From Verrucomicrobiia bacterium (lineage in GTDB: Bacteria > Verrucomicrobiota > Verrucomicrobiia > Verrucomicrobiales > DEV007): a stretch of 64,000 bases of DNA. Every line of letters begins with the position of its first letter. Within the stretch, counting starts at the first letter, position 1. The position numbers and the translations under genes were made by a program. The notes beneath the pieces were generated by a model that was given only the letters and a program-made list of their open reading frames with translations, was not told the origin of the DNA and made no database searches. Positions 1 to 64,000 of the stretch are shown in pieces. The DNA lies in assembly GCA_030425385.1 (NCBI GenBank), contig JAUIAH010000006.1, positions 186,001 to 250,000 of the forward strand, given 5' to 3'.

Positions 1-1376
1 GCAGGATCTTTGCGTTCGCGCTTCTCGGGCATTTCCCGCTTGGCTCCTTTCGGACGATCCTCAGGAATCGCATCCGCCTTCTTCGTGTCCGATTGCAGCA
101 ATAAGTGAAGCGCCGCGGCGGTGACATCGGTGAGGGCAAAGCCTTGATCTAACAAACGATCAATCAACCGCTTTCCTTTGGGAAAGCTTCCATCGACGAG
201 CACCTCGCGGAGTTGATTGTAGAAGCGATCCGTCCGATGCTCCTCCATTTCGTCCAGGGTGGGCACACGAAAGCGCGCCACCTTCTGTTTCGTGTGACGC
301 TGAATGGTTTGTAGTTTATAAACATCACGCCCAGCCACGATCGAAATCGCCTTGCCGGAACGCCCCGCCCGCCCCGTGCGCCCGATCCGGTGCACGTAGT
401 CTTCCGCATCAAACGGGAGATCGTAATTGATCACCAAACCCACTTCATCCACATCGATCCCACGGGCAGCGACATCGGTCGCCACGAGGACTCCAAATGA
501 CTGCTCACGAAAGGCATTCATGACGCGTGTGCGCACGTTCTGAGTCACATCCCCATGCAAGCGATCCGCCGCGAAGCCACGCGCGACCAAATCCTCCGTC
601 ACGTCGTCCACCGTCCGCTTGGTGTTGCAGAACACCATCGTCAAGGGAGAGGGATGCGAATCCAAGAGGCGTGCCAGCACCTCTGGCTTGGAGCGATGGC
701 GCGCCTCATAGTAGATTTGTTCAATGTCAGGAGTCGACAATTTCTCTCCTGCCACTTTCACCATCTCCGGCTCTCGCGTGAAGCGTTCGGCGAGCTCACG
801 GATGGCTTTGGGCATGGTAGCGGAGAACAGGACGGTCTGCCGATCCTTGGGCAATTCGGAGAGAATCGCTTCAATATCCTCACGGAATCCCATGTCCAGC
901 ATCTCGTCCGCTTCATCCAACACCGCCGCAGACGCCCCACTCAGGTCCAGGGTATTTCTCCTGATATGATCGAGCACGCGCCCTGGCGTCCCGATGACGA
1001 CCTGAGAGCCGCGTTTTAATCCATCGACCTGGCGTTGGAAAGAGGCGCCTCCAAAGATGGGCATCACATGGAGTCCCTTCGTCGTGTTCGCCAATTGGTG
1101 CAATTGCCCGGCCACTTGCACCGCCAATTCCCGCGTGGGACACAACACTAACGCTTGAACGGCACGTTTCTTCGGATCCACCCGTTCAAGGAGCGGGATG
1201 CCGAAGGCCGCCGTCTTGCCAGAACCCGTTGGCGATTGCCCGACGAGATCGCGGCCCTCCAGCAGGGGCTGCATGGCGGCCGATTGGATGGGCGATGTCA
1301 GCTCGAAACCGAGCGCATCAATGGCTTGACGCCTCTCAGGGCTGAGATCGAAATCAGAAAAGGGACGTTTCTCCAT
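1..1376 (-). CDS. DEAD-box ATP-dependent RNA helicase (3' end cut by window edge)
   Basis: This gene encodes an RNA-unwinding ATPase; the C-terminus lies beyond base 1. Reading the minus strand from ATG at 1376-1374 gives 458 codons with all helicase motifs in order: Q motif (TSPIQ, residues 27-31), Walker A SPTGSGKT (48-55), PTREL (80-84), TPGRV (130-134), DEAD (154-157), SAT (185-187) and HRIGRTGR (329-336). The two RecA lobes are complete. After about residue 365 a segment beginning 'VPTLDEMEE' resembles the linker that follows the core in DeaD/CsdA proteins, so a DeaD-like role in ribosome assembly or RNA decay is likely. The visible end is turning lysine- and glutamate-rich, as expected of the basic tail of such helicases. 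The family call is firm; the subfamily is inference. Confidence 0.93.
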   Translation of the reverse strand, partial: MEKRPFSDFDLSPERRQAIDALGFELTSPIQSAAMQPLLEGRDLVGQSPTGSGKTAAFGIPLLERVDPKKRAVQALVLCPTRELAVQVAGQLHQLANTTKGLHVMPIFGGASFQRQVDGLKRGSQVVIGTPGRVLDHIRRNTLDLSGASAAVLDEADEMLDMGFREDIEAILSELPKDRQTVLFSATMPKAIRELAERFTREPEMVKVAGEKLSTPDIEQIYYEARHRSKPEVLARLLDSHPSPLTMVFCNTKRTVDDVTEDLVARGFAADRLHGDVTQNVRTRVMNAFREQSFGVLVATDVAARGIDVDEVGLVINYDLPFDAEDYVHRIGRTGRAGRSGKAISIVAGRDVYKLQTIQRHTKQKVARFRVPTLDEMEEHRTDRFYNQLREVLVDGSFPKGKRLIDRLLDQGFALTDVTAAALHLLLQSDTKKADAIPEDRPKGAKREMPEKRERKDP

Positions 1377-1476
1377 GGTGCTACGTTAGGGTAATCAGAG
1401 CCCAGCGTATCACGCGCCGGGCGTGGAGACTCGGAGAAATCTTCGAAAAGGCAACCCTTCATTTCAGGAGCGCGCG

Positions 1477-2820
1477 TCACGAGGGGCTCGTCACCACCTG
1501 CGGTTCCACCACCATAACATGCGACTCGCGTGCACTGTCCTCCAACTTTCGCCGACGAGCCTCGGGAAGGTCCGCCTTATCCCCTAGATGGAAACCCCCG
1601 ATCCTTTCAAAGAAATCGATCGCTCCGGTGGTGAGGGCGAAGAGCCGGGCCACGCCCAACTCCTTGGCACGCCGAATGGCGAACTCCACCAATTTGCGTC
1701 CATATCCGTGATTCTCATGGTTCTTCTTGATGAAGAGGCAGGCAAGCTCGACGGCATCTTCGTCAGGATACACATGCAAGGCCACGCAACCCACGATGGT
1801 GCCATCGATCTCAATGACACTATAGTCACCGATCGTCTTGGTCACGTCTTCTTCAGAGCGTTGCACGAGGTCGTCATCACTGACAGAAGGACGAATCATC
1901 GCCATGATTGCTGGCACGTCCGCCTGCGTGGCCGAACGGATCTCCTGATACGCATCTCGATAGACCATGGTACCGCTCCCCTCATTGCTAAAGAGCTCGG
2001 CCAGCAGAGCATCGCGCTCCATGCCAGACACCACATGCACACGAGGCACGCCGTGGTAGCATGCGCGGGCAGCCTGCTTGAGCTTCGATCGCAGCATGGG
2101 ATCATCGACGCACACACGCGCATTGGCAGCGCCATCCACCACCGCATTGGCCTGATCCACCGAGAGCTGGCGCACCCGGAGATCGTCGGCATCGGTGACA
2201 TGATTCTGTGTCACGAAGAGCACCTTGGCGGCGCCCACTGCCAGCGCGATCTCGGTCGCCACACTATCAGAGTTCAACCGCAACGTGCGTCCGCGACGAT
2301 CATAGCCGACAGGCGAAATGACCGGCAGCAAGCCTTCTTCAAGGAAGGCTAACAAGCAGTCCGTATCGACGCGATCGATGACTCCTGTAAGGCCCTGGTC
2401 GACGCCTTTCACCCGCCCGGCCTGATGGGCCACAAGGACATTTCCAGAGGCCATGCGAATATTGGAAACGGTGGCCTGCTCGCGCAGTTGAGTTGAGAGA
2501 CGCGCGATCGCTTCCAAAGCAACCGAAAGACTGGTTTCGTCCGTGACGCCCTGGCCATCCGAATTCGTCAAGGTGAGGCCACGCTCTCTCGCCAATTGGC
2601 GGGTTTGATACCCTGCCCCGTGAACCAGGATGATCTGAATGCTGAGAGATTGGAGAACGGCGAGGTCTAGCAGGAGCCCAGGCAATCCGCTTGAATCCAG
2701 CAGTTCGCCATCCACAGCCACGACAAAGCGCTTCCCTCGAAAGAGCGGCACATACCGGAGGATTGCCCGCAAATCACTGTAGCGCACTTTCTGTTTGGGA
2801 GTCATTTCCATCGTTGCCAT
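1477..2820 (-). CDS. argA: Amino-acid N-acetyltransferase (N-acetylglutamate synthase)
   Basis: This enzyme acetylates glutamate, the first step of arginine synthesis. The 447-residue product has the ArgA layout: an amino-acid-kinase fold (about residues 20-290, with the ILVHGAGYQ glycine-rich loop) followed by a GNAT acetyltransferase domain (about 300-435, with the NHGYGRKLVEFA acetyl-CoA loop). Length matches the classical bacterial two-domain enzyme. An upstream in-frame ATG at 2955 would add 45 residues that do not look like family sequence and would overlap the divergent gene at 2854, so I take MATMEMT at 2820, which has an AAGG stretch just before it. The next gene diverges after 33 bases, so both promoters must share or overlap that gap. 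The kinase-like domain normally carries arginine feedback regulation. Confidence 0.88.
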   Translation of the reverse strand: MATMEMTPKQKVRYSDLRAILRYVPLFRGKRFVVAVDGELLDSSGLPGLLLDLAVLQSLSIQIILVHGAGYQTRQLARERGLTLTNSDGQGVTDETSLSVALEAIARLSTQLREQATVSNIRMASGNVLVAHQAGRVKGVDQGLTGVIDRVDTDCLLAFLEEGLLPVISPVGYDRRGRTLRLNSDSVATEIALAVGAAKVLFVTQNHVTDADDLRVRQLSVDQANAVVDGAANARVCVDDPMLRSKLKQAARACYHGVPRVHVVSGMERDALLAELFSNEGSGTMVYRDAYQEIRSATQADVPAIMAMIRPSVSDDDLVQRSEEDVTKTIGDYSVIEIDGTIVGCVALHVYPDEDAVELACLFIKKNHENHGYGRKLVEFAIRRAKELGVARLFALTTGAIDFFERIGGFHLGDKADLPEARRRKLEDSARESHVMVVEPQVVTSPS

Positions 2821-2853
2821 GAAGGGACCTTGCTTCAGATTAGCACTCCTCTC

Positions 2854-3321
2854 ATGGACAAGAAACGGCTTTTGACAGAAATTGTGGCACATCTCGAAGA
2901 GGTGTCCCAAACCATGCACGCAGCTGCCAAAGCAACGCACGAAGCGGCGACCCACGAAGACGCCAAGGCCGAGAACAAGTACGACACGCGCGGGCTCGAA
3001 GCCTCCTATCTAGCAGAAGGCCAAGCGCGCCAAGCAGAGGAAGCGGAAGCGAATCTACGACGCTTTCAACAGCTCTCTTCCGATCCCTTTCCCAAGACGG
3101 AGCCCATCGAGATTGGGGCCCTCGTAACGGTTGAAATGGCAGGATTTCGTGATCGCTATTTCTGCGGCCCGGGCGCTGGCGGGGTCGAAATGGAACTCGA
3201 TGGGGAAGAATGCATCATCGTGACGCGAGACTCCCCCATCGGATCGCATGTCTATGGGGCGCGCGAAGGGTCTTCCTTTGAGATCAATGGAAGGCGCGCG
3301 ACCATCGTCGCCGTCGACTGA
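2854..3321 (+). CDS. GreA/GreB-like transcription elongation factor, small form
   Basis: The 155-residue protein has a helical N-terminal half (about residues 1-75, rich in Ala, Glu and Lys, consistent with a coiled coil) and a compact beta-rich C-terminal half. It contains the stretch AENKYDTRGLEASYLA, which I recognise from short GreAB-like proteins often mis-annotated as other enzymes. The C-terminal 'SPIGSHVYGAREGSSF' fits the GreA/GreB FKBP-like domain, where a similar SPxGxALxGxxxGD motif occurs. GreA proteins bind the RNA polymerase secondary channel and rescue backtracked complexes. It is not established that this short form does so. The start is the ATG at 2854; an in-frame ATG at 2830 would add eight residues. 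Confidence 0.68.
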   Translation: MDKKRLLTEIVAHLEEVSQTMHAAAKATHEAATHEDAKAENKYDTRGLEASYLAEGQARQAEEAEANLRRFQQLSSDPFPKTEPIEIGALVTVEMAGFRDRYFCGPGAGGVEMELDGEECIIVTRDSPIGSHVYGAREGSSFEINGRRATIVAVD

Positions 3322-3322
3322 T

Positions 3323-4768
3323 CTACGGACGACCGTAGAGATGTTCCCCTTCCTTCGCCGCTTGGTGCGCTTCGTGAGTATCTTGGAGAGCGCCTGGATC
3401 TTGCTGATCCTTGAGCCATCCTTCTAAAGCTTCGGCAAGCGTCGCTTTCACCTGAGAATGATCCGCATCCTCGATTAGATTGGTCATTTCGTAAGGATCT
3501 GAGGCCGTGTGATAGAGTTCCTCGGCGGGGCGATGCATGTAGCGTTTGACTAACGCGTAGGTGTTAGGATGATTCCAAGCTTCGCGGACCCAGGTTGCCC
3601 AGTAGGGATTGTTCAGTTTGCCCTCCCCGGTCCAGCCCATGAGATGTTTCTCAATATACACCTCATGCGGCGCCAGATTGCGCAGGTAACGATAGGTCCC
3701 ATCGGTGATGGTTCGAATTGGGTAGGCTGGTCCCTCCGGGATATTGTTATGCATGCCATAGGCAAATGCCCGCGAGCTCGCGTTCGTCTCACCTAACAAG
3801 ACGCGCCGGAAACTGACACCATCGAATTGTTTGGGGCCCACGTCGCCTCCTGCCAGCGCCATGAGGGTGGGCACAACATCGGCGTATTGCACCAAGGCCG
3901 ACGTTCGTTTGCCTGCGGGCACGTGGTCAGGCCACCGTGCAATCAGCCCTGTGTGCAAGCCGGTGTCCCAATTCGTCCATTTGTTCCCTGGAAACTGCGA
4001 CCCTTGTTCCGAGGTGAAGAGCACCAGGGTATCTTCCGCCGCCCCTGTGGCAGCGAGCGTGGCGAGGATCTCTCCAACCTGCCCATCCATGTAGGTGATC
4101 TCGGCAAGGTAGCGCCCATACGCCTCACGCGTCGCTGGCGTATCGGCAAGATTGGGCGGCAGATGGAGCGTGTCTGGTGGATACTGCGTAGGATCTCCCA
4201 TCACCCAGGGCACATGCGGTTCAACCAGGGCGACAACCAAGCAGAAGGGACCCTCTTCACGCTCCATGAACCGTCGAATGCCCAGCACCTCATGGTCGCG
4301 AGTGGGATCACGCACGCAGTTCGGATCAAATCCTGCCACTTTCTCAAAGGGAAAGACATCTGCAGGTTTCACATGAAGCTTGCCTGCCAGACCCACACGA
4401 TAGCCGAGATCGCCGAGCAGATGTGGGAGACTCTTCACGCCAGGCCGACTCGCCGAGTGATTCCACGCACAGCCATTGCGCATCGGATAGAGCCCGGTGA
4501 AGAGTTCTGATCGACACGGCTGACACATGGCGGACGCCACATAGGCGCGATCAAAGGTCAGACCCTCCGCGGCAAGGCGATCCAAATGCGGCGTCTTGGC
4601 GTGACGGCCTCCGTAGATGGGAAGATCATTGTAAGTGCATTCATCGGCCATGATGATCAGCACGTTGGGAGCTTGCATCCCTTGAAGCCCGTTGCTGCAG
4701 AGGCACCAGATGAGGAATGCGAGGAGGATTGGCGGTTTGGAAAGGGGCATGGTCATCAGATGAACCAT
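3323..4768 (-). CDS. Secreted formylglycine-type sulfatase
   Basis: This is a type I sulfatase that removes sulfate esters from a substrate that cannot be named from sequence. It has an N-terminal signal peptide (hydrophobic run around residues 12-28), the early metal-binding segment 'MADE' (residues 40-43) and the modification signature C-Q-P-C-R (residues 82-86) followed by SELFTGLYP. This is the C-x-P-x-R context that the formylglycine-generating system converts. The order 'GYRVGLAGKLH' and 'FTSEQGSQFPGNKW' also fits the family. At 481 residues it is of normal length. A second in-frame ATG at 4750 gives a slightly shorter signal peptide and cannot be excluded. The ankyrin gene on the same strand ends eight bases upstream. 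No maturation enzyme or polysaccharide-utilisation partner is visible nearby. Confidence 0.9.
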   Translation of the reverse strand: MVHLMTMPLSKPPILLAFLIWCLCSNGLQGMQAPNVLIIMADECTYNDLPIYGGRHAKTPHLDRLAAEGLTFDRAYVASAMCQPCRSELFTGLYPMRNGCAWNHSASRPGVKSLPHLLGDLGYRVGLAGKLHVKPADVFPFEKVAGFDPNCVRDPTRDHEVLGIRRFMEREEGPFCLVVALVEPHVPWVMGDPTQYPPDTLHLPPNLADTPATREAYGRYLAEITYMDGQVGEILATLAATGAAEDTLVLFTSEQGSQFPGNKWTNWDTGLHTGLIARWPDHVPAGKRTSALVQYADVVPTLMALAGGDVGPKQFDGVSFRRVLLGETNASSRAFAYGMHNNIPEGPAYPIRTITDGTYRYLRNLAPHEVYIEKHLMGWTGEGKLNNPYWATWVREAWNHPNTYALVKRYMHRPAEELYHTASDPYEMTNLIEDADHSQVKATLAEALEGWLKDQQDPGALQDTHEAHQAAKEGEHLYGRP

Positions 4769-4775
4769 CGAGCGA

Positions 4776-5870
4776 TCACTGACATGACGTCAAGATTCTG
4801 ATCACTTCTTGGTTCCCTGCGCGTTCTTTCGCCAAATCGAGAGCCGATTGTCCCTTGCGATTCATCGCTTCTTTGTTCCCTCCAAGCCGAAGCAATGCAC
4901 GAACCATTGGAGCCTTGCCATCCTGTGCCGCCATCATCAGCGGCGTCAAATCATCCGCGCGCTCTTCCAATAAGGCACCCGAATTCACCAATAGTGCCAA
5001 CAGCGAGGGATCAGCAGTATAGGCCACCGCTCGGTGAAGGAGCAGGTCTTGCTCACCTATCCTTGCCCCTTGGTTCACCAAGGCCTTGACCACTTCTTTG
5101 CTTCCGCTCTTGACTGCCCACGAAAGCACGGATCTGCCTTTATCATCCTTCAGGTTGATATCGCCTCCCAGTTTGATGAGGTGGTTTACCAATTCAAGGT
5201 CTCCGTTTCCTGCGGCTCGCATCAGCACCGTCATGTGATTGTTTTCCTCATCACGCGCATCGATGTCGTACCCGGAATCGAGCAATTGTCTCACGCCTTC
5301 CACACTTTCACTAGCACGACCAATTAACCGTATCTTTTCAGGAATCAACTCCCGCTTGGGAAGCCTCTCGACCTTCCATTCTCCATTGTTGTCACTGACA
5401 TGCCAGCGGACTTCATCTATACCCCCAATGCGAATCGAAGTCACCAGAAACACATCGCCTGCCACCTTTATCGAAGCTTCGCTTATTCTCCAACCTCTAT
5501 TCACTGTGAGCGACGTTGTCTCCTTAGAGACGTCTTGAACCTTCGAGAACATCCTCATCTGCAATGTAATATCTTCAGTGATGAGCACGCAGAAGCGTTC
5601 ATTTCCCATTTCGCAAGCGTCTAACAGCTCCATCGTAGACGGCGGTGAGACCTCAGATATCGGAGGCTGAACATGCTCAATCTCGCCAACTTTGCGCTCC
5701 TCTTCCCCGAGCAATAGCACAAAGACATTCCTCGTCTCTCCAGGCCATTCTGCCTTCCTCGCTTCTTTCACCGCTTTAAGGCGAAACTGCCCGTCGCTCA
5801 GATCGATCTCCTGCCCACGAATCAGGCTAGGAGTTACGAAGACCATGCAGATGCAGAAGAAACGAACCAT
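4776..5870 (-). CDS. Secreted ankyrin-repeat protein
   Basis: The 364-residue product starts with a signal peptide (MVRFFCICMVFVTPSLIRG, about 19 residues). A unique domain of about 170 residues follows with no recognised family. The C-terminal part, from about residue 190, holds four to five ankyrin repeats recognisable by segments such as 'TVLMRAAGNGDLELVNHLI', 'SVLSWAVKSGSKEVVKALV' and 'TPLMMAAQDGKAPMVRALL'. Ankyrin repeats bind proteins; here they would act outside the cytoplasm. The gene lies directly upstream of the sulfatase on the same strand with a seven-base gap, so the two may be co-transcribed. The N-terminal domain's role is unknown. It ends in Cys-Gln, leaving a near-terminal cysteine. 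Confidence 0.8.
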   Translation of the reverse strand: MVRFFCICMVFVTPSLIRGQEIDLSDGQFRLKAVKEARKAEWPGETRNVFVLLLGEEERKVGEIEHVQPPISEVSPPSTMELLDACEMGNERFCVLITEDITLQMRMFSKVQDVSKETTSLTVNRGWRISEASIKVAGDVFLVTSIRIGGIDEVRWHVSDNNGEWKVERLPKRELIPEKIRLIGRASESVEGVRQLLDSGYDIDARDEENNHMTVLMRAAGNGDLELVNHLIKLGGDINLKDDKGRSVLSWAVKSGSKEVVKALVNQGARIGEQDLLLHRAVAYTADPSLLALLVNSGALLEERADDLTPLMMAAQDGKAPMVRALLRLGGNKEAMNRKGQSALDLAKERAGNQEVIRILTSCQ

Positions 5871-5898
5871 TGTCTAAGATCGGTCAGGATTATTTCCT

Positions 5899-6918
5899 CT
5901 ACGACACCGCAATCACGACTTTCCCAAAGTGCTTGGCCGAGTTGAGGTAGTCGTAGGCTGACGGGGCATCTTCGAAGGGAAAGATGCGATCGATCACTGG
6001 CTGCATGGAGGATTCCTCGACAAAGGCGAGAAGGCGTTCGAGTGCGGTGCGATGCCCGACATAGATGCCGTTGAGTCTCACATTGCGCGCAATGAGGGGG
6101 AACAGCGTGGCTTCAGGGGGATCGAATCCTGTGAGTACGCCAATGAGGGCGATATGACCACCGGCGGCCACCGCGGCCATGGATTTGGGCAGGGTGCCTG
6201 CACCACCGACCTCCACCACGTGATCCATGCCGCGTTTCTCCGTTGTTTCCCAAATGGTTTTCTCCCAATCCGGCGTCGCGCGGTAATTGATGGTGTGATC
6301 GGCTCCCAACGCGCGCGCCCGCTCCAGCTTCGCATCACTGCTAGACGTGATCCACACTTCGGCACCTTTCGCTTTGGCAATCTGCAAGCCAAAGATGGAT
6401 ACGCCGCCCGTTCCGAGAAGCAGGACGCGGTCGCCCGCTTGGAGGTCGCCGCGCTCTAGCAGCGCATACCAGGCAGTGAGCCCCGCACAGGGGAAACACG
6501 CCGCTTCTTCATCGGAGAGCCCATCTGGCACTTTCGCCACACCTTCCTCTGGCAAAACCACCATTTCTGACAGCATGCCATTGGCCGATCCCCCAAGAGC
6601 AGCCTCGTGGTAACGCAGGTCAAAGCGTCCATCAACCCAATGGGAAAAGAAGCAGCCCATGACACGATCCCCCACCGCCACACGCGTCACCCCTTCCCCA
6701 ACAGCAATCACTTCCCCCGCCCCATCGGATGCGGGGACCGTTCCTCCCGCCTTGGCTGAGGACGCGCTTTGCCCCTGACACATGAGGAGATCGCGGTAGT
6801 TGAGTGAAACAGCTTTCACATTCACCAAGACCTCACCAGGTCCGGGTTGCGGTGCTTCCACTTCCTTCAATTCAGGCGCGAGCCCGCTATCCGCAGAATG
6901 TAGTTGATACTGACGCAT
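5899..6918 (-). CDS. Zinc-independent MDR-family NAD(P)-dependent alcohol dehydrogenase / quinone oxidoreductase
   Basis: The 339-residue protein belongs to the medium-chain dehydrogenase/reductase superfamily. The N-terminal GroES-like domain contains 'SLNYRDLLMCQGQ' and 'VGDRVMGCF'. The NAD(P)-binding Rossmann domain contains 'LLLGTGGVSIFGLQIAKA' and 'ARALGADHTINY'. The cysteine/histidine pattern of catalytic and structural zinc sites in classical alcohol dehydrogenases is not evident, which favours a quinone-oxidoreductase or enoyl-reductase-like enzyme. The GGVSIFGLQIAK sequence is characteristic of one MDR subgroup. The substrate is unknown. Start ATG at 6918 yields the normal N-terminus for the family. 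It is followed, on the same strand and after the ankyrin gene's start, by no obvious pathway partner. Confidence 0.88.
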   Translation of the reverse strand: MRQYQLHSADSGLAPELKEVEAPQPGPGEVLVNVKAVSLNYRDLLMCQGQSASSAKAGGTVPASDGAGEVIAVGEGVTRVAVGDRVMGCFFSHWVDGRFDLRYHEAALGGSANGMLSEMVVLPEEGVAKVPDGLSDEEAACFPCAGLTAWYALLERGDLQAGDRVLLLGTGGVSIFGLQIAKAKGAEVWITSSSDAKLERARALGADHTINYRATPDWEKTIWETTEKRGMDHVVEVGGAGTLPKSMAAVAAGGHIALIGVLTGFDPPEATLFPLIARNVRLNGIYVGHRTALERLLAFVEESSMQPVIDRIFPFEDAPSAYDYLNSAKHFGKVVIAVS

Positions 6919-6927
6919 GGCCCGATC

Positions 6928-7668
6928 CTAACAGAATAAGTGTGGAGCCCCCACCTTGTCGTGAAGCCGATCGCAAACGCGTGGATCCAAGTCTAATCCT
7001 TGCGCGAGGCGACCGAGGTAGGCAGCCTCTTTGAGCGTGTCCACCTTCATGGCCATGACAGAGAAGCCGTAGACCTGCTCGGCCAATTCTTCCGGGACCG
7101 ATCGACAGAATTGCTTCACCTGCAACGGGGTGCGCAATTCTTGTCTGACAAAGTCCAATTCTTCTTCGGTCACATCATTGCCCAGGCGATCCAGAATGGC
7201 GTCTTGCTCGGCGCGATCAATATCTCCATCCACTTTGGCGGCATTGCACATGGCACGGATGAGGAAGACGGCCTGCTGTTGGCGCCCTGAAGACGGTCGC
7301 GGGCGACGCCGTGGCACCAATTCTGGGCGCTGCCGTTCTTGCCGTTCTTCCCGCTTGGGAGTCGCCTGAGGCTGCTGCCGCCGTTCGCCTCCAAAGATGC
7401 CCCCTAACAGGTCGTCGAGCAATCCCCCTGAAGGACGGGAGCTCGGCGCGGGTTGCTGTTTCGGGCGTTCTCGCGGCTCCTGACGAGGCGCGGGCGCGCG
7501 TCGGGGCTGGCGTGAGGACACCGAAGGTTCGTCATCGTCACGCACTCCAAGGAGATCCTCAAGGGCTCTCCCCATCCGCTTCCCATCACCCTCACGGAGT
7601 TCCCGCACACGACGGGAATTGGTGGCATTCTTTCCCAACAGTTCTCTTAAAATCGATGAGGCGTCCAT
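6928..7668 (-). CDS. DUF533 / TerB-like protein
   Basis: The 246-residue protein has an N-terminal 'MDASSILRELLG' helix and a long low-complexity middle (about residues 45-130, rich in Pro, Arg, Gln and Glu). The C-terminal helical domain (about 135-246) begins 'FLIRAMCNAAKVDGDIDRAE'. This acidic 'AKVDGxIDxxE' segment is typical of DUF533 (YebE-type) and tellurite-resistance TerB-like domains and probably binds a metal. No transmembrane helix is obvious, unlike some relatives. I take the start at 7668 because the 16 residues before it are unlike the family. The function of this family is unknown. It runs divergently from the glycoamylase-like gene with an 86-base gap. Confidence 0.72.
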   Translation of the reverse strand: MDASSILRELLGKNATNSRRVRELREGDGKRMGRALEDLLGVRDDDEPSVSSRQPRRAPAPRQEPRERPKQQPAPSSRPSGGLLDDLLGGIFGGERRQQPQATPKREERQERQRPELVPRRRPRPSSGRQQQAVFLIRAMCNAAKVDGDIDRAEQDAILDRLGNDVTEEELDFVRQELRTPLQVKQFCRSVPEELAEQVYGFSVMAMKVDTLKEAAYLGRLAQGLDLDPRVCDRLHDKVGAPHLFC

Positions 7669-7754
7669 GGTGGGAGCATACCCAAGAATGCCTGATTCCC
7701 AAGAATGGAAACACATCCAAGAGGAGATTGCACCCGCGCTTCATCTCCGCTTGC

Positions 7755-9155
7755 ATGGAGCGCATGAGATTTCTTTGGATTCCCCTTACTCTCAGCCTGC
7801 TAACCTCTTCCCCAGCCATCACCCCGGATGCCGCGCAAGAGGCCTTCCTCACCGACCTCCACGAACGCACCTTCAACTATTTCTGGAATCTGACACCCGC
7901 CAATACCGGCCTCACCCCGGATCGTGGCCCAGGCGCTTCCTTTTCCAGCATCGCAGCCATTGGGTTTGCCCTCACCGCCTATCCCATCGGCGTGGAACAC
8001 GATTATGTCAGTCGCGAGCGTGCCGCCGAGCGTACGCACATCACGCTCAAGTATCTCCGAGAAGGCCCACAAGGGGATGCCCCAACAGAAATGGCTGGTC
8101 ATCGCGGGTTCTTCTATCATTTCCTCCATTCGGACTCCGGGACTCGCTATCGCACCAATGAGCTTTCTAGCATTGACACAGCTTTACTCATGGCAGGCGC
8201 CCTCTTTGCCGCCGAGTACTTCGATGGAGATACGGCCACTGAGAAAGGCATCCGCGACGATGCCGACGCGCTTTATCGGGCGGTGGAGTGGGATTGGCTG
8301 CAACGTGAGGATCATCTCATGGGGCACGGTTGGAAACCGGAAAGAGGCAAGCTCCCGCACGCCTATCAAGGTTACAATGAGGCAATGATCCTCTACCTCC
8401 TCGCCCTTGGTTCCCCCACCCATCCCGTGGGAGAAGAGGCGTGGAAAGCCTACACGTCCACCTATCAATGGGCTGACTTTCATGGTTATGAACACGTTGG
8501 GTTCTCGCCCCTCTTTGGCCATCAATACTCTCATGTATGGGTCGATTTCCGCGGCATCCAAGATGCGTATATGCGCGAGAAAGGGATCGACTACTTTGAG
8601 AATTCGGCACGGGCGACACGCTCGCAACGGGCTTACGCCATCGCTAATCCGCTAGGATGGCGCGACTATGGAGAACATGTTTGGGGACTGACCGCTTGCG
8701 ATGGACCCGCCAATATCAGGCGCCTCTATAATGGGGAAGAACGCCAGTTTCAGACCTACTCAGCGCGGGGCGCCAGCATCGTGCGCATCCGCGACGATGG
8801 CACCATCGCCCCGACGGCCGCGGGCGGATCCATGCCCTTTGCGCCAGATATTTGCCTGCCTGCTTTGATGACCATGAAGGAGCGTTATGGCGAATCCCTC
8901 TACGGGCAATATGGCTTCGTGGATTGCTTCAATCCATCCTTCACCTTTGATGATGTCACTTTGGGACACGGGAAGATCGTGGCGGGCAAAGGCTGGTTTG
9001 ATACTGAATACCTGGGGATCGATCAAGGACCGATCCTCACCATGATCGAGAACTGGCGCACTGGCTTCGTTTGGAAAGTGATGCGGAAGAATCCCTACCT
9101 GAAGCGAGGGTTAGAACGTGCCGGGTTCACGGGCGGCTGGCTTGCCGACGACTAG
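7755..9155 (+). CDS. Secreted glycoamylase-like (GH144-type) hydrolase
   Basis: The 466-residue product has a signal peptide (MERMRFLWIPLTLSLLTSSPA) and an all-helical catalytic domain. The segments 'FLTDLHERTFNYFWNLTP', 'GFALTAYPIGVEH', 'GFFYHFL' and 'AAGGSMPFAPDICLPAL' match the glycoamylase-like family that contains endo-beta-1,2-glucanases (GH144). It would cleave a glucan in the periplasm or outside the cell; substrate assignment within this family needs biochemistry. The open frame extends upstream to 7311 but that part overlaps the divergent DUF533 gene and lacks a signal sequence, so ATG 7755 (or 7764) is preferred. It converges with the giant repeat gene, the two stops being only eight bases apart, with no hairpin seen between them. 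Confidence 0.82.
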   Translation: MERMRFLWIPLTLSLLTSSPAITPDAAQEAFLTDLHERTFNYFWNLTPANTGLTPDRGPGASFSSIAAIGFALTAYPIGVEHDYVSRERAAERTHITLKYLREGPQGDAPTEMAGHRGFFYHFLHSDSGTRYRTNELSSIDTALLMAGALFAAEYFDGDTATEKGIRDDADALYRAVEWDWLQREDHLMGHGWKPERGKLPHAYQGYNEAMILYLLALGSPTHPVGEEAWKAYTSTYQWADFHGYEHVGFSPLFGHQYSHVWVDFRGIQDAYMREKGIDYFENSARATRSQRAYAIANPLGWRDYGEHVWGLTACDGPANIRRLYNGEERQFQTYSARGASIVRIRDDGTIAPTAAGGSMPFAPDICLPALMTMKERYGESLYGQYGFVDCFNPSFTFDDVTLGHGKIVAGKGWFDTEYLGIDQGPILTMIENWRTGFVWKVMRKNPYLKRGLERAGFTGGWLADD

Positions 9156-9163
9156 CCGATTCA

Positions 9164-12100
9164 TCATGGCTCGGCAATCCTAACCGTGAGGCGAAGGCTG
9201 CGAAAGACCGTGCTGGTAATGGGGACAGTGTCAGCCACTTCCAGGATCTGAGCATTGTCGGTGAGGACTTCGGTATCACGCGTGTTCCAGGTCACCGCAT
9301 CACCGCTTGCCTCCACGGTGAACGCTAAGTGAGAGGTATCGAACGCGGTGGACTTGTGGACACGCATCACCAGCACCCCGTCGCGCACTTCCACTTCCAC
9401 CGCCTGCTCATTGAAGGTGGATGTCTTGGATGGACTGAGGTTGAGCGCGAATTCTATCAAATTACTCAGTCCGTCGCCGTCATTGTCATCGAGAATTGAG
9501 AAGGCAGCGTGACTTTGATAGTGCTGCTCTTCCCACAAGTCTGGAAGGCCATCGGCGTCTTCATCACGGGCTGATGGCAAGGCTCCATTCATGGCAAGGC
9601 CGAAGGGCTCGATCACATCCGACGTGTTTGTCGCGACGATGTAGTAATCCATTTCTGTCAAGAGCGGCCATGTGGACGCCGTGAACGTGGCTGTCCCCGT
9701 TCGCAAATCGCCATCAACATTGATCGAGACGAGCGTCGGGGGATCAGCGCTGCTCCCCACGGGTGGCGGAAGCGTGCCTTGATCGACGCGCACCTCGACC
9801 GCATTGCTATGACTTGCTGTGTGCCGCCATTCATCGGCACCTAACGGAACCTTCACGCGAAACACCTTGGAACTATAGGGCTCTAACACTCCCTGATAGA
9901 GTCCACCGGAGAAGGGCAGTTCCTCCATGGGGAGATCCGGGCGCTCCTCGAAGGCTGAGGTGAGAGAGAAGGCGCTATCTACACTCCCATGAATCCCGAT
10001 GAAATAGCGGCTGCCTGGACGCAAGGGCGGCACGCTGTAGACCACGGGGCCCGGCTCATATCCCGAGCCATCATAGATGCGATAGAGATTCTTCGCATCA
10101 GCCTCGTCCGTGACGATATCGGTGACGCTGGACCCAAATCCCGGCGGCGCCGTGTCGCGGAGATACATCTTCACGTCTCCTTGACTGCGCGAGAATGTCA
10201 GATGCCAATCACCCAGCGGCTCTCGCGGTACCTCTACTTTATAATAACGCCAGTCACCCCCTACTAAGGGCGCATCCGTGACCACACCACCATCGAGGTT
10301 CAGCGCGTCCACTTGTCCCGTCGATGTCGCGAGCCGGTATCGCGCATTCTGGCGTTCGTTCGCACGGATACCCAGATACCAAATGCCGGGATCGAGAGCT
10401 GATTGGAAGCGACTGCTTTGGCGCACCCAATTTCCATAGCGACTCCCCTCGCCTGCCAATTGGCGATCAAACGTCCGGCCACTTCCTGAGTTTACACCAT
10501 GATCGATCGTGGGGATAGCACCCTCACGCAAATATAAATCTGGACGACCACTCACCGCGGTAAGGAATGTCCTCAGCAAGCCCGAATTCTCGTCAGGAAT
10601 CTCCACGGCGTAGAAATGCCATTCGTCCTCGGCCAACTCTTGCGCAGATGCTAGTCCAACTTCTCCAAATGTTTGGCCAAAGGCATCTGCCATCGTCCAG
10701 GTCGCTTCCACGGCCACAGGGGCACTCAAGATCTCGTAGTCCGTGATTTCATCGGCCTCCACCGAGAGAAACCAGGTGCGATCAGGTTGCCACCACGGTG
10801 GGACCAAGAGAAGACTCTTCTGCCCAGTCACTTTCACTTCAGGATTCGCCCCTCCTTCTTGATGAAAAGCTTTTAGGGTCGTGTTCACACCTTGAAACTG
10901 CTTGAGCTTGATCATCCATCCCAGAATAGGCTCGCCCTCGAGGGTAGGCGGAATCGCCACTTCATAAACATTCTTCTGACCCTTGGAGAGGGTTGCCCGA
11001 TGGGTGGATGGCAAGGCTTCTGTGGCAAGGGAGGGGCCAAATGCTAACGGAATATTGCTTTTGCGGGTGATCGTCAGCGTCGCCCGCCCATTCGGATAGC
11101 CATCGGCGAAACGGCTCGCGCGCGCGACCAGTCGATACGTTCCCGGAGAAACGTTCGTGATGGTATGAATGCCAGACGCCTCGAAGCGATGTTGTGGATC
11201 AATCTCGCCTCCCAGGTATCCGTAGCTATCTGTTTCCGCTGGCGGACGAGGCAAGTAATCGCCATTTCCCGTCCAAAGGACGAATTCGGGATTTCCCTGG
11301 CGACCATCCAATCGCAATTCCAACGCAGGAGTGGGCGTGTCCACGTGAAACTCTAGCATCACATTCTGTCCCCCTTCAATATCTAACGGATGTGCTAGAT
11401 TGGAAGTACCTACCGAGCCAATGGAGGTCACTGGTATGGGGCCCTTGCTAAAGAAGCGCCCCTCCGCTGGCTCTTCTCCCACGCTGGTGGATGTGGGCAC
11501 CGCCCCTTGGCTGACGGCGGCGATGTAGTAAGTGCCGGCTTTCACAAACGGCTCCCAAGGTTCCTCACCTTCTTCCAATACTTCAGGCTCTTGTGGCTCA
11601 GGATCGGGCAGGATGAGGAGGTGCTCGCTCCCGGGAATGGCCGCCAAGTAGCCATGGCCGCTCTCTGGATGTCCTGAGCTACTCGCGCGCGTTCCAGGAA
11701 TGCCACCATAGCGAATGGCGAACGTCCAATCACCTCGCAAGGTTTCGAGTCCCATTTGCCAACTACGCGTTTCTGCAGGGACGGTGACTTTGAAATAGGC
11801 CGCCTCCTTGCCGTGAAGCGATAGGTCCGGAGTCACCGCCTCACTACCCGTGAAGGGAATCTCCGTGATCGGTGTCCCATAATCCTCACCGATCAAGTTG
11901 CTCTTCAATTGATAGTAGATGTCTGAACTCTTCGCATAGATGCCAATGTAGTAATGACCTGGCTCTAGCGGTTTCCCCATCGGAATGACGCCCCAATAGT
12001 ATTGCTGGTTATTGGCACTGCGGGGCAATCGCGTCCAGTCTTGACCTTGATTCACTTTGTAAGTAGCGCCACTAGGGAAGGTGTCATCGTGAGGGCCGAG

Positions 12101-15100
12101 CGATCCCGAGCCAGAGGTCGGGAGATTGTTGCGCCGGATCATGAGATCAGCATTGCCAGGCGAGATCTCACCCGTTTCCAAATTGATGACCTTCAACGTG
12201 AGTTCCCACGCATCCGGTCCCTCTGGAATGTCGACCCGACAGAAATCCCACACCCCTTTCGACAAGGCCCCGGCGCCCGTGGCTTCTGCCTCGATTTGTT
12301 TCACATCGACACAGGGTTTCATCCCAATCTCGCCAAAGGCAGCTTGCCACTGATTGTCATCATCGCGCATGGCTCTTACCGTGATGTGATGCACGCCACT
12401 GGGTAACGGATGACAAATACCATCGAATCGCGGCGTGATTCCAGAGACCCCACCCTCGACTCCATACTCAGGGCTCGTGATGGGCGCTGGCTTTGCAATA
12501 CTGTCAGCGCCAACCAGCCGCACTTCCACATCCCCAGCTGTTTGTCTTAATGATAGACTTTTATCGAGCGATGACTCTTCGATGGTCAATTTGAAAAGAC
12601 CAATGCCTCCGGGAGGCAGCGCATAGGGAGTGTAAGGCTCCTCGCCCACGACGAAAGTGCCCATATCAATCACCGGGATAGGTTCTAGCTGATCGATGAC
12701 GAGGGAAACCGTACCCGTGCCAATAGGAACTCCTGGCGCATTCCCCAAACTCACCGCCGCGAGATAATAGGTGCCTCCAGTCAATGTCAGTCCCTCACTA
12801 GGAAGAATGAGGTATTCTTCGAAATCCACCTCCCCTGGATAGCCAGTGCGGTCAATGAATGTCCCATGGAGATTGCTAGCCGGTCTACCTGCCTTCGCAC
12901 TGATACCTGGCAAGCGATCCTTTGCCAAAGCGAGAAAGAACGCCTCACTCGCCCCTATGGCCTCCGCCTGAATCGACCAGTTAGGCGTCCCTTCTGGCAC
13001 TTCAATCTTGAAGTATGCAGCCTCCCGAGCCGGGAGATCTTCTACCATGGCACTTTCACCATAGGGCAGATCAATTACCGGAATCGCATGCCCCTCCCCG
13101 ATCGCTCTTGTGCGAATCTGATAGGCCACATCTCCACTCACGGCTTTGACTCCTAACACATAGCGACCTGGCTGGAGAGGCGCGCCCATCGGCACGAGCA
13201 TGCCCAGATGTTTCGATCCATCGGGATTGTCGATGTAGGTGGTCCAATCTTTGGTCAAGCGATACTGAAATCCCGACTTCCACTGGGTCGATGGCATGGT
13301 CACTGTGTGAATTCCCGGAGGGGCTAGGTCACGGCGGAGGTAGGCTTCGACCGAACCCTGTCCAGAACCTTCGCCCACTGGGGTGATGGCTTCGACCGTC
13401 AGTTGCCATCCGACCGCATTGCTTTCTTCGGGAACATCGATCTCGAAATAGCGCCAATCATCTTTGACCTGCGCCTCCACCGTCACGGGTTCCGCAGTCT
13501 CAAACGGCAATTCCTGCGACCCAAACAGAGCCACTTCAAATTGTCCCTTGGCCGCCGCGCCGGGCTCAGATCGGATCAAGGCACGGAACGTGTTGCCTAT
13601 CGCATCCGTCGAGTAGAGCGGCACCGGTGCCCGTCCTGACGTATAGAAGTCTCTCGATATCTCTTCCGAGACCTCCACCGTCCCATCCTCGCCGCCATCG
13701 AATCCATAGTACTTGCCGTCAAACACGGCGGGCTCCGGTGTTCGCAAGGTCGGCCCAGACCACCAACTGAGTCCAGCCCGCCCTTCCTCAAGGACGGCCT
13801 TGATCTGAACCGCTACCACGCCTTCCGCGGGCACTTCAAAGTCGATGGGAAAGAGTTCCCCTTCTTCCAAATCGAATGGGAATGTGAGTCCTGACAAAGG
13901 TACCGCTCCGGCATCGGTCACGACAAGTGGACCAGAATCGCGAAAAGTAAGGTCAATCGGTGCCCAGGGAAGCGTGGGACCATCATCTGTTTGCGACTCT
14001 GGCAGGACACCCTCACTCACCATGACAACGTAATAATCACCCGCCGCCACTCCCTCTGCTGCAGAGTGCGGAAGCAAGGTGAGCTCTTCTCCACCCTCAC
14101 GCGCATACAAAGCACCCGCCGTCGAATGGATCCTAGCAGAAACCCGAGCCAGCGACGTGGGCAATCCCCCTCGACGCACAGCCATGAATCCGTCTCCTTC
14201 TTCGGGAAGAAGTTCAAACACGCGTGAAGGCAGGCCGTCTGGAACTGACAATTTCACCACCGCCAATTCACCGAAAGGCACCGCCTCCAAACGGTGTTCG
14301 GTCCCCGGTTCGTCCACGGTGATCTCTTGGATGGGGATGTCCCATTCCTCACCGAATCCCACACCAAGATTTCGAATCCGATAGCGCGCATTCGCCCGGG
14401 AAGGAATGATGCCGATGTAGTAACTGCCAGCACTCAGGGGGCGTCCTCTCGGCAGAAAGACGGAATAGCGTCGTCGGCCATCGCGATCGCGATCTTGTCC
14501 CGTCCAGTCGCGCCCCAAGGTCCAGGTGCCCCCGGAAGGCCATGTGGTGCCTTCTCGGTTGAATGCTGGCGCCTTAAAGAGTTCGTCCGCAGCCATGGTG
14601 GGCAAGGTATCTTTCGCCACCGCAACACTGAGAGGCACATCGCCGGCGCTATCCTCATCGGCTGCCTCCACTTGATCGATGATGAGCTGCCACCCTTCCA
14701 CCTCGAACGGCACATCGACGCGATAGTATTTGGCCAGATCCACGGCGTGATCCGTTACCATCTGCGCGCTCCCATCGTTGAAAGGAATGATCGGCGGCAC
14801 CATGCGTCGCGCCGTGAGCGTGTAGTCACCTAGCGCTGTGTCAGGCTGAAAGATTCCCACATACCAGACATCACGCTGGTGACGCGGGAGCTGGAGCAAA
14901 TTCCCTTTCACATACCGATCCAGGTTCCCGGTGCTATCGCGAAGCGCTGTCGATCCATTGCGATACTGCCATCGCGAAGGGATGGCGTTTCGCCGGATGG
15001 CAATCTCTGTGCCCTCCGGCGCGTCCGCGAGTTCCAATTCCCAACCGATTCCCGTTTGAGATTCCAAGTCATCGAGCAGGTAGTAATGCCAGCCCGATTT

Positions 15101-16243
15101 CTCAGGCACCGTATTCCCTATCACATCTTCAAAAGCAATGGGATCCACCGTTGCTTGTCCGCTGATCAAGTCAGCCGTGAACGGACCATCTGAGTAGACC
15201 GTGACAAAGAAGGATCCATTGCTCAGTCCGAATCCACCGCCAGAGGCTGGTGAAAGCGTGATGCTATCCACCACCCCTTCCGGCGCTTCTGAAACGGCGT
15301 CGTTGTCGAGCGCTGAGGGCACGCGATCTCGCCGTAGACTCAAGCTGGGGTTCCCTAACTCAGACACCAACTGGAGCTCCCATGCAATCTGGTTTGGCGG
15401 CACTTGATAGAGGAAGGTATGGAACCCTGCCGAATCCGCCGTGATCGGGGTGGTCGATACGAAATCCGCCTCGCTGTAGTCATGTATCTTGGATTCCAAA
15501 GAAACGGTTGTTCCCGGTGTCCCTGACAGGGCGACAAAGTAGGCGGCGGCGCCGCTAGATGCCTGCAAGTAGGGGGGGACCACCAAGAGTTGAGAGTCCC
15601 CACTGACATCCTTGGCGTTCTCAAGAGGTGCGAGGCCCTTGCGCACGAGCACGTCCACATCGGGATCCGAAGCGGAGAGGGACCACGCTGGTGTCCCGTC
15701 TGGAACTTCCGTGCGATAGAATAACAAGCCTTCAGGTCCAATCGTTGCCGTGGTCGACACATCCGGCGTGATGCTTTCTCCCGAATTGAAGGCGTCATTG
15801 GCATCCACGTCTTCGAAGTCGAGGCCGCCCAAGTCTTCAAAGTAGAGATCACCGGAGACCAACTCCCAGCGCGCAGCTTCACAGCGCACCATGATATACC
15901 ATTCCTGCCCCACGGTGAAGGCACTCGATGGCAGAAGAAGCGCCTCGCCCCCGGAACTCCGCGTCGAGCGCAGGGTGATCGTGGAGGACTCCGCTGGGTT
16001 GGGATGAATGGTATGCCGCATGTAAAGGTCTGCCTCACCCTCCATCAGCCGCAGGATGGTGCGCCAAGCTCCCACATTCGGCGTTTGTGGCTGGATGCGG
16101 AAGATGAAATCACCCGTCACCACGCCATCAGACGCCGCGACCTCTGTGCCCAACAACGATGTTCCCGGATCCCATTCCAGAGTTTGAACATCTTGGCCCC
16201 AGACGACACTGAGAAGAGCCAGCCAAAGGAGAAGGAAACGCAT
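9164..16243 (-). CDS. Giant secreted repeat protein with many pre-peptidase C-terminal-like domains
   Basis: The 2359-residue product starts with a signal peptide (MRFLLLWLALLSVVWG) and consists mostly of about fifteen beta-sandwich repeats. Each starts with a 'YFKVxVPEGxxxW' strand and ends in 'GxYYIGI/AAV' segments, resembling bacterial pre-peptidase C-terminal (PPC) domains. Between about residues 500 and 1757 three successive blocks of 400-430 residues repeat the same order of three domains. Near residues 2220-2260 there are two calcium-binding-like segments (DEDADGLPD and DDNDGDGLS) of the type common in verrucomicrobial extracellular proteins. A final domain of about 90 residues ends the chain. 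No catalytic domain or sorting signal is seen. A structural, adhesive or matrix role is inference. Confidence 0.88.
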   Translation of the reverse strand: MRFLLLWLALLSVVWGQDVQTLEWDPGTSLLGTEVAASDGVVTGDFIFRIQPQTPNVGAWRTILRLMEGEADLYMRHTIHPNPAESSTITLRSTRSSGGEALLLPSSAFTVGQEWYIMVRCEAARWELVSGDLYFEDLGGLDFEDVDANDAFNSGESITPDVSTTATIGPEGLLFYRTEVPDGTPAWSLSASDPDVDVLVRKGLAPLENAKDVSGDSQLLVVPPYLQASSGAAAYFVALSGTPGTTVSLESKIHDYSEADFVSTTPITADSAGFHTFLYQVPPNQIAWELQLVSELGNPSLSLRRDRVPSALDNDAVSEAPEGVVDSITLSPASGGGFGLSNGSFFVTVYSDGPFTADLISGQATVDPIAFEDVIGNTVPEKSGWHYYLLDDLESQTGIGWELELADAPEGTEIAIRRNAIPSRWQYRNGSTALRDSTGNLDRYVKGNLLQLPRHQRDVWYVGIFQPDTALGDYTLTARRMVPPIIPFNDGSAQMVTDHAVDLAKYYRVDVPFEVEGWQLIIDQVEAADEDSAGDVPLSVAVAKDTLPTMAADELFKAPAFNREGTTWPSGGTWTLGRDWTGQDRDRDGRRRYSVFLPRGRPLSAGSYYIGIIPSRANARYRIRNLGVGFGEEWDIPIQEITVDEPGTEHRLEAVPFGELAVVKLSVPDGLPSRVFELLPEEGDGFMAVRRGGLPTSLARVSARIHSTAGALYAREGGEELTLLPHSAAEGVAAGDYYVVMVSEGVLPESQTDDGPTLPWAPIDLTFRDSGPLVVTDAGAVPLSGLTFPFDLEEGELFPIDFEVPAEGVVAVQIKAVLEEGRAGLSWWSGPTLRTPEPAVFDGKYYGFDGGEDGTVEVSEEISRDFYTSGRAPVPLYSTDAIGNTFRALIRSEPGAAAKGQFEVALFGSQELPFETAEPVTVEAQVKDDWRYFEIDVPEESNAVGWQLTVEAITPVGEGSGQGSVEAYLRRDLAPPGIHTVTMPSTQWKSGFQYRLTKDWTTYIDNPDGSKHLGMLVPMGAPLQPGRYVLGVKAVSGDVAYQIRTRAIGEGHAIPVIDLPYGESAMVEDLPAREAAYFKIEVPEGTPNWSIQAEAIGASEAFFLALAKDRLPGISAKAGRPASNLHGTFIDRTGYPGEVDFEEYLILPSEGLTLTGGTYYLAAVSLGNAPGVPIGTGTVSLVIDQLEPIPVIDMGTFVVGEEPYTPYALPPGGIGLFKLTIEESSLDKSLSLRQTAGDVEVRLVGADSIAKPAPITSPEYGVEGGVSGITPRFDGICHPLPSGVHHITVRAMRDDDNQWQAAFGEIGMKPCVDVKQIEAEATGAGALSKGVWDFCRVDIPEGPDAWELTLKVINLETGEISPGNADLMIRRNNLPTSGSGSLGPHDDTFPSGATYKVNQGQDWTRLPRSANNQQYYWGVIPMGKPLEPGHYYIGIYAKSSDIYYQLKSNLIGEDYGTPITEIPFTGSEAVTPDLSLHGKEAAYFKVTVPAETRSWQMGLETLRGDWTFAIRYGGIPGTRASSSGHPESGHGYLAAIPGSEHLLILPDPEPQEPEVLEEGEEPWEPFVKAGTYYIAAVSQGAVPTSTSVGEEPAEGRFFSKGPIPVTSIGSVGTSNLAHPLDIEGGQNVMLEFHVDTPTPALELRLDGRQGNPEFVLWTGNGDYLPRPPAETDSYGYLGGEIDPQHRFEASGIHTITNVSPGTYRLVARASRFADGYPNGRATLTITRKSNIPLAFGPSLATEALPSTHRATLSKGQKNVYEVAIPPTLEGEPILGWMIKLKQFQGVNTTLKAFHQEGGANPEVKVTGQKSLLLVPPWWQPDRTWFLSVEADEITDYEILSAPVAVEATWTMADAFGQTFGEVGLASAQELAEDEWHFYAVEIPDENSGLLRTFLTAVSGRPDLYLREGAIPTIDHGVNSGSGRTFDRQLAGEGSRYGNWVRQSSRFQSALDPGIWYLGIRANERQNARYRLATSTGQVDALNLDGGVVTDAPLVGGDWRYYKVEVPREPLGDWHLTFSRSQGDVKMYLRDTAPPGFGSSVTDIVTDEADAKNLYRIYDGSGYEPGPVVYSVPPLRPGSRYFIGIHGSVDSAFSLTSAFEERPDLPMEELPFSGGLYQGVLEPYSSKVFRVKVPLGADEWRHTASHSNAVEVRVDQGTLPPPVGSSADPPTLVSINVDGDLRTGTATFTASTWPLLTEMDYYIVATNTSDVIEPFGLAMNGALPSARDEDADGLPDLWEEQHYQSHAAFSILDDNDGDGLSNLIEFALNLSPSKTSTFNEQAVEVEVRDGVLVMRVHKSTAFDTSHLAFTVEASGDAVTWNTRDTEVLTDNAQILEVADTVPITSTVFRSLRLTVRIAEP

Positions 16244-16269
16244 GGGGAACCTATTTCTCAGACCAAATA

Positions 16270-16297
16270 ATTATCAAATCCATAGTTTCAATAACAA
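16270..16297 (-). promoter_or_regulatory. Candidate sigma-70 promoter of the giant repeat gene
   Basis: On the minus strand, TTGTTA (complement of 16292-16297) and GATAAT (complement of 16270-16275) are separated by 16 bases and lie 26 bases before the start codon at 16243. The match is four of six and five of six to the consensus. The surrounding stretch is the AT-richest part of the 225-base divergent region between the giant gene and the moxR-like gene. No matching promoter was convincing for the plus-strand operon. Confidence 0.4.
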
Positions 16298-16468
16298 CGA
16301 TAGAATCCTCTAGCGATTCCATCCTGAGAATTGATGAAAGGTTGCGAATCACATCGCGGACTCTCATCTCCCAACCACTCTAACAAAGCACTGTCGCCAA
16401 ACTGCCCACAGGGATTTCAGTTGAGATGCTGAAGGCACTGTGCATTCTCACGGGGTGCGACCGCAATC

Positions 16469-17473
16469 ATGAACGAAGGCTCTCAACAACCAACGCAGCA
16501 AGTCGAGGAGGAGATTCAGCGCCACGCGGGCTGGATTTCCGCGGTGCGGGAACAACTGGGCCGCGTCGTCGTGGGGCAACATGCCCTGGTGGACCGGCTC
16601 CTGATCGGTCTCATCGCCAACGGACATGTCCTCTTGGAGGGCATGCCGGGGTTAGCGAAGACACTGGTCATCAATACGCTGAGCCAGAGTCTCCAGACCC
16701 AGTTCAACCGCCTCCAATTCACGCCCGATCTCCTTCCGGCGGACCTCGTCGGGACCCTGATCTACTCCCCTCGGGACGGCCAGTTTCAGACCCGCATGGG
16801 GCCGATCTTCGCCAACATGATCTTGGCGGATGAGATCAACCGCGCCCCTGCCAAGGTACAAAGTGCCCTTTTAGAGGCGATGCAAGAGCGGCAGGTGACG
16901 CTCGGTGATCAAACGTATCCCCTCCCAGATCCTTTCCTGGTGATGGCGACTCAGAATCCCTTGGAGCAAGAAGGCACCTATCGCTTGCCGGAAGCTCAGT
17001 TGGACCGTTTCCTCTTCAAACTCGTGGTGGACTACCCCTCGCGAGACGAAGAATTGATGATCCAAGAGCGCATGGGAACCACGACCCCATCACTCAAGGT
17101 CAGCCCGGTCGCCCAACCCGAGCAAGTGGTGGCCGCACGTTCCATCGTGAATTCCATCTACATCGATACCCGCGTGCGCGAGTATATCGTCGATCTGGTC
17201 CGAGCCACCCGCGATCCCGTGGAATATCAGTTGAATGACCTGCGTGGACTCATCCGCGTGGGCGCTTCCCCCAGGGCGACGATCAATCTCACCCTCGCCT
17301 CGAAAGCCCTCGCACTCATCCAAGGGCGCGCCTTTGTCACGCCGCAGGACGTGAAAGATGTGGGGCTCGATGTCCTCAGGCACCGGGTGATCACCAGTTT
17401 CGAAGCCGAGGCTCAAGAGATCCAGAGTGAAGCCATCATTGGCAAGATCTTTGAAGGCTTGCCTGTCCCTTAA
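16469..17473 (+). CDS. moxR: MoxR-family AAA+ ATPase
   Basis: This 334-residue AAA+ ATPase is the chaperone-like partner of VWA-domain proteins. Walker A is GMPGLAKT (residues 58-65) and Walker B is ILADEINRAP with the acidic pair at 121-122. The MoxR signature 'ATQNPLEQEGTYRLPEAQLDRF' region follows, and a small C-terminal helical lid completes it. It is first in a five-gene set (MoxR, DUF58, DUF4381, two VWA proteins), the arrangement of Bat-type (Bacteroides aerotolerance-like) operons in which MoxR is thought to remodel the VWA proteins or load metal. The start ATG at 16469 lies 15 bases before the next gene-frame alternative and gives a normal MoxR N-terminus. No strong ribosome binding site precedes it. 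Confidence 0.93.
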   Translation: MNEGSQQPTQQVEEEIQRHAGWISAVREQLGRVVVGQHALVDRLLIGLIANGHVLLEGMPGLAKTLVINTLSQSLQTQFNRLQFTPDLLPADLVGTLIYSPRDGQFQTRMGPIFANMILADEINRAPAKVQSALLEAMQERQVTLGDQTYPLPDPFLVMATQNPLEQEGTYRLPEAQLDRFLFKLVVDYPSRDEELMIQERMGTTTPSLKVSPVAQPEQVVAARSIVNSIYIDTRVREYIVDLVRATRDPVEYQLNDLRGLIRVGASPRATINLTLASKALALIQGRAFVTPQDVKDVGLDVLRHRVITSFEAEAQEIQSEAIIGKIFEGLPVP

Positions 17474-17488
17474 CCCGCCAGCCTCGCC

Positions 17489-18505
17489 ATGATGCCGGTG
17501 CTGATCATCCTCGGAGGCTTCTTAATCGTGGCCTTGGCGGCGTTGCTCATTGCTCTCGTCGTGGCGGAACGTCGGAGCATGGAGGCAGCTGCTTCCCTCG
17601 TTTCCCGCTCAACTGGCCGGGGCGACGTCATGGATGTCCTACGGCGCATTCGGGGATTAGAAATCAAGGTGCGTCACATGGTCGACGAGGTGTTTACCGG
17701 GTCCTATCATAGTGTCTTCAAAGGCCAAGGCATGAATTTCGAAGAGGTCCGTGAGTATCAAGCCGGGGACGAGATCCGTGCGATCGATTGGAATGTGACC
17801 GCTCGCCTGAATGAACCCTACGTGAAACTCTTCACGGAGGAACGCGAGCTCACTCTCTGCCTCCTCGTCGATCTCAGCGCCTCCGGCCACTACGGGAGCC
17901 AGAACTACAGCAAGCGTGAGATCGCCGCTGAGATCGCCGCGACCCTGGCCTTTAGCGCCATTCGCAACAATGACAGGGTAAGTCTCCTGCTCTTCACGGA
18001 CGAGGTCGAACTCTACATCCCGCCTAACAAGGGGCGTTCCCATGTGCTTCGCGTCATTCGAGAAGTGCTCTATCATGATGCCAAGTCTCGCCGCACGGAT
18101 CTTGCCGGGGCGCTTTCGTATTTCAATCGCGTTGTCCATCGTCGATCCATCGTGTTTCTCATCTCTGACTTCCATGCGCCGGACTTCAGTCGCGAACTGT
18201 CTCTCTGCAGTCGTCGACACGACCTCACAGCAATCCAGGTGCGCGATCCTCTTGAGGAGAGTTTGCCTCGCATCGGTCGCGTGATGTTAGAGGACCAGGA
18301 AACGGGCGAGTTGCGAGAAGTGAATACGAATAGTGCTGCTGTCCAACGGGGATTCAAGGAAGAGGTGGCCCAACGTCAGGAAGCATTGGAGAGCCTCCTG
18401 ATCCGAGGAAATATCGACCACATTCCCCTCTCGACAGAAGACGATTACTTGCCAGCTCTCCGCCAATTCTTTGAACGACGTGAGCGACGTCTCGTGCACG
18501 CATGA
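17489..18505 (+). CDS. DUF58 domain protein
   Basis: The 338-residue protein begins with one hydrophobic segment (about residues 3-26, an anchor or signal) followed by the DUF58 domain. Typical sequences are 'GQGMNFEEVREYQAGDEIRAIDWNVTAR' split across the conserved 'YxxGDxxRxIDW' motif, and 'LLVDLSASGHYGS', which is the degenerate VWA-like DxSxS site. DUF58 proteins accompany MoxR ATPases almost universally. They are presumed to be substrates or adaptors at the membrane. It starts 15 bases after moxR and its stop overlaps the next start (ATGA at 18502-18505), indicating translational coupling. Confidence 0.9.
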   Translation: MMPVLIILGGFLIVALAALLIALVVAERRSMEAAASLVSRSTGRGDVMDVLRRIRGLEIKVRHMVDEVFTGSYHSVFKGQGMNFEEVREYQAGDEIRAIDWNVTARLNEPYVKLFTEERELTLCLLVDLSASGHYGSQNYSKREIAAEIAATLAFSAIRNNDRVSLLLFTDEVELYIPPNKGRSHVLRVIREVLYHDAKSRRTDLAGALSYFNRVVHRRSIVFLISDFHAPDFSRELSLCSRRHDLTAIQVRDPLEESLPRIGRVMLEDQETGELREVNTNSAAVQRGFKEEVAQRQEALESLLIRGNIDHIPLSTEDDYLPALRQFFERRERRLVHA

Positions 18506-19008
18506 ACGCGCAACTTCCTCAATCTCCGGACCTGCCTGACATCCTCGACGTGGCGCCTCCCGTTGAGGTGCCCGAGGTGCCCATGCATTGGGCTTGGTGG
18601 GTGCTGCTTGCCTTGGCGCTTCTGGCTATCGTCGCTGGACTCGTGTGGTGGTGGCGTCAACGCAGGGCCCCCGCGGAGACACCGAAAGCGCGCGCGCTGC
18701 GCCGGTTGGAGACCTTGCAAGGACAGGTCAGTCACATGGACGGGTATCAATTTGGCGTTGCCGTGTCTGACATTCTCCGATCCTACCTTACCGAAGCACA
18801 CCAATTAAGGGCGAGCCAGCAAACGTCACGTGAGTTCCTCCAAGAGTTAGAGAGCAATCCCAAATTTGATGAGCGGCGGCGGGATCGTCTGCGGGAGTTC
18901 CTCCAAGCCTGTGATTTCCTGAAATACGCGCCCGCAGGCAAGGCCACAGACCCGAACCGTGATCTCTTGGAACAGACCAATTTCTTCATCAGGGAGGATT
19001 TGGCGTGA
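18502..19008 (+). CDS. DUF4381 membrane protein of the Bat-type operon
   Basis: The 168-residue protein has one transmembrane helix (about residues 30-51, WAWWVLLALALLAIVAGLVW) preceded by a proline-rich periplasmic N-terminus ('LPDILDVAPPVEVP'). A cytoplasmic helical domain of about 110 residues follows. This is the architecture of DUF4381, which in MoxR/BatA/BatB operons sits between DUF58 and BatA genes. It is coupled to both neighbours by ATGA and GTGA overlaps. Its biochemical role is unknown. Confidence 0.82.
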   Translation: MNAQLPQSPDLPDILDVAPPVEVPEVPMHWAWWVLLALALLAIVAGLVWWWRQRRAPAETPKARALRRLETLQGQVSHMDGYQFGVAVSDILRSYLTEAHQLRASQQTSREFLQELESNPKFDERRRDRLREFLQACDFLKYAPAGKATDPNRDLLEQTNFFIREDLA

Positions 19009-20060
19009 ATCTCGATAGCTGGCAGCAGAAGCTCGACGGGTTCCGCTTTGCCCATCCTTGGGTCTTTCTCGGGCTTCTCATCATCCCTTTCCTTTGGGTT
19101 TGGTTAGGCAAACGCAAGGATGCCGCCGCCATTGGCTACTCCACCCTGTCACTATTCGGAAAACTCGGAAAACGCCACGGGGGACGCGACGGCTGGTTCT
19201 CTCATTTGCTCATGGCCGCGTCGTTATGCTTTCTCATCGGCGCTCTTGCTCGCCCACAGACCGGTCACTCCTTTACCAAGGTGAAAGCCAGCGGCATCGA
19301 TATACTGCTCGTGCTCGATGTCTCTTCCTCCATGTTGGCGGAAGATTTCAGCATCGGCGGGCAACGCGTCAACCGGCTCGATGCAGTCAAGAATGTCACG
19401 GAGGACTTTATCGAGAACCGTAAGAACGACCGCATGGGCATCGTCGCCTTTGCTGCCAAGCCCTACCTCGTGAGTCCCATGACCCTGGACCACGATTGGC
19501 TTCTCAAGAATCTCGAAGAACAAGTTCAGATCAATTTCCAATACGATGGCACCGCCATCGGCTCGGCTCTCAGTTCCGCGGCCAATCGTCTCAAAGATAG
19601 CGAAAGTGAAAGTCGCATCATCGTCCTGCTCACGGATGGGACCAACAATTCCGGACCCGTGCAGCCACTCACCGCCGCCGAAGCCGCTGAGGCGATCGGT
19701 ATCAAGGTCTACACCATCGGCACCGGGACACGCGGCGTGGCCCCCTTCCCCGTCTATCGCCAAGGACGCCACGTGAAAGACATGTTCGGTCGTCCCGCCT
19801 ACGATCGCGTGCGCGTGCAGTTCGATGAGAAAACGCTAGAAGAGATTGCGGCCACCACCGGCGGTCAGTATTACCGCGCCACGGGCAGTGACAGTCTTAA
19901 AACGATCTACGACGAGATCGATCAATTGGAGAAGACTGAAGTGGAGGTAGATCAGTATGAGCGCTTCGACGAATGGTTTCCCTATCTGCTCATTCCTGGC
20001 GGCATCCTCGCCTTGATTCACCTTGTCCTCCGCTACACCCTTTGGAGACGTCTCCCCTAA
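19005..20060 (+). CDS. batA: VWA-domain membrane protein, BatA-like
   Basis: The 351-residue protein has two N-terminal membrane helices (about 20-35 and 67-83), a von Willebrand factor A domain and a C-terminal helix (about 328-345). The metal-ion-dependent adhesion site is complete in outline: DVSSS at residues 105-109, with later threonine and 'LLTDGTNN' segments. This is the BatA arrangement, a cytoplasmic-membrane protein with its VWA domain exposed to the periplasm. It starts with GTG at 19005 overlapping the preceding stop, which fixes the start. BatA and BatB interact with each other in the few studied bacteria and are linked to stress tolerance. The function here is inferred from order only. 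Confidence 0.88.
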   Translation: MNLDSWQQKLDGFRFAHPWVFLGLLIIPFLWVWLGKRKDAAAIGYSTLSLFGKLGKRHGGRDGWFSHLLMAASLCFLIGALARPQTGHSFTKVKASGIDILLVLDVSSSMLAEDFSIGGQRVNRLDAVKNVTEDFIENRKNDRMGIVAFAAKPYLVSPMTLDHDWLLKNLEEQVQINFQYDGTAIGSALSSAANRLKDSESESRIIVLLTDGTNNSGPVQPLTAAEAAEAIGIKVYTIGTGTRGVAPFPVYRQGRHVKDMFGRPAYDRVRVQFDEKTLEEIAATTGGQYYRATGSDSLKTIYDEIDQLEKTEVEVDQYERFDEWFPYLLIPGGILALIHLVLRYTLWRRLP

Positions 20061-20069
20061 CGGAAACCC

Positions 20070-21092
20070 ATGACTGACGACCGCCTCCTCTTCGCGCAGC
20101 CTCTCTGGTTTCTCGCCCTGGTGCTCGTCCTCGCCGTGATCGTGATTCGCTATGTCACGCAGGTTCAGGCGCGGGATCGCATCAATCACCTGGTGGCCGG
20201 TCGTTTGAAGGATCAATTGCTAGGGTCGGTGCATCAGGCACGACGTGAAGTGAAGTTCTGGCTCTTCATCATCGGTATCCTCGCCCTCATTGTCGCCCTC
20301 GCACGTCCCCAGAAGGGCTTTCAAGAGGTCTCCACCACGCGCAAAGGGCTCGATGTCATCTTCGCTCTCGATACCTCGCGCAGCATGTTGGCCGAGGACA
20401 TCCAACCGAACAGGCTCGACCGCGCCAAGTTCGCCATCCTCGACCTCATGGAGATCCTCGAAGGCGATCGGATCGGTCTCGTGGGTTTCGCTGGGGACGC
20501 CTTTCTCCAATGTCCCCTCACCACGGACTACGCCGCCTTCAGCCGGATCCTCGACGAGGCGGACACTGAACTCCTTCCCACCGGCGGGACTAACATTGCC
20601 GCAGCGATCAAGACAGCGCTCAAAGGCTTCACCAAGTCTGAGAGCGACAATCGGGCCCTCGTCCTCATCACCGACGGCGAAGAATTGGACGCCGAAGCCG
20701 TGCCCCAGGCGCGCGAAGCGTATGAAGAGCAAGGGGTACGCATCTTCACCCTTGGTTTCGGCACGCCGGAAGGCACGCAGATCGAGGTCACCATCGATGG
20801 TCGGAAAACCACGGTCACCGATCCCGATGGCCAACCCGTCATCAGTCGGCTCCAGGAAATGCTCCTTAAAGACATCGCAGACACCGCCGGTGGTCTCTAT
20901 CAACGATTCGAAGGCCGCCGTACGCTCCAGCAACTTGTCACCCAGGGATTCGCCACCATGACCCGCGAAGACATCGATACCCGCGAGCGGCGTCAACCCA
21001 TCGAACACTATCAATGGCCTCTCGGGTTTGCTCTCCTCTTTCTCATCTTCTCGCTCATCGTTCACGAAACTCCGCGGAAAGCCCATGGATAA
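20070..21092 (+). CDS. batB: VWA-domain membrane protein, BatB-like
   Basis: The 340-residue protein repeats the BatA plan: two N-terminal membrane helices (about 11-28 and 62-78), a VWA domain with DTSRS at residues 101-105 and 'LITDGEELD' later, and a hydrophobic C-terminal helix (about 316-332). It follows batA by nine bases. The usual BatC (TPR) and BatD genes are absent. Instead the next gene, 29 bases on, is the SWIM-domain gene of a second MoxR/VWA set. Confidence 0.87.
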   Translation: MTDDRLLFAQPLWFLALVLVLAVIVIRYVTQVQARDRINHLVAGRLKDQLLGSVHQARREVKFWLFIIGILALIVALARPQKGFQEVSTTRKGLDVIFALDTSRSMLAEDIQPNRLDRAKFAILDLMEILEGDRIGLVGFAGDAFLQCPLTTDYAAFSRILDEADTELLPTGGTNIAAAIKTALKGFTKSESDNRALVLITDGEELDAEAVPQAREAYEEQGVRIFTLGFGTPEGTQIEVTIDGRKTTVTDPDGQPVISRLQEMLLKDIADTAGGLYQRFEGRRTLQQLVTQGFATMTREDIDTRERRQPIEHYQWPLGFALLFLIFSLIVHETPRKAHG

Positions 21093-21121
21093 GGCATCAC
21101 TCCCTAGGCGCTACCCTCACG

Positions 21122-22450
21122 ATGATCACGACGGATCAAGTCACCGCTCTCGCTCCTGACGCGAAGTCGTTCAAGGCTGGGAAGGCGTTGGCAACGGTGA
21201 TGCAATGGCCACTCCTCGGGCGAGACGCTCAGACTCTCTGGGGCGAAGTGTTAGGTTCGGGGAAGAATCCCTACCAGACCCAGGTGATCCTGGGGGGCTT
21301 TGCCACCAAGTGCTCGTGCCCGAGCCGTAAGTTCCCTTGCAAGCACGCGCTGGCCTTGATGTTTCTTGCAGCCGACGATCTCTCGCGTTTGCCTGAAGCT
21401 GAACCACCCGATTGGGTAAAGGCCTGGCGGGCGTCTCGAACGGAACGGGCGGAGAAGGCTAGCGCGAAGAAGAAAGCCTCCAAGAAAGGCCCGAAGGATG
21501 GCGTAGCGGCAGCGAAACGCGTGGCCAGGCGGGAAGCTCGCGTGGAGGAAGGCTTGGACATTCTTGAGACCTATCTGTTAGACTTGATTCGTGATGGATT
21601 GACGCAGGAACGGGCAACCGATCCCGCCTCCTGGGAGGCTTTAGGCAAGCGTTTGGTTGACTGTCAGGCTCCTGGGCTTGCTGGCTATGTGCGTCGGTTA
21701 GGAGAACTTCCACACCAGGAGACGGATTGGGAACATCGCATGGTGCACGAACTCGGAGCGCTCCATTTGCTCATCGAGACTTATCGGAAGCGCACGAAGC
21801 TTTCGCCTGATCTCCGCGCGGAAGTGGAGCAACAAGTTGGCTGGCCAGTCGATCAAGACGCCGTCCGTGCGAGCGCGCCCGTCACAGACACTTGGTTTGT
21901 CGCCCAACGCACCCTACGCGAGGTGGAGCGCTTGCTAACCAGTTCAACCTGGCTCTACGGGAGAGAAACAGGGCGCTGGGCGCTGCTATTGAATTTCGCA
22001 GCCTTGCCTGCGCGTCCCATGGATCCCTGGCCCATCGGATCGGAAGTTCGCACTTCGCTGACATTCTTCCCAGGCCTAGCACCCGACCGCGCGCTTGCGG
22101 TCGATGCTCAATCCGCGACCACGCTTGCTGCTTCCATTCCCGATCCGGGCGAATCCATCGAAGGCATGTTAGAGCGCGCTTCTCGCACTTTGGCGATCAA
22201 TCCCTGGCGCACACGCCATCCCTTCCTACTGGCCGGCCATCCGGCGGAACACGCAGGCAAGCCCGTGATCCTAGATGGATCGGGACACGCGCTGCCCTGG
22301 AAGGCGCGTGGCGAGGACACCACGTTCCTCCGCAGCGTCTGTGGAGGTCGTCCCGTGATGCTGGCCGGCGAATGGGATGGCTATCATTTGCACCTCCACG
22401 CGGCCGCCGACGGTTTATCGTGGTTCTCGCTTCGCACCCACGCCGCATGA
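21122..22450 (+). CDS. SWIM zinc-finger protein (YehQ-like)
   Basis: The 442-residue protein has a SWIM zinc finger at residues 64-75 (CSCPSRKFPCKH, pattern CxCx6CxH). This domain binds DNA or protein in other contexts. A basic, alanine-rich linker (about 98-122) and a long helical region without recognised catalytic motifs follow. I chose ATG 21122 over the longer frame from 21014 because the extra 36 residues overlap batB. The stop overlaps the next start in an ATGA. It is the first gene of a six-gene set whose other members resemble E. coli YehI, YehL, YehM and YehP; YehQ is the E. coli SWIM-domain member. The function of the set is unknown. Confidence 0.85.
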   Translation: MITTDQVTALAPDAKSFKAGKALATVMQWPLLGRDAQTLWGEVLGSGKNPYQTQVILGGFATKCSCPSRKFPCKHALALMFLAADDLSRLPEAEPPDWVKAWRASRTERAEKASAKKKASKKGPKDGVAAAKRVARREARVEEGLDILETYLLDLIRDGLTQERATDPASWEALGKRLVDCQAPGLAGYVRRLGELPHQETDWEHRMVHELGALHLLIETYRKRTKLSPDLRAEVEQQVGWPVDQDAVRASAPVTDTWFVAQRTLREVERLLTSSTWLYGRETGRWALLLNFAALPARPMDPWPIGSEVRTSLTFFPGLAPDRALAVDAQSATTLAASIPDPGESIEGMLERASRTLAINPWRTRHPFLLAGHPAEHAGKPVILDGSGHALPWKARGEDTTFLRSVCGGRPVMLAGEWDGYHLHLHAAADGLSWFSLRTHAA

Positions 22451-23922
22451 AGACCCCTCTCACTTCCACCGCTTTGTTAGGCTCTCGCCGTGCACACGGC
22501 TTTCCGCCGGCTTCGCACGAGGCACTTCAGCCCCTTTGGGAGGCTCTGGAGAAAGAGGAGAAGACGGAACGTGCCCTCTTGCGTGCGGCCATGGTCGAGC
22601 ACGCAGCCTGGCACGGTGGACAACGGCCGCTTGAAGATGTGGTGGCTCCTGATGCCTGCCCCTTGGACACGCGTCCTCACATTCCCCCCGCGGCAGTAGG
22701 CGCTCTCCAGCAGATGTTGACGGGGCACTTTGCCCATCTCCTAGGCGAATGGATCACCATGGCCAACCGGGGCGGATTTGCCGCCCCCCCACGCTTGATT
22801 CCGGATCTGCTCGACCTCGGACGACGCCATTCCGAGCAACGACCTGCCTTGGCTCAACTCGTCGGGGATCGCGGGCAATGGCTGGCGCAAGAGATGAAGC
22901 GATGGCCATGGCTGGCCGCGGAATTGAGCGGCGCCCCTGAACCCAGCAGCGACGCTTGGCTCACGGGCACCCTATCAGAACGCTTGAAATGGCTGAACTT
23001 TCAATGTGCCCATGCTCCTGAGGTAGCCGCCCGAGCGGTGACAGAGAGTTGGCAAGGCGATGCCCCCGAAGCGCGCGAGCACTTCACCACGATAGCTACT
23101 CGTCATCCTCATCCGGCTCAGGTGGATTGGTTAGAGAATCTTGCATTGAAAGAGCGTCGACAAGCCACTCGCGAAGCGGCCCTTCGCGCCTTGATGGCCA
23201 TCCCCGAGTCCCACGTCTATGGGCGCAGCCTGGAACGCGCTCGCAGCCTGTTGTCTGTCCATCGAAAGACCTTGAGGCTGTCGCCTCCGGAACGCTTCGA
23301 TTCCTCGTGGGCCCACGATGGCTTGCAAGCAAAGGCCCCTTCCGCCAAGGGCGCTAGAGCCCACTGGGCGCAACAGATCCTCGCCATGATACCACTATCA
23401 CAGTGGTCAGAGGTGACAGGTTCTCATGACGTCTTTCACCTCACCCTGGATCCTGATTGGGCAGATACCATTCGCCGCGCGTGGGTGCAATCAGCCACAC
23501 GGCACCATGACGCACAGACGCTCCCGAGCGTCCTTCACGCCTTGGCAAAGGATCCCGGTGGGCACCGCCAAACGTGGATCATGGAGATCCTGCAAACGGT
23601 GCCTCACGATGATCGCGCTGATTTCCTGGAGCCTCTAACATTGACGCACTCTGAACAATGCGCTCTCCTGCTGCGTCTTCTCCCTCCTTTGGATCAACAA
23701 CGTCATCCTCGTCTCCACCACATCGCCACTCATTGGATCGCGCAACCGAAGGCTCCCATCAACCGCTCAGATGCCGTCGCCCTGGCCGGCTGTTGTGATC
23801 CTGCAGCGATCTGGGCAATCCTCGATGTCATCGCCAAGGAGCCGGCGCTGACCCTGGCAGGAGAGCAATTTGCCCGCGCATTAGAATTTCGTCAGTCTTA
23901 CCTCTCCCATTTCCTCACCTAA
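22447..23922 (+). CDS. DUF5691 family protein
   Basis: The 491-residue protein is predicted to be all helical with HEAT-like stretches and no membrane segment or catalytic motif that I can see. The opening 'LTSTALLGSRRAHGFP' and the rest of the layout match DUF5691 proteins, which are encoded next to SWIM-domain proteins and MoxR ATPases. ATG 22447 overlaps the SWIM gene's stop by four bases, which decides the start. Tryptophan, histidine and arginine are abundant. It probably acts as a scaffold or adaptor in the complex; that is inference from gene order. Confidence 0.75.
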   Translation: MKTPLTSTALLGSRRAHGFPPASHEALQPLWEALEKEEKTERALLRAAMVEHAAWHGGQRPLEDVVAPDACPLDTRPHIPPAAVGALQQMLTGHFAHLLGEWITMANRGGFAAPPRLIPDLLDLGRRHSEQRPALAQLVGDRGQWLAQEMKRWPWLAAELSGAPEPSSDAWLTGTLSERLKWLNFQCAHAPEVAARAVTESWQGDAPEAREHFTTIATRHPHPAQVDWLENLALKERRQATREAALRALMAIPESHVYGRSLERARSLLSVHRKTLRLSPPERFDSSWAHDGLQAKAPSAKGARAHWAQQILAMIPLSQWSEVTGSHDVFHLTLDPDWADTIRRAWVQSATRHHDAQTLPSVLHALAKDPGGHRQTWIMEILQTVPHDDRADFLEPLTLTHSEQCALLLRLLPPLDQQRHPRLHHIATHWIAQPKAPINRSDAVALAGCCDPAAIWAILDVIAKEPALTLAGEQFARALEFRQSYLSHFLT

Positions 23923-23934
23923 TCCCCTAGCCTC

Positions 23935-25011
23935 ATGTCCATCCTACGCGAACACGCTGAGAATCTGTACGCCGACGAATTGGCGGCCCTAGCCAAACAC
24001 GACGACCGTCCTCGACCGACGCAGTGGAAACTGTCTCCTTGGGCCGTGACCGACTATCTGTTAGGGACAACGCTCGACGACGGCTCGGAGATCACGCCCA
24101 AATACATCGGCGATCGCCGTCTGATGGAGATCGCCGTGGCCACGCTGGCGACCGACCGCGCCCTGCTTCTGTTAGGCGTGCCGGGCACGGCCAAATCCTG
24201 GGTATCGGAACACCTCGCCGCCGCCATCTCGGGAGACTCCACCCTGTTGATCCAGGGAACGGCCGGGACGGCTGAGGAAGCCTTGCGTTACAATTGGAAT
24301 TACGCCCAATTGTTAGCCAAGGGTCCCTCGAAGGAGGCGCTGGTCCCCTCGCCCATGTTTCACGCGATGGAAGACGGGAAACTTTGCCGCGTGGAAGAGC
24401 TCACGCGGATCCCTTCCGAAGTGCAAGACACGCTGATCACGTTGCTCTCGGAGAAGACGCTGCCCATTCCCGAACTCTCCGATGAGATTCAAGCCACGGC
24501 TGGATTCAACACCATCGCCACCGCCAATTCCCGCGATCGCGGCGTGAACGACCTCTCGTCCGCCTTGCAACGCCGCTTCAACACCGTCGTCCTGCCATTG
24601 CCCAAAAGTTTGGAGAGCGAAGTGACCATCGTGCAATCGCGAGTCGCTTCCATGGCCCAGGCTCTCGCCTTACCAGCCGAGCCACCTGCTCTGGAAGAGA
24701 TCCGAAGAGTCGTCACCGTCTTCCGGGAACTCCGATCTGGCGCAACGGAAGATGGGACAGCCAAGGTCAAATCGCCCACCGCCACTCTGTCGACCGCGGA
24801 AGCCATTTCCGTGATCACCAATGGCCTCTCCCTTGCCGGCCACTTTGGCAGCGGTGCGGTGAACGCCCACGACCTCGCCAGCGGCATGGTCGGTGCTATC
24901 GTGAAAGATCCCTCACAGGATCCCACGGTCTTTCGCGAATACTTGGAAACCGTGGTGAAAGAACGCGACGGTTGGGCCGATCTCTACCGCGCCTGTCGCG
25001 ATCAACTCTAA
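23935..25011 (+). CDS. Second MoxR-family AAA+ ATPase (YehL-like)
   Basis: The 358-residue ATPase has Walker A GVPGTAKS (residues 81-88), sensor-like 'TANSRDRGVNDLSSALQRRF' region and a C-terminal lid. Its Walker B reads KLCRVEELTR with two glutamates (154-155) where the first MoxR of the window has Asp-Glu. 'EELTRxxxEVQDxLI' is, as I recall, a feature of the YehL branch. It would use ATP to remodel partner proteins, presumably the VWA protein at 30322. It starts 12 bases after the DUF5691 gene. The two MoxR proteins of this window share only the general fold motifs, so they are not a recent duplication. Confidence 0.9.
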   Translation: MSILREHAENLYADELAALAKHDDRPRPTQWKLSPWAVTDYLLGTTLDDGSEITPKYIGDRRLMEIAVATLATDRALLLLGVPGTAKSWVSEHLAAAISGDSTLLIQGTAGTAEEALRYNWNYAQLLAKGPSKEALVPSPMFHAMEDGKLCRVEELTRIPSEVQDTLITLLSEKTLPIPELSDEIQATAGFNTIATANSRDRGVNDLSSALQRRFNTVVLPLPKSLESEVTIVQSRVASMAQALALPAEPPALEEIRRVVTVFRELRSGATEDGTAKVKSPTATLSTAEAISVITNGLSLAGHFGSGAVNAHDLASGMVGAIVKDPSQDPTVFREYLETVVKERDGWADLYRACRDQL

Positions 25012-25026
25012 CCCAATCCCTACGCG

Positions 25027-28000
25027 ATGAAAGAGAAGTCACTAGCAGATCAGCTCGCTGAAGGCGTGGAGCTGAAAGAACCCCTAGCGGTGGGCATTCA
25101 GGCATACCTGGATTCGGGCGATGAATCCCATTTGTTAAGCATTCCGTCGTCACTGAACTGGCGGGAGCTACGGATGGTCGAATCAGCGGTGCTTGAAGCT
25201 GGAAAGACGCCGGAATCTGCCGCCTTCTTCACCGCGGTGTGTGGTCGCTTAGCGGTGAATTTGCCGGAGAAAGACGACTCCCTTGCAGAACGATTGTGTG
25301 AGGACTTGGTCGGCCGGCGGGTGCAAGAATGCTCGGCTGCAGGCGATTATTTGCTGGCGCTGGCGCGTGAACGCGGCCTCGCCGATCTTCGGCTCGCGAG
25401 CTTTGTGTTTCTGCACATGCATTGGTACCCCGGAATGGCCTTTGGTTGGGAAGAGGAGGAGCACGAGACAATCTTTGGCGGTGCGACGGATGTTCGCTTG
25501 TTTTATCATCGTTTAACTTCGGTGCCGCCAAACGCTCTCGATGGCCTCATCCTTGGCCTTCCTGACGATGAAATGCTAGAGATCCTGCAAAGTCACGATC
25601 GAGCCGTGACCAAGCATGGCAGCCTTGCTTGGGCTCCCGGGAAACTGCAGGGGAACCTTGCGAAACATCGCCCGGAGCTGTTCAGCACCTACTTGGCAGA
25701 CTTGCCTACCCCATTGCCGGATGCCATCCGACTCATCGATTGGCGCTATGTGATCACGGCGACCGATGCCTTCGACGACGCTTGCCTGAAGTATTGCCAG
25801 CTAACAAACGGCCTGCAACGCTTGCATACGTTGATCTTCCTCGATTCTCGTCGCGAGGGACGCCATAGCCCGTTGGTGACAAACGTGTGTGTGCAAGAGC
25901 ATGCGAATGATGAGGGCCCTGCGCTGGCTTACCTGGCCGACGTTTCGCCCAAGGATATGCTACCTATCCTAACCCATTGCACAGAGGATCACCCGGAGTT
26001 TCTCATGCAACGCTGCTACCAGGTTGCAGCAGCGCATTGGGATGCCGGTGGTCGAGCGTGCTTCGAGGCTTTGTTGCCTAAGCTGATCGATCCCAAAGCC
26101 TACCAACCCACGCGCCAGATTCAAGGAGCGTTGTTCGGGGTGCTTACTGCTGAGCCAGTGCCTAACGGAGCGCATGATTGGGTGATGCAGTTGTTAGAAG
26201 CCAATGCAAAGATCAAAGCGGATTCCATTGGAGTGCTTTGGCAGATTGTCGCCCAACACCAACCCAAGCTCTTCGAAGACGATTTCTGGGACTTGCTCCA
26301 ACACAAATCCAAGACTCTAAGAACCATTGCCAGGAACACGTTGGCGTCAATCAAAGGAAACGACACCATGCGCAAAGCCGTATCACTACTCGCAGGCAAG
26401 AAGGTGGACGTGCGTCTGGGAGGTGCTGAATTGTTGGAGCGGCTTGCAGATCCACAAGCCGCTGACTCCTTGCGCACGGCCATAGAGAGCGAGAGCTCAG
26501 AGAAAGTACGCACTGCGCTTCACGCTGCCCTGAACGCCAGTGCTGGCGACTCCGAGATCGCTGTGCCACAGAGATCTCTCGAAGACTTGGAGGCGGCATA
26601 TGCGAAGCAAGAGAAGCGCCTCAAGATTCCCGCCAAAGCCACCTGGTTCGACCCCAACGCCCTCCCCGCTCTCCAGACAACTTCGGGCGAGCCACTTTCC
26701 GATCTCGCTTTGACCTTCATGGTGGCGAAACAGGCAAAGCACAAAGCCATGGAATTGGCTCCTGACATCGCCCCATTAATGACTCACATTGACCGTGAAG
26801 CGTCGGGCGATTTCGCACGAACGCTGTTGAAGCAGTGGTTAGGGTCTGACCAGGCAGCTGCGGACCGCTGGGCTTTGGTCTTCGCAGGGGCCTTTGGCGA
26901 TCAGCGGATCTTACCTGAACTGGTGGCTCCGATTCAATCGTGGGCAGAGAATGCCCGCCACAAGTTGGCTGAGTATGCCGCGCAGGCCATTGCGTTGGTG
27001 CACGGAGATGAAGCCCTGATGCTGTTGGATTCTTTGGCCAATCGCTATCGCAGTCGCTTCAAGAATATTGGGAAAGCCTGTCGTGCCGCCCTGGAGAACG
27101 CAGCCGTTGCTCGTGGTGTTTCGATCGATGAATTGGCGGACATGATCGTACCAACGCTAGGGTTCGATGAGGACCATGAGAGAGCCCTGCCTGATTCTGA
27201 GATTCGAGTCATCCTGCAACCCGATTTCAAACTGACATTCTACCATCCGGAGACAGAGAAAGAGACCAAGTCTCCGCCGGCATCCCTCCCGGACCGTGCT
27301 AAGGATGACATCAAGACCCTTCGCAAACTCATTCGGGAAACGGTCAAGGGCCAGACGGCGCGTTTGGAACTTGCGCTCGTCCGCGAGCGCCGATGGCCCG
27401 CCAAGCGCTGGTCCGAACTCTTCGAAGAACATCCTATCCTACAGTCTTTCGCCAGTCGTCTCGTGTGGCGCAGTCTCCATGACAGGGGCGAACCCAGGCA
27501 ACTCTTTCGCCGCTATCCTAACGGATTGCTAGCAAATGCTGAGGGTGAATTGATCGAGTTGGATGAAGCCGATGCCACCATTTCCATGGTGCACCCCCTG
27601 CACGTGGATGCCGACACTCTCTGTTCGTGGAAGGCCCATTTGGCGCGGATGAAAGTCTCCCCGCCCTTCCCCCAACTGGAACGCCCTGTCGCCTTGTTAA
27701 ATCCCAAGCACAGCAATCGCAAGACGCTCGATACTGTGAACGGGAAACGCCTCAGCGTCGGCACGTTCCGTTCACGTGCCGAGAAGCGCGGCTGGATCCG
27801 AGGATCCGTGGTCGATGCGGGTGGGATCTCTGCCTACTACAAGAGCTTCTACGAAGCACAAGTCGATGTCTTTCTACCGGTCGAAGAAATGTGGGTGGGT
27901 CAGGATCCTCAAGATGAAATCAGCCTGGGTGAAGCGTTTTTCGTAACGGGTGGCAGCGTGTCGACTGGCAGCTACGAATATGATGAACCGCAGAACCTTG

Positions 28001-28101
28001 AGGACAAACGGGTGCTCACGTTCGGATCCGTCCCAGCCATCGTCTACTCGGAAACGGTGACCGACTTGCAGGCCATCGCCCCTGCCACAACCGACGCCTA
28101 A
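25027..28101 (+). CDS. DUF4132 large protein (YehI/MolR-like)
   Basis: The 1024-residue protein has a long N-terminal helical part (about residues 1-720) with HEAT-like repeats, for example around 430-520. The C-terminal part matches DUF4132, with segments such as 'FASRLVWRSL', 'MVHPLHVDADTLCSWKAHL' and 'KRGWIRGSVVDAGGISAYYKS'. Some relatives carry an N-terminal WGR domain, which I do not see here. No membrane segment is present. It lies 15 bases after the MoxR gene. DUF4132 proteins such as E. coli YehI are of unknown function; the old link of MolR to molybdate regulation should not be carried over. Confidence 0.85.
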   Translation: MKEKSLADQLAEGVELKEPLAVGIQAYLDSGDESHLLSIPSSLNWRELRMVESAVLEAGKTPESAAFFTAVCGRLAVNLPEKDDSLAERLCEDLVGRRVQECSAAGDYLLALARERGLADLRLASFVFLHMHWYPGMAFGWEEEEHETIFGGATDVRLFYHRLTSVPPNALDGLILGLPDDEMLEILQSHDRAVTKHGSLAWAPGKLQGNLAKHRPELFSTYLADLPTPLPDAIRLIDWRYVITATDAFDDACLKYCQLTNGLQRLHTLIFLDSRREGRHSPLVTNVCVQEHANDEGPALAYLADVSPKDMLPILTHCTEDHPEFLMQRCYQVAAAHWDAGGRACFEALLPKLIDPKAYQPTRQIQGALFGVLTAEPVPNGAHDWVMQLLEANAKIKADSIGVLWQIVAQHQPKLFEDDFWDLLQHKSKTLRTIARNTLASIKGNDTMRKAVSLLAGKKVDVRLGGAELLERLADPQAADSLRTAIESESSEKVRTALHAALNASAGDSEIAVPQRSLEDLEAAYAKQEKRLKIPAKATWFDPNALPALQTTSGEPLSDLALTFMVAKQAKHKAMELAPDIAPLMTHIDREASGDFARTLLKQWLGSDQAAADRWALVFAGAFGDQRILPELVAPIQSWAENARHKLAEYAAQAIALVHGDEALMLLDSLANRYRSRFKNIGKACRAALENAAVARGVSIDELADMIVPTLGFDEDHERALPDSEIRVILQPDFKLTFYHPETEKETKSPPASLPDRAKDDIKTLRKLIRETVKGQTARLELALVRERRWPAKRWSELFEEHPILQSFASRLVWRSLHDRGEPRQLFRRYPNGLLANAEGELIELDEADATISMVHPLHVDADTLCSWKAHLARMKVSPPFPQLERPVALLNPKHSNRKTLDTVNGKRLSVGTFRSRAEKRGWIRGSVVDAGGISAYYKSFYEAQVDVFLPVEEMWVGQDPQDEISLGEAFFVTGGSVSTGSYEYDEPQNLEDKRVLTFGSVPAIVYSETVTDLQAIAPATTDA

Positions 28102-28111
28102 CCAAATACTC

Positions 28112-30325
28112 ATGACCATCTACGGTATCCGCCATCATGGGCCTGGCTGCGCACGCAGTCTCAAGGCCGCCCTGGAGGCGGATCCACCGGATATCATCCT
28201 GTTAGAGTCGCCTGCTGAAACAGAATCCTTGATTCCCGATGCCACGCGGGAGGGCATGGAACCTCCAGTAGCCATGCTGGTGCACGAGGTGGCGCAACCG
28301 CAGCATGCGGCCTTCTATCCCCTGGCACGGTTTTCGCCGGAATGGCAGGCCATCCTTTGGGCCACGTCCCGTGGCATTCCCGTCCGTTGTTTCGATCTTC
28401 CGGCCGCGCACACCTTCGCTTTGGATCCCGAGGAAGACACCATTGCCGAAGAATGTCAGGATCCGTTTCGCTACTTTGCGGAAGTGGATGGGTATACCGA
28501 TGGTGAGCGCTGGTGGAATGATCGGGTCGAAGAGCGCGGTGACTCGGCGACGTTCTTCGCTGCGATCTTGGAAGCCGTGACCACCTTGCGCGAGGAGTTA
28601 GCCGCTAACGAATCATCGCGCACTCTGCGACGGGAAGCCTGGATGCGTCGTGTGCTGCGGGCGACAGAGAAAGAGGGATTCCAGAAGATCGCAGTTGTCT
28701 GCGGTGCCTGGCATGCCCCCGCTCTCATCAAGCGCCCGCCCGTGAAAGACGATGATCGCCTGCTCAAGGGATTAGCGAAAGTGAAAGTAGCTGCTACCTG
28801 GGCGCCGTGGACACACGAACGCCTCACTTCGGCGAGCGGCTACGGAGCGGGCGTGCGCGCTCCGGGTTGGTATGATCATCTCTGGTCGCGAGCACGGCAC
28901 CCCTTCACCACATGGATGACCAAGGCAGCACGCGTGCTGCGCAAAGAGGATCTGGAGGGGTCGTCAGCATCCATCATTGAAGCCACGCGCCTGGCGCATT
29001 CCCTTGCAGGGCTACGCGGCCGTCCGCGCCCCGGATTGGACGAATCGTTAGAAGCCATGCAGACCGTCTTCTGCGCGGGCGATGCCAGCCAACTCGCCCT
29101 TCTGAAAGGGCCCCTTCTTGTGGGGAAGCAGTTAGGGAATCTCCCTGACAGTGTGGCACGTTTGCCCTTGCAGGCAGACATTGAGGCCTGGCAGAAACGT
29201 CTCCGCCTGAAACCAAGCTCGGAGCGCAAGACAATCTCACTCGATCTCCGTGAGGAGAATGCCAGACGGCGAAGCCTCTTTCTCCATCGTCTACTGGCCA
29301 TTGGCGTGCCCTGGGGACGCAAACAAACCGTTCGTGGCAAGGGCACGTTCAAGGAGTCCTGGGAGCTCCATTGGAAACCCGAATTGGTGGTCGATATCAT
29401 TGATGCGGCTCCGCATGGCAATACCTTAGCTATTGCAGCCCAGGCATTCCTGACGGACATCTCCGCCTCAGACACAATCGGCGCCGTCACCGAGAAGCTC
29501 GACTTGGCACTCCTAGCGCATTTGCCAGAGGCTGCCGCCACGCTCTTGACCCGGCTTGATCATTTCGCAGCGGCGAGTGAAGACACGGCAGAGTTGCTCA
29601 CGGCGGTCCCGCCTCTCGCCCGTATCACCCGTTATGGCGATGTGCGTCAGACGGATGTGGAAGCCCTTGAGCAGATCCTCACACAGATCACCACCCGTAT
29701 TCACATCGGCTTGCCCATGGCCGCCAGTGGGCTCGATGCGCAGGCCGCTGCAACTCTCACAAACCGCTTGCGCAGCTACTCAGAGGCGCTCGATACCTTG
29801 CAGGCCTCAGACATGGAGACCGACTACCTCCAGGCCTTGCAAAAGCTTGCGACGAACGCGAACACCGCGTCAGAGCCACGCGGGTACGCCACGCGGATGT
29901 TGCGTGATCGGCATGTTCTCTCCAGCGACGACTGCGCCCGTCTGTTCCGCTTCGCGATGTCTTCCGGAAACGCTCCAGCTGAGACGGCCACCTGGCTGGA
30001 AGGGTTTCTCCGAGGATCTGGAGCTCTCCTCATTCATGACCAGGGACTCCTAGCGATGATTCATGCATGGATGGACACCCTCACAGATGAGCATTTCCAG
30101 ACCATCTTGCCACTGGTGCGACGCACCTTTGGCACCTTCACCAGCCCGGAACGTGGTCAAATCGGTCACGTGCTGCAAACGGCTGACCTGGCAAAGCCCT
30201 CTTCCTCAACCAGCGATCTTCCGTCTGAGATGGCAGTAGAGTTAGATCTCGCACGAGCGCTCCCGGTTCTTTCCATTGTCGCTGACTTGCTAGAACTGCC
30301 GAGTTCGAAACTCCCGAAATCATGA
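28112..30325 (+). CDS. DUF5682 protein (YehM-like)
   Basis: The 737-residue protein opens with 'YGIRHHGPGCARSL' (HHGPG at residues 8-12), followed by 'PDIILLESPAETE'. This beginning is the hallmark of DUF5682. The early H-H-G and later strand-end glutamate ('LLE') recall the metal-binding layout of TIKI/TraB and EreA/ChaN-like enzymes, so a hydrolase-like domain in the first 250 residues is possible; this is inference. The rest is helical. Start ATG 28112 is ten bases after the DUF4132 stop, and its own stop overlaps the next start (ATGA at 30322-30325). Confidence 0.82.
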   Translation: MTIYGIRHHGPGCARSLKAALEADPPDIILLESPAETESLIPDATREGMEPPVAMLVHEVAQPQHAAFYPLARFSPEWQAILWATSRGIPVRCFDLPAAHTFALDPEEDTIAEECQDPFRYFAEVDGYTDGERWWNDRVEERGDSATFFAAILEAVTTLREELAANESSRTLRREAWMRRVLRATEKEGFQKIAVVCGAWHAPALIKRPPVKDDDRLLKGLAKVKVAATWAPWTHERLTSASGYGAGVRAPGWYDHLWSRARHPFTTWMTKAARVLRKEDLEGSSASIIEATRLAHSLAGLRGRPRPGLDESLEAMQTVFCAGDASQLALLKGPLLVGKQLGNLPDSVARLPLQADIEAWQKRLRLKPSSERKTISLDLREENARRRSLFLHRLLAIGVPWGRKQTVRGKGTFKESWELHWKPELVVDIIDAAPHGNTLAIAAQAFLTDISASDTIGAVTEKLDLALLAHLPEAAATLLTRLDHFAAASEDTAELLTAVPPLARITRYGDVRQTDVEALEQILTQITTRIHIGLPMAASGLDAQAAATLTNRLRSYSEALDTLQASDMETDYLQALQKLATNANTASEPRGYATRMLRDRHVLSSDDCARLFRFAMSSGNAPAETATWLEGFLRGSGALLIHDQGLLAMIHAWMDTLTDEHFQTILPLVRRTFGTFTSPERGQIGHVLQTADLAKPSSSTSDLPSEMAVELDLARALPVLSIVADLLELPSSKLPKS

Positions 30326-31500
30326 TGTCTCCTTCCCAACAACGACGCTGGCGCCTTGTTCTCGGAGAACCTGCCTCGCCGCTTTGTCAGGAGCTTTCTT
30401 TGGATGATCAACGGATGGACGACGCTCTAGAAGCCCTCTACGGTGATGAGGAAGGCCATCGTGGACTCAAACGGAAAGGCGGTGGTACGGGCGGCTCCAA
30501 TCCTCGCGTGGCCCGTTGGTTAGGCGATATTCGCAAATACTTCCCGTCACCCGTGGTCCAGGTGATGCAGCAAGACGCCATGGAACGTTTGGACCTGCAA
30601 CAGCTTCTGCTCGAGCCGGAGATCCTATCACAAGCCGAGCCAGACGTGCATCTCGTCTCGAATCTGTTAGAGCTGAATCAGCTGATTCCAAAGAAGACAC
30701 GTGAAACCGCGCGGCAGGTGGTTCGCCAACTCGTGGACCAGTTGCTCAAGAAACTTGAGCAGCCCACACGGGCCGCCGTGCGAGGCGCTCTCGCCCGCCA
30801 CCTCCGCAATCCGCGCCCTCGCCTCCAAGAGATCGATTGGCATCGCACCATCCGCGCGAATTTGAAGACCTATCAACCCAACGAGAAGATCCTCATTCCA
30901 GAGCGCCTCATTGGCTTCGGACGCAAACGTCAGGCCATGAAGGACGTCGTCCTGTGCATCGATCAAAGCGGATCCATGGCTCCATCGATCATCTACTCAT
31001 CCATCTTTGGAGCCGTTCTCGCATCTCTTCCTGCGCTCAGCACCCGTCTCGTCCTCTTTGACACCGCTGTGGTCGATATGACGGAACAATTGAGTGATCC
31101 CGTCGATCTCCTGTTCGGTACTCAGTTAGGCGGAGGGACTGATATCCGCAAAGCTCTCGACTATTGTCAGGGCCATATCACCCGCCCTAGCGACACCACC
31201 ATGATCCTCATTTCCGATCTGGAGGAAGGCGGCACCACAGCTCAGATGTTGAAAGCCGCCGCACGGATTGTCGACAGCGGAGCCACGCTCATCGTTATCC
31301 TCGCGCTCAGTGATGAGGGCAAACCCTTCTACAGCCGGGAACATGCGAGCCTCTTCGCTGCCCTAGGAGTCCCCGTGTTTGCCTGCACCCCAGACCAATT
31401 CCCTGACCTCATGGGAGCCGCCCTCGCTAAACGCGACCTCTATCTGTGGGCACGGTCGCACGGGATCGAAACAGCCAAGCCCAGCCGTCGGTCACGATGA
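30322..31500 (+). CDS. Cytosolic VWA-domain protein (YehP-like)
   Basis: The 392-residue protein has a charged N-terminal helical half and a C-terminal VWA domain with the MIDAS motif DQSGS (residues 214-218) and 'LISDLEEGG' further on. There are no membrane helices, in contrast to BatA and BatB. It resembles the VWA proteins of the CoxE/YehP type that pair with MoxR ATPases. It is the last gene of the eleven-gene run and is coupled to the DUF5682 gene by an ATGA overlap. An imperfect six-base inverted repeat (GCATCA/TGATGC, 31536-31557) follows but lacks a T-run. Confidence 0.87.
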   Translation: MMSPSQQRRWRLVLGEPASPLCQELSLDDQRMDDALEALYGDEEGHRGLKRKGGGTGGSNPRVARWLGDIRKYFPSPVVQVMQQDAMERLDLQQLLLEPEILSQAEPDVHLVSNLLELNQLIPKKTRETARQVVRQLVDQLLKKLEQPTRAAVRGALARHLRNPRPRLQEIDWHRTIRANLKTYQPNEKILIPERLIGFGRKRQAMKDVVLCIDQSGSMAPSIIYSSIFGAVLASLPALSTRLVLFDTAVVDMTEQLSDPVDLLFGTQLGGGTDIRKALDYCQGHITRPSDTTMILISDLEEGGTTAQMLKAAARIVDSGATLIVILALSDEGKPFYSREHASLFAALGVPVFACTPDQFPDLMGAALAKRDLYLWARSHGIETAKPSRRSR

Positions 31501-31538
31501 ATGTGCGACCCCACTCAAGACGCGCCGCCCTGACGGCA

Positions 31539-31796
31539 TCATTCTTCAGGGTGATGCACGGTCCAACCAGCATCGACAGTTAGAATTCGGGCAAATGGTC
31601 CGGCAAACAATGTGGAAACCAGTCCCAATGCCAATCCCAGCCACAAGAATAATCTAAAATCCTCGACCAGAGGCATCGATGATGATCCTACCAAACCTAC
31701 CATCGCTTGCGCTCTTTTAAGCTGGAGTAAACCGATCGAGCATTTGATCAGCAAGTACAAGCCGACGAGTCTTACGATAAGGGTGGGTGTCTTCAT
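31539..31796 (-). CDS. Small two-helix membrane protein
   Basis: This 85-residue frame in the otherwise gene-free stretch after the VWA gene encodes two clear hydrophobic segments, about residues 6-24 and 47-66 ('LFLWLGLALGLVSTLFAG'). It starts with ATG and MKTPTL. It has no family I can name. The hydrophobic pattern and single clean frame argue for a real gene, but only comparison with relatives can settle it. It runs opposite to both neighbours. Confidence 0.55.
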   Translation of the reverse strand: MKTPTLIVRLVGLYLLIKCSIGLLQLKRAQAMVGLVGSSSMPLVEDFRLFLWLGLALGLVSTLFAGPFARILTVDAGWTVHHPEE

Positions 31797-32149
31797 AGTG
31801 AAATTGGCGATCGAGGTAGAGGCATCTGAAAACCGAGTCTTCCCGCGCCGATCCCTGTTGCTACTCAGATCGGCTTTGTTGATCGTAGGCGTCCGCTGAT
31901 CCCTCAGATTGGCTCTTAGGCAGATAAGACGTTCTTCAGGTTGGGGGCAAGCTCACTGTGTTTCCACAAACACTTGGATCATCGGATGAACGGCTGCTAA
32001 CCACTCAAGCGTTGTGATTGACCTTCAACGGGTGATCCATCTTTTCCTGAGTGAATGACCAAACTTTCGCGGATTTCCTACTGGAACCGCGCATGGTTGC
32101 AGGGAAGGAAACCACCTTTCCCACTCTGGGGTTGTAACGAGACCGTTTC
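31797..32149. other. Gene-free region upstream of the RND efflux operon
   Basis: This 353-base stretch lies between the small minus-strand membrane protein and the efflux adaptor gene. No open frame with coding character was found. It contains one imperfect 12-base direct repeat (listed separately) and short homopolymer-free sequence with no clear terminator. It presumably carries both divergent promoters; none was convincing by eye. Confidence 0.5.
31864..31914. repeat. Imperfect 12-base direct repeat, possible operator
   Basis: CTCAGATCGGCT at 31864-31875 is repeated as CTCAGATTGGCT at 31903-31914, with one mismatch and a start-to-start distance of 39 bases. It sits about 240 bases upstream of the efflux adaptor start. 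A regulator site is possible, but no regulator gene is adjacent and chance cannot be excluded. Confidence 0.3.
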
Positions 32150-33397
32150 ATGAGCCCACCCACCTCACCCACCTCACCGAAATCTCCCCATGGTCTGGGA
32201 GCCAAAGCCGTACGCGCCGTGATCCCGGTGCTGCTTCTTGCTATTGGCTGGATCAGTTACGCCCGGCTCTCGGAGGAGCCCGAGGAGGAGAAGCGCCCCG
32301 ATCCTGGTCCTCGGATCATCAAGACGACGGTCGCGGAAATGGAACTGCAAGACTATCAAACGATTGTGCGGACCCGAGGGATCATCCGACCGCACAACGA
32401 AGTGGCGCTGATGGCGGAGGTTTCAGGCAAGATTGTGGCCATTCATCCTGGCTTCGAAGATGGCGCGTTCTTTTCCAAAGACGATATCTTGGTGGAGGTG
32501 GATGACGCCGATTTCCAAACGAGCGTCCTGTCTGCCGAGGCCCAGCTGGCACGCGCGAAGGCTACCTTTGTGCAAGAGGAGGCGCGGGCAAAGCAGGCGA
32601 AGCTGAATTGGGCAGACCTCGGCTACGAAGAGGCGCCCAATGAATTGGTGCTCCGGTTGCCTCAGTTGCGGGAGGCGCAAGCGAGTGTGAACGCAGCCGA
32701 GGCGCAGCTCGATCAGGCCAAGCGCGATCTGGATCGCACCCGGATCCGTGCCCCTTTCGATGGACGCGTGCGGATGCGGGCGGTTGGCATTGGGCAATCG
32801 GTCGGTCCTGGTCGTGAGTTGGGGACCATCTTTGCCACCGACTACGCGGAGGTTCGCCTGCCGTTGTCGACCGACAAACTGGCGTTTGTGGATCTGCCAG
32901 AGGATCAGAATGACGAGCCCGTCGGGGTGGAGTTGCGCGATGCCTTAAACGAAGATTCGGAGAATGTGTGGCGCGGCGAGATCGTGCGGACGGAGGGAAC
33001 TTTGGACGAGAATTCGTTAGAGTTGTTCGCGATCGCTCGCATCAGTGATCCCTTTGGACGCAGTTCCAAGCACCCTCCGCTACGCATCGCCCAACCTGTC
33101 TCGGCAGCCATCGAGGGACGTGTGCTTGAGCAGGTCTATGTGATTCCGCGAGAGGCCGTGCGGCAGGTGGATCGCGTTTACCTGGTGCACAAAGACGGCT
33201 TGGTCTTGGATCGCCAGATCATCACCCCTGTATGGTCGACCATGGATCATCATGTGATCCATCAGCCCGGCCTATTCGACGGGGCATTCCTGGCAACGAG
33301 CCAACTTTCGTATATTCCGGATGAGGCGCAGGTGGAAATCATTCAACCAGACACGGTCGCCGATGTGTCGGCAACCGAGAGCGCAGACCAGACCTGA
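32150..33397 (+). CDS. RND efflux periplasmic adaptor (HlyD/AcrA family)
   Basis: The 415-residue membrane-fusion protein links the inner-membrane pump to an outer-membrane channel. An N-terminal anchor helix (about residues 22-38) follows a Ser/Pro/Thr-rich start. A lipoyl-like half ('GIIRPHNEVALMAEVSGKI'), a coiled-coil hairpin (about 118-200), the returning lipoyl half ('RTRIRAPFDGRV') and a beta-barrel follow in order. No lipoprotein cysteine is seen. The pump gene starts four bases after its stop. No outer-membrane TolC-type gene lies nearby. Confidence 0.9.
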   Translation: MSPPTSPTSPKSPHGLGAKAVRAVIPVLLLAIGWISYARLSEEPEEEKRPDPGPRIIKTTVAEMELQDYQTIVRTRGIIRPHNEVALMAEVSGKIVAIHPGFEDGAFFSKDDILVEVDDADFQTSVLSAEAQLARAKATFVQEEARAKQAKLNWADLGYEEAPNELVLRLPQLREAQASVNAAEAQLDQAKRDLDRTRIRAPFDGRVRMRAVGIGQSVGPGRELGTIFATDYAEVRLPLSTDKLAFVDLPEDQNDEPVGVELRDALNEDSENVWRGEIVRTEGTLDENSLELFAIARISDPFGRSSKHPPLRIAQPVSAAIEGRVLEQVYVIPREAVRQVDRVYLVHKDGLVLDRQIITPVWSTMDHHVIHQPGLFDGAFLATSQLSYIPDEAQVEIIQPDTVADVSATESADQT

Positions 33398-33400
33398 TCC

Positions 33401-36400
33401 ATGATTCGTTGGTTCGCAAACAATGACATTGCCGCCAACTTTCTCATGGTGGGCATCTTGTTAGCCGGCCTTTATGTCGGCCTAAACAAGATTCCTTTAG
33501 AGGTCCAGCCCGCGCGGGAATTCAACAATATCCGCATTTCCATCTCTTACCGTGGAGGCACTCCGCGCGATGTGGAACAGGCGGTCTTGATCCCCATTGA
33601 GGCCGCGCTGGAAGGCTTGGACGGGATCGAGACAGTGCATTCTGATGCTCGGAGAGGGCGAGGCTGGCTGTGGTTGGACCTCGAAGATGGGGTAGATAAG
33701 CGTGTGGTCTTGGAAGATGTGAAAAGCCGTGTCGACGGCATCAACACTTTTCCGAGTGAGATCGAGAAACCCGAGATCTACATTCCAGACACCTCACACT
33801 GGTACGAAGTTCTTACAGTGGCCGTCACCGGGAATCTCGAGGAATACGAACTCCGGCGCGTGGCTCAGCAGGTGCAGGATGATCTCCTCGCCATCGATGG
33901 CATCAGCCGCGTATCGATGGAAGGCGGCCGCGAATATGAGATCGCAATCGAAGCGGATGAGGAGCGTCTGGACTCCTATAATCTTGGTTTTCGCGACTTG
34001 GCAGACGCCATTCGCCGCTACTCCCTCGACTTGCCTGCCGGGTCGATTGAAAGCACGAGCGGAACACTGACCGTACGCACGCGTGGCCAGGCCTACTCAT
34101 TCGAAGACTTTGCCAAGATCCCCATCCGAGCGGCCAATGGCGCGGAGGTGTTGTTAGGCGAGATTGCGTCGATCAATGATGGGGTGGATGAAGGGAGGGT
34201 CATCACGCGCTTCAATGGAGAATACGCGATGTTTCTGGAGGTCATGCGGACGGGCGAGGAGAACGCCATCGAAACTTCTAACAAGGTGACGGAATACGTC
34301 GAAACAGCTCACCAACGGTTTCCCAAAGGGATCAAGCTTTACACCTACAGTGATGAATCCATTTCCATTCGGGGGCGGCTCAGCACGTTGATCAGTTCCT
34401 TGTTACAGGGGAGCTTGTTAGTCTTCCTTCTCCTGGGACTTTTCCTCCGGCCGCAACTCGCGTTCTGGGTCGTGATCGGCATTCCGGTATGTTTCGCTGG
34501 TGGGGTCATGCTGATGCCCTACTTTGGTATCACGGCGAATGTGATGAGTCTCTTCGGCTACATCATTGTGTTAGGCGTGGTTGTGGATGATGCCATCGTG
34601 ACGGGAGAGAATATCTATGCGAAGTTGAAGACAGGGATGGATCCGTTAGAGGCCTCTGTCGTTGGCGCGCAAGAAGTCGCCGTGCCCGTGACGTTCGGGG
34701 TGCTCACTACGGTTGTGGCTTTCATGCCACTGATCTTCTTTGATGGGCAATGGGGTGACTTTGCTAAACAGATACCTCCAGTCGTGGCCCCTGTACTCTT
34801 GTTCTCATTGGTCGAGTCCAAGCTCGTCTTGCCGGCGCATCTGAAGCATCTCAAAACGGGGCGCACGAAGTTTAATCCTATCACGCGCACCCAGAAGGCG
34901 ATTGCTGATGGGCTCGAAGCGTTCGTTGCCAAGGTGTATCAACCGTCCCTGCGCTTTGCCACCTCTCATCGCTACAGTGTGGCGGCTGGGTTCATTGCGA
35001 TGGCCCTGATCATGTTTGGCTATTGTAAGGGTGGACGCCTCGGCTTTGTTTCCATGCCGACGGTGGATCGCTTAGAAATCAGTGCCTACCTGGACATGCC
35101 GCGGGATGTGACTCTGGAGAAGACAGAGCGCTATCTCAACCGTGTGCTCGCTGCTACGGAAGACCTGAAGAAGGAATTCGTCGACCCCGGCACAGGGCAG
35201 TCTCTCATCCTCAATGTGATGTCCATCGTAGGCGGCCATTATCCGGGAGCCGGATTTGACAAGGAAGAGGGCAGCGTGCGACTGGAAGTGCTTCCCCCTA
35301 GCAGACGCACCGAACCTGGTCCCAAGAATAGTGTGATCGCCGCACGCTGGAAGGAGCTCATTGGACCCATGCCAGAGGCGCGCTCGCTCCGCATCCGCGG
35401 GGAACGCTCTGGAGGCGGGCGACGGGATTCCCGTGATGAAGAGGCCATTGAAGTCGAGCTTCGCGGCGAGGGATCAGCTGAGAAGATCGCTATCGCGGAG
35501 CGGATCGAGGATGTGTTAGAATCCTTTGATGGCATCACCGACGTGTGGATGAACAACACGCGTGAGATGGATGAACTGGAGATTTCCCTCAAACCGCGCG
35601 CGGTCGAATTGAATCTCACTCAACAATCGCTCGCCCAACAGGTGCGCCAGGCATTCTATGGCGAAGAGGCACAACGCATTCTCCACGAACGGGACGACAT
35701 CCGAGTGATGGTCCGCTTGCCACGCGCCAATCGTGAAAGTCTCTACACCTTCGATACCCTCAAGGTACGCACTCCAGCGGGAGATGAAGTTCCTCTGAAG
35801 ACGGTGGCGGATGTGGAGATCGTGAAGGCGCCGGCTGATATCGAGCGGGTCGATGGCGCCGAGGTCATCGAGATCTTCGCCCAACCATTGGATGAGACGG
35901 TCGACATCATTGGGATTGCGAAAGAAGCAACACCACAGATCGAGGCACTCGTGAATCAAAGCGAGAAGTTATCTTATCGCTATTCTGGGTATTTGGCCGA
36001 GCACGAAGAATCCAAGCGGAAGACATTCTACGGGTCCATCGCGCTCTTCTTCGCGCTCTTTGCGCTGCTCGCCATCCCGTTCAAATCGATCATCCAACCG
36101 TTCTACGTGCTCGTGGCTGTTCCGTTTGGCGTCATTGGGGCGTTGTTAGGGCATATCCTCATGGATGTGACGCCTTCTTACCTCTCAGTCTTCGGCATGT
36201 TAGCCATGGCTGGGGTGGTGGTGAATGACTCCCTTGTGATGGTGGATTTCATCAATCGACGGCGACGTGAAGGCATGCCACTTGGCGAAGCGGTCTTGAT
36301 CGCTGGAGGTGCGCGTTTCCGCCCCATCATGCTCACCTCGGTCACGACCTTCGCAGGATTGATCCCTCTCTTGATGGACAACTCGATCCAGGCGCAGTTT

Positions 36401-36571
36401 CTCATTCCCATGGCCATTTCGTTAGGGTTCGGAGTTCTCTTTGCCACCGTGATCACGCTCTACCTCATCCCCTGTTCTCTCTTGCTGGGCGAAGATCTGG
36501 GTCGACTTCTGCGGGGTGCACGTGAATGGTATCAGCGTCCTTTCCGCGAACCGGAGACCCTCACGAACTGA
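33401..36571 (+). CDS. RND efflux pump, inner-membrane subunit (AcrB/MMPL superfamily)
   Basis: The 1056-residue protein has the twelve-helix RND plan with two large periplasmic loops, each after the first helix of a half. The fourth-helix segment 'GVVVDDAIVTGEN' carries the adjacent aspartates (residues 396-397) that relay protons in AcrB. 'GMLAMAGVVVNDSLVMVDF' is the matching second-half helix. It exports an unknown substrate by proton antiport. The N-terminus 'MIRWFANNDIAANFLMVGI' is normal for the family. Its TGA overlaps the next gene's ATG by one base. Confidence 0.93.
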   Translation: MIRWFANNDIAANFLMVGILLAGLYVGLNKIPLEVQPAREFNNIRISISYRGGTPRDVEQAVLIPIEAALEGLDGIETVHSDARRGRGWLWLDLEDGVDKRVVLEDVKSRVDGINTFPSEIEKPEIYIPDTSHWYEVLTVAVTGNLEEYELRRVAQQVQDDLLAIDGISRVSMEGGREYEIAIEADEERLDSYNLGFRDLADAIRRYSLDLPAGSIESTSGTLTVRTRGQAYSFEDFAKIPIRAANGAEVLLGEIASINDGVDEGRVITRFNGEYAMFLEVMRTGEENAIETSNKVTEYVETAHQRFPKGIKLYTYSDESISIRGRLSTLISSLLQGSLLVFLLLGLFLRPQLAFWVVIGIPVCFAGGVMLMPYFGITANVMSLFGYIIVLGVVVDDAIVTGENIYAKLKTGMDPLEASVVGAQEVAVPVTFGVLTTVVAFMPLIFFDGQWGDFAKQIPPVVAPVLLFSLVESKLVLPAHLKHLKTGRTKFNPITRTQKAIADGLEAFVAKVYQPSLRFATSHRYSVAAGFIAMALIMFGYCKGGRLGFVSMPTVDRLEISAYLDMPRDVTLEKTERYLNRVLAATEDLKKEFVDPGTGQSLILNVMSIVGGHYPGAGFDKEEGSVRLEVLPPSRRTEPGPKNSVIAARWKELIGPMPEARSLRIRGERSGGGRRDSRDEEAIEVELRGEGSAEKIAIAERIEDVLESFDGITDVWMNNTREMDELEISLKPRAVELNLTQQSLAQQVRQAFYGEEAQRILHERDDIRVMVRLPRANRESLYTFDTLKVRTPAGDEVPLKTVADVEIVKAPADIERVDGAEVIEIFAQPLDETVDIIGIAKEATPQIEALVNQSEKLSYRYSGYLAEHEESKRKTFYGSIALFFALFALLAIPFKSIIQPFYVLVAVPFGVIGALLGHILMDVTPSYLSVFGMLAMAGVVVNDSLVMVDFINRRRREGMPLGEAVLIAGGARFRPIMLTSVTTFAGLIPLLMDNSIQAQFLIPMAISLGFGVLFATVITLYLIPCSLLLGEDLGRLLRGAREWYQRPFREPETLTN

Positions 36572-37335
36572 TGCCTCATTCCCCCACTCCCTTGGTCGTC
36601 GTCACTGATCTGGACGGCACCTTGTTGGATCACCATACCTATCGCGCCGAAGCAGCGCAGCCAGCCCTGGATCGCCTTGCCGCTCGCGGCGTTCCCGTGG
36701 TGGTCAATACGAGTAAGACGCGCTCAGAATGGCTGGCCATGCGAGAAGCCTTCGACAATACGGATGCCTTTGTCGTGGAGAACGGCTCGGCGCTCTATCT
36801 CCCGGATGGCACCTGCGAGGTCTTCGGCAAGACGCGCCAGGTGATCGTCGACAAGCTTGCGTTCATGCGCGCCGACTACCAGTTCGAATCATACGCCGAC
36901 TGGACGGTGGCGGATGTCGCCAAGCATACTGGCCTCGATCTCGATTCGGCCGCCCTATCCCAGGCGCGCGAATTTAGTGAGCCTGTCCGGTGGATGGATT
37001 CCGATGACGCCAAACAACGCTTTTGTCAGGCCCTTGCGAAAGCTGGATTCGCCACCTTGGAAGGAGGTCGATTTCTGCATGCGTTAGGAGTGACGGATAA
37101 GGGCAAGGCCCTCCCTGTCCTGCGCGACTTCTATCAAGCAGAGACAATCATCGCTCTCGGAGACAGTCCCAATGACATCGCTATGCTTCGCCAGGCGGAT
37201 ATCGGCATTGTCATTCCCGCGGCGGTGAACGAGCCTCTCCAATTTGACTCGTCCAACCGCATCATCCGAAGCGTTGCTGCAGGGCCAGAAGGGTGGAATC
37301 AATCGATCAATGCATTGTTAGACGAGGGCATCTGA
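36571..37335 (+). CDS. HAD-family mannosyl-3-phosphoglycerate phosphatase-like enzyme
   Basis: The 254-residue protein belongs to the Cof-type (IIB) HAD phosphatases. The nucleophile motif is DLDGTLLD (residues 13-20) and the last motif is 'GDSPNDIAML' near the C-terminus. The cap segment 'FVVENGSALYLP' is typical of mannosyl-3-phosphoglycerate phosphatases, which make the compatible solute mannosylglycerate. No synthase gene is nearby, so another sugar phosphate may be the substrate. ATG 36571 overlaps the pump's stop; the frame extends upstream inside the pump gene but without family sequence. Confidence 0.83.
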   Translation: MPHSPTPLVVVTDLDGTLLDHHTYRAEAAQPALDRLAARGVPVVVNTSKTRSEWLAMREAFDNTDAFVVENGSALYLPDGTCEVFGKTRQVIVDKLAFMRADYQFESYADWTVADVAKHTGLDLDSAALSQAREFSEPVRWMDSDDAKQRFCQALAKAGFATLEGGRFLHALGVTDKGKALPVLRDFYQAETIIALGDSPNDIAMLRQADIGIVIPAAVNEPLQFDSSNRIIRSVAAGPEGWNQSINALLDEGI

Positions 37336-37384
37336 GCTGCATTTGAGTTGACTTTAGCCTCTTCCTGCCTAGTCAGATCGTCCC

Positions 37385-37921
37385 ATGATTCTATCTGACC
37401 AAGCCATCCGTGAGGCGATCGCTGCGGGCGATATTGTGATCGAGCCCTTCCACGACGATGCCCTTGGGACGAATAGTTACGATGTCCACTTGGGGAAAGC
37501 CTTGGCCACGTATCGCGATGAGATCTTGGATGCGAAGAAGCATAATCAGATCGATCCCATCGAGATTCCTGAGGACGGGTATGTGCTTCTGCCAGGCAAG
37601 ACATACCTTGGCGTGACGCAAGAATACACGGAATCCCATCGACATGTTCCCTTTCTAGAGGGGAAATCCAGTGTGGGGCGCTTGGGGATCGATATCCACG
37701 CCACAGCGGGCAAAGGCGATGTGGGCTTTTGCAACCATTGGACGCTTGAGATTTCCGTCAGTCAGCCGGTCCGCGTCTACGAAGGCATGCCCATCGCGCA
37801 GCTGATCTACTTCGAAGTGCGCGGTGAAGTTGGGACACTCTACAGCGCCAAACAATCGGCAAAGTATAATGAACGTTCCGCCAAACCGGTGGAATCGATG
37901 ATGTGGAAGAACGCGTTCTAA
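37385..37921 (+). CDS. dcd: dCTP deaminase
   Basis: The 178-residue enzyme converts dCTP to dUTP (or to dUMP if bifunctional) for thymidylate synthesis. The trimeric dUTPase-fold motifs are clear: 'SYDVHLG', 'FLEGKSSVGRLGIDIHATAG' (split motif around residues 90-108), and 'HWTLEISV' with the catalytic glutamate. The 'GxGDVGFCNHW' wording resembles the Bacteroidetes/Verrucomicrobia branch of the family. The start ATG is 49 bases after the HAD gene; a shared transcript is possible. Confidence 0.92.
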   Translation: MILSDQAIREAIAAGDIVIEPFHDDALGTNSYDVHLGKALATYRDEILDAKKHNQIDPIEIPEDGYVLLPGKTYLGVTQEYTESHRHVPFLEGKSSVGRLGIDIHATAGKGDVGFCNHWTLEISVSQPVRVYEGMPIAQLIYFEVRGEVGTLYSAKQSAKYNERSAKPVESMMWKNAF

Positions 37922-37954
37922 CTGTAACTGATCTTTAACGGACAGATTGCTAGC

Positions 37955-38752
37955 TTACGAACGCAACGCGGCTACTGCCTGCACCATTGCCGCGACACGA
38001 TGGGGATCGATTGGGTTCTCCCAATGACCACCCTCTTTCAAGGAAGACCCGACAATGAACCCATCCGCGTGGGCAAAGCTAGCCACATTGTCAGGATGCA
38101 TTCCTGAACCGATGTAGACAGGAAGCGATGGCTGCGATTTCCTAACTGCTTTCAAGTCTTCGGGATCAGCTTCCAGCCCAGTGTGCGAACCGGTGAGAAT
38201 CACCGCATCCGTCAAACTGAAGTCTGCAGCCAGGGCCATTTCTGACAACGACACATCCGCGGTCACCGCGTGGGCGCTGTGTTTCTTCTTGATGTCTGCC
38301 CAGACCGCGATGTGATCGGCCCCGAGGCGTTTCCGTTCGCGTAATAGAGTTCCCGCGCTCGCATCCATCCAGCCTTCATCGGCCACATGGCTAAAGACAA
38401 AACCCTCCGCGCGCATAAAGCAAAGATCGGCAGCCAGGGCGACCGCCAAGGCCGCCTCATTGGCCCCTGCGAGCACTTGGACACCACAGGGTAACGGGAC
38501 CGCCTCTCGCACCGCGACCGCGATGCGCGTCATCACTGCAGGGATCTCCGGACCCACCTGACGGTTCAGATAGGGTCGGTCGTGCATATTCTCTAACATC
38601 ACCCCATCAAGACCCGCTTCGGCATAAAGCGACGCTTCCCGCACAGTACGATCGACGAGAGCCGTGACGCTCTCGCGAGCTCGAGGCGTGCCCGGCAGCG
38701 CCCCCACGTGCAGCATGCCAATGAGGGCCGGTCGTGACGCAAACTGCTTCAA
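37955..38752 (-). CDS. BtpA/SgcQ family TIM-barrel protein
   Basis: The 265-residue protein matches the BtpA family: 'LIGMLHVGALPGTPRA' at the start, 'AEAGLDGVMLENMHDRPY' (about residues 43-60) and 'GSGMHPDNVASFAHADGFIVGS' in segments near the end. BtpA was named for an effect on photosystem I in cyanobacteria; the general biochemical role is unknown, though a phosphate-binding TIM barrel is indicated. The start appears to be TTG at 38752, preceded by AAGGGG. A downstream ATG would remove the conserved residues before 'IGM'. It follows the AsmA-like gene on the same strand after 15 bases. Confidence 0.86.
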   Translation of the reverse strand: MKQFASRPALIGMLHVGALPGTPRARESVTALVDRTVREASLYAEAGLDGVMLENMHDRPYLNRQVGPEIPAVMTRIAVAVREAVPLPCGVQVLAGANEAALAVALAADLCFMRAEGFVFSHVADEGWMDASAGTLLRERKRLGADHIAVWADIKKKHSAHAVTADVSLSEMALAADFSLTDAVILTGSHTGLEADPEDLKAVRKSQPSLPVYIGSGMHPDNVASFAHADGFIVGSSLKEGGHWENPIDPHRVAAMVQAVAALRS

Positions 38753-38767
38753 ACCCCTTCGAGAAGC

Positions 38768-40330
38768 CTATTCGAACACGTTCTTAGGCTGCTTCGCAAG
38801 TTCGCCCCATTCATGATCCATGGCCGTGGCTTGTGTCACCGTGATCTCATCGAGCGGGCCTTCCAACGGCACGGTGATCCAACCATACTGATCTTCGAGA
38901 GTGAAATGCTTCTCGCGGTAAGACTCTTCCTTTCCAAACAACGGCCAAGGCATCCCAATCCGGACTTCTCCCTTGAAGCCCACATCAGGGGCTTCCTCCT
39001 CGATGTCTTCCTCCTCGATGGGACGCTTGATCGAGTCCAACTTGAGCGCCTTATCAAGCTCAGTGGTGTCCATTTGATAGGAAAAGCTGCCATTGATGCG
39101 GGCAAACTCGAGTACCTCACCCGTCTCTGATTCAAAGCCCACCCGCGACCCGTGCGCTCCCCCGCCAAGGATATCCATATCCAGGACGGTGAGGCGTCCC
39201 TGACGTGTCTTGAAGCGGAAACGACTGCCCGTCCGAATCGGCATGAGGCGCATCTCCGTCCGCGGCGTGACCACCGAAAGCGTTTGGAGAATAGGGATGT
39301 CGCGAAAGCGACCGCCCTCTACCATTGTCATGATACCTTCGACGATGATCCCATCGGACCGATTGGGCGAGCCGGTGATGTTGATTTGAAAGTCGGCGAA
39401 GCCAGCCAACACGCCATGAAATGCTTTCGGAAGCACATCGATGAGATCGATGGTCTTCATGTTCGCCCGGAAATCGAATTCAGGCTCCTCGCCCAAACGA
39501 ATGATTCCCTCCAAGCGAACCTTGCCTGCCTCGCCCAGCGTGAACACGCCATTACTGATATTGATCTGATTGTCTGCTAGAGTCACCTTCAAGGGTTCAT
39601 CTTCGACCATCTTCAGATCCTTGAGCCAATTCTGACTCAACACGCCATCTTCAAGCGTCATCTTCCAATCGCCCAAATGCCGCCAGAGCAGTCCCTTGGC
39701 TTTGGATAATTGCCCCTTGGAAGTCCAGAAGGGTCCCCAGGAGAAATTCGCCTCATGCAGGCGCACGTCGCCAAAGCGCGTGCGGCTGAAATCGGGATCC
39801 GCCGTCATGAAACTGGTCGAACGCGTGCGCTCGGTGATGGGCTCGTGTTCCCCTGGCGTGGGCCCCCCTTTCAGAAATACATTGGCACGGCCTATCTGCA
39901 CTTCTTGCAGATTCCATCCCTCATTGAGTAAGAGATCACTCCACTTCGCCCGTGCCATCACGCGATCCAATTCGATCTCGCGAAAGAACGCTCGCGGACC
40001 GCCCTCCGCTTTATAGGTCATCGTCGCCTGATCATTCTTCCAGATCACGGAGGTGAGATCGCTTTCCTCACCATGAAAGAAGTGATCAAACTCCGCCTGG
40101 AGTGTCTCCGAAAAGGCTTCCCCTTGGAAATAGCCGCGGTTCTTGATGAAGAGAAATCCGCCGACCACCAGCACCAGAACGATCAATCGGATCAGATAAC
40201 CGCCCAGACGCATCAGGAGCGGATTCTCCACATCTGGATGAAAAGCCCGATGTCGTATCTTTCGGAGGAATTTCTTCTCATCCTCATACGCCTGCATGGC
40301 TTGTGAGTAGCTCCGTCGGTCCCGGGACAT
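38768..40330 (-). CDS. AsmA-like membrane-anchored protein
   Basis: The 520-residue protein has a cytoplasmic N-terminus, one membrane helix (about residues 47-63) and a long, beta-rich periplasmic part with DUF3971/AsmA-like C-terminal character, for example 'FADFQINITGSPNRSDGIIVEG' in pieces. Relatives are frequent in Verrucomicrobia. AsmA-type proteins are thought to affect lipid transport or outer-membrane assembly; the role here is inference. The last 30 residues are acidic and end in 'KNVFE'. It diverges from the DUF255 gene with about 160 bases between starts. Confidence 0.7.
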   Translation of the reverse strand: MSRDRRSYSQAMQAYEDEKKFLRKIRHRAFHPDVENPLLMRLGGYLIRLIVLVLVVGGFLFIKNRGYFQGEAFSETLQAEFDHFFHGEESDLTSVIWKNDQATMTYKAEGGPRAFFREIELDRVMARAKWSDLLLNEGWNLQEVQIGRANVFLKGGPTPGEHEPITERTRSTSFMTADPDFSRTRFGDVRLHEANFSWGPFWTSKGQLSKAKGLLWRHLGDWKMTLEDGVLSQNWLKDLKMVEDEPLKVTLADNQINISNGVFTLGEAGKVRLEGIIRLGEEPEFDFRANMKTIDLIDVLPKAFHGVLAGFADFQINITGSPNRSDGIIVEGIMTMVEGGRFRDIPILQTLSVVTPRTEMRLMPIRTGSRFRFKTRQGRLTVLDMDILGGGAHGSRVGFESETGEVLEFARINGSFSYQMDTTELDKALKLDSIKRPIEEEDIEEEAPDVGFKGEVRIGMPWPLFGKEESYREKHFTLEDQYGWITVPLEGPLDEITVTQATAMDHEWGELAKQPKNVFE

Positions 40331-40493
40331 GTGTGGAAAGTATGAAACGTTAAGTTATTAGCAAACCCTAATTGATTGGACCTCCCCTGAGATCTCCAGA
40401 AGGCACGAAGAGACCGGCACTGGCCGGAAGTCAAGACGTCAAGATCTCCCAGTGAAGCTTGTGAGGGCGAGCGATCTGTGGCTCAGTCGCCGC

Positions 40494-42725
40494 ATGTCTG
40501 ACACTCGGTTCTCCTTTCCAGGTCTCGCCGCGCTGGCCATGATGGCTTTCATGGTTCCTGCATCCTCCGTCGAAACGCCCCGCAAACGGCCTCCCATCCC
40601 ATCTGCAGACGAAATCGCGACGCTGCCGAAAGATGGAGGCCCCAAGTACAATCGCTTGGTCTTTGAGAAGAGTCCTTATCTCCTACAACACTGCGCCAAT
40701 CCCGTCGATTGGTGGCCATGGGGAGACGCTGCCTTTGCCGCCGCGAAGGAACAGGGGAAGCCTGTCTTCCTTTCGGTCGGCTACGCGACCTGTCACTGGT
40801 GCCACGTGATGGAGCACGAATCCTTCGAGGACGACGCCGTGGCGAAGCTGCTGAACGAGAAGTTCATTTGCATCAAGGTCGATCGCGAAGAGATGCCCCA
40901 TGTCGATCAGGTCTACATGACCGTGACCCAGGGAATGAACAACGGCCAAGGGGGATGGCCCATGAGTGTGGCCATGGATGCGGAGCGGCAGCCGTTCTTC
41001 GCTGGAACCTACTTTCCCAAGCCTCAGTTCCTCCAGATCATGACGAATATCGATGGTCTTTGGCAACGAGACCGTCAGAAACTCACGGATACCGCCAAAG
41101 GGATCACCCAGCAACTGCGGGAAATGGCGAAGACCTCCGCTGGAGCATTGCCGAATGCCAAGGAAGTCCTCGACGCTGCTTTCCACTACTTTGAGGGCAC
41201 CTATGACTCTGAATATGGCGGCTTTGGCATGGCACCACGGTTCGCTCCGAAATTTCCCAGCCCGCACGATCACAGCCTTCTGCTTCGTCATTGGAAACGC
41301 ACGAGTTCTGAGAAAGCGTTAGACATGGTGACAACGTCACTGACTGCCATGCGCCTGGGCGGGATGTATGATCAAGTTGGCTTTGGCACCCATCGCTACT
41401 CCACTGACCGGCAATGGCTCGTGCCGCACTTTGAGAAGATGCTTTACGATCAGGCACTCCTGGCCATCGCCAACATCGAGGCCTACCAAGTTACGGGTGA
41501 ATCACGCTTTCGCCACACGGCTGAGGAGATCTTCACCTACGTGTTGCGCGACATGCATGCTCCCGGTGGCGGATTCTATAGTGCCGAGGATGCCGATTCC
41601 GAAGGGGAAGAGGGCAAGTTCTACGTGTGGAAACACGAAGAAGTCATAGACGTCCTCGGGAAGGAGGATGGCGCCTTCTTTGCAAAGCTCTTCCAGATCG
41701 CGCCCGATGGGAACTGGGTGGAGGAAGCCAGCCGGGAATCCATGGAGACGAATATCCCGCACCTTCTGCAAACCCATGCCGAGATCGCCAAAGAGTTAGA
41801 ACTCGACGAAATGGCGCTACGCGCACGTGTCGAAGCCATGCGGGCCAAGCTGTTTACGGCCCGTGAGAAGCGCGTGCATCCCTTCAAGGATGACAAGGTA
41901 CTCACGGACTGGAACGGTCTCATGATCGCCGCCTTGGCCAAAGGGGCCGTCGCCTTTGATGACGATCGCTATGCGAAGGAAGCCCGCCGGGCCGCCGACT
42001 TCGTCCTCAGCACCTTGCGGAATGACCAAGGGCGCTTACGCAAACGCTATCGCGATGGTGAAGCTGGCCTCGAAGCGCACGTCAATGATTACGCGTATCT
42101 GATCTGGGGACTCCTCGAACTCTATCAAGCCGCCTTCGATCCAGTGATCCTATCAGAAGCCCAAGCGCTCACGGACGTCTTTCTGGAACACTATTGGGAC
42201 GATGCCTCTGGCGGATTCTTCACCACCGCCGATGATGGCGAGCAATTGATCGTTCGCGCAAAGGAATCCTATGATGGTGCGGAACCCTCAGGAAATGGTG
42301 TGGCGGCGATCTCCCTTCTCAAACTCGCTCGTCTCACCGGGAAAACCGCTTACGAAGAGCGGGCCAAGGATATTCTCCGCGCTTTCGGGAATTCACTCGA
42401 CGAACGCAAAGGCGCGGGTTCTTCCATGCTCCTCCAGGCGGTCGATTTCCTCGAAGCGGACACCCGAGAGATCGTCGTTGCCGGCCCGGCCGATGCCGAG
42501 GATACCAAGGCGTTACTCGCCATCGTGCAACGACGCTTTGATCCACATCAAGTCGTCCTCATGAAGCCTGATGGCGCCGTGGGTGAGCAGCTCTCGAAAG
42601 TGGCGGAGTACGTGGCGCAACACGGTAGCCGCGATGGCAAGGCGCAAGTGTTCGTCTGTCAGAACTTCTCTTGTCAGTTGCCCACGTCCGATCCGGACAA
42701 GCTGAAAGAAATGCTGAAAGACTAA
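40494..42725 (+). CDS. DUF255 thioredoxin-domain protein (YyaL/SPATA20-like)
   Basis: The product has a signal-like N-terminus ([18 protein letters not shown]), a thioredoxin-like DUF255 domain with C-H-W-C-H at residues 100-104, and an (alpha/alpha)6-barrel-like C-terminal region of about 500 residues. 'NPVDWWPWG', '[13 protein letters not shown]' and '[10 protein letters not shown]' are invariant-looking family segments. The biochemical role is not known; glycan or redox functions have been suggested for the family. A GTG at 40452 would add 14 residues; I prefer the ATG at 40494 because it gives a cleaner signal peptide, consistent with an extracytoplasmic location. Confidence 0.88.
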
Positions 42726-42734
42726 CAGATACGG

Positions 42735-43463
42735 ATGTTTGCGTTGGGCCTCTCCATAGCTGACCCAGCCGAGGAGGCGCGATATCGGTCGGCGCTTGAA
42801 AGGATTCGCGGAGCGATCCTGACAGAAATCGACGACGCGGAAGCCGTGGTCACGGATCGGCACGAAGTGGCCAGTCATTTCGATCAGGTCCTTTGGCTGC
42901 GCCCTGAGGATGCGATCGAAACCTGGCCGGTGAGCGAGCGCCTCGTGGTCGCAGCACCATGGCGATTTCAGCCTGCCATCGTCGCGATGATCGATGCCCT
43001 CACCTCTGGCAAGCTTGGCGAGCCGGGACTCTTGCGGGTGCACCGGTGGCGGCAAGAGGGCTCGCTCCTGCAAGCTGATCTCGATCTGGCGTGTAGGATA
43101 TTTGCCAGTCCGCCAGACACCGTCTATGCGAAAGCGCACGATGGCCTTGAGCAAATCCACCTCGGGTTTTCTGAAGGCGGCATGGCGATCATCGATTCCT
43201 GTCAGAATCACCATTACGAATCGATCAGCCTCATCAGCTCATACGGAGCCGCCTATGCGGACGATCATCACAACACCCAACTTCAGTTCACTTCACAAGG
43301 ATGCCAGGGGAAACGGGCGGACGAGGGAGCTACCGCGTTGGTCGGCCTGTTAGACGCCTTCATCCACCAGCGCCCCACCCTCCCCAGCCGGCAAACGTTT
43401 GCAAGACTCGCAAGCGTCATGGAGCGGATCAGGATTGCCAAGTCGGAGGGAGCCGTTTCCTGA
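42735..43463 (+). CDS. Reduced Gfo/Idh/MocA-like protein without a clear NAD-binding loop
   Basis: The 242-residue protein contains the family segment 'APWRFQPAIVAMIDALTSGK' followed by LGEPGLLRVHRW (about residues 75-106), which aligns with the Gfo/Idh/MocA stretch linking the Rossmann and C-terminal domains. The first 70 residues are too short for a full Rossmann domain and lack a GxGxxG or similar loop. The C-terminal sheet domain seems mostly present. It starts nine bases after the DUF255 gene and ends one base before a full-length family member, so it may work as a partner subunit or be decayed. Confidence 0.6.
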   Translation: MFALGLSIADPAEEARYRSALERIRGAILTEIDDAEAVVTDRHEVASHFDQVLWLRPEDAIETWPVSERLVVAAPWRFQPAIVAMIDALTSGKLGEPGLLRVHRWRQEGSLLQADLDLACRIFASPPDTVYAKAHDGLEQIHLGFSEGGMAIIDSCQNHHYESISLISSYGAAYADDHHNTQLQFTSQGCQGKRADEGATALVGLLDAFIHQRPTLPSRQTFARLASVMERIRIAKSEGAVS

Positions 43464-43464
43464 C

Positions 43465-44577
43465 ATGCCAGCGATACGATACCGGGCGCTCGTCCTCAGT
43501 GCGGTCAAGCACGACTACATCCCCCACGCGGTGGCGGCGCATCCTCGCTGTGATCTCGTCGCCGTCGCCGATGAGGAACCTTGCCCTTCCTGGGTGCACG
43601 AACGCAATCAGAAACTCGCCGACACCTATCACATTCCCTACATTCGTGACCCGGCCGCGGCTCTCGCCAAACACAAACCTGACATTGCTGTCATTAGCTC
43701 TGAAGCGGAACGGCACGTCGCCCTCGCCCTCCAAGCAGTGGAAGCCGGGGCCCATGTGATCGTCGACAAGCCGCTCTCTCCAAGCCTTGCAGCGTGCGAT
43801 CGCCTCGTCGCCGCCCTCAACGAGCGGGAGCTCAAGTCGCTGGTGTGGAACCGGAATGCCGTGCCCGCGATTCGCCAGGCATTGGACACCGTTCGGCGGG
43901 GTGAGTTAGGAAAGCTCCGCGCCCTGCACGCCGACTTCTACTTTGCCAAGGATGCCGATCCTCGTAAGGGTAGTCGTGGCCCCAATGATCCGCCAATCGA
44001 TTGGCTCACTCATCAAATTGCTGCCCATGAAGAGGGCGCCGATGGTGGCATTGGCAAGAAGGCGATGGGCGAGCTACAGGTGGAAGGCATCTACCCGCTC
44101 GCCTACTTTCACGCGCTCACTGGGGGTGCATCCGTGGAGCGTGTCTTTGCCAGGACGAGCTCGCATTTCCACCAAGCTCATGCGGACAATGAGGTAGACG
44201 ATCTCGCCACCGTCAGTTTGGAATTTGAAGATGGTCTGTTAGGATCACTCTGCATTGGTCGCATCGGAAGGGCCAGCCATCCCAACCTGGGAGAGATCAA
44301 GCTCCATCTCATCGGCTCTCAAGGTGCCTTGGTGGTCAATGAACCGCGTCCCGAGATGGCACTCTATCATTGCAATCAGCAACCAAACACGTTCACCCAT
44401 CATCGGCTGGCGGACGAGAGCAATTTCCTCCTTGTTGACGATTTCCTCCAAGCAATCGAAGAGGGCCGTCGATCCATCCTCGATGCCAAAGCCGCACGTG
44501 ACATCGCTGCCGTGATCGACGCGGCTTTGGCATCCAGTCGGCAGCATGCGATCATTGCTGTCCGCCGTGACAAGTGA
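43465..44577 (+). CDS. Gfo/Idh/MocA-family oxidoreductase
   Basis: The 370-residue protein has an N-terminal NAD(P)-binding fold and a C-terminal alpha/beta domain. 'HVIVDKPLSPSLAACDRL' carries the family's conserved Lys-Pro, and 'RGELGKLRALHADFYF' follows. The usual glycine-rich loop near the N-terminus is weak ('LVLSAVKHDYIPHAV'), a variation seen in some members. It probably oxidises a sugar or polyol derivative; the substrate is unknown. ATG 43465 starts one base after the previous stop, favouring it over the longer frame from 43399. The pair with the reduced paralogue upstream is unusual. Confidence 0.83.
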   Translation: MPAIRYRALVLSAVKHDYIPHAVAAHPRCDLVAVADEEPCPSWVHERNQKLADTYHIPYIRDPAAALAKHKPDIAVISSEAERHVALALQAVEAGAHVIVDKPLSPSLAACDRLVAALNERELKSLVWNRNAVPAIRQALDTVRRGELGKLRALHADFYFAKDADPRKGSRGPNDPPIDWLTHQIAAHEEGADGGIGKKAMGELQVEGIYPLAYFHALTGGASVERVFARTSSHFHQAHADNEVDDLATVSLEFEDGLLGSLCIGRIGRASHPNLGEIKLHLIGSQGALVVNEPRPEMALYHCNQQPNTFTHHRLADESNFLLVDDFLQAIEEGRRSILDAKAARDIAAVIDAALASSRQHAIIAVRRDK

Positions 44578-44629
44578 ACGCTAACCAACTTCAGCTAGCG
44601 CCGGGGCGCTCCTGGAGCCATGGTCCGCC

Positions 44630-45856
44630 GTGACATTGGCCGATGGTTTCATCTTGGGAGCCGCCCTTCTAACGGCGGTCTGGTTGCTCTCCCCAACCAT
44701 GCGGGCGTCGCGCACGTGGAGCGCCACGCTCACACCGCTCGCATCCATCATCGGTAGCGGCTTTCTTGTCGCTGCTCCCCTCGTCGCTGTGATCGTTGGC
44801 AAGGCCGCTCCCCTTGCCATGCTTGGCATCGTCGTGCTCGCCTATGGTATTGGCAGCGTGATTCGGTTCAATATCCGGCACCTTGAGCCGCGCTTGACAG
44901 CGGCCGACTATCTGCCCCGCCCCATCATCGCGCTGGAACGCGTTTCTGCAGTCGCCCTCGCCGTGGCCTATATCGTGTCCGTCACCTTCTACCTCCGCCT
45001 CCTCGCCTCGTTTGTCCTCCACCAATTTCAGAACCAGGTCGCCTGGCACGGCAATCTCCTTACCACGGGAGTCTTGTTAGTCATTGGTCTAACAGGATAT
45101 CGCTTCGGTCTGCGTGCCTTGGAGAAACTGGAGACCATCTCCGTGACAGTTAAGTTAGCCATCATCGCCGCTTTGCTCCTTGGCCTCGGCATGTTTGACG
45201 TGGGTGCCCTCGATGATCTGCTTCTCCAACCCATTCCTGTCGCCGATCACGAGACCTTTCACCGTCTGCGACTCCTCGCTGGATTACTGCTCATTGTGCA
45301 AGGTTTCGAAACTTCTCGTTATCTTGGACATGAATACGATGCGGCCACCCGGATCGAGACGATGCGGCGCGCCCAGCTCCTTTCGGGAACCATCTACGTC
45401 GTCTTCGTCCTCTTTGCCCTTCCGCTACTGACTCGTTTGGAAGGCACCTCCCCTGACGAAACCGCAATCATCGCCCTCGCCCAGCACGTCTCGCCTCTCC
45501 TTCCTTACCTCCTCATTCTCGCCGCTGTCATGAGCCAGTTCAGCGCCGCGGTGGCTGATACCGTGGGCGGTGGCGGCCTCCTAGCAGAATGCTCACGGGG
45601 AAGCATGCGCATCCAAAGCAGCTATCTCCTCATCACGGCCACCGCCATTGCTTTGGTGTGGTTTGCCGACATCTTTCAGATCATCAGCATCGCTTCACGC
45701 GCTTTCGCGCTCTACTATCTGCTCCAAGCCATCAATGCCTGGCTTCTCGCGGGTGAACGCGAAGAGCCCGGGCGTCGCCTCTTCGATCGGGCACGCTTCA
45801 CGTTCATCATTCTGATCCTCACATTCGTCGTGATCTTTGGTCATAGTGCCGAGTGA
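44630..45856 (+). CDS. Multi-spanning permease, APC-superfamily-like
   Basis: The 408-residue protein has about eleven transmembrane helices and little else. The early 'LTPLASIIGSGFLVAAPLV' segment resembles the broken first helix of amino-acid/polyamine/organocation or sodium-symporter LeuT-fold carriers. No ATPase is adjacent, so secondary transport is likely. It probably starts with GTG at 44630 because no in-frame ATG precedes the first helix; the preceding ATG at 44620 is out of frame. Its position after two dehydrogenase genes suggests uptake of their substrate. That is inference. Confidence 0.55.
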   Translation: MTLADGFILGAALLTAVWLLSPTMRASRTWSATLTPLASIIGSGFLVAAPLVAVIVGKAAPLAMLGIVVLAYGIGSVIRFNIRHLEPRLTAADYLPRPIIALERVSAVALAVAYIVSVTFYLRLLASFVLHQFQNQVAWHGNLLTTGVLLVIGLTGYRFGLRALEKLETISVTVKLAIIAALLLGLGMFDVGALDDLLLQPIPVADHETFHRLRLLAGLLLIVQGFETSRYLGHEYDAATRIETMRRAQLLSGTIYVVFVLFALPLLTRLEGTSPDETAIIALAQHVSPLLPYLLILAAVMSQFSAAVADTVGGGGLLAECSRGSMRIQSSYLLITATAIALVWFADIFQIISIASRAFALYYLLQAINAWLLAGEREEPGRRLFDRARFTFIILILTFVVIFGHSAE

Positions 45857-45928
45857 TCAGCGTTGGTGGCCGTCCTTTCTCCCAATTTCTCGATTTGAAC
45901 CGCCCACGTTTCGCGCGTATGGCCTGGA

Positions 45929-47386
45929 ATGACACGACGCCCCTGGCTGATCGCCTCTTGCCTGCTGCTCACTTCCATCGAGGCCTGGACGGCCACCGTT
46001 CCTGAAGGCCTGCAATCGACTGTCTTTGCAGGGCCTGACATCGTGCCTTCACCAGCCTGTCTGTGCGCCGCCCCCACGGGCGAGGTCTTTGTCGGGGTGG
46101 ATGAGAATGGTTCGCTTGGCAAGAAGCCTGGCAAGGGACGCATCGTACGACTGATCGATGACGATCACGACGGCAAGGCTGACAGACACACCATCTTTGC
46201 TCGTGTCGATAACCCGCGCGGACTCATTGCTCTGGGCGATCGCCTTTTCGTCTTACACACGGTGATCCCGGCCGATACCGGCGTCCTCACGGGAATGCAT
46301 CTCTCCGTCTTCACAGACGCCGATCAGGATGGCGTGGCCGACGGACCACCCACACGACTCGTTTCCGATGTTTCCGTGCCCAAGCACAATCAGGATCGAG
46401 GAGCCGATCACACGACCAATGGCATCGTCATGGGCATCGATGGATGGATCTACATCGCTGTGGGCGACTTCGGCATGGTCGATGCACGAGGCTCCGACGG
46501 CACTCTATTGACAATGTTAGGTGGCGGCATTGTCAGGGTGCGACCCGACGGCACGGAGATGGAAATCTACACCCATGGGACACGAAACATCTACGACCTC
46601 GCCATCGATCCCTTTCTGAACATCTACACCCGTGGAAACACGAATGATGGCGGTGGCTGGAACGTGCGTTTCCTGCACCACGTGCAGTCGGCCGAGTACG
46701 GCTATCCCACGCGGTTCAAGCACTTCACCGGAGAGATTCTTCCCGCGTTGGCAGACTTGGGTGGTGGGTCAGGAACGGGAGCCTTGTACTTTGATGAACC
46801 TGGCTGGCCCGAGCCGTATACGGGTGTGCCCCTCATGGCTGATTGGGGGCGAAGCCAACTCGTCCTGCACCGTCTCACCCCGGATGGGGCCAGTTTCCAA
46901 CAGCAACCTGAATCCTTCATCCGATCCTCCCAAATTGCGGATCTCGATGGGGATGGTTCTGGGCGTCTCTATCTCGCTGCCTGGGATGGCGCTGGCTACA
47001 AAGGGAGCTCGGAGAAGGGCTTTGTGGATCGCGTCGTGCCTGAAGGCTGGAAATATCAGCCCTTTCCCGATCTCCACGCCCTCGACAATGCCGAACTCGT
47101 CACCCTGCTGCGCGAACCGAGCGCGGTGATGCGCTTGCACGCACAGCAAACCCTCGTGCAACGCAAGGCGCCAATCGTGCCTGTGTTAGACCTCGCTTGG
47201 GACGAGACCGCCTCCAAGGAATCACGCGTCGCGGCCGTGTTCACAGCGAAACAGTTAGGCGCAGATACGAGCCAGTTGGTCCAGTTTGCCGCCCATCCCG
47301 CAATGCGCGCGTTTGCCCTTCGCGCCATGACTGATCGCCTCTCACAGATGGACGACGTTCCGGTTGGACTCATTCGCCAGTCTTAA
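45929..47386 (+). CDS. PVC-type secreted sugar-dehydrogenase-like beta-propeller protein, 5' part of an interrupted gene
   Basis: The 485-residue product has a signal peptide (MTRRPWLIASCLLLTSIEA) and a beta-propeller resembling soluble PQQ-dependent sugar dehydrogenases, with 'DHTTNGIVMGIDGWIYIAVGD' and 'GTRNIYDLAIDP' segments. The last 100 residues enter HEAT repeats. It ends in TAA at 47384-47386, but the same frame continues straight into more HEAT repeats and a heme-c domain (next entry). In planctomycetes and verrucomicrobia these parts form one long 'membrane-bound dehydrogenase' protein. The stop therefore looks like a nonsense change or a base error in one gene. Confidence 0.85.
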   Translation: MTRRPWLIASCLLLTSIEAWTATVPEGLQSTVFAGPDIVPSPACLCAAPTGEVFVGVDENGSLGKKPGKGRIVRLIDDDHDGKADRHTIFARVDNPRGLIALGDRLFVLHTVIPADTGVLTGMHLSVFTDADQDGVADGPPTRLVSDVSVPKHNQDRGADHTTNGIVMGIDGWIYIAVGDFGMVDARGSDGTLLTMLGGGIVRVRPDGTEMEIYTHGTRNIYDLAIDPFLNIYTRGNTNDGGGWNVRFLHHVQSAEYGYPTRFKHFTGEILPALADLGGGSGTGALYFDEPGWPEPYTGVPLMADWGRSQLVLHRLTPDGASFQQQPESFIRSSQIADLDGDGSGRLYLAAWDGAGYKGSSEKGFVDRVVPEGWKYQPFPDLHALDNAELVTLLREPSAVMRLHAQQTLVQRKAPIVPVLDLAWDETASKESRVAAVFTAKQLGADTSQLVQFAAHPAMRAFALRAMTDRLSQMDDVPVGLIRQS

Positions 47387-47404
47387 CGAGACCGGGACCC
47401 GCGC

Positions 47405-48520
47405 GTGCAAGCTGCCGCTGCCATTGCCTTAGGGCGCTTGGGAGATCCGAGTGCGGCAGAAGCTCTCCTGGCCATCGCTCATCCGCCAACAGGGACCTTC
47501 AAACCACAACCCGATGCGTCAGAGGGCCCCCATGCTGTTCCCCATGCCGCTCTTGTCGTGCCTCATCTGGCCATCCAGGCCCTTACCAAGATCGGCCATC
47601 ATGAGGCAAGTCTCAAGGCCCTCACAGGCCCACACCGTTCCGCTGCTTTGTGGGCTCTCCAATACGCGCACGATTCAGAGGCCATCGAGAGCCTCATCGC
47701 CCACCTGTCAGAGGAAACAGACTCGGTGCGCCGACTCGAAATCCTGGCATTACTCGCACGCCTCTACCACCGCGAGGCCCCCTACGACGGCAGCTGGTGG
47801 TGGGGCACCCGGCCGGATACCCGCGGACCCTATTACAAACTCGCTAAGTGGGAGAAGAGTGGAGCGATTCATGAGGCGCTTCTCGCTGCCATGGCCACAG
47901 GCGATCAGACCACCAAGCAGGCCCTCATCTTCTGGAATGAACGTCTCCGACTGAACATTGATGCCCTCAAGGCACCAGAGACGGAACGTGCCGAAGCCAC
48001 AGAAGGAGAACCCAAGGTCCACCTGACAAAGATCGCCAATAAACCTGGCGAAGTGGGCAAGACATCGATCGAAGATGTGATGCTTGCGTTAGACACTCTC
48101 AAGGGCGATCCCAAACGTGGGGAAGCGCTCTTCGTCCAACAAGGTTGCCTCGCCTGCCACACCACGAGCAGTGACCAACCGCTCAAAGGCCCCTACATGG
48201 GACAAGTCGGAGCCATCCTTTCTCCAGAGCAGATTGCCGAATCCATCCTCAAACCGAACGCCTCCATCTCACAAGGCTTTGCCACGGTGCAGATCGATCC
48301 CGTAGAAGGCGCGAGTCTCGTTGGATTCGTCACCGCAGAAACGGCAGATGCCATTGAACTCCGCGATATTGGTGGCCAGGTCCACAAGGTGAAGGCAAAT
48401 CAGGTGAAAGCGCGCCAGGAATTGGAGATGTCCATGATGCCTGCGGGATTGGCCAACGCCCTCAGTCTGCAGGACTTCGCCTCGCTCATCGCTTACTTGG
48501 CCGGGCTCAAGAAAGGATAG
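47405..48520 (+). CDS. HEAT-repeat plus heme-c domain, 3' part of the interrupted dehydrogenase gene
   Basis: This frame is in register with the preceding gene and separated only by the TAA at 47384. It encodes HEAT-like repeats ('VQAAAAIALGRLGDPSAAEAL') and a cytochrome c domain with C-L-A-C-H around base 48146, then the conserved 'SILxPNASISQGFATVQI' type segment typical of PVC heme domains. As a free gene it would start at GTG 47405 without a ribosome binding site or signal peptide. It would then be cytoplasmic and could not receive heme c. Reading it as the C-terminal half of the upstream gene is much more sensible. Confidence 0.8.
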   Translation: MQAAAAIALGRLGDPSAAEALLAIAHPPTGTFKPQPDASEGPHAVPHAALVVPHLAIQALTKIGHHEASLKALTGPHRSAALWALQYAHDSEAIESLIAHLSEETDSVRRLEILALLARLYHREAPYDGSWWWGTRPDTRGPYYKLAKWEKSGAIHEALLAAMATGDQTTKQALIFWNERLRLNIDALKAPETERAEATEGEPKVHLTKIANKPGEVGKTSIEDVMLALDTLKGDPKRGEALFVQQGCLACHTTSSDQPLKGPYMGQVGAILSPEQIAESILKPNASISQGFATVQIDPVEGASLVGFVTAETADAIELRDIGGQVHKVKANQVKARQELEMSMMPAGLANALSLQDFASLIAYLAGLKKG

Positions 48521-48558
48521 ATTCAGGCGAAACAGCATCCAGAATCCTTCCTGACGGA

Positions 48559-49701
48559 TCACGCGCCTTCTGTTTGCCAGCTTTCTTGGCAATAGTGCGA
48601 GAGCGCCTCCAGATCCAGAGTCACCCCAAGTCCAGGTCCAGAGGGGACGGCTGCGTGACTATTGGCAAAAGCAATAGGGGTCTCCAACAAATCGTGTTCG
48701 CGAATCACACGACCAAAGATATCGGCGGGAAGAAGCGCCTCTTTGCAGGCGGCTGATTTGTGCAAGTAAGAGGCTTCGAGAATTCCCAAATCCACCTCCG
48801 ACCCGTGCCAGAATGGCTTGCGCGTGAGTTCGGCCACGGTCGCCATACGCTTCACGTTGTAGATCCCGCCATTGAAATTGAAGTAATCACAGGCATCCAG
48901 TTTCACGGCGCGCACGATGTCCGTGATGTGTTGGTAGCCCATCTCATTGTAAGGGAGCGAAACGTGCAGCGCCACTGGGATGGCCATCCGCTTTCGCAAA
49001 TGCGCTAGAGATTCCACATCCCATCGTGCAATGGGATCCTCCAAACAACGCACATTGCCCACCTCTGCCAATCCCTGCGCCATCCGCAAGGCGGTGGGCA
49101 CGTCTTCGAATCGTTGGTTGGGATCCAGAATGATTTGGAAATCCGAGCCACACGCATCCTTGACCGCAGCGCACCATTCAGCCACCGGATCATCTGAGGA
49201 GCATTTGAATTTGATGCAGTCATAGCCCAAGTCTTGTCCTTCCTTTGCCTTACGCGCGGCATCTGCCACGGTCCGGTGTCCCGTCCAATAGCTGCAATAG
49301 ACCTTGTCTCGATACCGACCGCCTAACAAGTCACTGACAGAAATGTCATGCGTCTTGGCAAAGGCATCCACGAGCGCGCATTCGAACCCGTCGTAAAGCC
49401 GTCCATAAGGCAACGGTAGCGCCTGCAAGTTCACCTTCCCAAGATCCAGGCCGATGAGCGTTTCCGCAAAGGACTTCATGGTGTCCCCCGGCAGGCCGCG
49501 ATAGGATTCCCCCAAGCCCACCACGCCATTGTCTAGGGTCACGCGGATGATCCATTTCGGGATCTCGTCGAACTGCAAGCTCCACTCCGTCTTCCCGCCA
49601 TAGGCCAGCATGTGCAGCGGCTTGTCAAACTCAGGGGAATTGATGCTGTCTGGGCGCGCTGGCACTTTGACAGCATCGAGTTGGAGGCGGCGAATCTTCA
49701 T
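48559..49701 (-). CDS. Enolase-superfamily (mandelate racemase/muconate lactonizing) enzyme
   Basis: The 380-residue protein has the capping domain and TIM barrel of the family. 'YDCIKFKC' supplies the KxK acid-base motif, 'ILDPNQRF' and 'CLEDPIARWD' supply two metal ligands, and 'FWHGSEVDLGI' lies at the end of the barrel. At the place where a third acidic metal ligand is usual the sequence reads 'VALHVSLP', so a histidine may replace it. The reaction cannot be named. I take ATG 49701 (MKIRRL), the usual family start, over ATG 49743. It diverges from the epimerase gene at 49779. Confidence 0.85.
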   Translation of the reverse strand: MKIRRLQLDAVKVPARPDSINSPEFDKPLHMLAYGGKTEWSLQFDEIPKWIIRVTLDNGVVGLGESYRGLPGDTMKSFAETLIGLDLGKVNLQALPLPYGRLYDGFECALVDAFAKTHDISVSDLLGGRYRDKVYCSYWTGHRTVADAARKAKEGQDLGYDCIKFKCSSDDPVAEWCAAVKDACGSDFQIILDPNQRFEDVPTALRMAQGLAEVGNVRCLEDPIARWDVESLAHLRKRMAIPVALHVSLPYNEMGYQHITDIVRAVKLDACDYFNFNGGIYNVKRMATVAELTRKPFWHGSEVDLGILEASYLHKSAACKEALLPADIFGRVIREHDLLETPIAFANSHAAVPSGPGLGVTLDLEALSHYCQESWQTEGA

Positions 49702-49778
49702 GAGCGAAGTTTGGAAGGCAGCTCCAGGGGTGGCAATGTTCATTGTGCGCGAAACCGATCCTCTGCTAAAGGGCTCTC

Positions 49779-50735
49779 ATGCAACGCATCAAGGTGATCG
49801 ATTCCCACACAGGCGGCGAGCCCACACGTCTCATCATTGATGGCGGTCCCGACCTTGGTCAGGGTACCATGGCGGAGCGGCGCGCCCGATTCCAAGAACA
49901 GCATGACCATCTCCGAGCGGCCGTGGTGAATGAACCCCGCGGCTCCGACGCCTTCGTCGGTGGTCTCCTTTGTGAGCCGGACGATCCGAGTTGTGACGTC
50001 GGCGTGATCTATTTCAACAACGCTGGCTACATCAACATGTGCGTGCACGGCACGATCGGGCTCGCCGTGACTTTAGACGGGCTCGGGCGTGTGCCGAGCC
50101 ATCGGCACCTCCGCATCGAAACACCGGTTGGAGTCGTCGGAGCCCGGTGGGATGACTCTGGCAATGTCACTGTCGCCAACGTTCCGAGTTACCGTGATCA
50201 CGCTGATCTGAGACTCGCTGTCGACGGATTTGGAACGGTCACGGCTGACGTTGCCTGGGGTGGCAATTGGTTTCTCCTCGTTCATGAGCATGCGTTAGAG
50301 GTTTCCTTTGAGAACATCGCCCAACTCACGGCTTTCGGAAATGCCGCGCGGCGCGCGCTCACCCACGAAGGCATCCGCGGCAGCGATGGCGGCGAGATTG
50401 ATCACATTGAGATCTTTGCCCCGGCTGAAGGCGTGGATGCCGACAGCCGAAACTTTGTCCTCTGTCCTGGAGGGGCCTATGATCGGTCTCCCTGCGGTAC
50501 GGGTACCAGCGCCAAGCTGGCCTGTCTTCATGCCGCCGGTGTGTTAGACGAAGGAGCCATCTGGCGTCAGGCCAGCATTGTCGGAAGCATCTTCGAAGGC
50601 TGGGTCACGAAGGACGCCCACGGGCAACTCATCCCGCACATCCGCGGGAACGCCCATCTCATGGGTGAAACCACGCTCCTCCTCGACCCGGAAGATCCCT
50701 TCCGTTACGGGATCACCTCGGCCACGGTTCGGTAA
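49779..50735 (+). CDS. Proline racemase / 4-hydroxyproline epimerase family enzyme
   Basis: The 318-residue enzyme inverts the alpha carbon of proline-like amino acids using two cysteines. The first is in 'NMCVHGTIG' (Cys88) and the second in 'SPCGTGTS' (Cys239). Both are present, so the epimerase rather than the dehydratase reaction is expected; the dehydratase branch carries a threonine at the second site. Family members usually read MCGHG where this one has MCVHG. 'DSHTGGEPTRLI' is the standard start. It ends at the point where base composition changes. With the divergent enolase-type gene it may form a catabolic pair. Confidence 0.9.
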   Translation: MQRIKVIDSHTGGEPTRLIIDGGPDLGQGTMAERRARFQEQHDHLRAAVVNEPRGSDAFVGGLLCEPDDPSCDVGVIYFNNAGYINMCVHGTIGLAVTLDGLGRVPSHRHLRIETPVGVVGARWDDSGNVTVANVPSYRDHADLRLAVDGFGTVTADVAWGGNWFLLVHEHALEVSFENIAQLTAFGNAARRALTHEGIRGSDGGEIDHIEIFAPAEGVDADSRNFVLCPGGAYDRSPCGTGTSAKLACLHAAGVLDEGAIWRQASIVGSIFEGWVTKDAHGQLIPHIRGNAHLMGETTLLLDPEDPFRYGITSATVR

Positions 50736-50740
50736 GCGCC

Positions 50741-51712
50741 ATGTCCAATCGCTATCGTAATCTCTATCCCCATTCTCCTCATGGCCTCTGGCAAATACTC
50801 CAATGGAAGTGCCACTTTCGCCATGAGGCAACGCCTACCATTGACGACAAATGGAAATGCCCACAGGACGTGATTCCTCAGGCGCCGAATCACAAACTAC
50901 TCAATCATCCCTCTGCTACCGCAATTCAGATCACCTGGATTGGACATGCAAGCTTTCTGGTTCAAGCAAAGGGCTTGAATTTCCTCTTTGACCCGGTCTT
51001 TGAGCAACACTGTTCGCCAATTCCACTACCAGGAACGAAACGACATCAACCACCCGCCCTCGTTCGAAGCGAACTTCCCTCGATTCACGGGATCTTTATC
51101 AGTCACAATCACTATGATCACCTGGAGCAGGCCACAGTCCGCTATTTAGGAAAAGAAACATTCTACCACATTCCAAACGGTAATGGCCCTTGGCTTCTTA
51201 AACACGGCGGACCCCACTATCGTGAGTATTCTTGGTGGGATTCTCATGGCTTCGGAGACTTTTCTGTCCACTGCGTTCCTGCTCAACATTTCTCCTCCCG
51301 CGGTCTGCACGACCGTAACCTCTCTCTGTGGTGCGGCTGGATTCTGGAAATCGATGGACTTCTACTCTACTATGTAGGAGACACTGGATACGCACCGATC
51401 TTTCACACTATCAGCGAGCACTTTGGCCCTATGGATATCGCTATCATTCCTATCGGTTGCTATAGCCCACGATGGGTGATGCGAGGCGTTCACGTTGATC
51501 CTGATGAAGCGGTTCGAATTCACGAGGACGTCGGGGCACAGCTCTCACTTGCATCGCATTGGGGATCATTCACTCTCACTGACGAATCGCTGGATACCCC
51601 TCCCGCCCGTCTCCGCCAAGCGTTAGTAAAGAAAGGCCTCTCGAGGGACAAATTTAGAATCCTACGAGTGGGCGAGACAATCAGCGTCACTCTCAGACCA
51701 AATGATGATTGA
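50741..51712 (+). CDS. Metallo-beta-lactamase-fold hydrolase (NAPE-PLD/UlaG-like)
   Basis: The 323-residue protein carries the metal motif HNHYDH (residues 122-127), 'ITWIGHASFLVQ', 'LYYVGDTGYAP' and 'LASHWGSFTL', the set found in the N-acylphosphatidylethanolamine phospholipase-D-like branch. It probably binds two zinc or iron ions and hydrolyses a phosphodiester or lactone; the substrate is unknown. No signal peptide is evident. It starts six bases after the epimerase stop but its base composition is clearly more AT-rich, so the closeness may be an insertion boundary rather than an operon. Confidence 0.85.
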   Translation: MSNRYRNLYPHSPHGLWQILQWKCHFRHEATPTIDDKWKCPQDVIPQAPNHKLLNHPSATAIQITWIGHASFLVQAKGLNFLFDPVFEQHCSPIPLPGTKRHQPPALVRSELPSIHGIFISHNHYDHLEQATVRYLGKETFYHIPNGNGPWLLKHGGPHYREYSWWDSHGFGDFSVHCVPAQHFSSRGLHDRNLSLWCGWILEIDGLLLYYVGDTGYAPIFHTISEHFGPMDIAIIPIGCYSPRWVMRGVHVDPDEAVRIHEDVGAQLSLASHWGSFTLTDESLDTPPARLRQALVKKGLSRDKFRILRVGETISVTLRPNDD

Positions 51713-51752
51713 ACGTATTCTAACCTTAGTTGTCCCAACAATGTATCCAACC

Positions 51753-52067
51753 ATGATTCGCAAATCCTCACAGCCCATTGCATGCTGGAGCGTTCTGCTC
51801 CTTTCCCTGTGGGCGATGGCATGGTGGGGAGATTCCGCCTGGGAACGTGGGCAGAAACTGCCGCTGAATCTTGAAGTGGTTCTGCTGGAATCGGCACCCA
51901 TTGACGGCGAGCCATTGGAAACACCCCATTCCCTCCATCAAATTTCTCGGTTAAGCCAATGGGAACAATTATCAGCCTCCCGACTAATCAAGAAGGCATC
52001 GTCATCTCAAGGATACTCCAATTCCCACGTGAGGTTCCATCTTCGGCTGCGTGTGATTCAAGTTTGA
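51753..52067 (+). CDS. Small hypothetical protein with an N-terminal hydrophobic segment
   Basis: The frame encodes about 104 residues from ATG 51753 with a basic start (MIRKSS), a hydrophobic stretch ('WSVLLLSLWAMAWWG') that could be a signal or anchor, and a polar remainder. In-frame ATGs at 51702 and 51741 are alternatives, the first overlapping the previous gene by 11 bases. I recognise no family. The sequence between the metallo-hydrolase and the two-component genes is otherwise unassigned, and codon character is plausible. Confidence 0.45.
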   Translation: MIRKSSQPIACWSVLLLSLWAMAWWGDSAWERGQKLPLNLEVVLLESAPIDGEPLETPHSLHQISRLSQWEQLSASRLIKKASSSQGYSNSHVRFHLRLRVIQV

Positions 52068-52078
52068 GGACTTTTCAT

Positions 52079-52097
52079 GTCCCGCTCCAGTCGGGAC
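52079..52097. other. Short perfect hairpin before the response-regulator gene
   Basis: GTCCCG (52079-52084) and CGGGAC (52092-52097) form a six-base-pair GC-rich stem with a seven-base loop. It lies 12 bases after the preceding stop and about 50 bases before the response-regulator start. No T-run follows, so it is not a standard terminator. It may slow transcription or shape the mRNA leader. Confidence 0.35.
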
Positions 52098-52145
52098 GCG
52101 AAGCTATATCCTCTCCAACAACTTGAAAACCACCCCAACCGATGT

Positions 52146-52811
52146 ATGAGAATTCTTGTAGCCGAAGACAATGAGAAAGTAGCAAATCACGTGGCCAATG
52201 GGCTCCGCGAAGCCTCTTATACCGTCGATATCGCAAATGACGGAGACGATGCCGTCTGGATGGCAGAAACAACGCCCTACGACATCATCGTGATGGATGT
52301 GATGATGCCGGTAAAAGACGGATTCAGCGCAGTCAAACAACTTCGCCGGAAAAAGGTAATCACTCCCGTCATCATGTTAACCGCACGGGGCGAAGTAGAA
52401 GACCGTGTCCGAGGACTAGACAGCGGAGCAGATGATTATCTAACCAAGCCATTCTCAATGGTCGAATTGCTTGCCCGCGTCCGAGCCCTCGGGCGCCGAC
52501 ACAAAGGAGAGGTACACAATCACATACGCGTACAAAACCTTGAGCTCGATATTTCAATGCGAAGTGCCAAGCGTGGCGAACGTGAGATTGAACTCACCAA
52601 TCGGGAGTTCGCGCTCTTGGAGTTTCTTATGTTCAGTTCTCCTCGACCCGTAAGCAAAACAGCTATCCTAGAACATGTATGGGACCAATACTTTGACTCG
52701 AGCAGTAATGTTGTCAATGTATATGTTAGACATCTCAGGGAGAAGATCCAACCGGAAGGTGAAGAACCTCTCATCCACACTGTCCGTGGCGTCGGATTTG
52801 TAATTCGATAA
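52146..52811 (+). CDS. OmpR/PhoB-family response regulator
   Basis: The 221-residue protein has a receiver domain with Asp7/Asp8-region acidic pocket ('VAEDNE'), phosphorylation site Asp51 ('VMDVMMP'), and Lys101 ('LTKPF'). A winged-helix DNA-binding domain (about 128-221) ends 'HTVRGVGFVIR'. It activates or represses genes when phosphorylated by its partner kinase. ATG 52146 is the normal family start (MRILVAED). The kinase gene follows after eight bases. A phased TTAA array 1.6 kb downstream is a candidate target. Confidence 0.93.
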   Translation: MRILVAEDNEKVANHVANGLREASYTVDIANDGDDAVWMAETTPYDIIVMDVMMPVKDGFSAVKQLRRKKVITPVIMLTARGEVEDRVRGLDSGADDYLTKPFSMVELLARVRALGRRHKGEVHNHIRVQNLELDISMRSAKRGEREIELTNREFALLEFLMFSSPRPVSKTAILEHVWDQYFDSSSNVVNVYVRHLREKIQPEGEEPLIHTVRGVGFVIR

Positions 52812-52819
52812 CCCATCAA

Positions 52820-53887
52820 ATGAGATCCCTGCGCATCCGCCTCGTCGTTTGGTTCACTTTAGGAATCCTCGCGGTCACTCTAGTATTCTCAGCGGCGACC
52901 TACCTACATCTCTACGAAGAACTACATGAAAAGCAAGTTGAACTCGCCTACCCCGACCACCCTGACTGGCGACTCCACGGAAACTCTTCAAGTGAAGAAA
53001 TCCGCGATATCATGCGTGAGATCATGCAAGTTGCTGTCCTGTTCGCAGCGCCCTTCTTAGCCGCCGTTGTCCTCATAGGATACTTTATTGCCGGAAAATC
53101 TCTCAAACCGATCGCCGAATTAAACGAGCAAATGTCAAATCTCACGCCCGCGACAATTGGCGCCCCCATCAAAAGCAGCGCCCGCGATTCTGAGTTCCAG
53201 TCCCTTACAGCACACCTCAACGCGCTCCTAGAACGCTTAGATCAATCTTTCAACGATATCCGGGAATACGCAGCCCAGATTGCCCATGAATTACGGACGC
53301 CACTTACCATCCTTCGTCTAAAAGTCGAGCAATCAGATCAATTAATTGATCCTAAGCTCCAAGAGGAGTTGCAGGAAGAGTTACATCGCCTCAGCCAAAT
53401 GGTCGATCACTCCCTCTTGATTGCACGTTCAGAAAAGGGAACTCTTAATTGGTCCAATCACGAAGTCAACGTTTCGGAATTAGTCAGCGAACTCCAAGAA
53501 GACTTTCAACTGCTAGCAAGTGAGCACCAGCGCCCTCTACGCGCAAACATTAGCACTAACTGCCTAGCTAAAACGGATCGCCAACATCTAAAACAGATCT
53601 TGCAAGGGCTATTCTCCAACGCCTTGAAACACGGTAACGGTGCCATTGCCGTCCGACTATCACCCATGCAACGCGGAAGGAATATCCACTTTCTAATCGT
53701 CAACGAGATATCCACTTCACAGGATGACAGCAAATCGTCAACACAAGGCCTTGGCCTCGGATTGCGAGTGGTTCAAGCTCTTTTGAACTTACAAAGCGGG
53801 ATCAAGTTTCAGCGACATCACGGCCATCGATACTACGCTGCCCGCTTGATCCTGCCCACGGTAGAGCGAACAACCCAACTCACTTGA
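52820..53887 (+). CDS. Sensor histidine kinase
   Basis: The 355-residue kinase has two membrane helices (about 8-28 and 70-92) around a short periplasmic loop, a HAMP segment and the dimerisation/phosphoacceptor helix with 'IAHELRTPLTIL' (His156). The ATP-binding domain has the N box 'NALKHG' and a glycine-rich 'GLGLGLRVV', but the usual DxGxG box is 'VNEISTS', so ATP binding may be altered. The periplasmic loop is only about 40 residues and contains 'HPDWRLHGNSS'. Its stop overlaps that of the convergent gene at 53880 by eight bases. Confidence 0.9.
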   Translation: MRSLRIRLVVWFTLGILAVTLVFSAATYLHLYEELHEKQVELAYPDHPDWRLHGNSSSEEIRDIMREIMQVAVLFAAPFLAAVVLIGYFIAGKSLKPIAELNEQMSNLTPATIGAPIKSSARDSEFQSLTAHLNALLERLDQSFNDIREYAAQIAHELRTPLTILRLKVEQSDQLIDPKLQEELQEELHRLSQMVDHSLLIARSEKGTLNWSNHEVNVSELVSELQEDFQLLASEHQRPLRANISTNCLAKTDRQHLKQILQGLFSNALKHGNGAIAVRLSPMQRGRNIHFLIVNEISTSQDDSKSSTQGLGLGLRVVQALLNLQSGIKFQRHHGHRYYAARLILPTVERTTQLT

Positions 53888-54365
53888 AGTAGTTTTCAAC
53901 CTTCTCTTCCTGAGGATTCCAGAAACGCACCGCACTGATGATCCCTTTCGCATCAAGGGTCAAGACGGTCACGAATCCCTTTCTTTGAGGGAACGAATCT
54001 AGAAGTCCTTTTTCGTCGGCAAGGATGATTTGATGCGGATATTTCCGCATTCTAGGCATAGCGAAGACCCGGCCAATCTTTGGCATTCCGTAGATATTCG
54101 CTACGAATACCGCACGCTTCCCCGGCAAGAACTCGCTCCCAAGAGCCTCAAATTGTCTATTGGCATTCTTAGCGACCCCCATCTCAAAGCTAAAGAGAGC
54201 GTACCTCGGACCCGCCTTGACTTGCACAGCTCGACCGTGCTGGTCAGTTGTTTGAAACGCCTTGATCTTCTCGCCAACTTTGAGAATCGCCGACTCTTCG
54301 TCAGCCGAACTGAAGGAGGTCATGGAAAAATAAAGTACCGACAAAAGAAGTGATCTAATAACCAT
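53880..54365 (-). CDS. Secreted thioredoxin-fold-like protein lacking CxxC
   Basis: The 161-residue protein has a signal peptide (MVIRSLLLSVLYFSMTSFSSA) and an AhpC/TlpA-like layout: 'KVGEKIKAFQTTDQHGRAVQV', 'GPRYALFSFEMG' and a later 'QIILADEKGLL'. The active-site cysteines expected after the second segment are missing ('MGVAKNANRQF'), and no cysteine is present in the mature chain. A redox role is therefore unlikely; a binding or accessory role is possible. It faces the YceI gene across a 137-base divergent region. Confidence 0.6.
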   Translation of the reverse strand: MVIRSLLLSVLYFSMTSFSSADEESAILKVGEKIKAFQTTDQHGRAVQVKAGPRYALFSFEMGVAKNANRQFEALGSEFLPGKRAVFVANIYGMPKIGRVFAMPRMRKYPHQIILADEKGLLDSFPQRKGFVTVLTLDAKGIISAVRFWNPQEEKVENYFK

Positions 54366-54390
54366 AACATCACTATAGTCCCCAGAGATA

Positions 54391-54458
54391 TTAAATGAAT
54401 GTTAAATCAATATGAATTTTTCTTAATATTACAGATCATCCATTAAATAATCTTAATT
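54391..54458. promoter_or_regulatory. Helically phased TTAAAT-type repeats in the divergent promoter region
   Basis: TTAAAT or near copies start at 54391, 54402, 54423 (TTAATA), 54443 and 54453 (TTAATT). The spacings are 11, 21, 20 and 10 bases, that is one or two helical turns. The first two copies form an 11-base direct repeat (TTAAATGAATG / TTAAATCAATA), the spacing used by OmpR/PhoB-family regulators. The array lies between the thioredoxin-like gene and the YceI gene. Binding by the regulator at 52146 is inference; a bent-DNA or plain AT-rich promoter is the alternative. Confidence 0.45.
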
Positions 54459-54502
54459 CCCCCGGTAAGAAATTTTCACATTTTCTTGGTATACATGAGA
54501 AC

Positions 54503-55051
54503 ATGAAGATTCTCACTCTCGTTCTCCTGGTGACATTTGGTAACGCAGCGATTGGAAACAGTGCAGAAATCGCATTCGACCTTAAACGCAGCAGGATTGA
54601 AGTCCATGTCAAAGCCACCGGGCACGATTTCTCTGGAGTTCTCAACAATTACAAGGCAGTAGCCACCATTGACGATCAATTGAACCCCACATCGGGGAAG
54701 CTCGATTGGGACTTTTGCGATCTCAAGACAGGAAACGACAAGCGCGATCGAAAGATGATAGAGTGGATCTCACCGAATCTTACAAAAGCCTCCTTTACGT
54801 TCTCCAAATGGCGTATCCTTGAAGATGGCCGAACTTTAGTCGAGGGAGAGATGAACATCCATGGGGTAAAAAAGAAGGTTAGGTTCCCTGTCACTCTCAG
54901 ACGAACGGGACTCGAGATCTCTGTAACTGGAAGCGCTGTGGTCGACCATACGGATTTCCAGCTCCCAATCATCTCCTTCCTCGCATTCCTTAAGGTGGAC
55001 CCAAGGATCACAGTTACTTTCACTATGAAAGGGAAACTGAAGGAGAAATAA
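54503..55051 (+). CDS. Secreted YceI-family lipid-binding protein
   Basis: The 182-residue protein has a signal peptide (MKILTLVLLVTFGNAAIGNSA) and the eight-stranded YceI lipocalin-like domain. Diagnostic stretches are 'FDLKRSRIEVHVKATGHDFSG', in pieces, 'WISPNLTKASFTFSKW' and 'MNIHGVKKKVRFPVTL'. YceI proteins bind isoprenoid chains such as polyprenyl phosphates or quinones in the periplasm. That fits the polyprenyl-synthase gene which starts 18 bases after its stop. The start lies just downstream of a TATACA box (54491-54496) and may have a very short leader. Confidence 0.88.
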   Translation: MKILTLVLLVTFGNAAIGNSAEIAFDLKRSRIEVHVKATGHDFSGVLNNYKAVATIDDQLNPTSGKLDWDFCDLKTGNDKRDRKMIEWISPNLTKASFTFSKWRILEDGRTLVEGEMNIHGVKKKVRFPVTLRRTGLEISVTGSAVVDHTDFQLPIISFLAFLKVDPRITVTFTMKGKLKEK

Positions 55052-55069
55052 TTCTCATTCATCCTCGCC

Positions 55070-56008
55070 ATGTCTCTTCCTCTCAAAGCCGTCAGATTGA
55101 CACCATCTATCGCAAAAGCCTATGTCAATCAATTCCCTGTCAGCCCTGACATAGAAACAAACCTTGCAGGAGCAATCCGTCAAGTTCTCAATAATCCTGG
55201 AAGTCTCATCCGAGCATCTCTTGCGTTTCAGGCGGGTCGTGCCTTTGAACTACGACGTGATTGTGCCGAGAGCCTCGCAATTGGAATTGAGTACATGCAT
55301 TCCGCCTCCCTCCTCTTCGATGACCTGCCAATGATGGATGATGCCTCCGAGCGTCGCGGGCACACCTGCCCGCATATCCTTTACGGTGAGGCTGCTTGTG
55401 TATTAGCCGCGCTCGCATTTATTAATCGCGGTTACGCTCTCCTTTGGAGTTCAATGGCTGCCTATTCACTGAATAGCGATGAGGCCGCGCATCGTATCGA
55501 GCATTGCCTCGGTTTGAAAGGAATGCTCACGGGGCAAAGCCAGGATCTTCATCGGCCCGGAGGCTGGCCAGCCCATGATGTGCTTCGCGTTTCCATCGGG
55601 AAGACCGTCGCATTGATACGACTTACTCTTGTCTTGCCTGCCGTATTGAGCGGTGCGAGAAAACGTGTCGTGCATCAGTTGGACCGTATAGGCGTTTATT
55701 GGGGATTGAGCTATCAGATCCTCGATGATCTTAAAGATCTTGGTATCGAGAAGAAGTATACGGGTAAGACCACACATCGCGATGAGACACTGGGACGTCC
55801 CAATTTTGCATTGGCAGCGGGAATGGCAAGATGTCAATCCTATCTCGCCCGACTTCTAGAACTGAGTCAAACAAACCTTGCCGCTCTTACTCGCCTGCAC
55901 CCTGGCCTCAGCTTCCTCACGACCACTCAAGAACGGTTGGAGTTGGAGTGTAGTCAATTTCTTTCTCCCACCAAGAAACAAGAAAGCGAGCGAAAAATAA
56001 AGATATGA
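55070..56008 (+). CDS. Polyprenyl (trans-isoprenyl) diphosphate synthase-like protein
   Basis: The 312-residue protein has both aspartate-rich motifs: DDLPMMDD (residues 84-91) and DDLKD (219-223). These bind magnesium diphosphate in farnesyl/geranylgeranyl synthases, and 'GQSQDL' is the usual mid-sequence motif. The region that normally reads GGKRxRP instead reads 'NNPGSLIRASL', so one substrate-binding lysine is missing and activity is uncertain. It would make an isoprenoid chain or a related product. Its stop overlaps the ABC permease start (56005). Confidence 0.86.
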   Translation: MSLPLKAVRLTPSIAKAYVNQFPVSPDIETNLAGAIRQVLNNPGSLIRASLAFQAGRAFELRRDCAESLAIGIEYMHSASLLFDDLPMMDDASERRGHTCPHILYGEAACVLAALAFINRGYALLWSSMAAYSLNSDEAAHRIEHCLGLKGMLTGQSQDLHRPGGWPAHDVLRVSIGKTVALIRLTLVLPAVLSGARKRVVHQLDRIGVYWGLSYQILDDLKDLGIEKKYTGKTTHRDETLGRPNFALAAGMARCQSYLARLLELSQTNLAALTRLHPGLSFLTTTQERLELECSQFLSPTKKQESERKIKI

Positions 56009-57114
56009 CATTACTTCGTCTGATCCTTACCAATACTCAACGTCATTGCATCCGCACGTTGATTGGTGTTGCCGGTATCGCCTTTGGAGTGGCAGCGATG
56101 ATGACCGTAGTCACCCTTCTCCAAGGAGCAGTCAACATGTTTCAACGCATCCTGAAGGACGATAGTGAAATCATCGTCTTCGAGCGGCACGTTTCCGATC
56201 TCTTTTTTAGCAATGTAGCGATTTCCGATATTGAGATCATGGGCACATGGCCGATGGTCGAACAGGTTTTGCCATCCCTTTTTGGACTCGTCTCAAGTGA
56301 AGATAGGCCAGTCATCGCCTGCTTTGGAGTAACAGCCGATTCCCCTCGGCTCAAAGGAGCGGAGTGGATTGAGGGAAATCTGTCGGACTTCGGCCAATCG
56401 CGCGACATTGTTTTAGGTAGTCGAGCAGCGGAATTTCTTGGAGTGAAGCTCGGGGATTCGGCACCTCTGGGGCACGATTCATTTCCAGTAGGCGGCATCA
56501 TTCGTACGGAGAACGGGTTTGAAGATGGTGGTGTGTTTATGCCCTTGGCACAGGCACAAGAATTCTTTCACAAAAATGGTGTAGCTTCCATTGCGTCCGT
56601 CTCTCTCTTTGACGATGATCTGCGTGAAGCGTTCATCGCAAAGGTGAAGGAAGGGTTTCCTGATCTCACGGCGTTGGAAACAGAGGAGTTTGGGAATAGC
56701 TATTCACAGTTTCGGATCATCGAGGCTACAGCTTGGGCGGTGGGTGGATCTGCTTTTCTATTGGGTGGCCTGAGTGTGGCCAATACGATGATCATGTCTG
56801 TTTTTGGACGAATACGCGAGATTGCAATTCTGCGTGTCAATGGATTCTCGCCGACCCAGATCGCCAGTTTGATCTTTGGTGAATCTTCGGTGATCACGTT
56901 CTTCGGAGTGGCGCTGGGCATTGGAGTGGGATTTGGAACAATGCTTGTTCTCCAACGGGTCCCGCTTTTCCAAGGCTATGTCGATACCCAACTGCATGGC
57001 AGTGTCTTGGGAGTTGTAGTTGCTCTCGCTTTTGTGACAGGCATTGGAGGGGCGCTCTACCCAGCTTTGTACGCGATGCGTATACACCCTGCAGAAGCCC
57101 TTCGATTTGAATGA
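56005..57114 (+). CDS. ABC transporter permease, FtsX/MacB/LolC type
   Basis: The 369-residue membrane protein has one N-terminal helix (about residues 20-42), a periplasmic MacB-like domain (about 45-240) and three C-terminal helices, the FtsX-type plan. The segment 'MSVFGRIREIAILRVNGFSPTQIASLIFGES' in pieces is the typical coupling helix. Such permeases extract or export lipophilic or protein substrates mechanically rather than by alternating access. It is coupled at both ends by ATGA overlaps. Confidence 0.9.
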   Translation: MTLLRLILTNTQRHCIRTLIGVAGIAFGVAAMMTVVTLLQGAVNMFQRILKDDSEIIVFERHVSDLFFSNVAISDIEIMGTWPMVEQVLPSLFGLVSSEDRPVIACFGVTADSPRLKGAEWIEGNLSDFGQSRDIVLGSRAAEFLGVKLGDSAPLGHDSFPVGGIIRTENGFEDGGVFMPLAQAQEFFHKNGVASIASVSLFDDDLREAFIAKVKEGFPDLTALETEEFGNSYSQFRIIEATAWAVGGSAFLLGGLSVANTMIMSVFGRIREIAILRVNGFSPTQIASLIFGESSVITFFGVALGIGVGFGTMLVLQRVPLFQGYVDTQLHGSVLGVVVALAFVTGIGGALYPALYAMRIHPAEALRFE

Positions 57115-57818
57115 ACACTTGCAATTCCATCAAACCCATAATCGAGTTCTGCAATCTATGGAAGAGTTTCGATCACGATAGAATCCAGGTTCTAAGAGGA
57201 GCTAGTCTTAGTCTCGAGGCCAAGGAAACCGTGGCCTTAGTCGGGGCGTCAGGGTGCGGCAAGTCAACGCTCTTACATCTAATTGCAGGTCTGGATGAAC
57301 CCGATCAGGGCGTGGTATATATTGAAGGGAAAGCGCTAAACAAATGCAGGGAGTTGACCTATCGTTTACGCCATCAGATTGGCTTTGTGTTTCAACTGCA
57401 CAACCTCATCCCAAATCTTACTCTGCGAGAGAACTGTTTGATCCCTGCAGTAGCTGCGGGGACGAACCGTAAGCAAGCGAAGGCACGGCTAGAACGTTTG
57501 GCAGAGGCGACCGGTATCGCCGATAGGCTTCATCATCGGATTCAGGATCTGTCTGGCGGTGAGCGGCAGCGCACGGCTCTTTGCCGTGCCTTGATGAACG
57601 GTCCTCAGATCATTCTTGCAGATGAACCGACAGGATCCTTGGACGATGTGAGTCGTGTGAGGGTGTTCGAGTTGCTGCTGAAGTTGATGCGGGAGGAAGG
57701 AATTACCATGATTATGGCCACTCACGATCTCGACCTGGGACGACGATGCGATCGAGTGATTCGCGTGCAACGAGGCACCCTCTTCGACGAAACTTCGGAC
57801 CACCAACCATCATTATGA
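57111..57818 (+). CDS. ABC transporter ATP-binding protein, LolD/MacB type
   Basis: The 235-residue ATPase has Walker A GASGCGKST (residues 45-53), the LSGGERQR signature and Walker B 'IILADEPTGSLDD', followed by 'MATHDLDLGRRCDRVI'. It energises the permease encoded just upstream. ATG 57111 overlaps the permease stop and its TGA overlaps the next ATG (57815). Coupling to a respiratory gene is unusual and suggests that the transporter serves that module. Confidence 0.93.
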   Translation: MNTCNSIKPIIEFCNLWKSFDHDRIQVLRGASLSLEAKETVALVGASGCGKSTLLHLIAGLDEPDQGVVYIEGKALNKCRELTYRLRHQIGFVFQLHNLIPNLTLRENCLIPAVAAGTNRKQAKARLERLAEATGIADRLHHRIQDLSGGERQRTALCRALMNGPQIILADEPTGSLDDVSRVRVFELLLKLMREEGITMIMATHDLDLGRRCDRVIRVQRGTLFDETSDHQPSL

Positions 57819-59176
57819 CAGGACCCTCTCAGAGTAAGTTGATCGCCATTAGCCTCCGGGAGACAAAGCGGATAGCATTGTCTCGGAGAAGAGCGAAAGA
57901 TCGGATTCTGGATGAAAGTATATTTGTACCTGACGGTGCAAATACCGCTATCACCCATGCATTCTTTTGGATGTTCATGGCTAACGGCGTGGGGATAGCT
58001 CTAGCTTGGCTTTTGTTGGTTCCATCTTCGGGCTATTGGATGGGCGAGCTCACCTATGGGCGCTGGATTCCTGTGCATTTGAATCTTCATCTTTATGGAT
58101 GGACGAGTCTTCCCCTTGTTGCTTGGCTATTGCGCTTGTATGCGCCTCAAGATGATCATCCGTCGGCGGCAGCACGTGCAAGTGTATGGGCATGGTCAAT
58201 GTCATTGATGGTGGGGGCGATTGCTTGGCTTCGCGGAGAGACTAGCGGAAAAATCTTTCTCGATTGGATCGGCCTTGCACGTGTGCTTTACCCTACGGTC
58301 ATGCTTTTTCTTTGGAGTGTTCTCTTCCGGCAATGGTGGGCGAATCGGCAGGTACCGGGATGGGCTCCGGTAGTACAGATGGTTGGGCTACTCATACTGG
58401 CTTCCGTACCCATGGCGGTATTCTGGGCTTCGGGACGGGAGGTCTATCCCGCAGTGAATGCTGACTCCGGAGGACCCACGGGCATGAGTTTGCTTGGTTC
58501 TACCTTGATAGTGGTGCTTTTGCTACTTCTCGTACCTCAACTTCAGAATCGCGCTACTTGGGGACAGAAGCTAGTGATTCCCCGTTTGTGTTGGCTCACG
58601 TTTCTATTCCAAGTCGGCATTGTGATGACCCTCGGTTTTCACCACGCCACTCACCATGACTGGCACCAATGGTTAGGATTAGGAACACTCGCTAGTTGGA
58701 TCATTCTGATGCCTCTCTACTATCGTGGATTCCTCTGGCCACCGAAGTCCATGCGTTGGCAGAGGGCGATGCTGTTTTGGTTTGGTCTTCTAGTAGCAAC
58801 CGGGTGGCTATCCTTCCTACCGAAGGTCCTGGATCACCTCAAATTCACGGACGCGCTGGTTGCCCACACACATCTGGCAATGGCTGGTTTTGTCACTAGC
58901 TTTAATCTTTTCCTGATTGGTTTGCTAGCTCCTTCCTCCCTGGCCGATCATATTCATCGGCCCATAGCATTCTGGTTGTGGAATGGCGCTACGGCTACCT
59001 ACGTGATCGTCATGTGGGTAGCCGGAGCGTTCGAAGGTGCAGATCCCTCCTTCACCATTATTCGGGGAATCGCGCGTGAACTCCTCTATGCGATCCGCTT
59101 CACGGCTGGTTTGGTCCTGTTTTGTGTATCCCTCATTTGGTGGCGCGCCGCTCGCTCGGCGATGATTCAACGTTAG
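57815..59176 (+). CDS. CcoN-like heme-copper-oxidase subunit I homologue lacking a CuB ligand
   Basis: The 453-residue protein has twelve predicted helices with the spacing of cbb3 oxidase subunit I. Likely heme ligands are His88 in helix 2 ('HLNLHLYGW'), and His351 and His353 in helix 10 ('AHTHLAMAGF'). His276-His277 in helix 7 ('GFHHATHHDW') match two CuB ligands. In helix 6, where CcoN has W-x-G-H-N, this protein reads 'SGGPTGMSLL', so the third CuB histidine is absent. The active-site tyrosine position before His276 is not tyrosine. Heme binding is plausible; oxygen reduction is doubtful. ATG 57815 is fixed by its overlap with the ABC gene stop. Confidence 0.78.
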   Translation: MTGPSQSKLIAISLRETKRIALSRRRAKDRILDESIFVPDGANTAITHAFFWMFMANGVGIALAWLLLVPSSGYWMGELTYGRWIPVHLNLHLYGWTSLPLVAWLLRLYAPQDDHPSAAARASVWAWSMSLMVGAIAWLRGETSGKIFLDWIGLARVLYPTVMLFLWSVLFRQWWANRQVPGWAPVVQMVGLLILASVPMAVFWASGREVYPAVNADSGGPTGMSLLGSTLIVVLLLLLVPQLQNRATWGQKLVIPRLCWLTFLFQVGIVMTLGFHHATHHDWHQWLGLGTLASWIILMPLYYRGFLWPPKSMRWQRAMLFWFGLLVATGWLSFLPKVLDHLKFTDALVAHTHLAMAGFVTSFNLFLIGLLAPSSLADHIHRPIAFWLWNGATATYVIVMWVAGAFEGADPSFTIIRGIARELLYAIRFTAGLVLFCVSLIWWRAARSAMIQR

Positions 59177-59178
59177 TC

Positions 59179-59598
59179 ATGCCCAGGTCTCTTCTCCAAA
59201 GGTATCAATGGATCGCTGGCATCGCAGACGCCTCCACCGGCGTCTGCCTCCTAACGGCTCCGGCACATACTATGCGCCTGTTGGGCGTCAGCATTTCTCC
59301 TGCTCAAGGTCCGTATCTTTCGTACATTGGAGTCTTCGTCCTCGGGATCGGTCTCAGCTACTTCCTATGCGGACGGCTCCGCCATGAAGTTGCATCGCGC
59401 ATCCGCTGGGAAATGACCTGGAAGATCACCGCTCTTTGCCGCTCCTTGGTCGCCATTTTTGTCGTCACATTCGTCGCTTTGGGAAAACTGACCACACCCT
59501 GGTTGATCGTCGCGTGTACGGATGCGACAATGGCCTGTTTTCAGTGGATCGGCCTCAATCGGCGCTGGCTGCATCTGCATAGGGAGGTGCGTTTATGA
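59179..59598 (+). CDS. Small four-helix membrane protein of the CcoN-like operon
   Basis: The 139-residue protein is mostly hydrophobic, with about four helices (for example 'YIGVFVLGIGLSYFLC' and 'ITALCRSLVAIFVVTFVAL'). I know no family for it. It starts two bases after the CcoN-like stop and overlaps the MFS-cytochrome start (ATG 59595), where a GGGAGGTG ribosome site lies inside its last codons. It is probably a small subunit or assembly factor of the same complex; that is inference from position. Confidence 0.7.
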   Translation: MPRSLLQRYQWIAGIADASTGVCLLTAPAHTMRLLGVSISPAQGPYLSYIGVFVLGIGLSYFLCGRLRHEVASRIRWEMTWKITALCRSLVAIFVVTFVALGKLTTPWLIVACTDATMACFQWIGLNRRWLHLHREVRL

Positions 59599-61484
59599 TT
59601 CCCAGTCTCCAATCGATCTCGTGGCGGAGTACTGGGCTCATCACGGCGACCTATTTCTACTTCTTGATTTTTGCCCAATTTGCGTTTCTGAAGGCAATCG
59701 AACTAACTGGAGAAGCGGCTTCATTGAAACTGGTGATGGGCACCATGGGATTTGCAGGAATCTTAGGGAGCTTGACATCTCCTTTGTTTCTCAAGCATTG
59801 GGAGTGGAAGATTGTGCTTCGAATAGGATTTCTGAGTTGTGGAATGATGGCATTTCTAAGTCTAGCTTCTTGGACTAGCGCTCACGCTTGGAGCATGATC
59901 GCAGGGGGGATCGGATTCTCGCTCGGCATCGTTACGGTAACATTGGTTAGCCAACTCAGAAATCTCTCAGGCAATCATCATTGGGGAATGAGTGGAGGCC
60001 TCGGCACTGGCTTGGCATACTTCACCTGTAATGTTCCCGCCGTCTTTCGTGCTTCACCGTTCGATCAATCTCTCATTGCCGGTATCGTTTGTGTAGCAGC
60101 ATTCTTTGGGACGAGTATCAAGATTGAATCGTCGTCGATTCAAGAGATGAGGCAATCGAGTCCAGAGATGCATGCTCCCTTTGTTGTCATGTTGTTGGCT
60201 TTCACACTCCTCATCTGGCTTGATTCAGCGGCATTCTTTATCATCCAGAACGACCGTGAACTCCTGGGAAGCACATGGGGGAGCGATACACTTCTGTGGC
60301 GCAATGGGAGTGTACATTTGTTGGTAGCCGTGTTCGCAGGTTGGTGGTTAGAATCGAGGAATTCGCTCAGCCCTGTCTTTCTTGCACTTGGCATACTCGC
60401 GGTAGCATCGTGGCTGGTGAATGACGCCCTTACACGTGAGGTCGGAGGAGCTATCTATCCTGTCGGGGTATCTCTCTATTCCACCTGCTTGGTGGTATTC
60501 CCTGCCTATTGGCTTGGTCATCTATCACTTCATCGTAGGACATTTCTTGCCTCCCTCCTCTATGCCGTTGCAGGGTGGCTTGGTTCTGGCATGGGCATAG
60601 GTATGGCCGAGAACCTACACCGAGTGCCCCTCGCGTTTGTAATGGTGGTTCTTGGATTCACAGGTGTGGTTCTTGCTCACGAATGGCTGAGGAAATACTG
60701 CAGAGAATTGGCCACTTGTACGACTCTTCTTGCTCTCGCCTTTGTCGGATCCGAGCTTCAAGGAAATGCCGTTCTCTCCTCTCAGGCTAGCATTTCCTCT
60801 ATCCATAATGGGCGCGAGGTATATGTATCTGAAGGGTGTATCCACTGCCATTCCCGCTATGTTCGACCTAGCGAAGACGACATCACCAACTGGGGACCGC
60901 AAGTGTCTTACGAAGAAGCCTTAAAGGAATGCCCTCCTCTCTTTGGCAATCGGCGACAAGGTCCCGATTTACTCAACGTTGGATTGAGGCGTTCGCGTGC
61001 GTGGTTAAAAGCACATTTCATTAATCCGCAACTTCTCGTCCCCATGAGTACGATGCCTCGCTACGACTATCTTTTTAGTGATGATCGCGGCGAATCACTC
61101 ATCGATTTCCTGATGGATCCCCAAGCCAGTGCGAAAGCCCGTTACGAGACCATTCAGAATTGGAATCTCACGTATCCGTCCGATGCATCTCATGAAGTTT
61201 CCAACGCTTGGAAACTCTTTCAGCACCATTGTAGCGCCTGTCATGGAGAAGACGGAATGGGCAATGGCGAAGCAAGGGCGGACTTAGCACGTTCACCCGC
61301 CAACTTGCGCTACGGTCCGTTCATCTATAGCAGAGATCCGAAGGAGATTCCGAGAATCCTTAAGTTCGGGATCATGGGCACAGACATGCCCGGGCACGAG
61401 TACATTCCCGATAGTGATATCATCGCAATCTCCAGTTATGTCAAGAGCTTACGTCATTCTCCTCATTCATATTCAACCCCATGA
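59595..61484 (+). CDS. Fusion of an MFS-like membrane domain with CcoO-like and CcoP-like cytochrome c domains
   Basis: The 629-residue protein has about twelve hydrophobic helices in residues 10-390 with the outline of a major-facilitator-type carrier. It continues into a CcoO-like domain: 'GREVYVSEGCIHCHSRYVRP' includes C415-x-x-C-H419 and 'MSTMPRYDYLF' supplies the methionine ligand, as in mono-heme subunit CcoO. A second domain 'FQHHCSACHGEDGMGNG' (C546 to H550) with 'GTDMPGHEY' resembles one CcoP heme domain. Two c-type hemes would face the periplasm. The start ATG 59595 has a strong ribosome site. It probably carries electrons to or from the CcoN-like protein. Confidence 0.85.
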   Translation: MIPSLQSISWRSTGLITATYFYFLIFAQFAFLKAIELTGEAASLKLVMGTMGFAGILGSLTSPLFLKHWEWKIVLRIGFLSCGMMAFLSLASWTSAHAWSMIAGGIGFSLGIVTVTLVSQLRNLSGNHHWGMSGGLGTGLAYFTCNVPAVFRASPFDQSLIAGIVCVAAFFGTSIKIESSSIQEMRQSSPEMHAPFVVMLLAFTLLIWLDSAAFFIIQNDRELLGSTWGSDTLLWRNGSVHLLVAVFAGWWLESRNSLSPVFLALGILAVASWLVNDALTREVGGAIYPVGVSLYSTCLVVFPAYWLGHLSLHRRTFLASLLYAVAGWLGSGMGIGMAENLHRVPLAFVMVVLGFTGVVLAHEWLRKYCRELATCTTLLALAFVGSELQGNAVLSSQASISSIHNGREVYVSEGCIHCHSRYVRPSEDDITNWGPQVSYEEALKECPPLFGNRRQGPDLLNVGLRRSRAWLKAHFINPQLLVPMSTMPRYDYLFSDDRGESLIDFLMDPQASAKARYETIQNWNLTYPSDASHEVSNAWKLFQHHCSACHGEDGMGNGEARADLARSPANLRYGPFIYSRDPKEIPRILKFGIMGTDMPGHEYIPDSDIIAISSYVKSLRHSPHSYSTP

Positions 61485-62575
61485 TTCCTGACATCTTAAC
61501 ACAAATTCACGGGTTTAGTCGTGGTTTGGTTGGCACTTCTAAGGATTTCATCTTTCTCCGCCTTCCTAGCGGTGCTTTCGCACTCGGAACCGGACCATTC
61601 ATTCGGAGTGTAGATATGCCAAGCCAACCATCGTTTTACATCAATAATTTCGCTCAAACGTATAAACAGGGTTGGTTACGTCCCAAAAAATATCAAGAGA
61701 CGGCCAGCCTCTCCTCTGCCTTGAAGGAGCTCTCATGGGAGCATCCACGAATTCATTGGCAACCTCCATCTCATTCTCTCTTTCAACAAGCATTCCGCAC
61801 GGCCACGTTCTACTTGTCGACGGGACGAATTCAGAAACTGGTTCCCGTGATTGTACAGTCAGGACACCTGTGCCACGGTCGAGTTGAGAATCTGGTCTGT
61901 GCTCTTGAGACTTTATCCGAACAGTATCATCCTTATGGTTGCCGCTTTGGCAATACGGGTATGTTAGGTGGATCTCCTGAGCCCCTAGCTACTATTGAAG
62001 GTGATCGGCTGACTACGATGGCTTTAGCGGGCACCGCGCCATCTTTTAAGGCTCACGCACTTACACGGGATAAAGAACAGCGCGAACACGGCTGTGTGAG
62101 TGCCTTCCTCTCAGAGCATCTGAGTATGTTGGGAGATACGCGTCAACTAATCACTAAACCTATGAGGCTAGGATCAATTACACATCTGCTCACGAAATTT
62201 GAGACTCACCTTGGCCACCGTCCCGATCCCGAGCAAATATTGCGCTTACTCCATCCAACACCCGCAGTCGGACCATCCCCTCGGACAAATCAATCAATGG
62301 CGCTGGCAACCGCCCTGAGAAACCTCACCGGGTGCCCAAGCTCATTTGGAGCTCCCCTCGCCGTTCACTGTGACGGTGCCTTTCATGCTATACTCACAAT
62401 ACGCCAGATACTCTGGAAACGAACACAAGTCCTACTTCCTTCCGGCTGTGGAATTGTCCGGGGATCGAATGTCGACGACGAGTGGGAGGAACTATTCCTC
62501 AAGCGAGAATCCGTAAAGCGATTTCTCGGTCTGCCCAACTCGGTTGAGGAAACCCCGCAGGCACTTTCCGTATAA
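61481..62575 (+). CDS. Chorismate-binding enzyme, isochorismate-synthase-like
   Basis: The 364-residue enzyme has the chorismate-utilising fold: 'GGSPEPLATIEGDRL' and 'TMALAGTAP', 'LHPTPAVGPSPR', and 'LPSGCGIVRGSNVDDEWEE'. The 'ALAGT' wording favours isochorismate synthase (MenF/EntC) over anthranilate synthase, which usually reads PIAGT. Isochorismate leads to menaquinone or salicylate. The arrangement beside a polyprenyl synthase suggests a quinone. Other menaquinone genes are not in the window. It overlaps the MFS-cytochrome stop by four bases. Confidence 0.8.
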   Translation: MIPDILTQIHGFSRGLVGTSKDFIFLRLPSGAFALGTGPFIRSVDMPSQPSFYINNFAQTYKQGWLRPKKYQETASLSSALKELSWEHPRIHWQPPSHSLFQQAFRTATFYLSTGRIQKLVPVIVQSGHLCHGRVENLVCALETLSEQYHPYGCRFGNTGMLGGSPEPLATIEGDRLTTMALAGTAPSFKAHALTRDKEQREHGCVSAFLSEHLSMLGDTRQLITKPMRLGSITHLLTKFETHLGHRPDPEQILRLLHPTPAVGPSPRTNQSMALATALRNLTGCPSSFGAPLAVHCDGAFHAILTIRQILWKRTQVLLPSGCGIVRGSNVDDEWEELFLKRESVKRFLGLPNSVEETPQALSV

Positions 62576-62577
62576 AC

Positions 62578-62997
62578 TTGAGGTTACCACCGCTTCGATT
62601 GCACCGATTTATCAACGAGATCCCATTCTGGCTAGACGCCGTTCGGCTTAGAACGCTGTCTGCTCTGTTCATTCCCATTGCCATAAGCCTAGTCGTTAAC
62701 TTGAGAGTGAGTGTGGGCTGTTGGGCACTGATGGGCGGCGCAATCTGGGTGGCATTCTACCTCCACTTGGCAATTGAACTCTTGCACTTTCGCTGCTTTC
62801 GTTGGGTGCAGCGTCCTGCACCATACCTTTCAAAGCGTAAGGTTACCATTGCCTCTCTTTTGTCATTTTTTAAAGCAGGGTTCCTCACTATTCCCCTCAC
62901 GTTTATTCCCGGTGCCAGAGAAATCTTAGAATGGGTCATGGTCTTTTACATTGGCTACGCTCTCGTCACGCTGAAACTCTTTCAAACATCTGACTGA
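62578..62997 (+). CDS. Small membrane protein at the end of the operon
   Basis: The 139-residue protein has three hydrophobic stretches (about 30-46, 49-70 and 93-133). It begins with a TTG at 62578, two bases after the previous stop; no in-frame ATG gives a full first helix. No family is recognised. A UbiA-type prenyltransferase would be expected for a quinone pathway, but this is far too short and lacks its aspartate motifs. It converges with the kinase-like gene, the stops being four bases apart. Confidence 0.6.
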   Translation: MRLPPLRLHRFINEIPFWLDAVRLRTLSALFIPIAISLVVNLRVSVGCWALMGGAIWVAFYLHLAIELLHFRCFRWVQRPAPYLSKRKVTIASLLSFFKAGFLTIPLTFIPGAREILEWVMVFYIGYALVTLKLFQTSD

Positions 62998-63001
62998 ATC
63001 G

Positions 63002-63757
63002 CTACTTACTTGTGGCTATTTGCTCCATTAGCAACCGGGCCTTAGTATTCAACCGCTCAGATTGGGAATATGCTTTTATGAATTCCACCTGATCTTGAAA
63101 CGTCGCCTTCTTTGCTCGACGGAATAGGGGACCAAGATCATTCATTACGTGGTTCTGACGCCAAAGGGGTCTCGCATTCTCTAAGTCGATCAGACATACG
63201 TTGACTTGACGACTGAGAATTTTTACAAAGATGTGCTTCGGATAGAAATTATTATGTCGCCACCGGACCTCTTGGTGTAATTTTCTTGCGATGTCACCCA
63301 CCGCCCGAGCGATTCGCCTTCTGCAGTTTTGATAGGTGTGTTGGTCGTTCAGAATCGCTGTGAGCGATCGGTACCCAACCAACTCTGGCAGCAGAAGGAG
63401 ACAGCGATCCGCTTTTTTACCTTTCTTCCTTCTGAAGTAGAGCACTTTCGGCACATTGAGTCCAGCCTTGCGCAAATACGATAGATTTGATGCTTCTCGC
63501 TCATAAGTCGGTCGCGGCAGGAGACCATTTTTCAGCGAATAATATGAGTGATTCAGCTGCTTTTTGAGAACGCACCGGATGGTCATCCCGCGATCATCTA
63601 GTAATGATATGCGCTTGGCCCCGCTCCAGCCGCCTCGCCGCTCATTTGGCGGCTCAATCCATTCTGCTGGGGCTTTCCATAGTGCCTCAAACAGGTCGTC
63701 GTCTCTCTCCGACAAGGATATCGGCAAGGGGGCCATCCCTGCAACATTCCCATTCAT
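63002..63757 (-). CDS. InaA/Kdo-kinase-like lipopolysaccharide kinase
   Basis: The 251-residue protein resembles the lipopolysaccharide-core kinases related to protein kinases. 'CVLKKQLNHSYYSL' holds the ATP-site lysine, 'EREASNLSYLRKAGLNVPKV' is the usual next segment, and 'HNNFYPKHIFV' and 'LIDLENARP' correspond to the catalytic loop and metal-binding DLE segment. It probably phosphorylates a sugar of the lipid A/core region. ATG 63757 overlaps the upstream gene's TGA (ATGA), which decides the start over 63808. Confidence 0.82.
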   Translation of the reverse strand: MNGNVAGMAPLPISLSERDDDLFEALWKAPAEWIEPPNERRGGWSGAKRISLLDDRGMTIRCVLKKQLNHSYYSLKNGLLPRPTYEREASNLSYLRKAGLNVPKVLYFRRKKGKKADRCLLLLPELVGYRSLTAILNDQHTYQNCRRRIARAVGDIARKLHQEVRWRHNNFYPKHIFVKILSRQVNVCLIDLENARPLWRQNHVMNDLGPLFRRAKKATFQDQVEFIKAYSQSERLNTKARLLMEQIATSK

Positions 63758-64000
63758 ACCGCACCTGCCTCTTTCGTGAAACAGGCCAAGTGTAGGGAAT
63801 GCACCCACCTCATCTGAGCGAAGTTAGCGGTTAGTCGGAAGCCGTGTGGGGCGAAGAGATCGCTCATAGCTGCGAGCGATGTGGCATATTGCTTCGATTT
63901 CTTACCTCCCATTTTATACCGAATTCGGCGTTTTAACATCGTGGGCGACCAAGGAGACAAGTAGGAAATCAGGATCGTGTGCCGCGCTACGCGACATAAT
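63754..64000 (-). CDS. C-terminal fragment of a probable methyltransferase-like protein
   Basis: About 82 residues are visible; the frame stays open to the right edge, so the beginning is missing. The end has the pattern 'LAAMSDLFAPHGFRL', a beta-strand and turn that resemble the C-terminal part of class I SAM-dependent methyltransferases. The identification is weak. Its stop overlaps the start of the kinase gene by four bases, which argues that it is a real coupled gene. Confidence 0.45.
   Translation of the reverse strand, partial: LCRVARHTILISYLSPWSPTMLKRRIRYKMGGKKSKQYATSLAAMSDLFAPHGFRLTANFAQMRWVHSLHLACFTKEAGAV

Follow-up and report, generated by a model that had tools for sequence, protein, structure and literature searches.

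What is the function of a protein in which a membrane carrier and two cytochrome c domains are joined in one polypeptide? This question is raised by a gene in the window, i.e. the whole stretch of 64,000 nucleotides analysed here (positions 186,001 to 250,000 of contig JAUIAH010000006.1, assembly GCA_030425385.1, from a Verrucomicrobiia bacterium). The initial annotation described about twelve carrier-like helices followed by a CcoO-type and a CcoP-type heme domain in a single reading frame, and proposed either electron transfer linked to transport or a reused carrier acting as a quinone or heme scaffold. Together with a degenerate oxidase subunit encoded upstream, the fusion looks like an undescribed redox machine; in the literature outside subscription journals, we found no description of an MFS–cytochrome fusion or of a CcoN protein without CuB.

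The fusion gene and its domains

The fusion gene (59595–61484, forward strand) is an uninterrupted open reading frame that starts with ATG, contains no internal stop codon, and encodes 629 amino acids. Its assignment as an MFS-CcoO-CcoP fusion is based on an AlphaFold2 model, structural matches, Pfam matches, and recurrence in named loci. The motifs GCIHCHS, MPRYDYLF, and CSACHGEDG were all found in the protein. The CcoO-type domain (60795–61154, forward strand) matches the FixO/CcoO family (PF02433) at residues 405–519 with an E value of 2e-26 and contains C415-C418-H419 and the distal M487. The CcoP-type domain that follows (61155–61481, forward strand; C546-C549-H550 and the distal M598) matches the Cytochrom_C and CBB3 families (PF00034 and PF13442) at residues 535–619, with E values of 3e-13 and 5e-10. 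In both domains, the CxxCH motif and the distal Met are complete and invariant among 58 sequences. The two heme domains were thus recognized correctly at the outset, with the qualification that the match to the NCBIfam CcoP profile covers only its last part (positions 202–281 of 285), indicating that the third domain of the fusion amounts to half of CcoP and carries a single heme instead of two.

No Pfam family was matched by the sequence of residues 1–390. In the AlphaFold2 model, which was built from an alignment of 58 sequences, the N-terminal part consists of a 12-helix bundle and a 13th helix, with pLDDT values mostly above 90. Every structural match of this part is to an MFS carrier (Z scores of 26.8–29.4 over 324–356 residues), including the solved carriers VMAT2, MCT1, GLUT3, and NorA. 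A profile of 17 relatives gave weak matches to MFS transporters in this region (MCT1/MCT2, E values of 4e-4 to 9e-4), and the Pfam family MFS_1 was matched weakly in 1 of the 17 members only; a motif-A-like GxxxDRxGR sequence was not seen between TM2 and TM3. Residues 1–368 (59595–60698, forward strand) were assigned to a 12-helix MFS carrier domain on the basis of the model, a structural match at Z 29, and conservation. The N-terminal region therefore has the fold of an MFS carrier and not that of an ordinary cytochrome anchor, one of the two outcomes that the initial annotation had named as fatal to its reading. The other, a base error that had joined two genes, was ruled out together with misassembly, since the fusion recurs across 80 named loci.

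The 13th membrane helix (residues 369–396; 60699–60782, forward strand) lies between the carrier and the CcoO-type domain in the model, and its sequence is unconserved (mean column identity, 0.25). According to the model, this helix would stand in for the CcoO anchor and place the hemes on the periplasmic side. Its presence indicates that the MFS domain has been added before an ordinary CcoO anchor. The earlier suggestion of a transporter-type domain in place of the anchor was thus right about the transporter domain, but the anchor has been kept.

Conservation within the MFS domain follows its predicted cavity. At least 90% conservation was observed in 52 of the 204 columns of the cavity-lining helices (1, 2, 4, 5, 7, 8, 10, and 11), compared with 4 of the 75 columns of the peripheral helices (3, 6, 9, and 12; Fisher p = 8e-5). 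Residues Y20, N146, D210, Q218, H241, Y288, S293, Y295, S296, and W328 are invariant across the fused proteins; D210 and H241 are located within the membrane, and M51, C145, and M337 are mostly conserved. Six standalone MFS relatives keep the invariant residues of the fused proteins. In a midpoint-rooted tree, the standalone copies nest within the fused Opitutaceae clade, indicating that the cytochromes have been lost secondarily and that the carrier has outlived them. Both the conservation of the cavity and the persistence of the carrier without cytochromes argue that the MFS domain is more than an inert anchor, and these sequence patterns suggest that it is probably a working carrier or ligand-binding domain. 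Standalone MFS genes unaccompanied by cytochrome or CcoN genes were seen in seven loci of Opitutaceae-type genomes.

The CcoN-like partner

The initial annotation looked to CcoN-like genes beside the fusion as a check on its reading. Such a gene is present in the window (57815–59176, forward strand), and among the best 80 of 159 relatives it lies directly upstream of the fusion wherever the contig reaches. It starts with the ATG at 57815, in an ATGA overlap with a LolD-like gene, and encodes a protein with a heme-copper oxidase (HCO) fold that was identified by its AlphaFold2 model, structural matches, and ligand columns; its PF00115 match (E value of 5e-6) is below the cut-off. The model (pLDDT 91.7) has the 12-helix fold of HCO subunit I, and its best structural matches are the CcoN of a cbb3 oxidase (9g6b_A, Z 29.1, 385 residues aligned) and cNOR (Z 28.7). 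The window protein has no match in NCBIfam, and no TIGR00780 (ccoN) match was found at its operon.

Ligand positions were located by HMM alignment to solved CcoN and inspection of columns in 53 members. The helix-VI sequence WWYGHN of genuine CcoN, which contains a CuB-ligand His, is replaced by GG[PA]TGxS, and a helix-VI His is absent from all 53 CcoN-like sequences. Conservation is lowest in helix VII (mean, 0.34), which in genuine CcoN holds the remaining CuB ligands (HH) as well as the active-site Tyr. The active-site Tyr segment YSYRLSIVHFW is present in the genuine CcoN of L052 and L030, but the Tyr was found neither in the aligned helix-VII segment nor in the conserved columns of the CcoN-like sequences. 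One His near helix VII (H280) is present in 49 of the 53 sequences. A non-heme metal site of the NorB type was likewise not found: the helix-VI His is missing and helices VI and VII contain no conserved Glu. The helix-II His of heme b (H88) and the first His of the HxH pair in helix X (H351) are invariant. Outside the Acidobacteriaceae-type group, the second helix-X His (H353) is missing from a single sequence only; in every acidobacterial-type member sampled, it is replaced by Leu, Phe, or Ile, so that a bis-His heme b may not form in those members.

Judged from these columns, the CuB site is lost from the CcoN-like protein. The lack of the CuB ligands and the active-site Tyr makes O2 or NO reduction by this subunit unlikely, and the complex is very probably not a terminal oxidase; electron transfer through the subunit may still take place. 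This result argues against interpreting the locus as a cbb3 oxidase with an odd subunit. The resemblance to cbb3 oxidases (CcoNOP, HCO type C) extends to the CcoN fold (Z 29), a CcoO heme domain with its anchor helix, one CcoP-type heme domain, and the adjacency of the genes. The differences are the CcoN-like partner without CuB ligands or active-site Tyr (and, in the acidobacterial type, without H353), the joining of CcoO, half of CcoP, and an MFS carrier in one protein, an extra small membrane protein, and the presence of genes for prenyl synthase, YceI, and ABC proteins in the operon. If the assignment is true, the protein is a rare case of an HCO fold that has lost its copper site.

Operon, distribution, and the published 'cbb3' of Terriglobus roseus

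The usual gene order is polyprenyl synthase, LolC-like, LolD-like, CcoN-like, small membrane protein, and fusion, with YceI at one end; this order is the same in most loci and is conserved across two phyla. In the window, all of these genes are on the forward strand. A YceI-family periplasmic lipocalin (54503–55051; PF04264, E value of 3e-13; 60 loci), a polyprenyl diphosphate synthase with both Asp-rich motifs intact (55070–56008; PF00348, E value of 1e-30; 75 loci), a LolC/MacB-like ABC permease (56005–57114; PF12704 and PF02687; 78 loci), and a conserved LolD-like ABC ATPase (57111–57818; TIGR02211, 205 bits, below its cut-off) are encoded before the CcoN-like protein. The small membrane protein (59179–59598; 139 aa), which is encoded between the CcoN-like protein and the fusion in most loci, matches no Pfam or NCBIfam family above cut-off. 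The fusion is followed by a gene for a chorismate-binding, isochorismate-synthase-like enzyme (61481–62575, forward strand; PF00425, E value of 3e-28; TIGR00543, below cut-off). Five junctions of the window operon are ATGA overlaps, including that between the fusion and the isochorismate-synthase-like gene.

At position −5 of its first Asp-rich motif, the prenyl synthase contains Ala in the window and in 65 of the 66 sequences; according to the chain-length rules, a small residue at this position favours GGPP or longer products. The isochorismate-synthase-like gene occurs in the operon of two distant lineages, the window and a Thermoanaerobaculia MAG, and thus in only 2 of about 95 neighbourhoods. 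Its value as proof of quinone synthesis is weakened by three other chorismate-binding matches in the window genome. Directly after this gene, a 139-aa membrane protein is encoded (62578–62997). By eye, its start is similar to that of UbiA/MenA prenyltransferases, but the protein is short and has no family match.

Farther upstream, the window contains genes for an OmpR-type response regulator (52077–52811, forward strand; homologues in at most 37 neighbourhoods) and a histidine kinase (52820–53887, forward strand; at most 47 neighbourhoods), these counts being upper estimates because they derive from single-linkage clusters of large families. The regulator is nearest to the CzcR/SilR/CopR heavy-metal subfamily, below its cut-off, and the kinase to the CzcS/SilS/CopS subfamily, well below its cut-off. 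A small protein with a signal-peptide-like start and no Pfam or NCBIfam match (53880–54365, reverse strand) occurs in 23 neighbourhoods, and a metallo-beta-lactamase-fold metal-dependent hydrolase (50741–51712, forward strand; PF12706, E value of 2e-37) in 25. By eye only, a repeat-rich protein with the c-type heme motif CLACH (47405–48520) was recognized, with a PQQ/sorbosone-dehydrogenase-like gene upstream of it (45929–47386), an arrangement that, again by eye, is common in Verrucomicrobia and Planctomycetes.

A contig scan with the window sequence alone as the query gave no match; when an alignment served as the query, the scan of 84,980 species genomes yielded 159 confirmed relatives, of which the best 80, all named, were read. 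In all of these 80 loci, the MFS part directly precedes CcoO, nearly always in one ORF and nearly always with CcoP; two are split over two ORFs, two lack a CcoP match, and one is cut by the contig end. The relatives belong to Verrucomicrobiota, Acidobacteriota, and a few other groups, with soil and water bacteria among the hosts. Named hosts include Terriglobus roseus DSM 18391, Edaphobacter modestus, Acidipila rosea, Occallatibacter savannae, and Luteolibacter pohnpeiensis, and one copy each was counted in four named host genomes. The fusion matched in 23 of 388 genomes of the phylum, in none of the other genomes searched from the family of the window organism, and in 5 of 297 drawn acidobacterial genomes (including the T. 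roseus centre); the absence from the same family and the low acidobacterial count indicate a patchy distribution.

In seven Luteolibacter-type loci, no stop closes the CcoN-like frame, which continues across the small gene (itself in another frame) as far as the MFS frame; where complete, the resulting long ORF has 1123–1376 aa. Overprinting of the small gene is not supported: synonymous shuffling leaves the frame open in 61–91% of cases, and the open frame is therefore expected from composition.

T. roseus KBS 63, the same strain as DSM 18391, is listed in genome surveys as having a cbb3 (type C) oxidase (PMC5900883). The assigned cbb3 was expressed at a low level and was not detected below 10 umol/L O2, the apparent Km of the organism was high, and no role of the enzyme was measurable at nanomolar O2 (PMC8407424). 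In the DSM 18391 genome, no ccoN (TIGR00780) match was found at E <= 0.1, and the single ccoO-like match is the MFS fusion. Since there is no true ccoN and the sole ccoO-like gene is the fusion, the 'cbb3 operon' published as encoding a high-affinity terminal oxidase is almost certainly the MFS-fusion operon. Two ordinary genes for HCO subunit I were also found there, in agreement with the two caa3 oxidases of type A2 in the paper. In genomes that carry the operon, genuine terminal oxidases are encoded besides it, and the window organism, unlike T. roseus, has a genuine fused CcoNO elsewhere in its genome.

Genome surveys have thus probably counted the fusion operon as a high-affinity oxygen oxidase. 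If our reading is true, a conserved operon of abundant soil Acidobacteriota and of Verrucomicrobiota that is counted as a high-affinity cbb3 is no oxidase. This would explain why no contribution of the T. roseus 'cbb3' could be measured at nanomolar O2 (PMC8407424), and microaerobic capacity would have to be predicted differently from genomes.

Divergent second HCO subunit I genes (PF00115, approximately 140–148 bits) were also seen in the window organism (C20:110022–111254) and in L. pohnpeiensis (G469:C193:13077–14261). In each case, an ordinary CoxA-type gene follows closely downstream, and a gene for a CcoO-like c-heme protein lies between the two.

Possible roles of the complex

Our preferred reading, to which we assign a probability of about 0.42, is that the fusion forms the largest subunit of an inner-membrane redox complex derived from cbb3; this complex would be coupled to an MFS carrier, would act on an isoprenoid or quinone, and would not reduce O2. 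The constant companions of the fusion, i.e. the prenyl synthase, YceI, and the LolCD-type exporter, point to such a substrate, which we propose tentatively. In this scheme, the heme b of the CcoN-like protein would take electrons from, or give them to, a lipophilic isoprenoid or quinone-like membrane molecule and would exchange electrons with both c hemes on the periplasmic side and, through these, with the pool of cytochrome c. The MFS domain would move the molecule, or a head-group precursor, across the membrane, and the LolCD-like proteins and YceI would carry it through the periplasm. The substrate, the direction, and the coupling of transport to electron flow are guesses. The quinone link is drawn from neighbouring genes, and the two-component system, being nearest to heavy-metal types, would be in keeping with a metal substrate.

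Ligands of YceI lipocalins include octaprenyl compounds and ubiquinone-8, and the BcnA-LcoA pair, consisting of a YceI protein and a cytochrome b561, guards against lipid peroxidation (PMC9113575). The present operon is similar in that a YceI lipocalin is encoded with a heme-b membrane protein around an isoprenoid/quinone theme, but it contains a degenerate HCO and an MFS–cytochrome c fusion, together with a prenyl synthase and an ABC exporter. The linkage of electron transfer to transport that the initial annotation put forward is plausible. A stronger version, in which electron flow via the retired HCO subunit and the two c hemes drives or gates the MFS carrier within one complex, would make it a membrane machine of a new class, a redox-powered secondary transporter of an isoprenoid, a quinone, or a metal; this version is rather doubtful. 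If our preferred reading is true, the fusion is a rare case of a secondary carrier joined to c-type cytochromes, and redox-coupled transport would be directly testable in culturable strains.

The main rival, which we regard as unlikely, is redox-coupled metal import: Fe(III) or Cu(II) would be reduced at the periplasmic hemes and the resulting ion imported through the fused MFS domain. Such a coupling of redox chemistry to transport has been proposed for MamZ of magnetotactic bacteria, which also joins an MFS carrier to a heme-redox domain (PMC3905215). MamZ has a YedZ/ferric-reductase-like membrane domain, whereas the Pfam search found none after the MFS domain of the fusion, the C-terminus of which is of the CcoO and CcoP types, with two periplasmic c hemes and a CcoN-like partner. 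The intramembrane D210 and H241, the mostly conserved M51, C145, and M337, and the adjoining two-component system are consistent with a metal substrate, but the kinase and the regulator score below the heavy-metal cut-offs, and metal import gives no reason for the most constant neighbours to be prenyl synthase, YceI, and LolCD-like genes. CcoA, an MFS copper importer, is needed for cbb3 (PMC5829832), and CcoA/CalT proteins carry the copper motifs MxxxM in TM7 and HxxxM in TM8 (PMC6362234). Both motifs are absent from the MFS domain of the fusion, which contains WLDSAAFFIIQ in TM7 and H241xxxA245 in TM8, with both columns conserved. This absence counts against redox-coupled metal import, and a CcoA-like copper importer was rejected on its account. 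The fusion shares with CcoA/CalT polar sites in TM7 and TM8 and the functional tie of an MFS protein to cbb3-type subunits; it differs in lacking the two motifs, in being joined to cytochromes, and in having a partner without CuB.

The scaffold idea of the initial annotation, according to which a dead carrier is reused for assembly or for holding lipid or heme in a complex that moves electrons only, is less likely still. A carrier domain joined to redox domains, the single MFS_1 match among 17 members, and the missing motif A would fit it. The conservation in cavity helices 1, 4, 5, 7, 8, 10, and 11 and its near absence from helices 3, 6, 9, and 12 count against it, as do the standalone copies, which keep the same residues without any cytochrome.

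A genuine O2 or NO reductase in which other residues replace the CuB or FeB ligands is improbable. The fold and the CcoO/CcoP partners are those of cbb3, the heme-b3-type H351 is invariant, H280 is present near helix VII in most members, and surveys annotate T. roseus with cbb3 (PMC5900883); however, no member has a helix-VI His, helix VII is unconserved, the acidobacterial type also lacks H353, and the expression and oxygen affinity reported for T. roseus (PMC8407424) do not fit. A factor that delivers copper to other oxidases or helps to assemble them, by analogy with CcoA (PMC5829832), would be compatible with the heavy-metal-like regulators nearby but is very improbable, as the copper motifs are missing, the CcoN-like partner itself needs no CuB, and in T. 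roseus the operon occurs without any cbb3 that it could help to assemble.

The preferred reading, a cbb3-derived redox complex with a carrier, thus concerns a combination that lies outside the defining features of cbb3 oxidases, NO reductases, CcoA-type importers, and MamZ, with parts that come from known families. Regarding other neighbours, the gene next to the standalone MFS gene of locus L041 resembles, by eye, an LTA-synthase-type membrane sulfatase, and seven loci have a similar gene close to the full operon, which may represent a second functional link.
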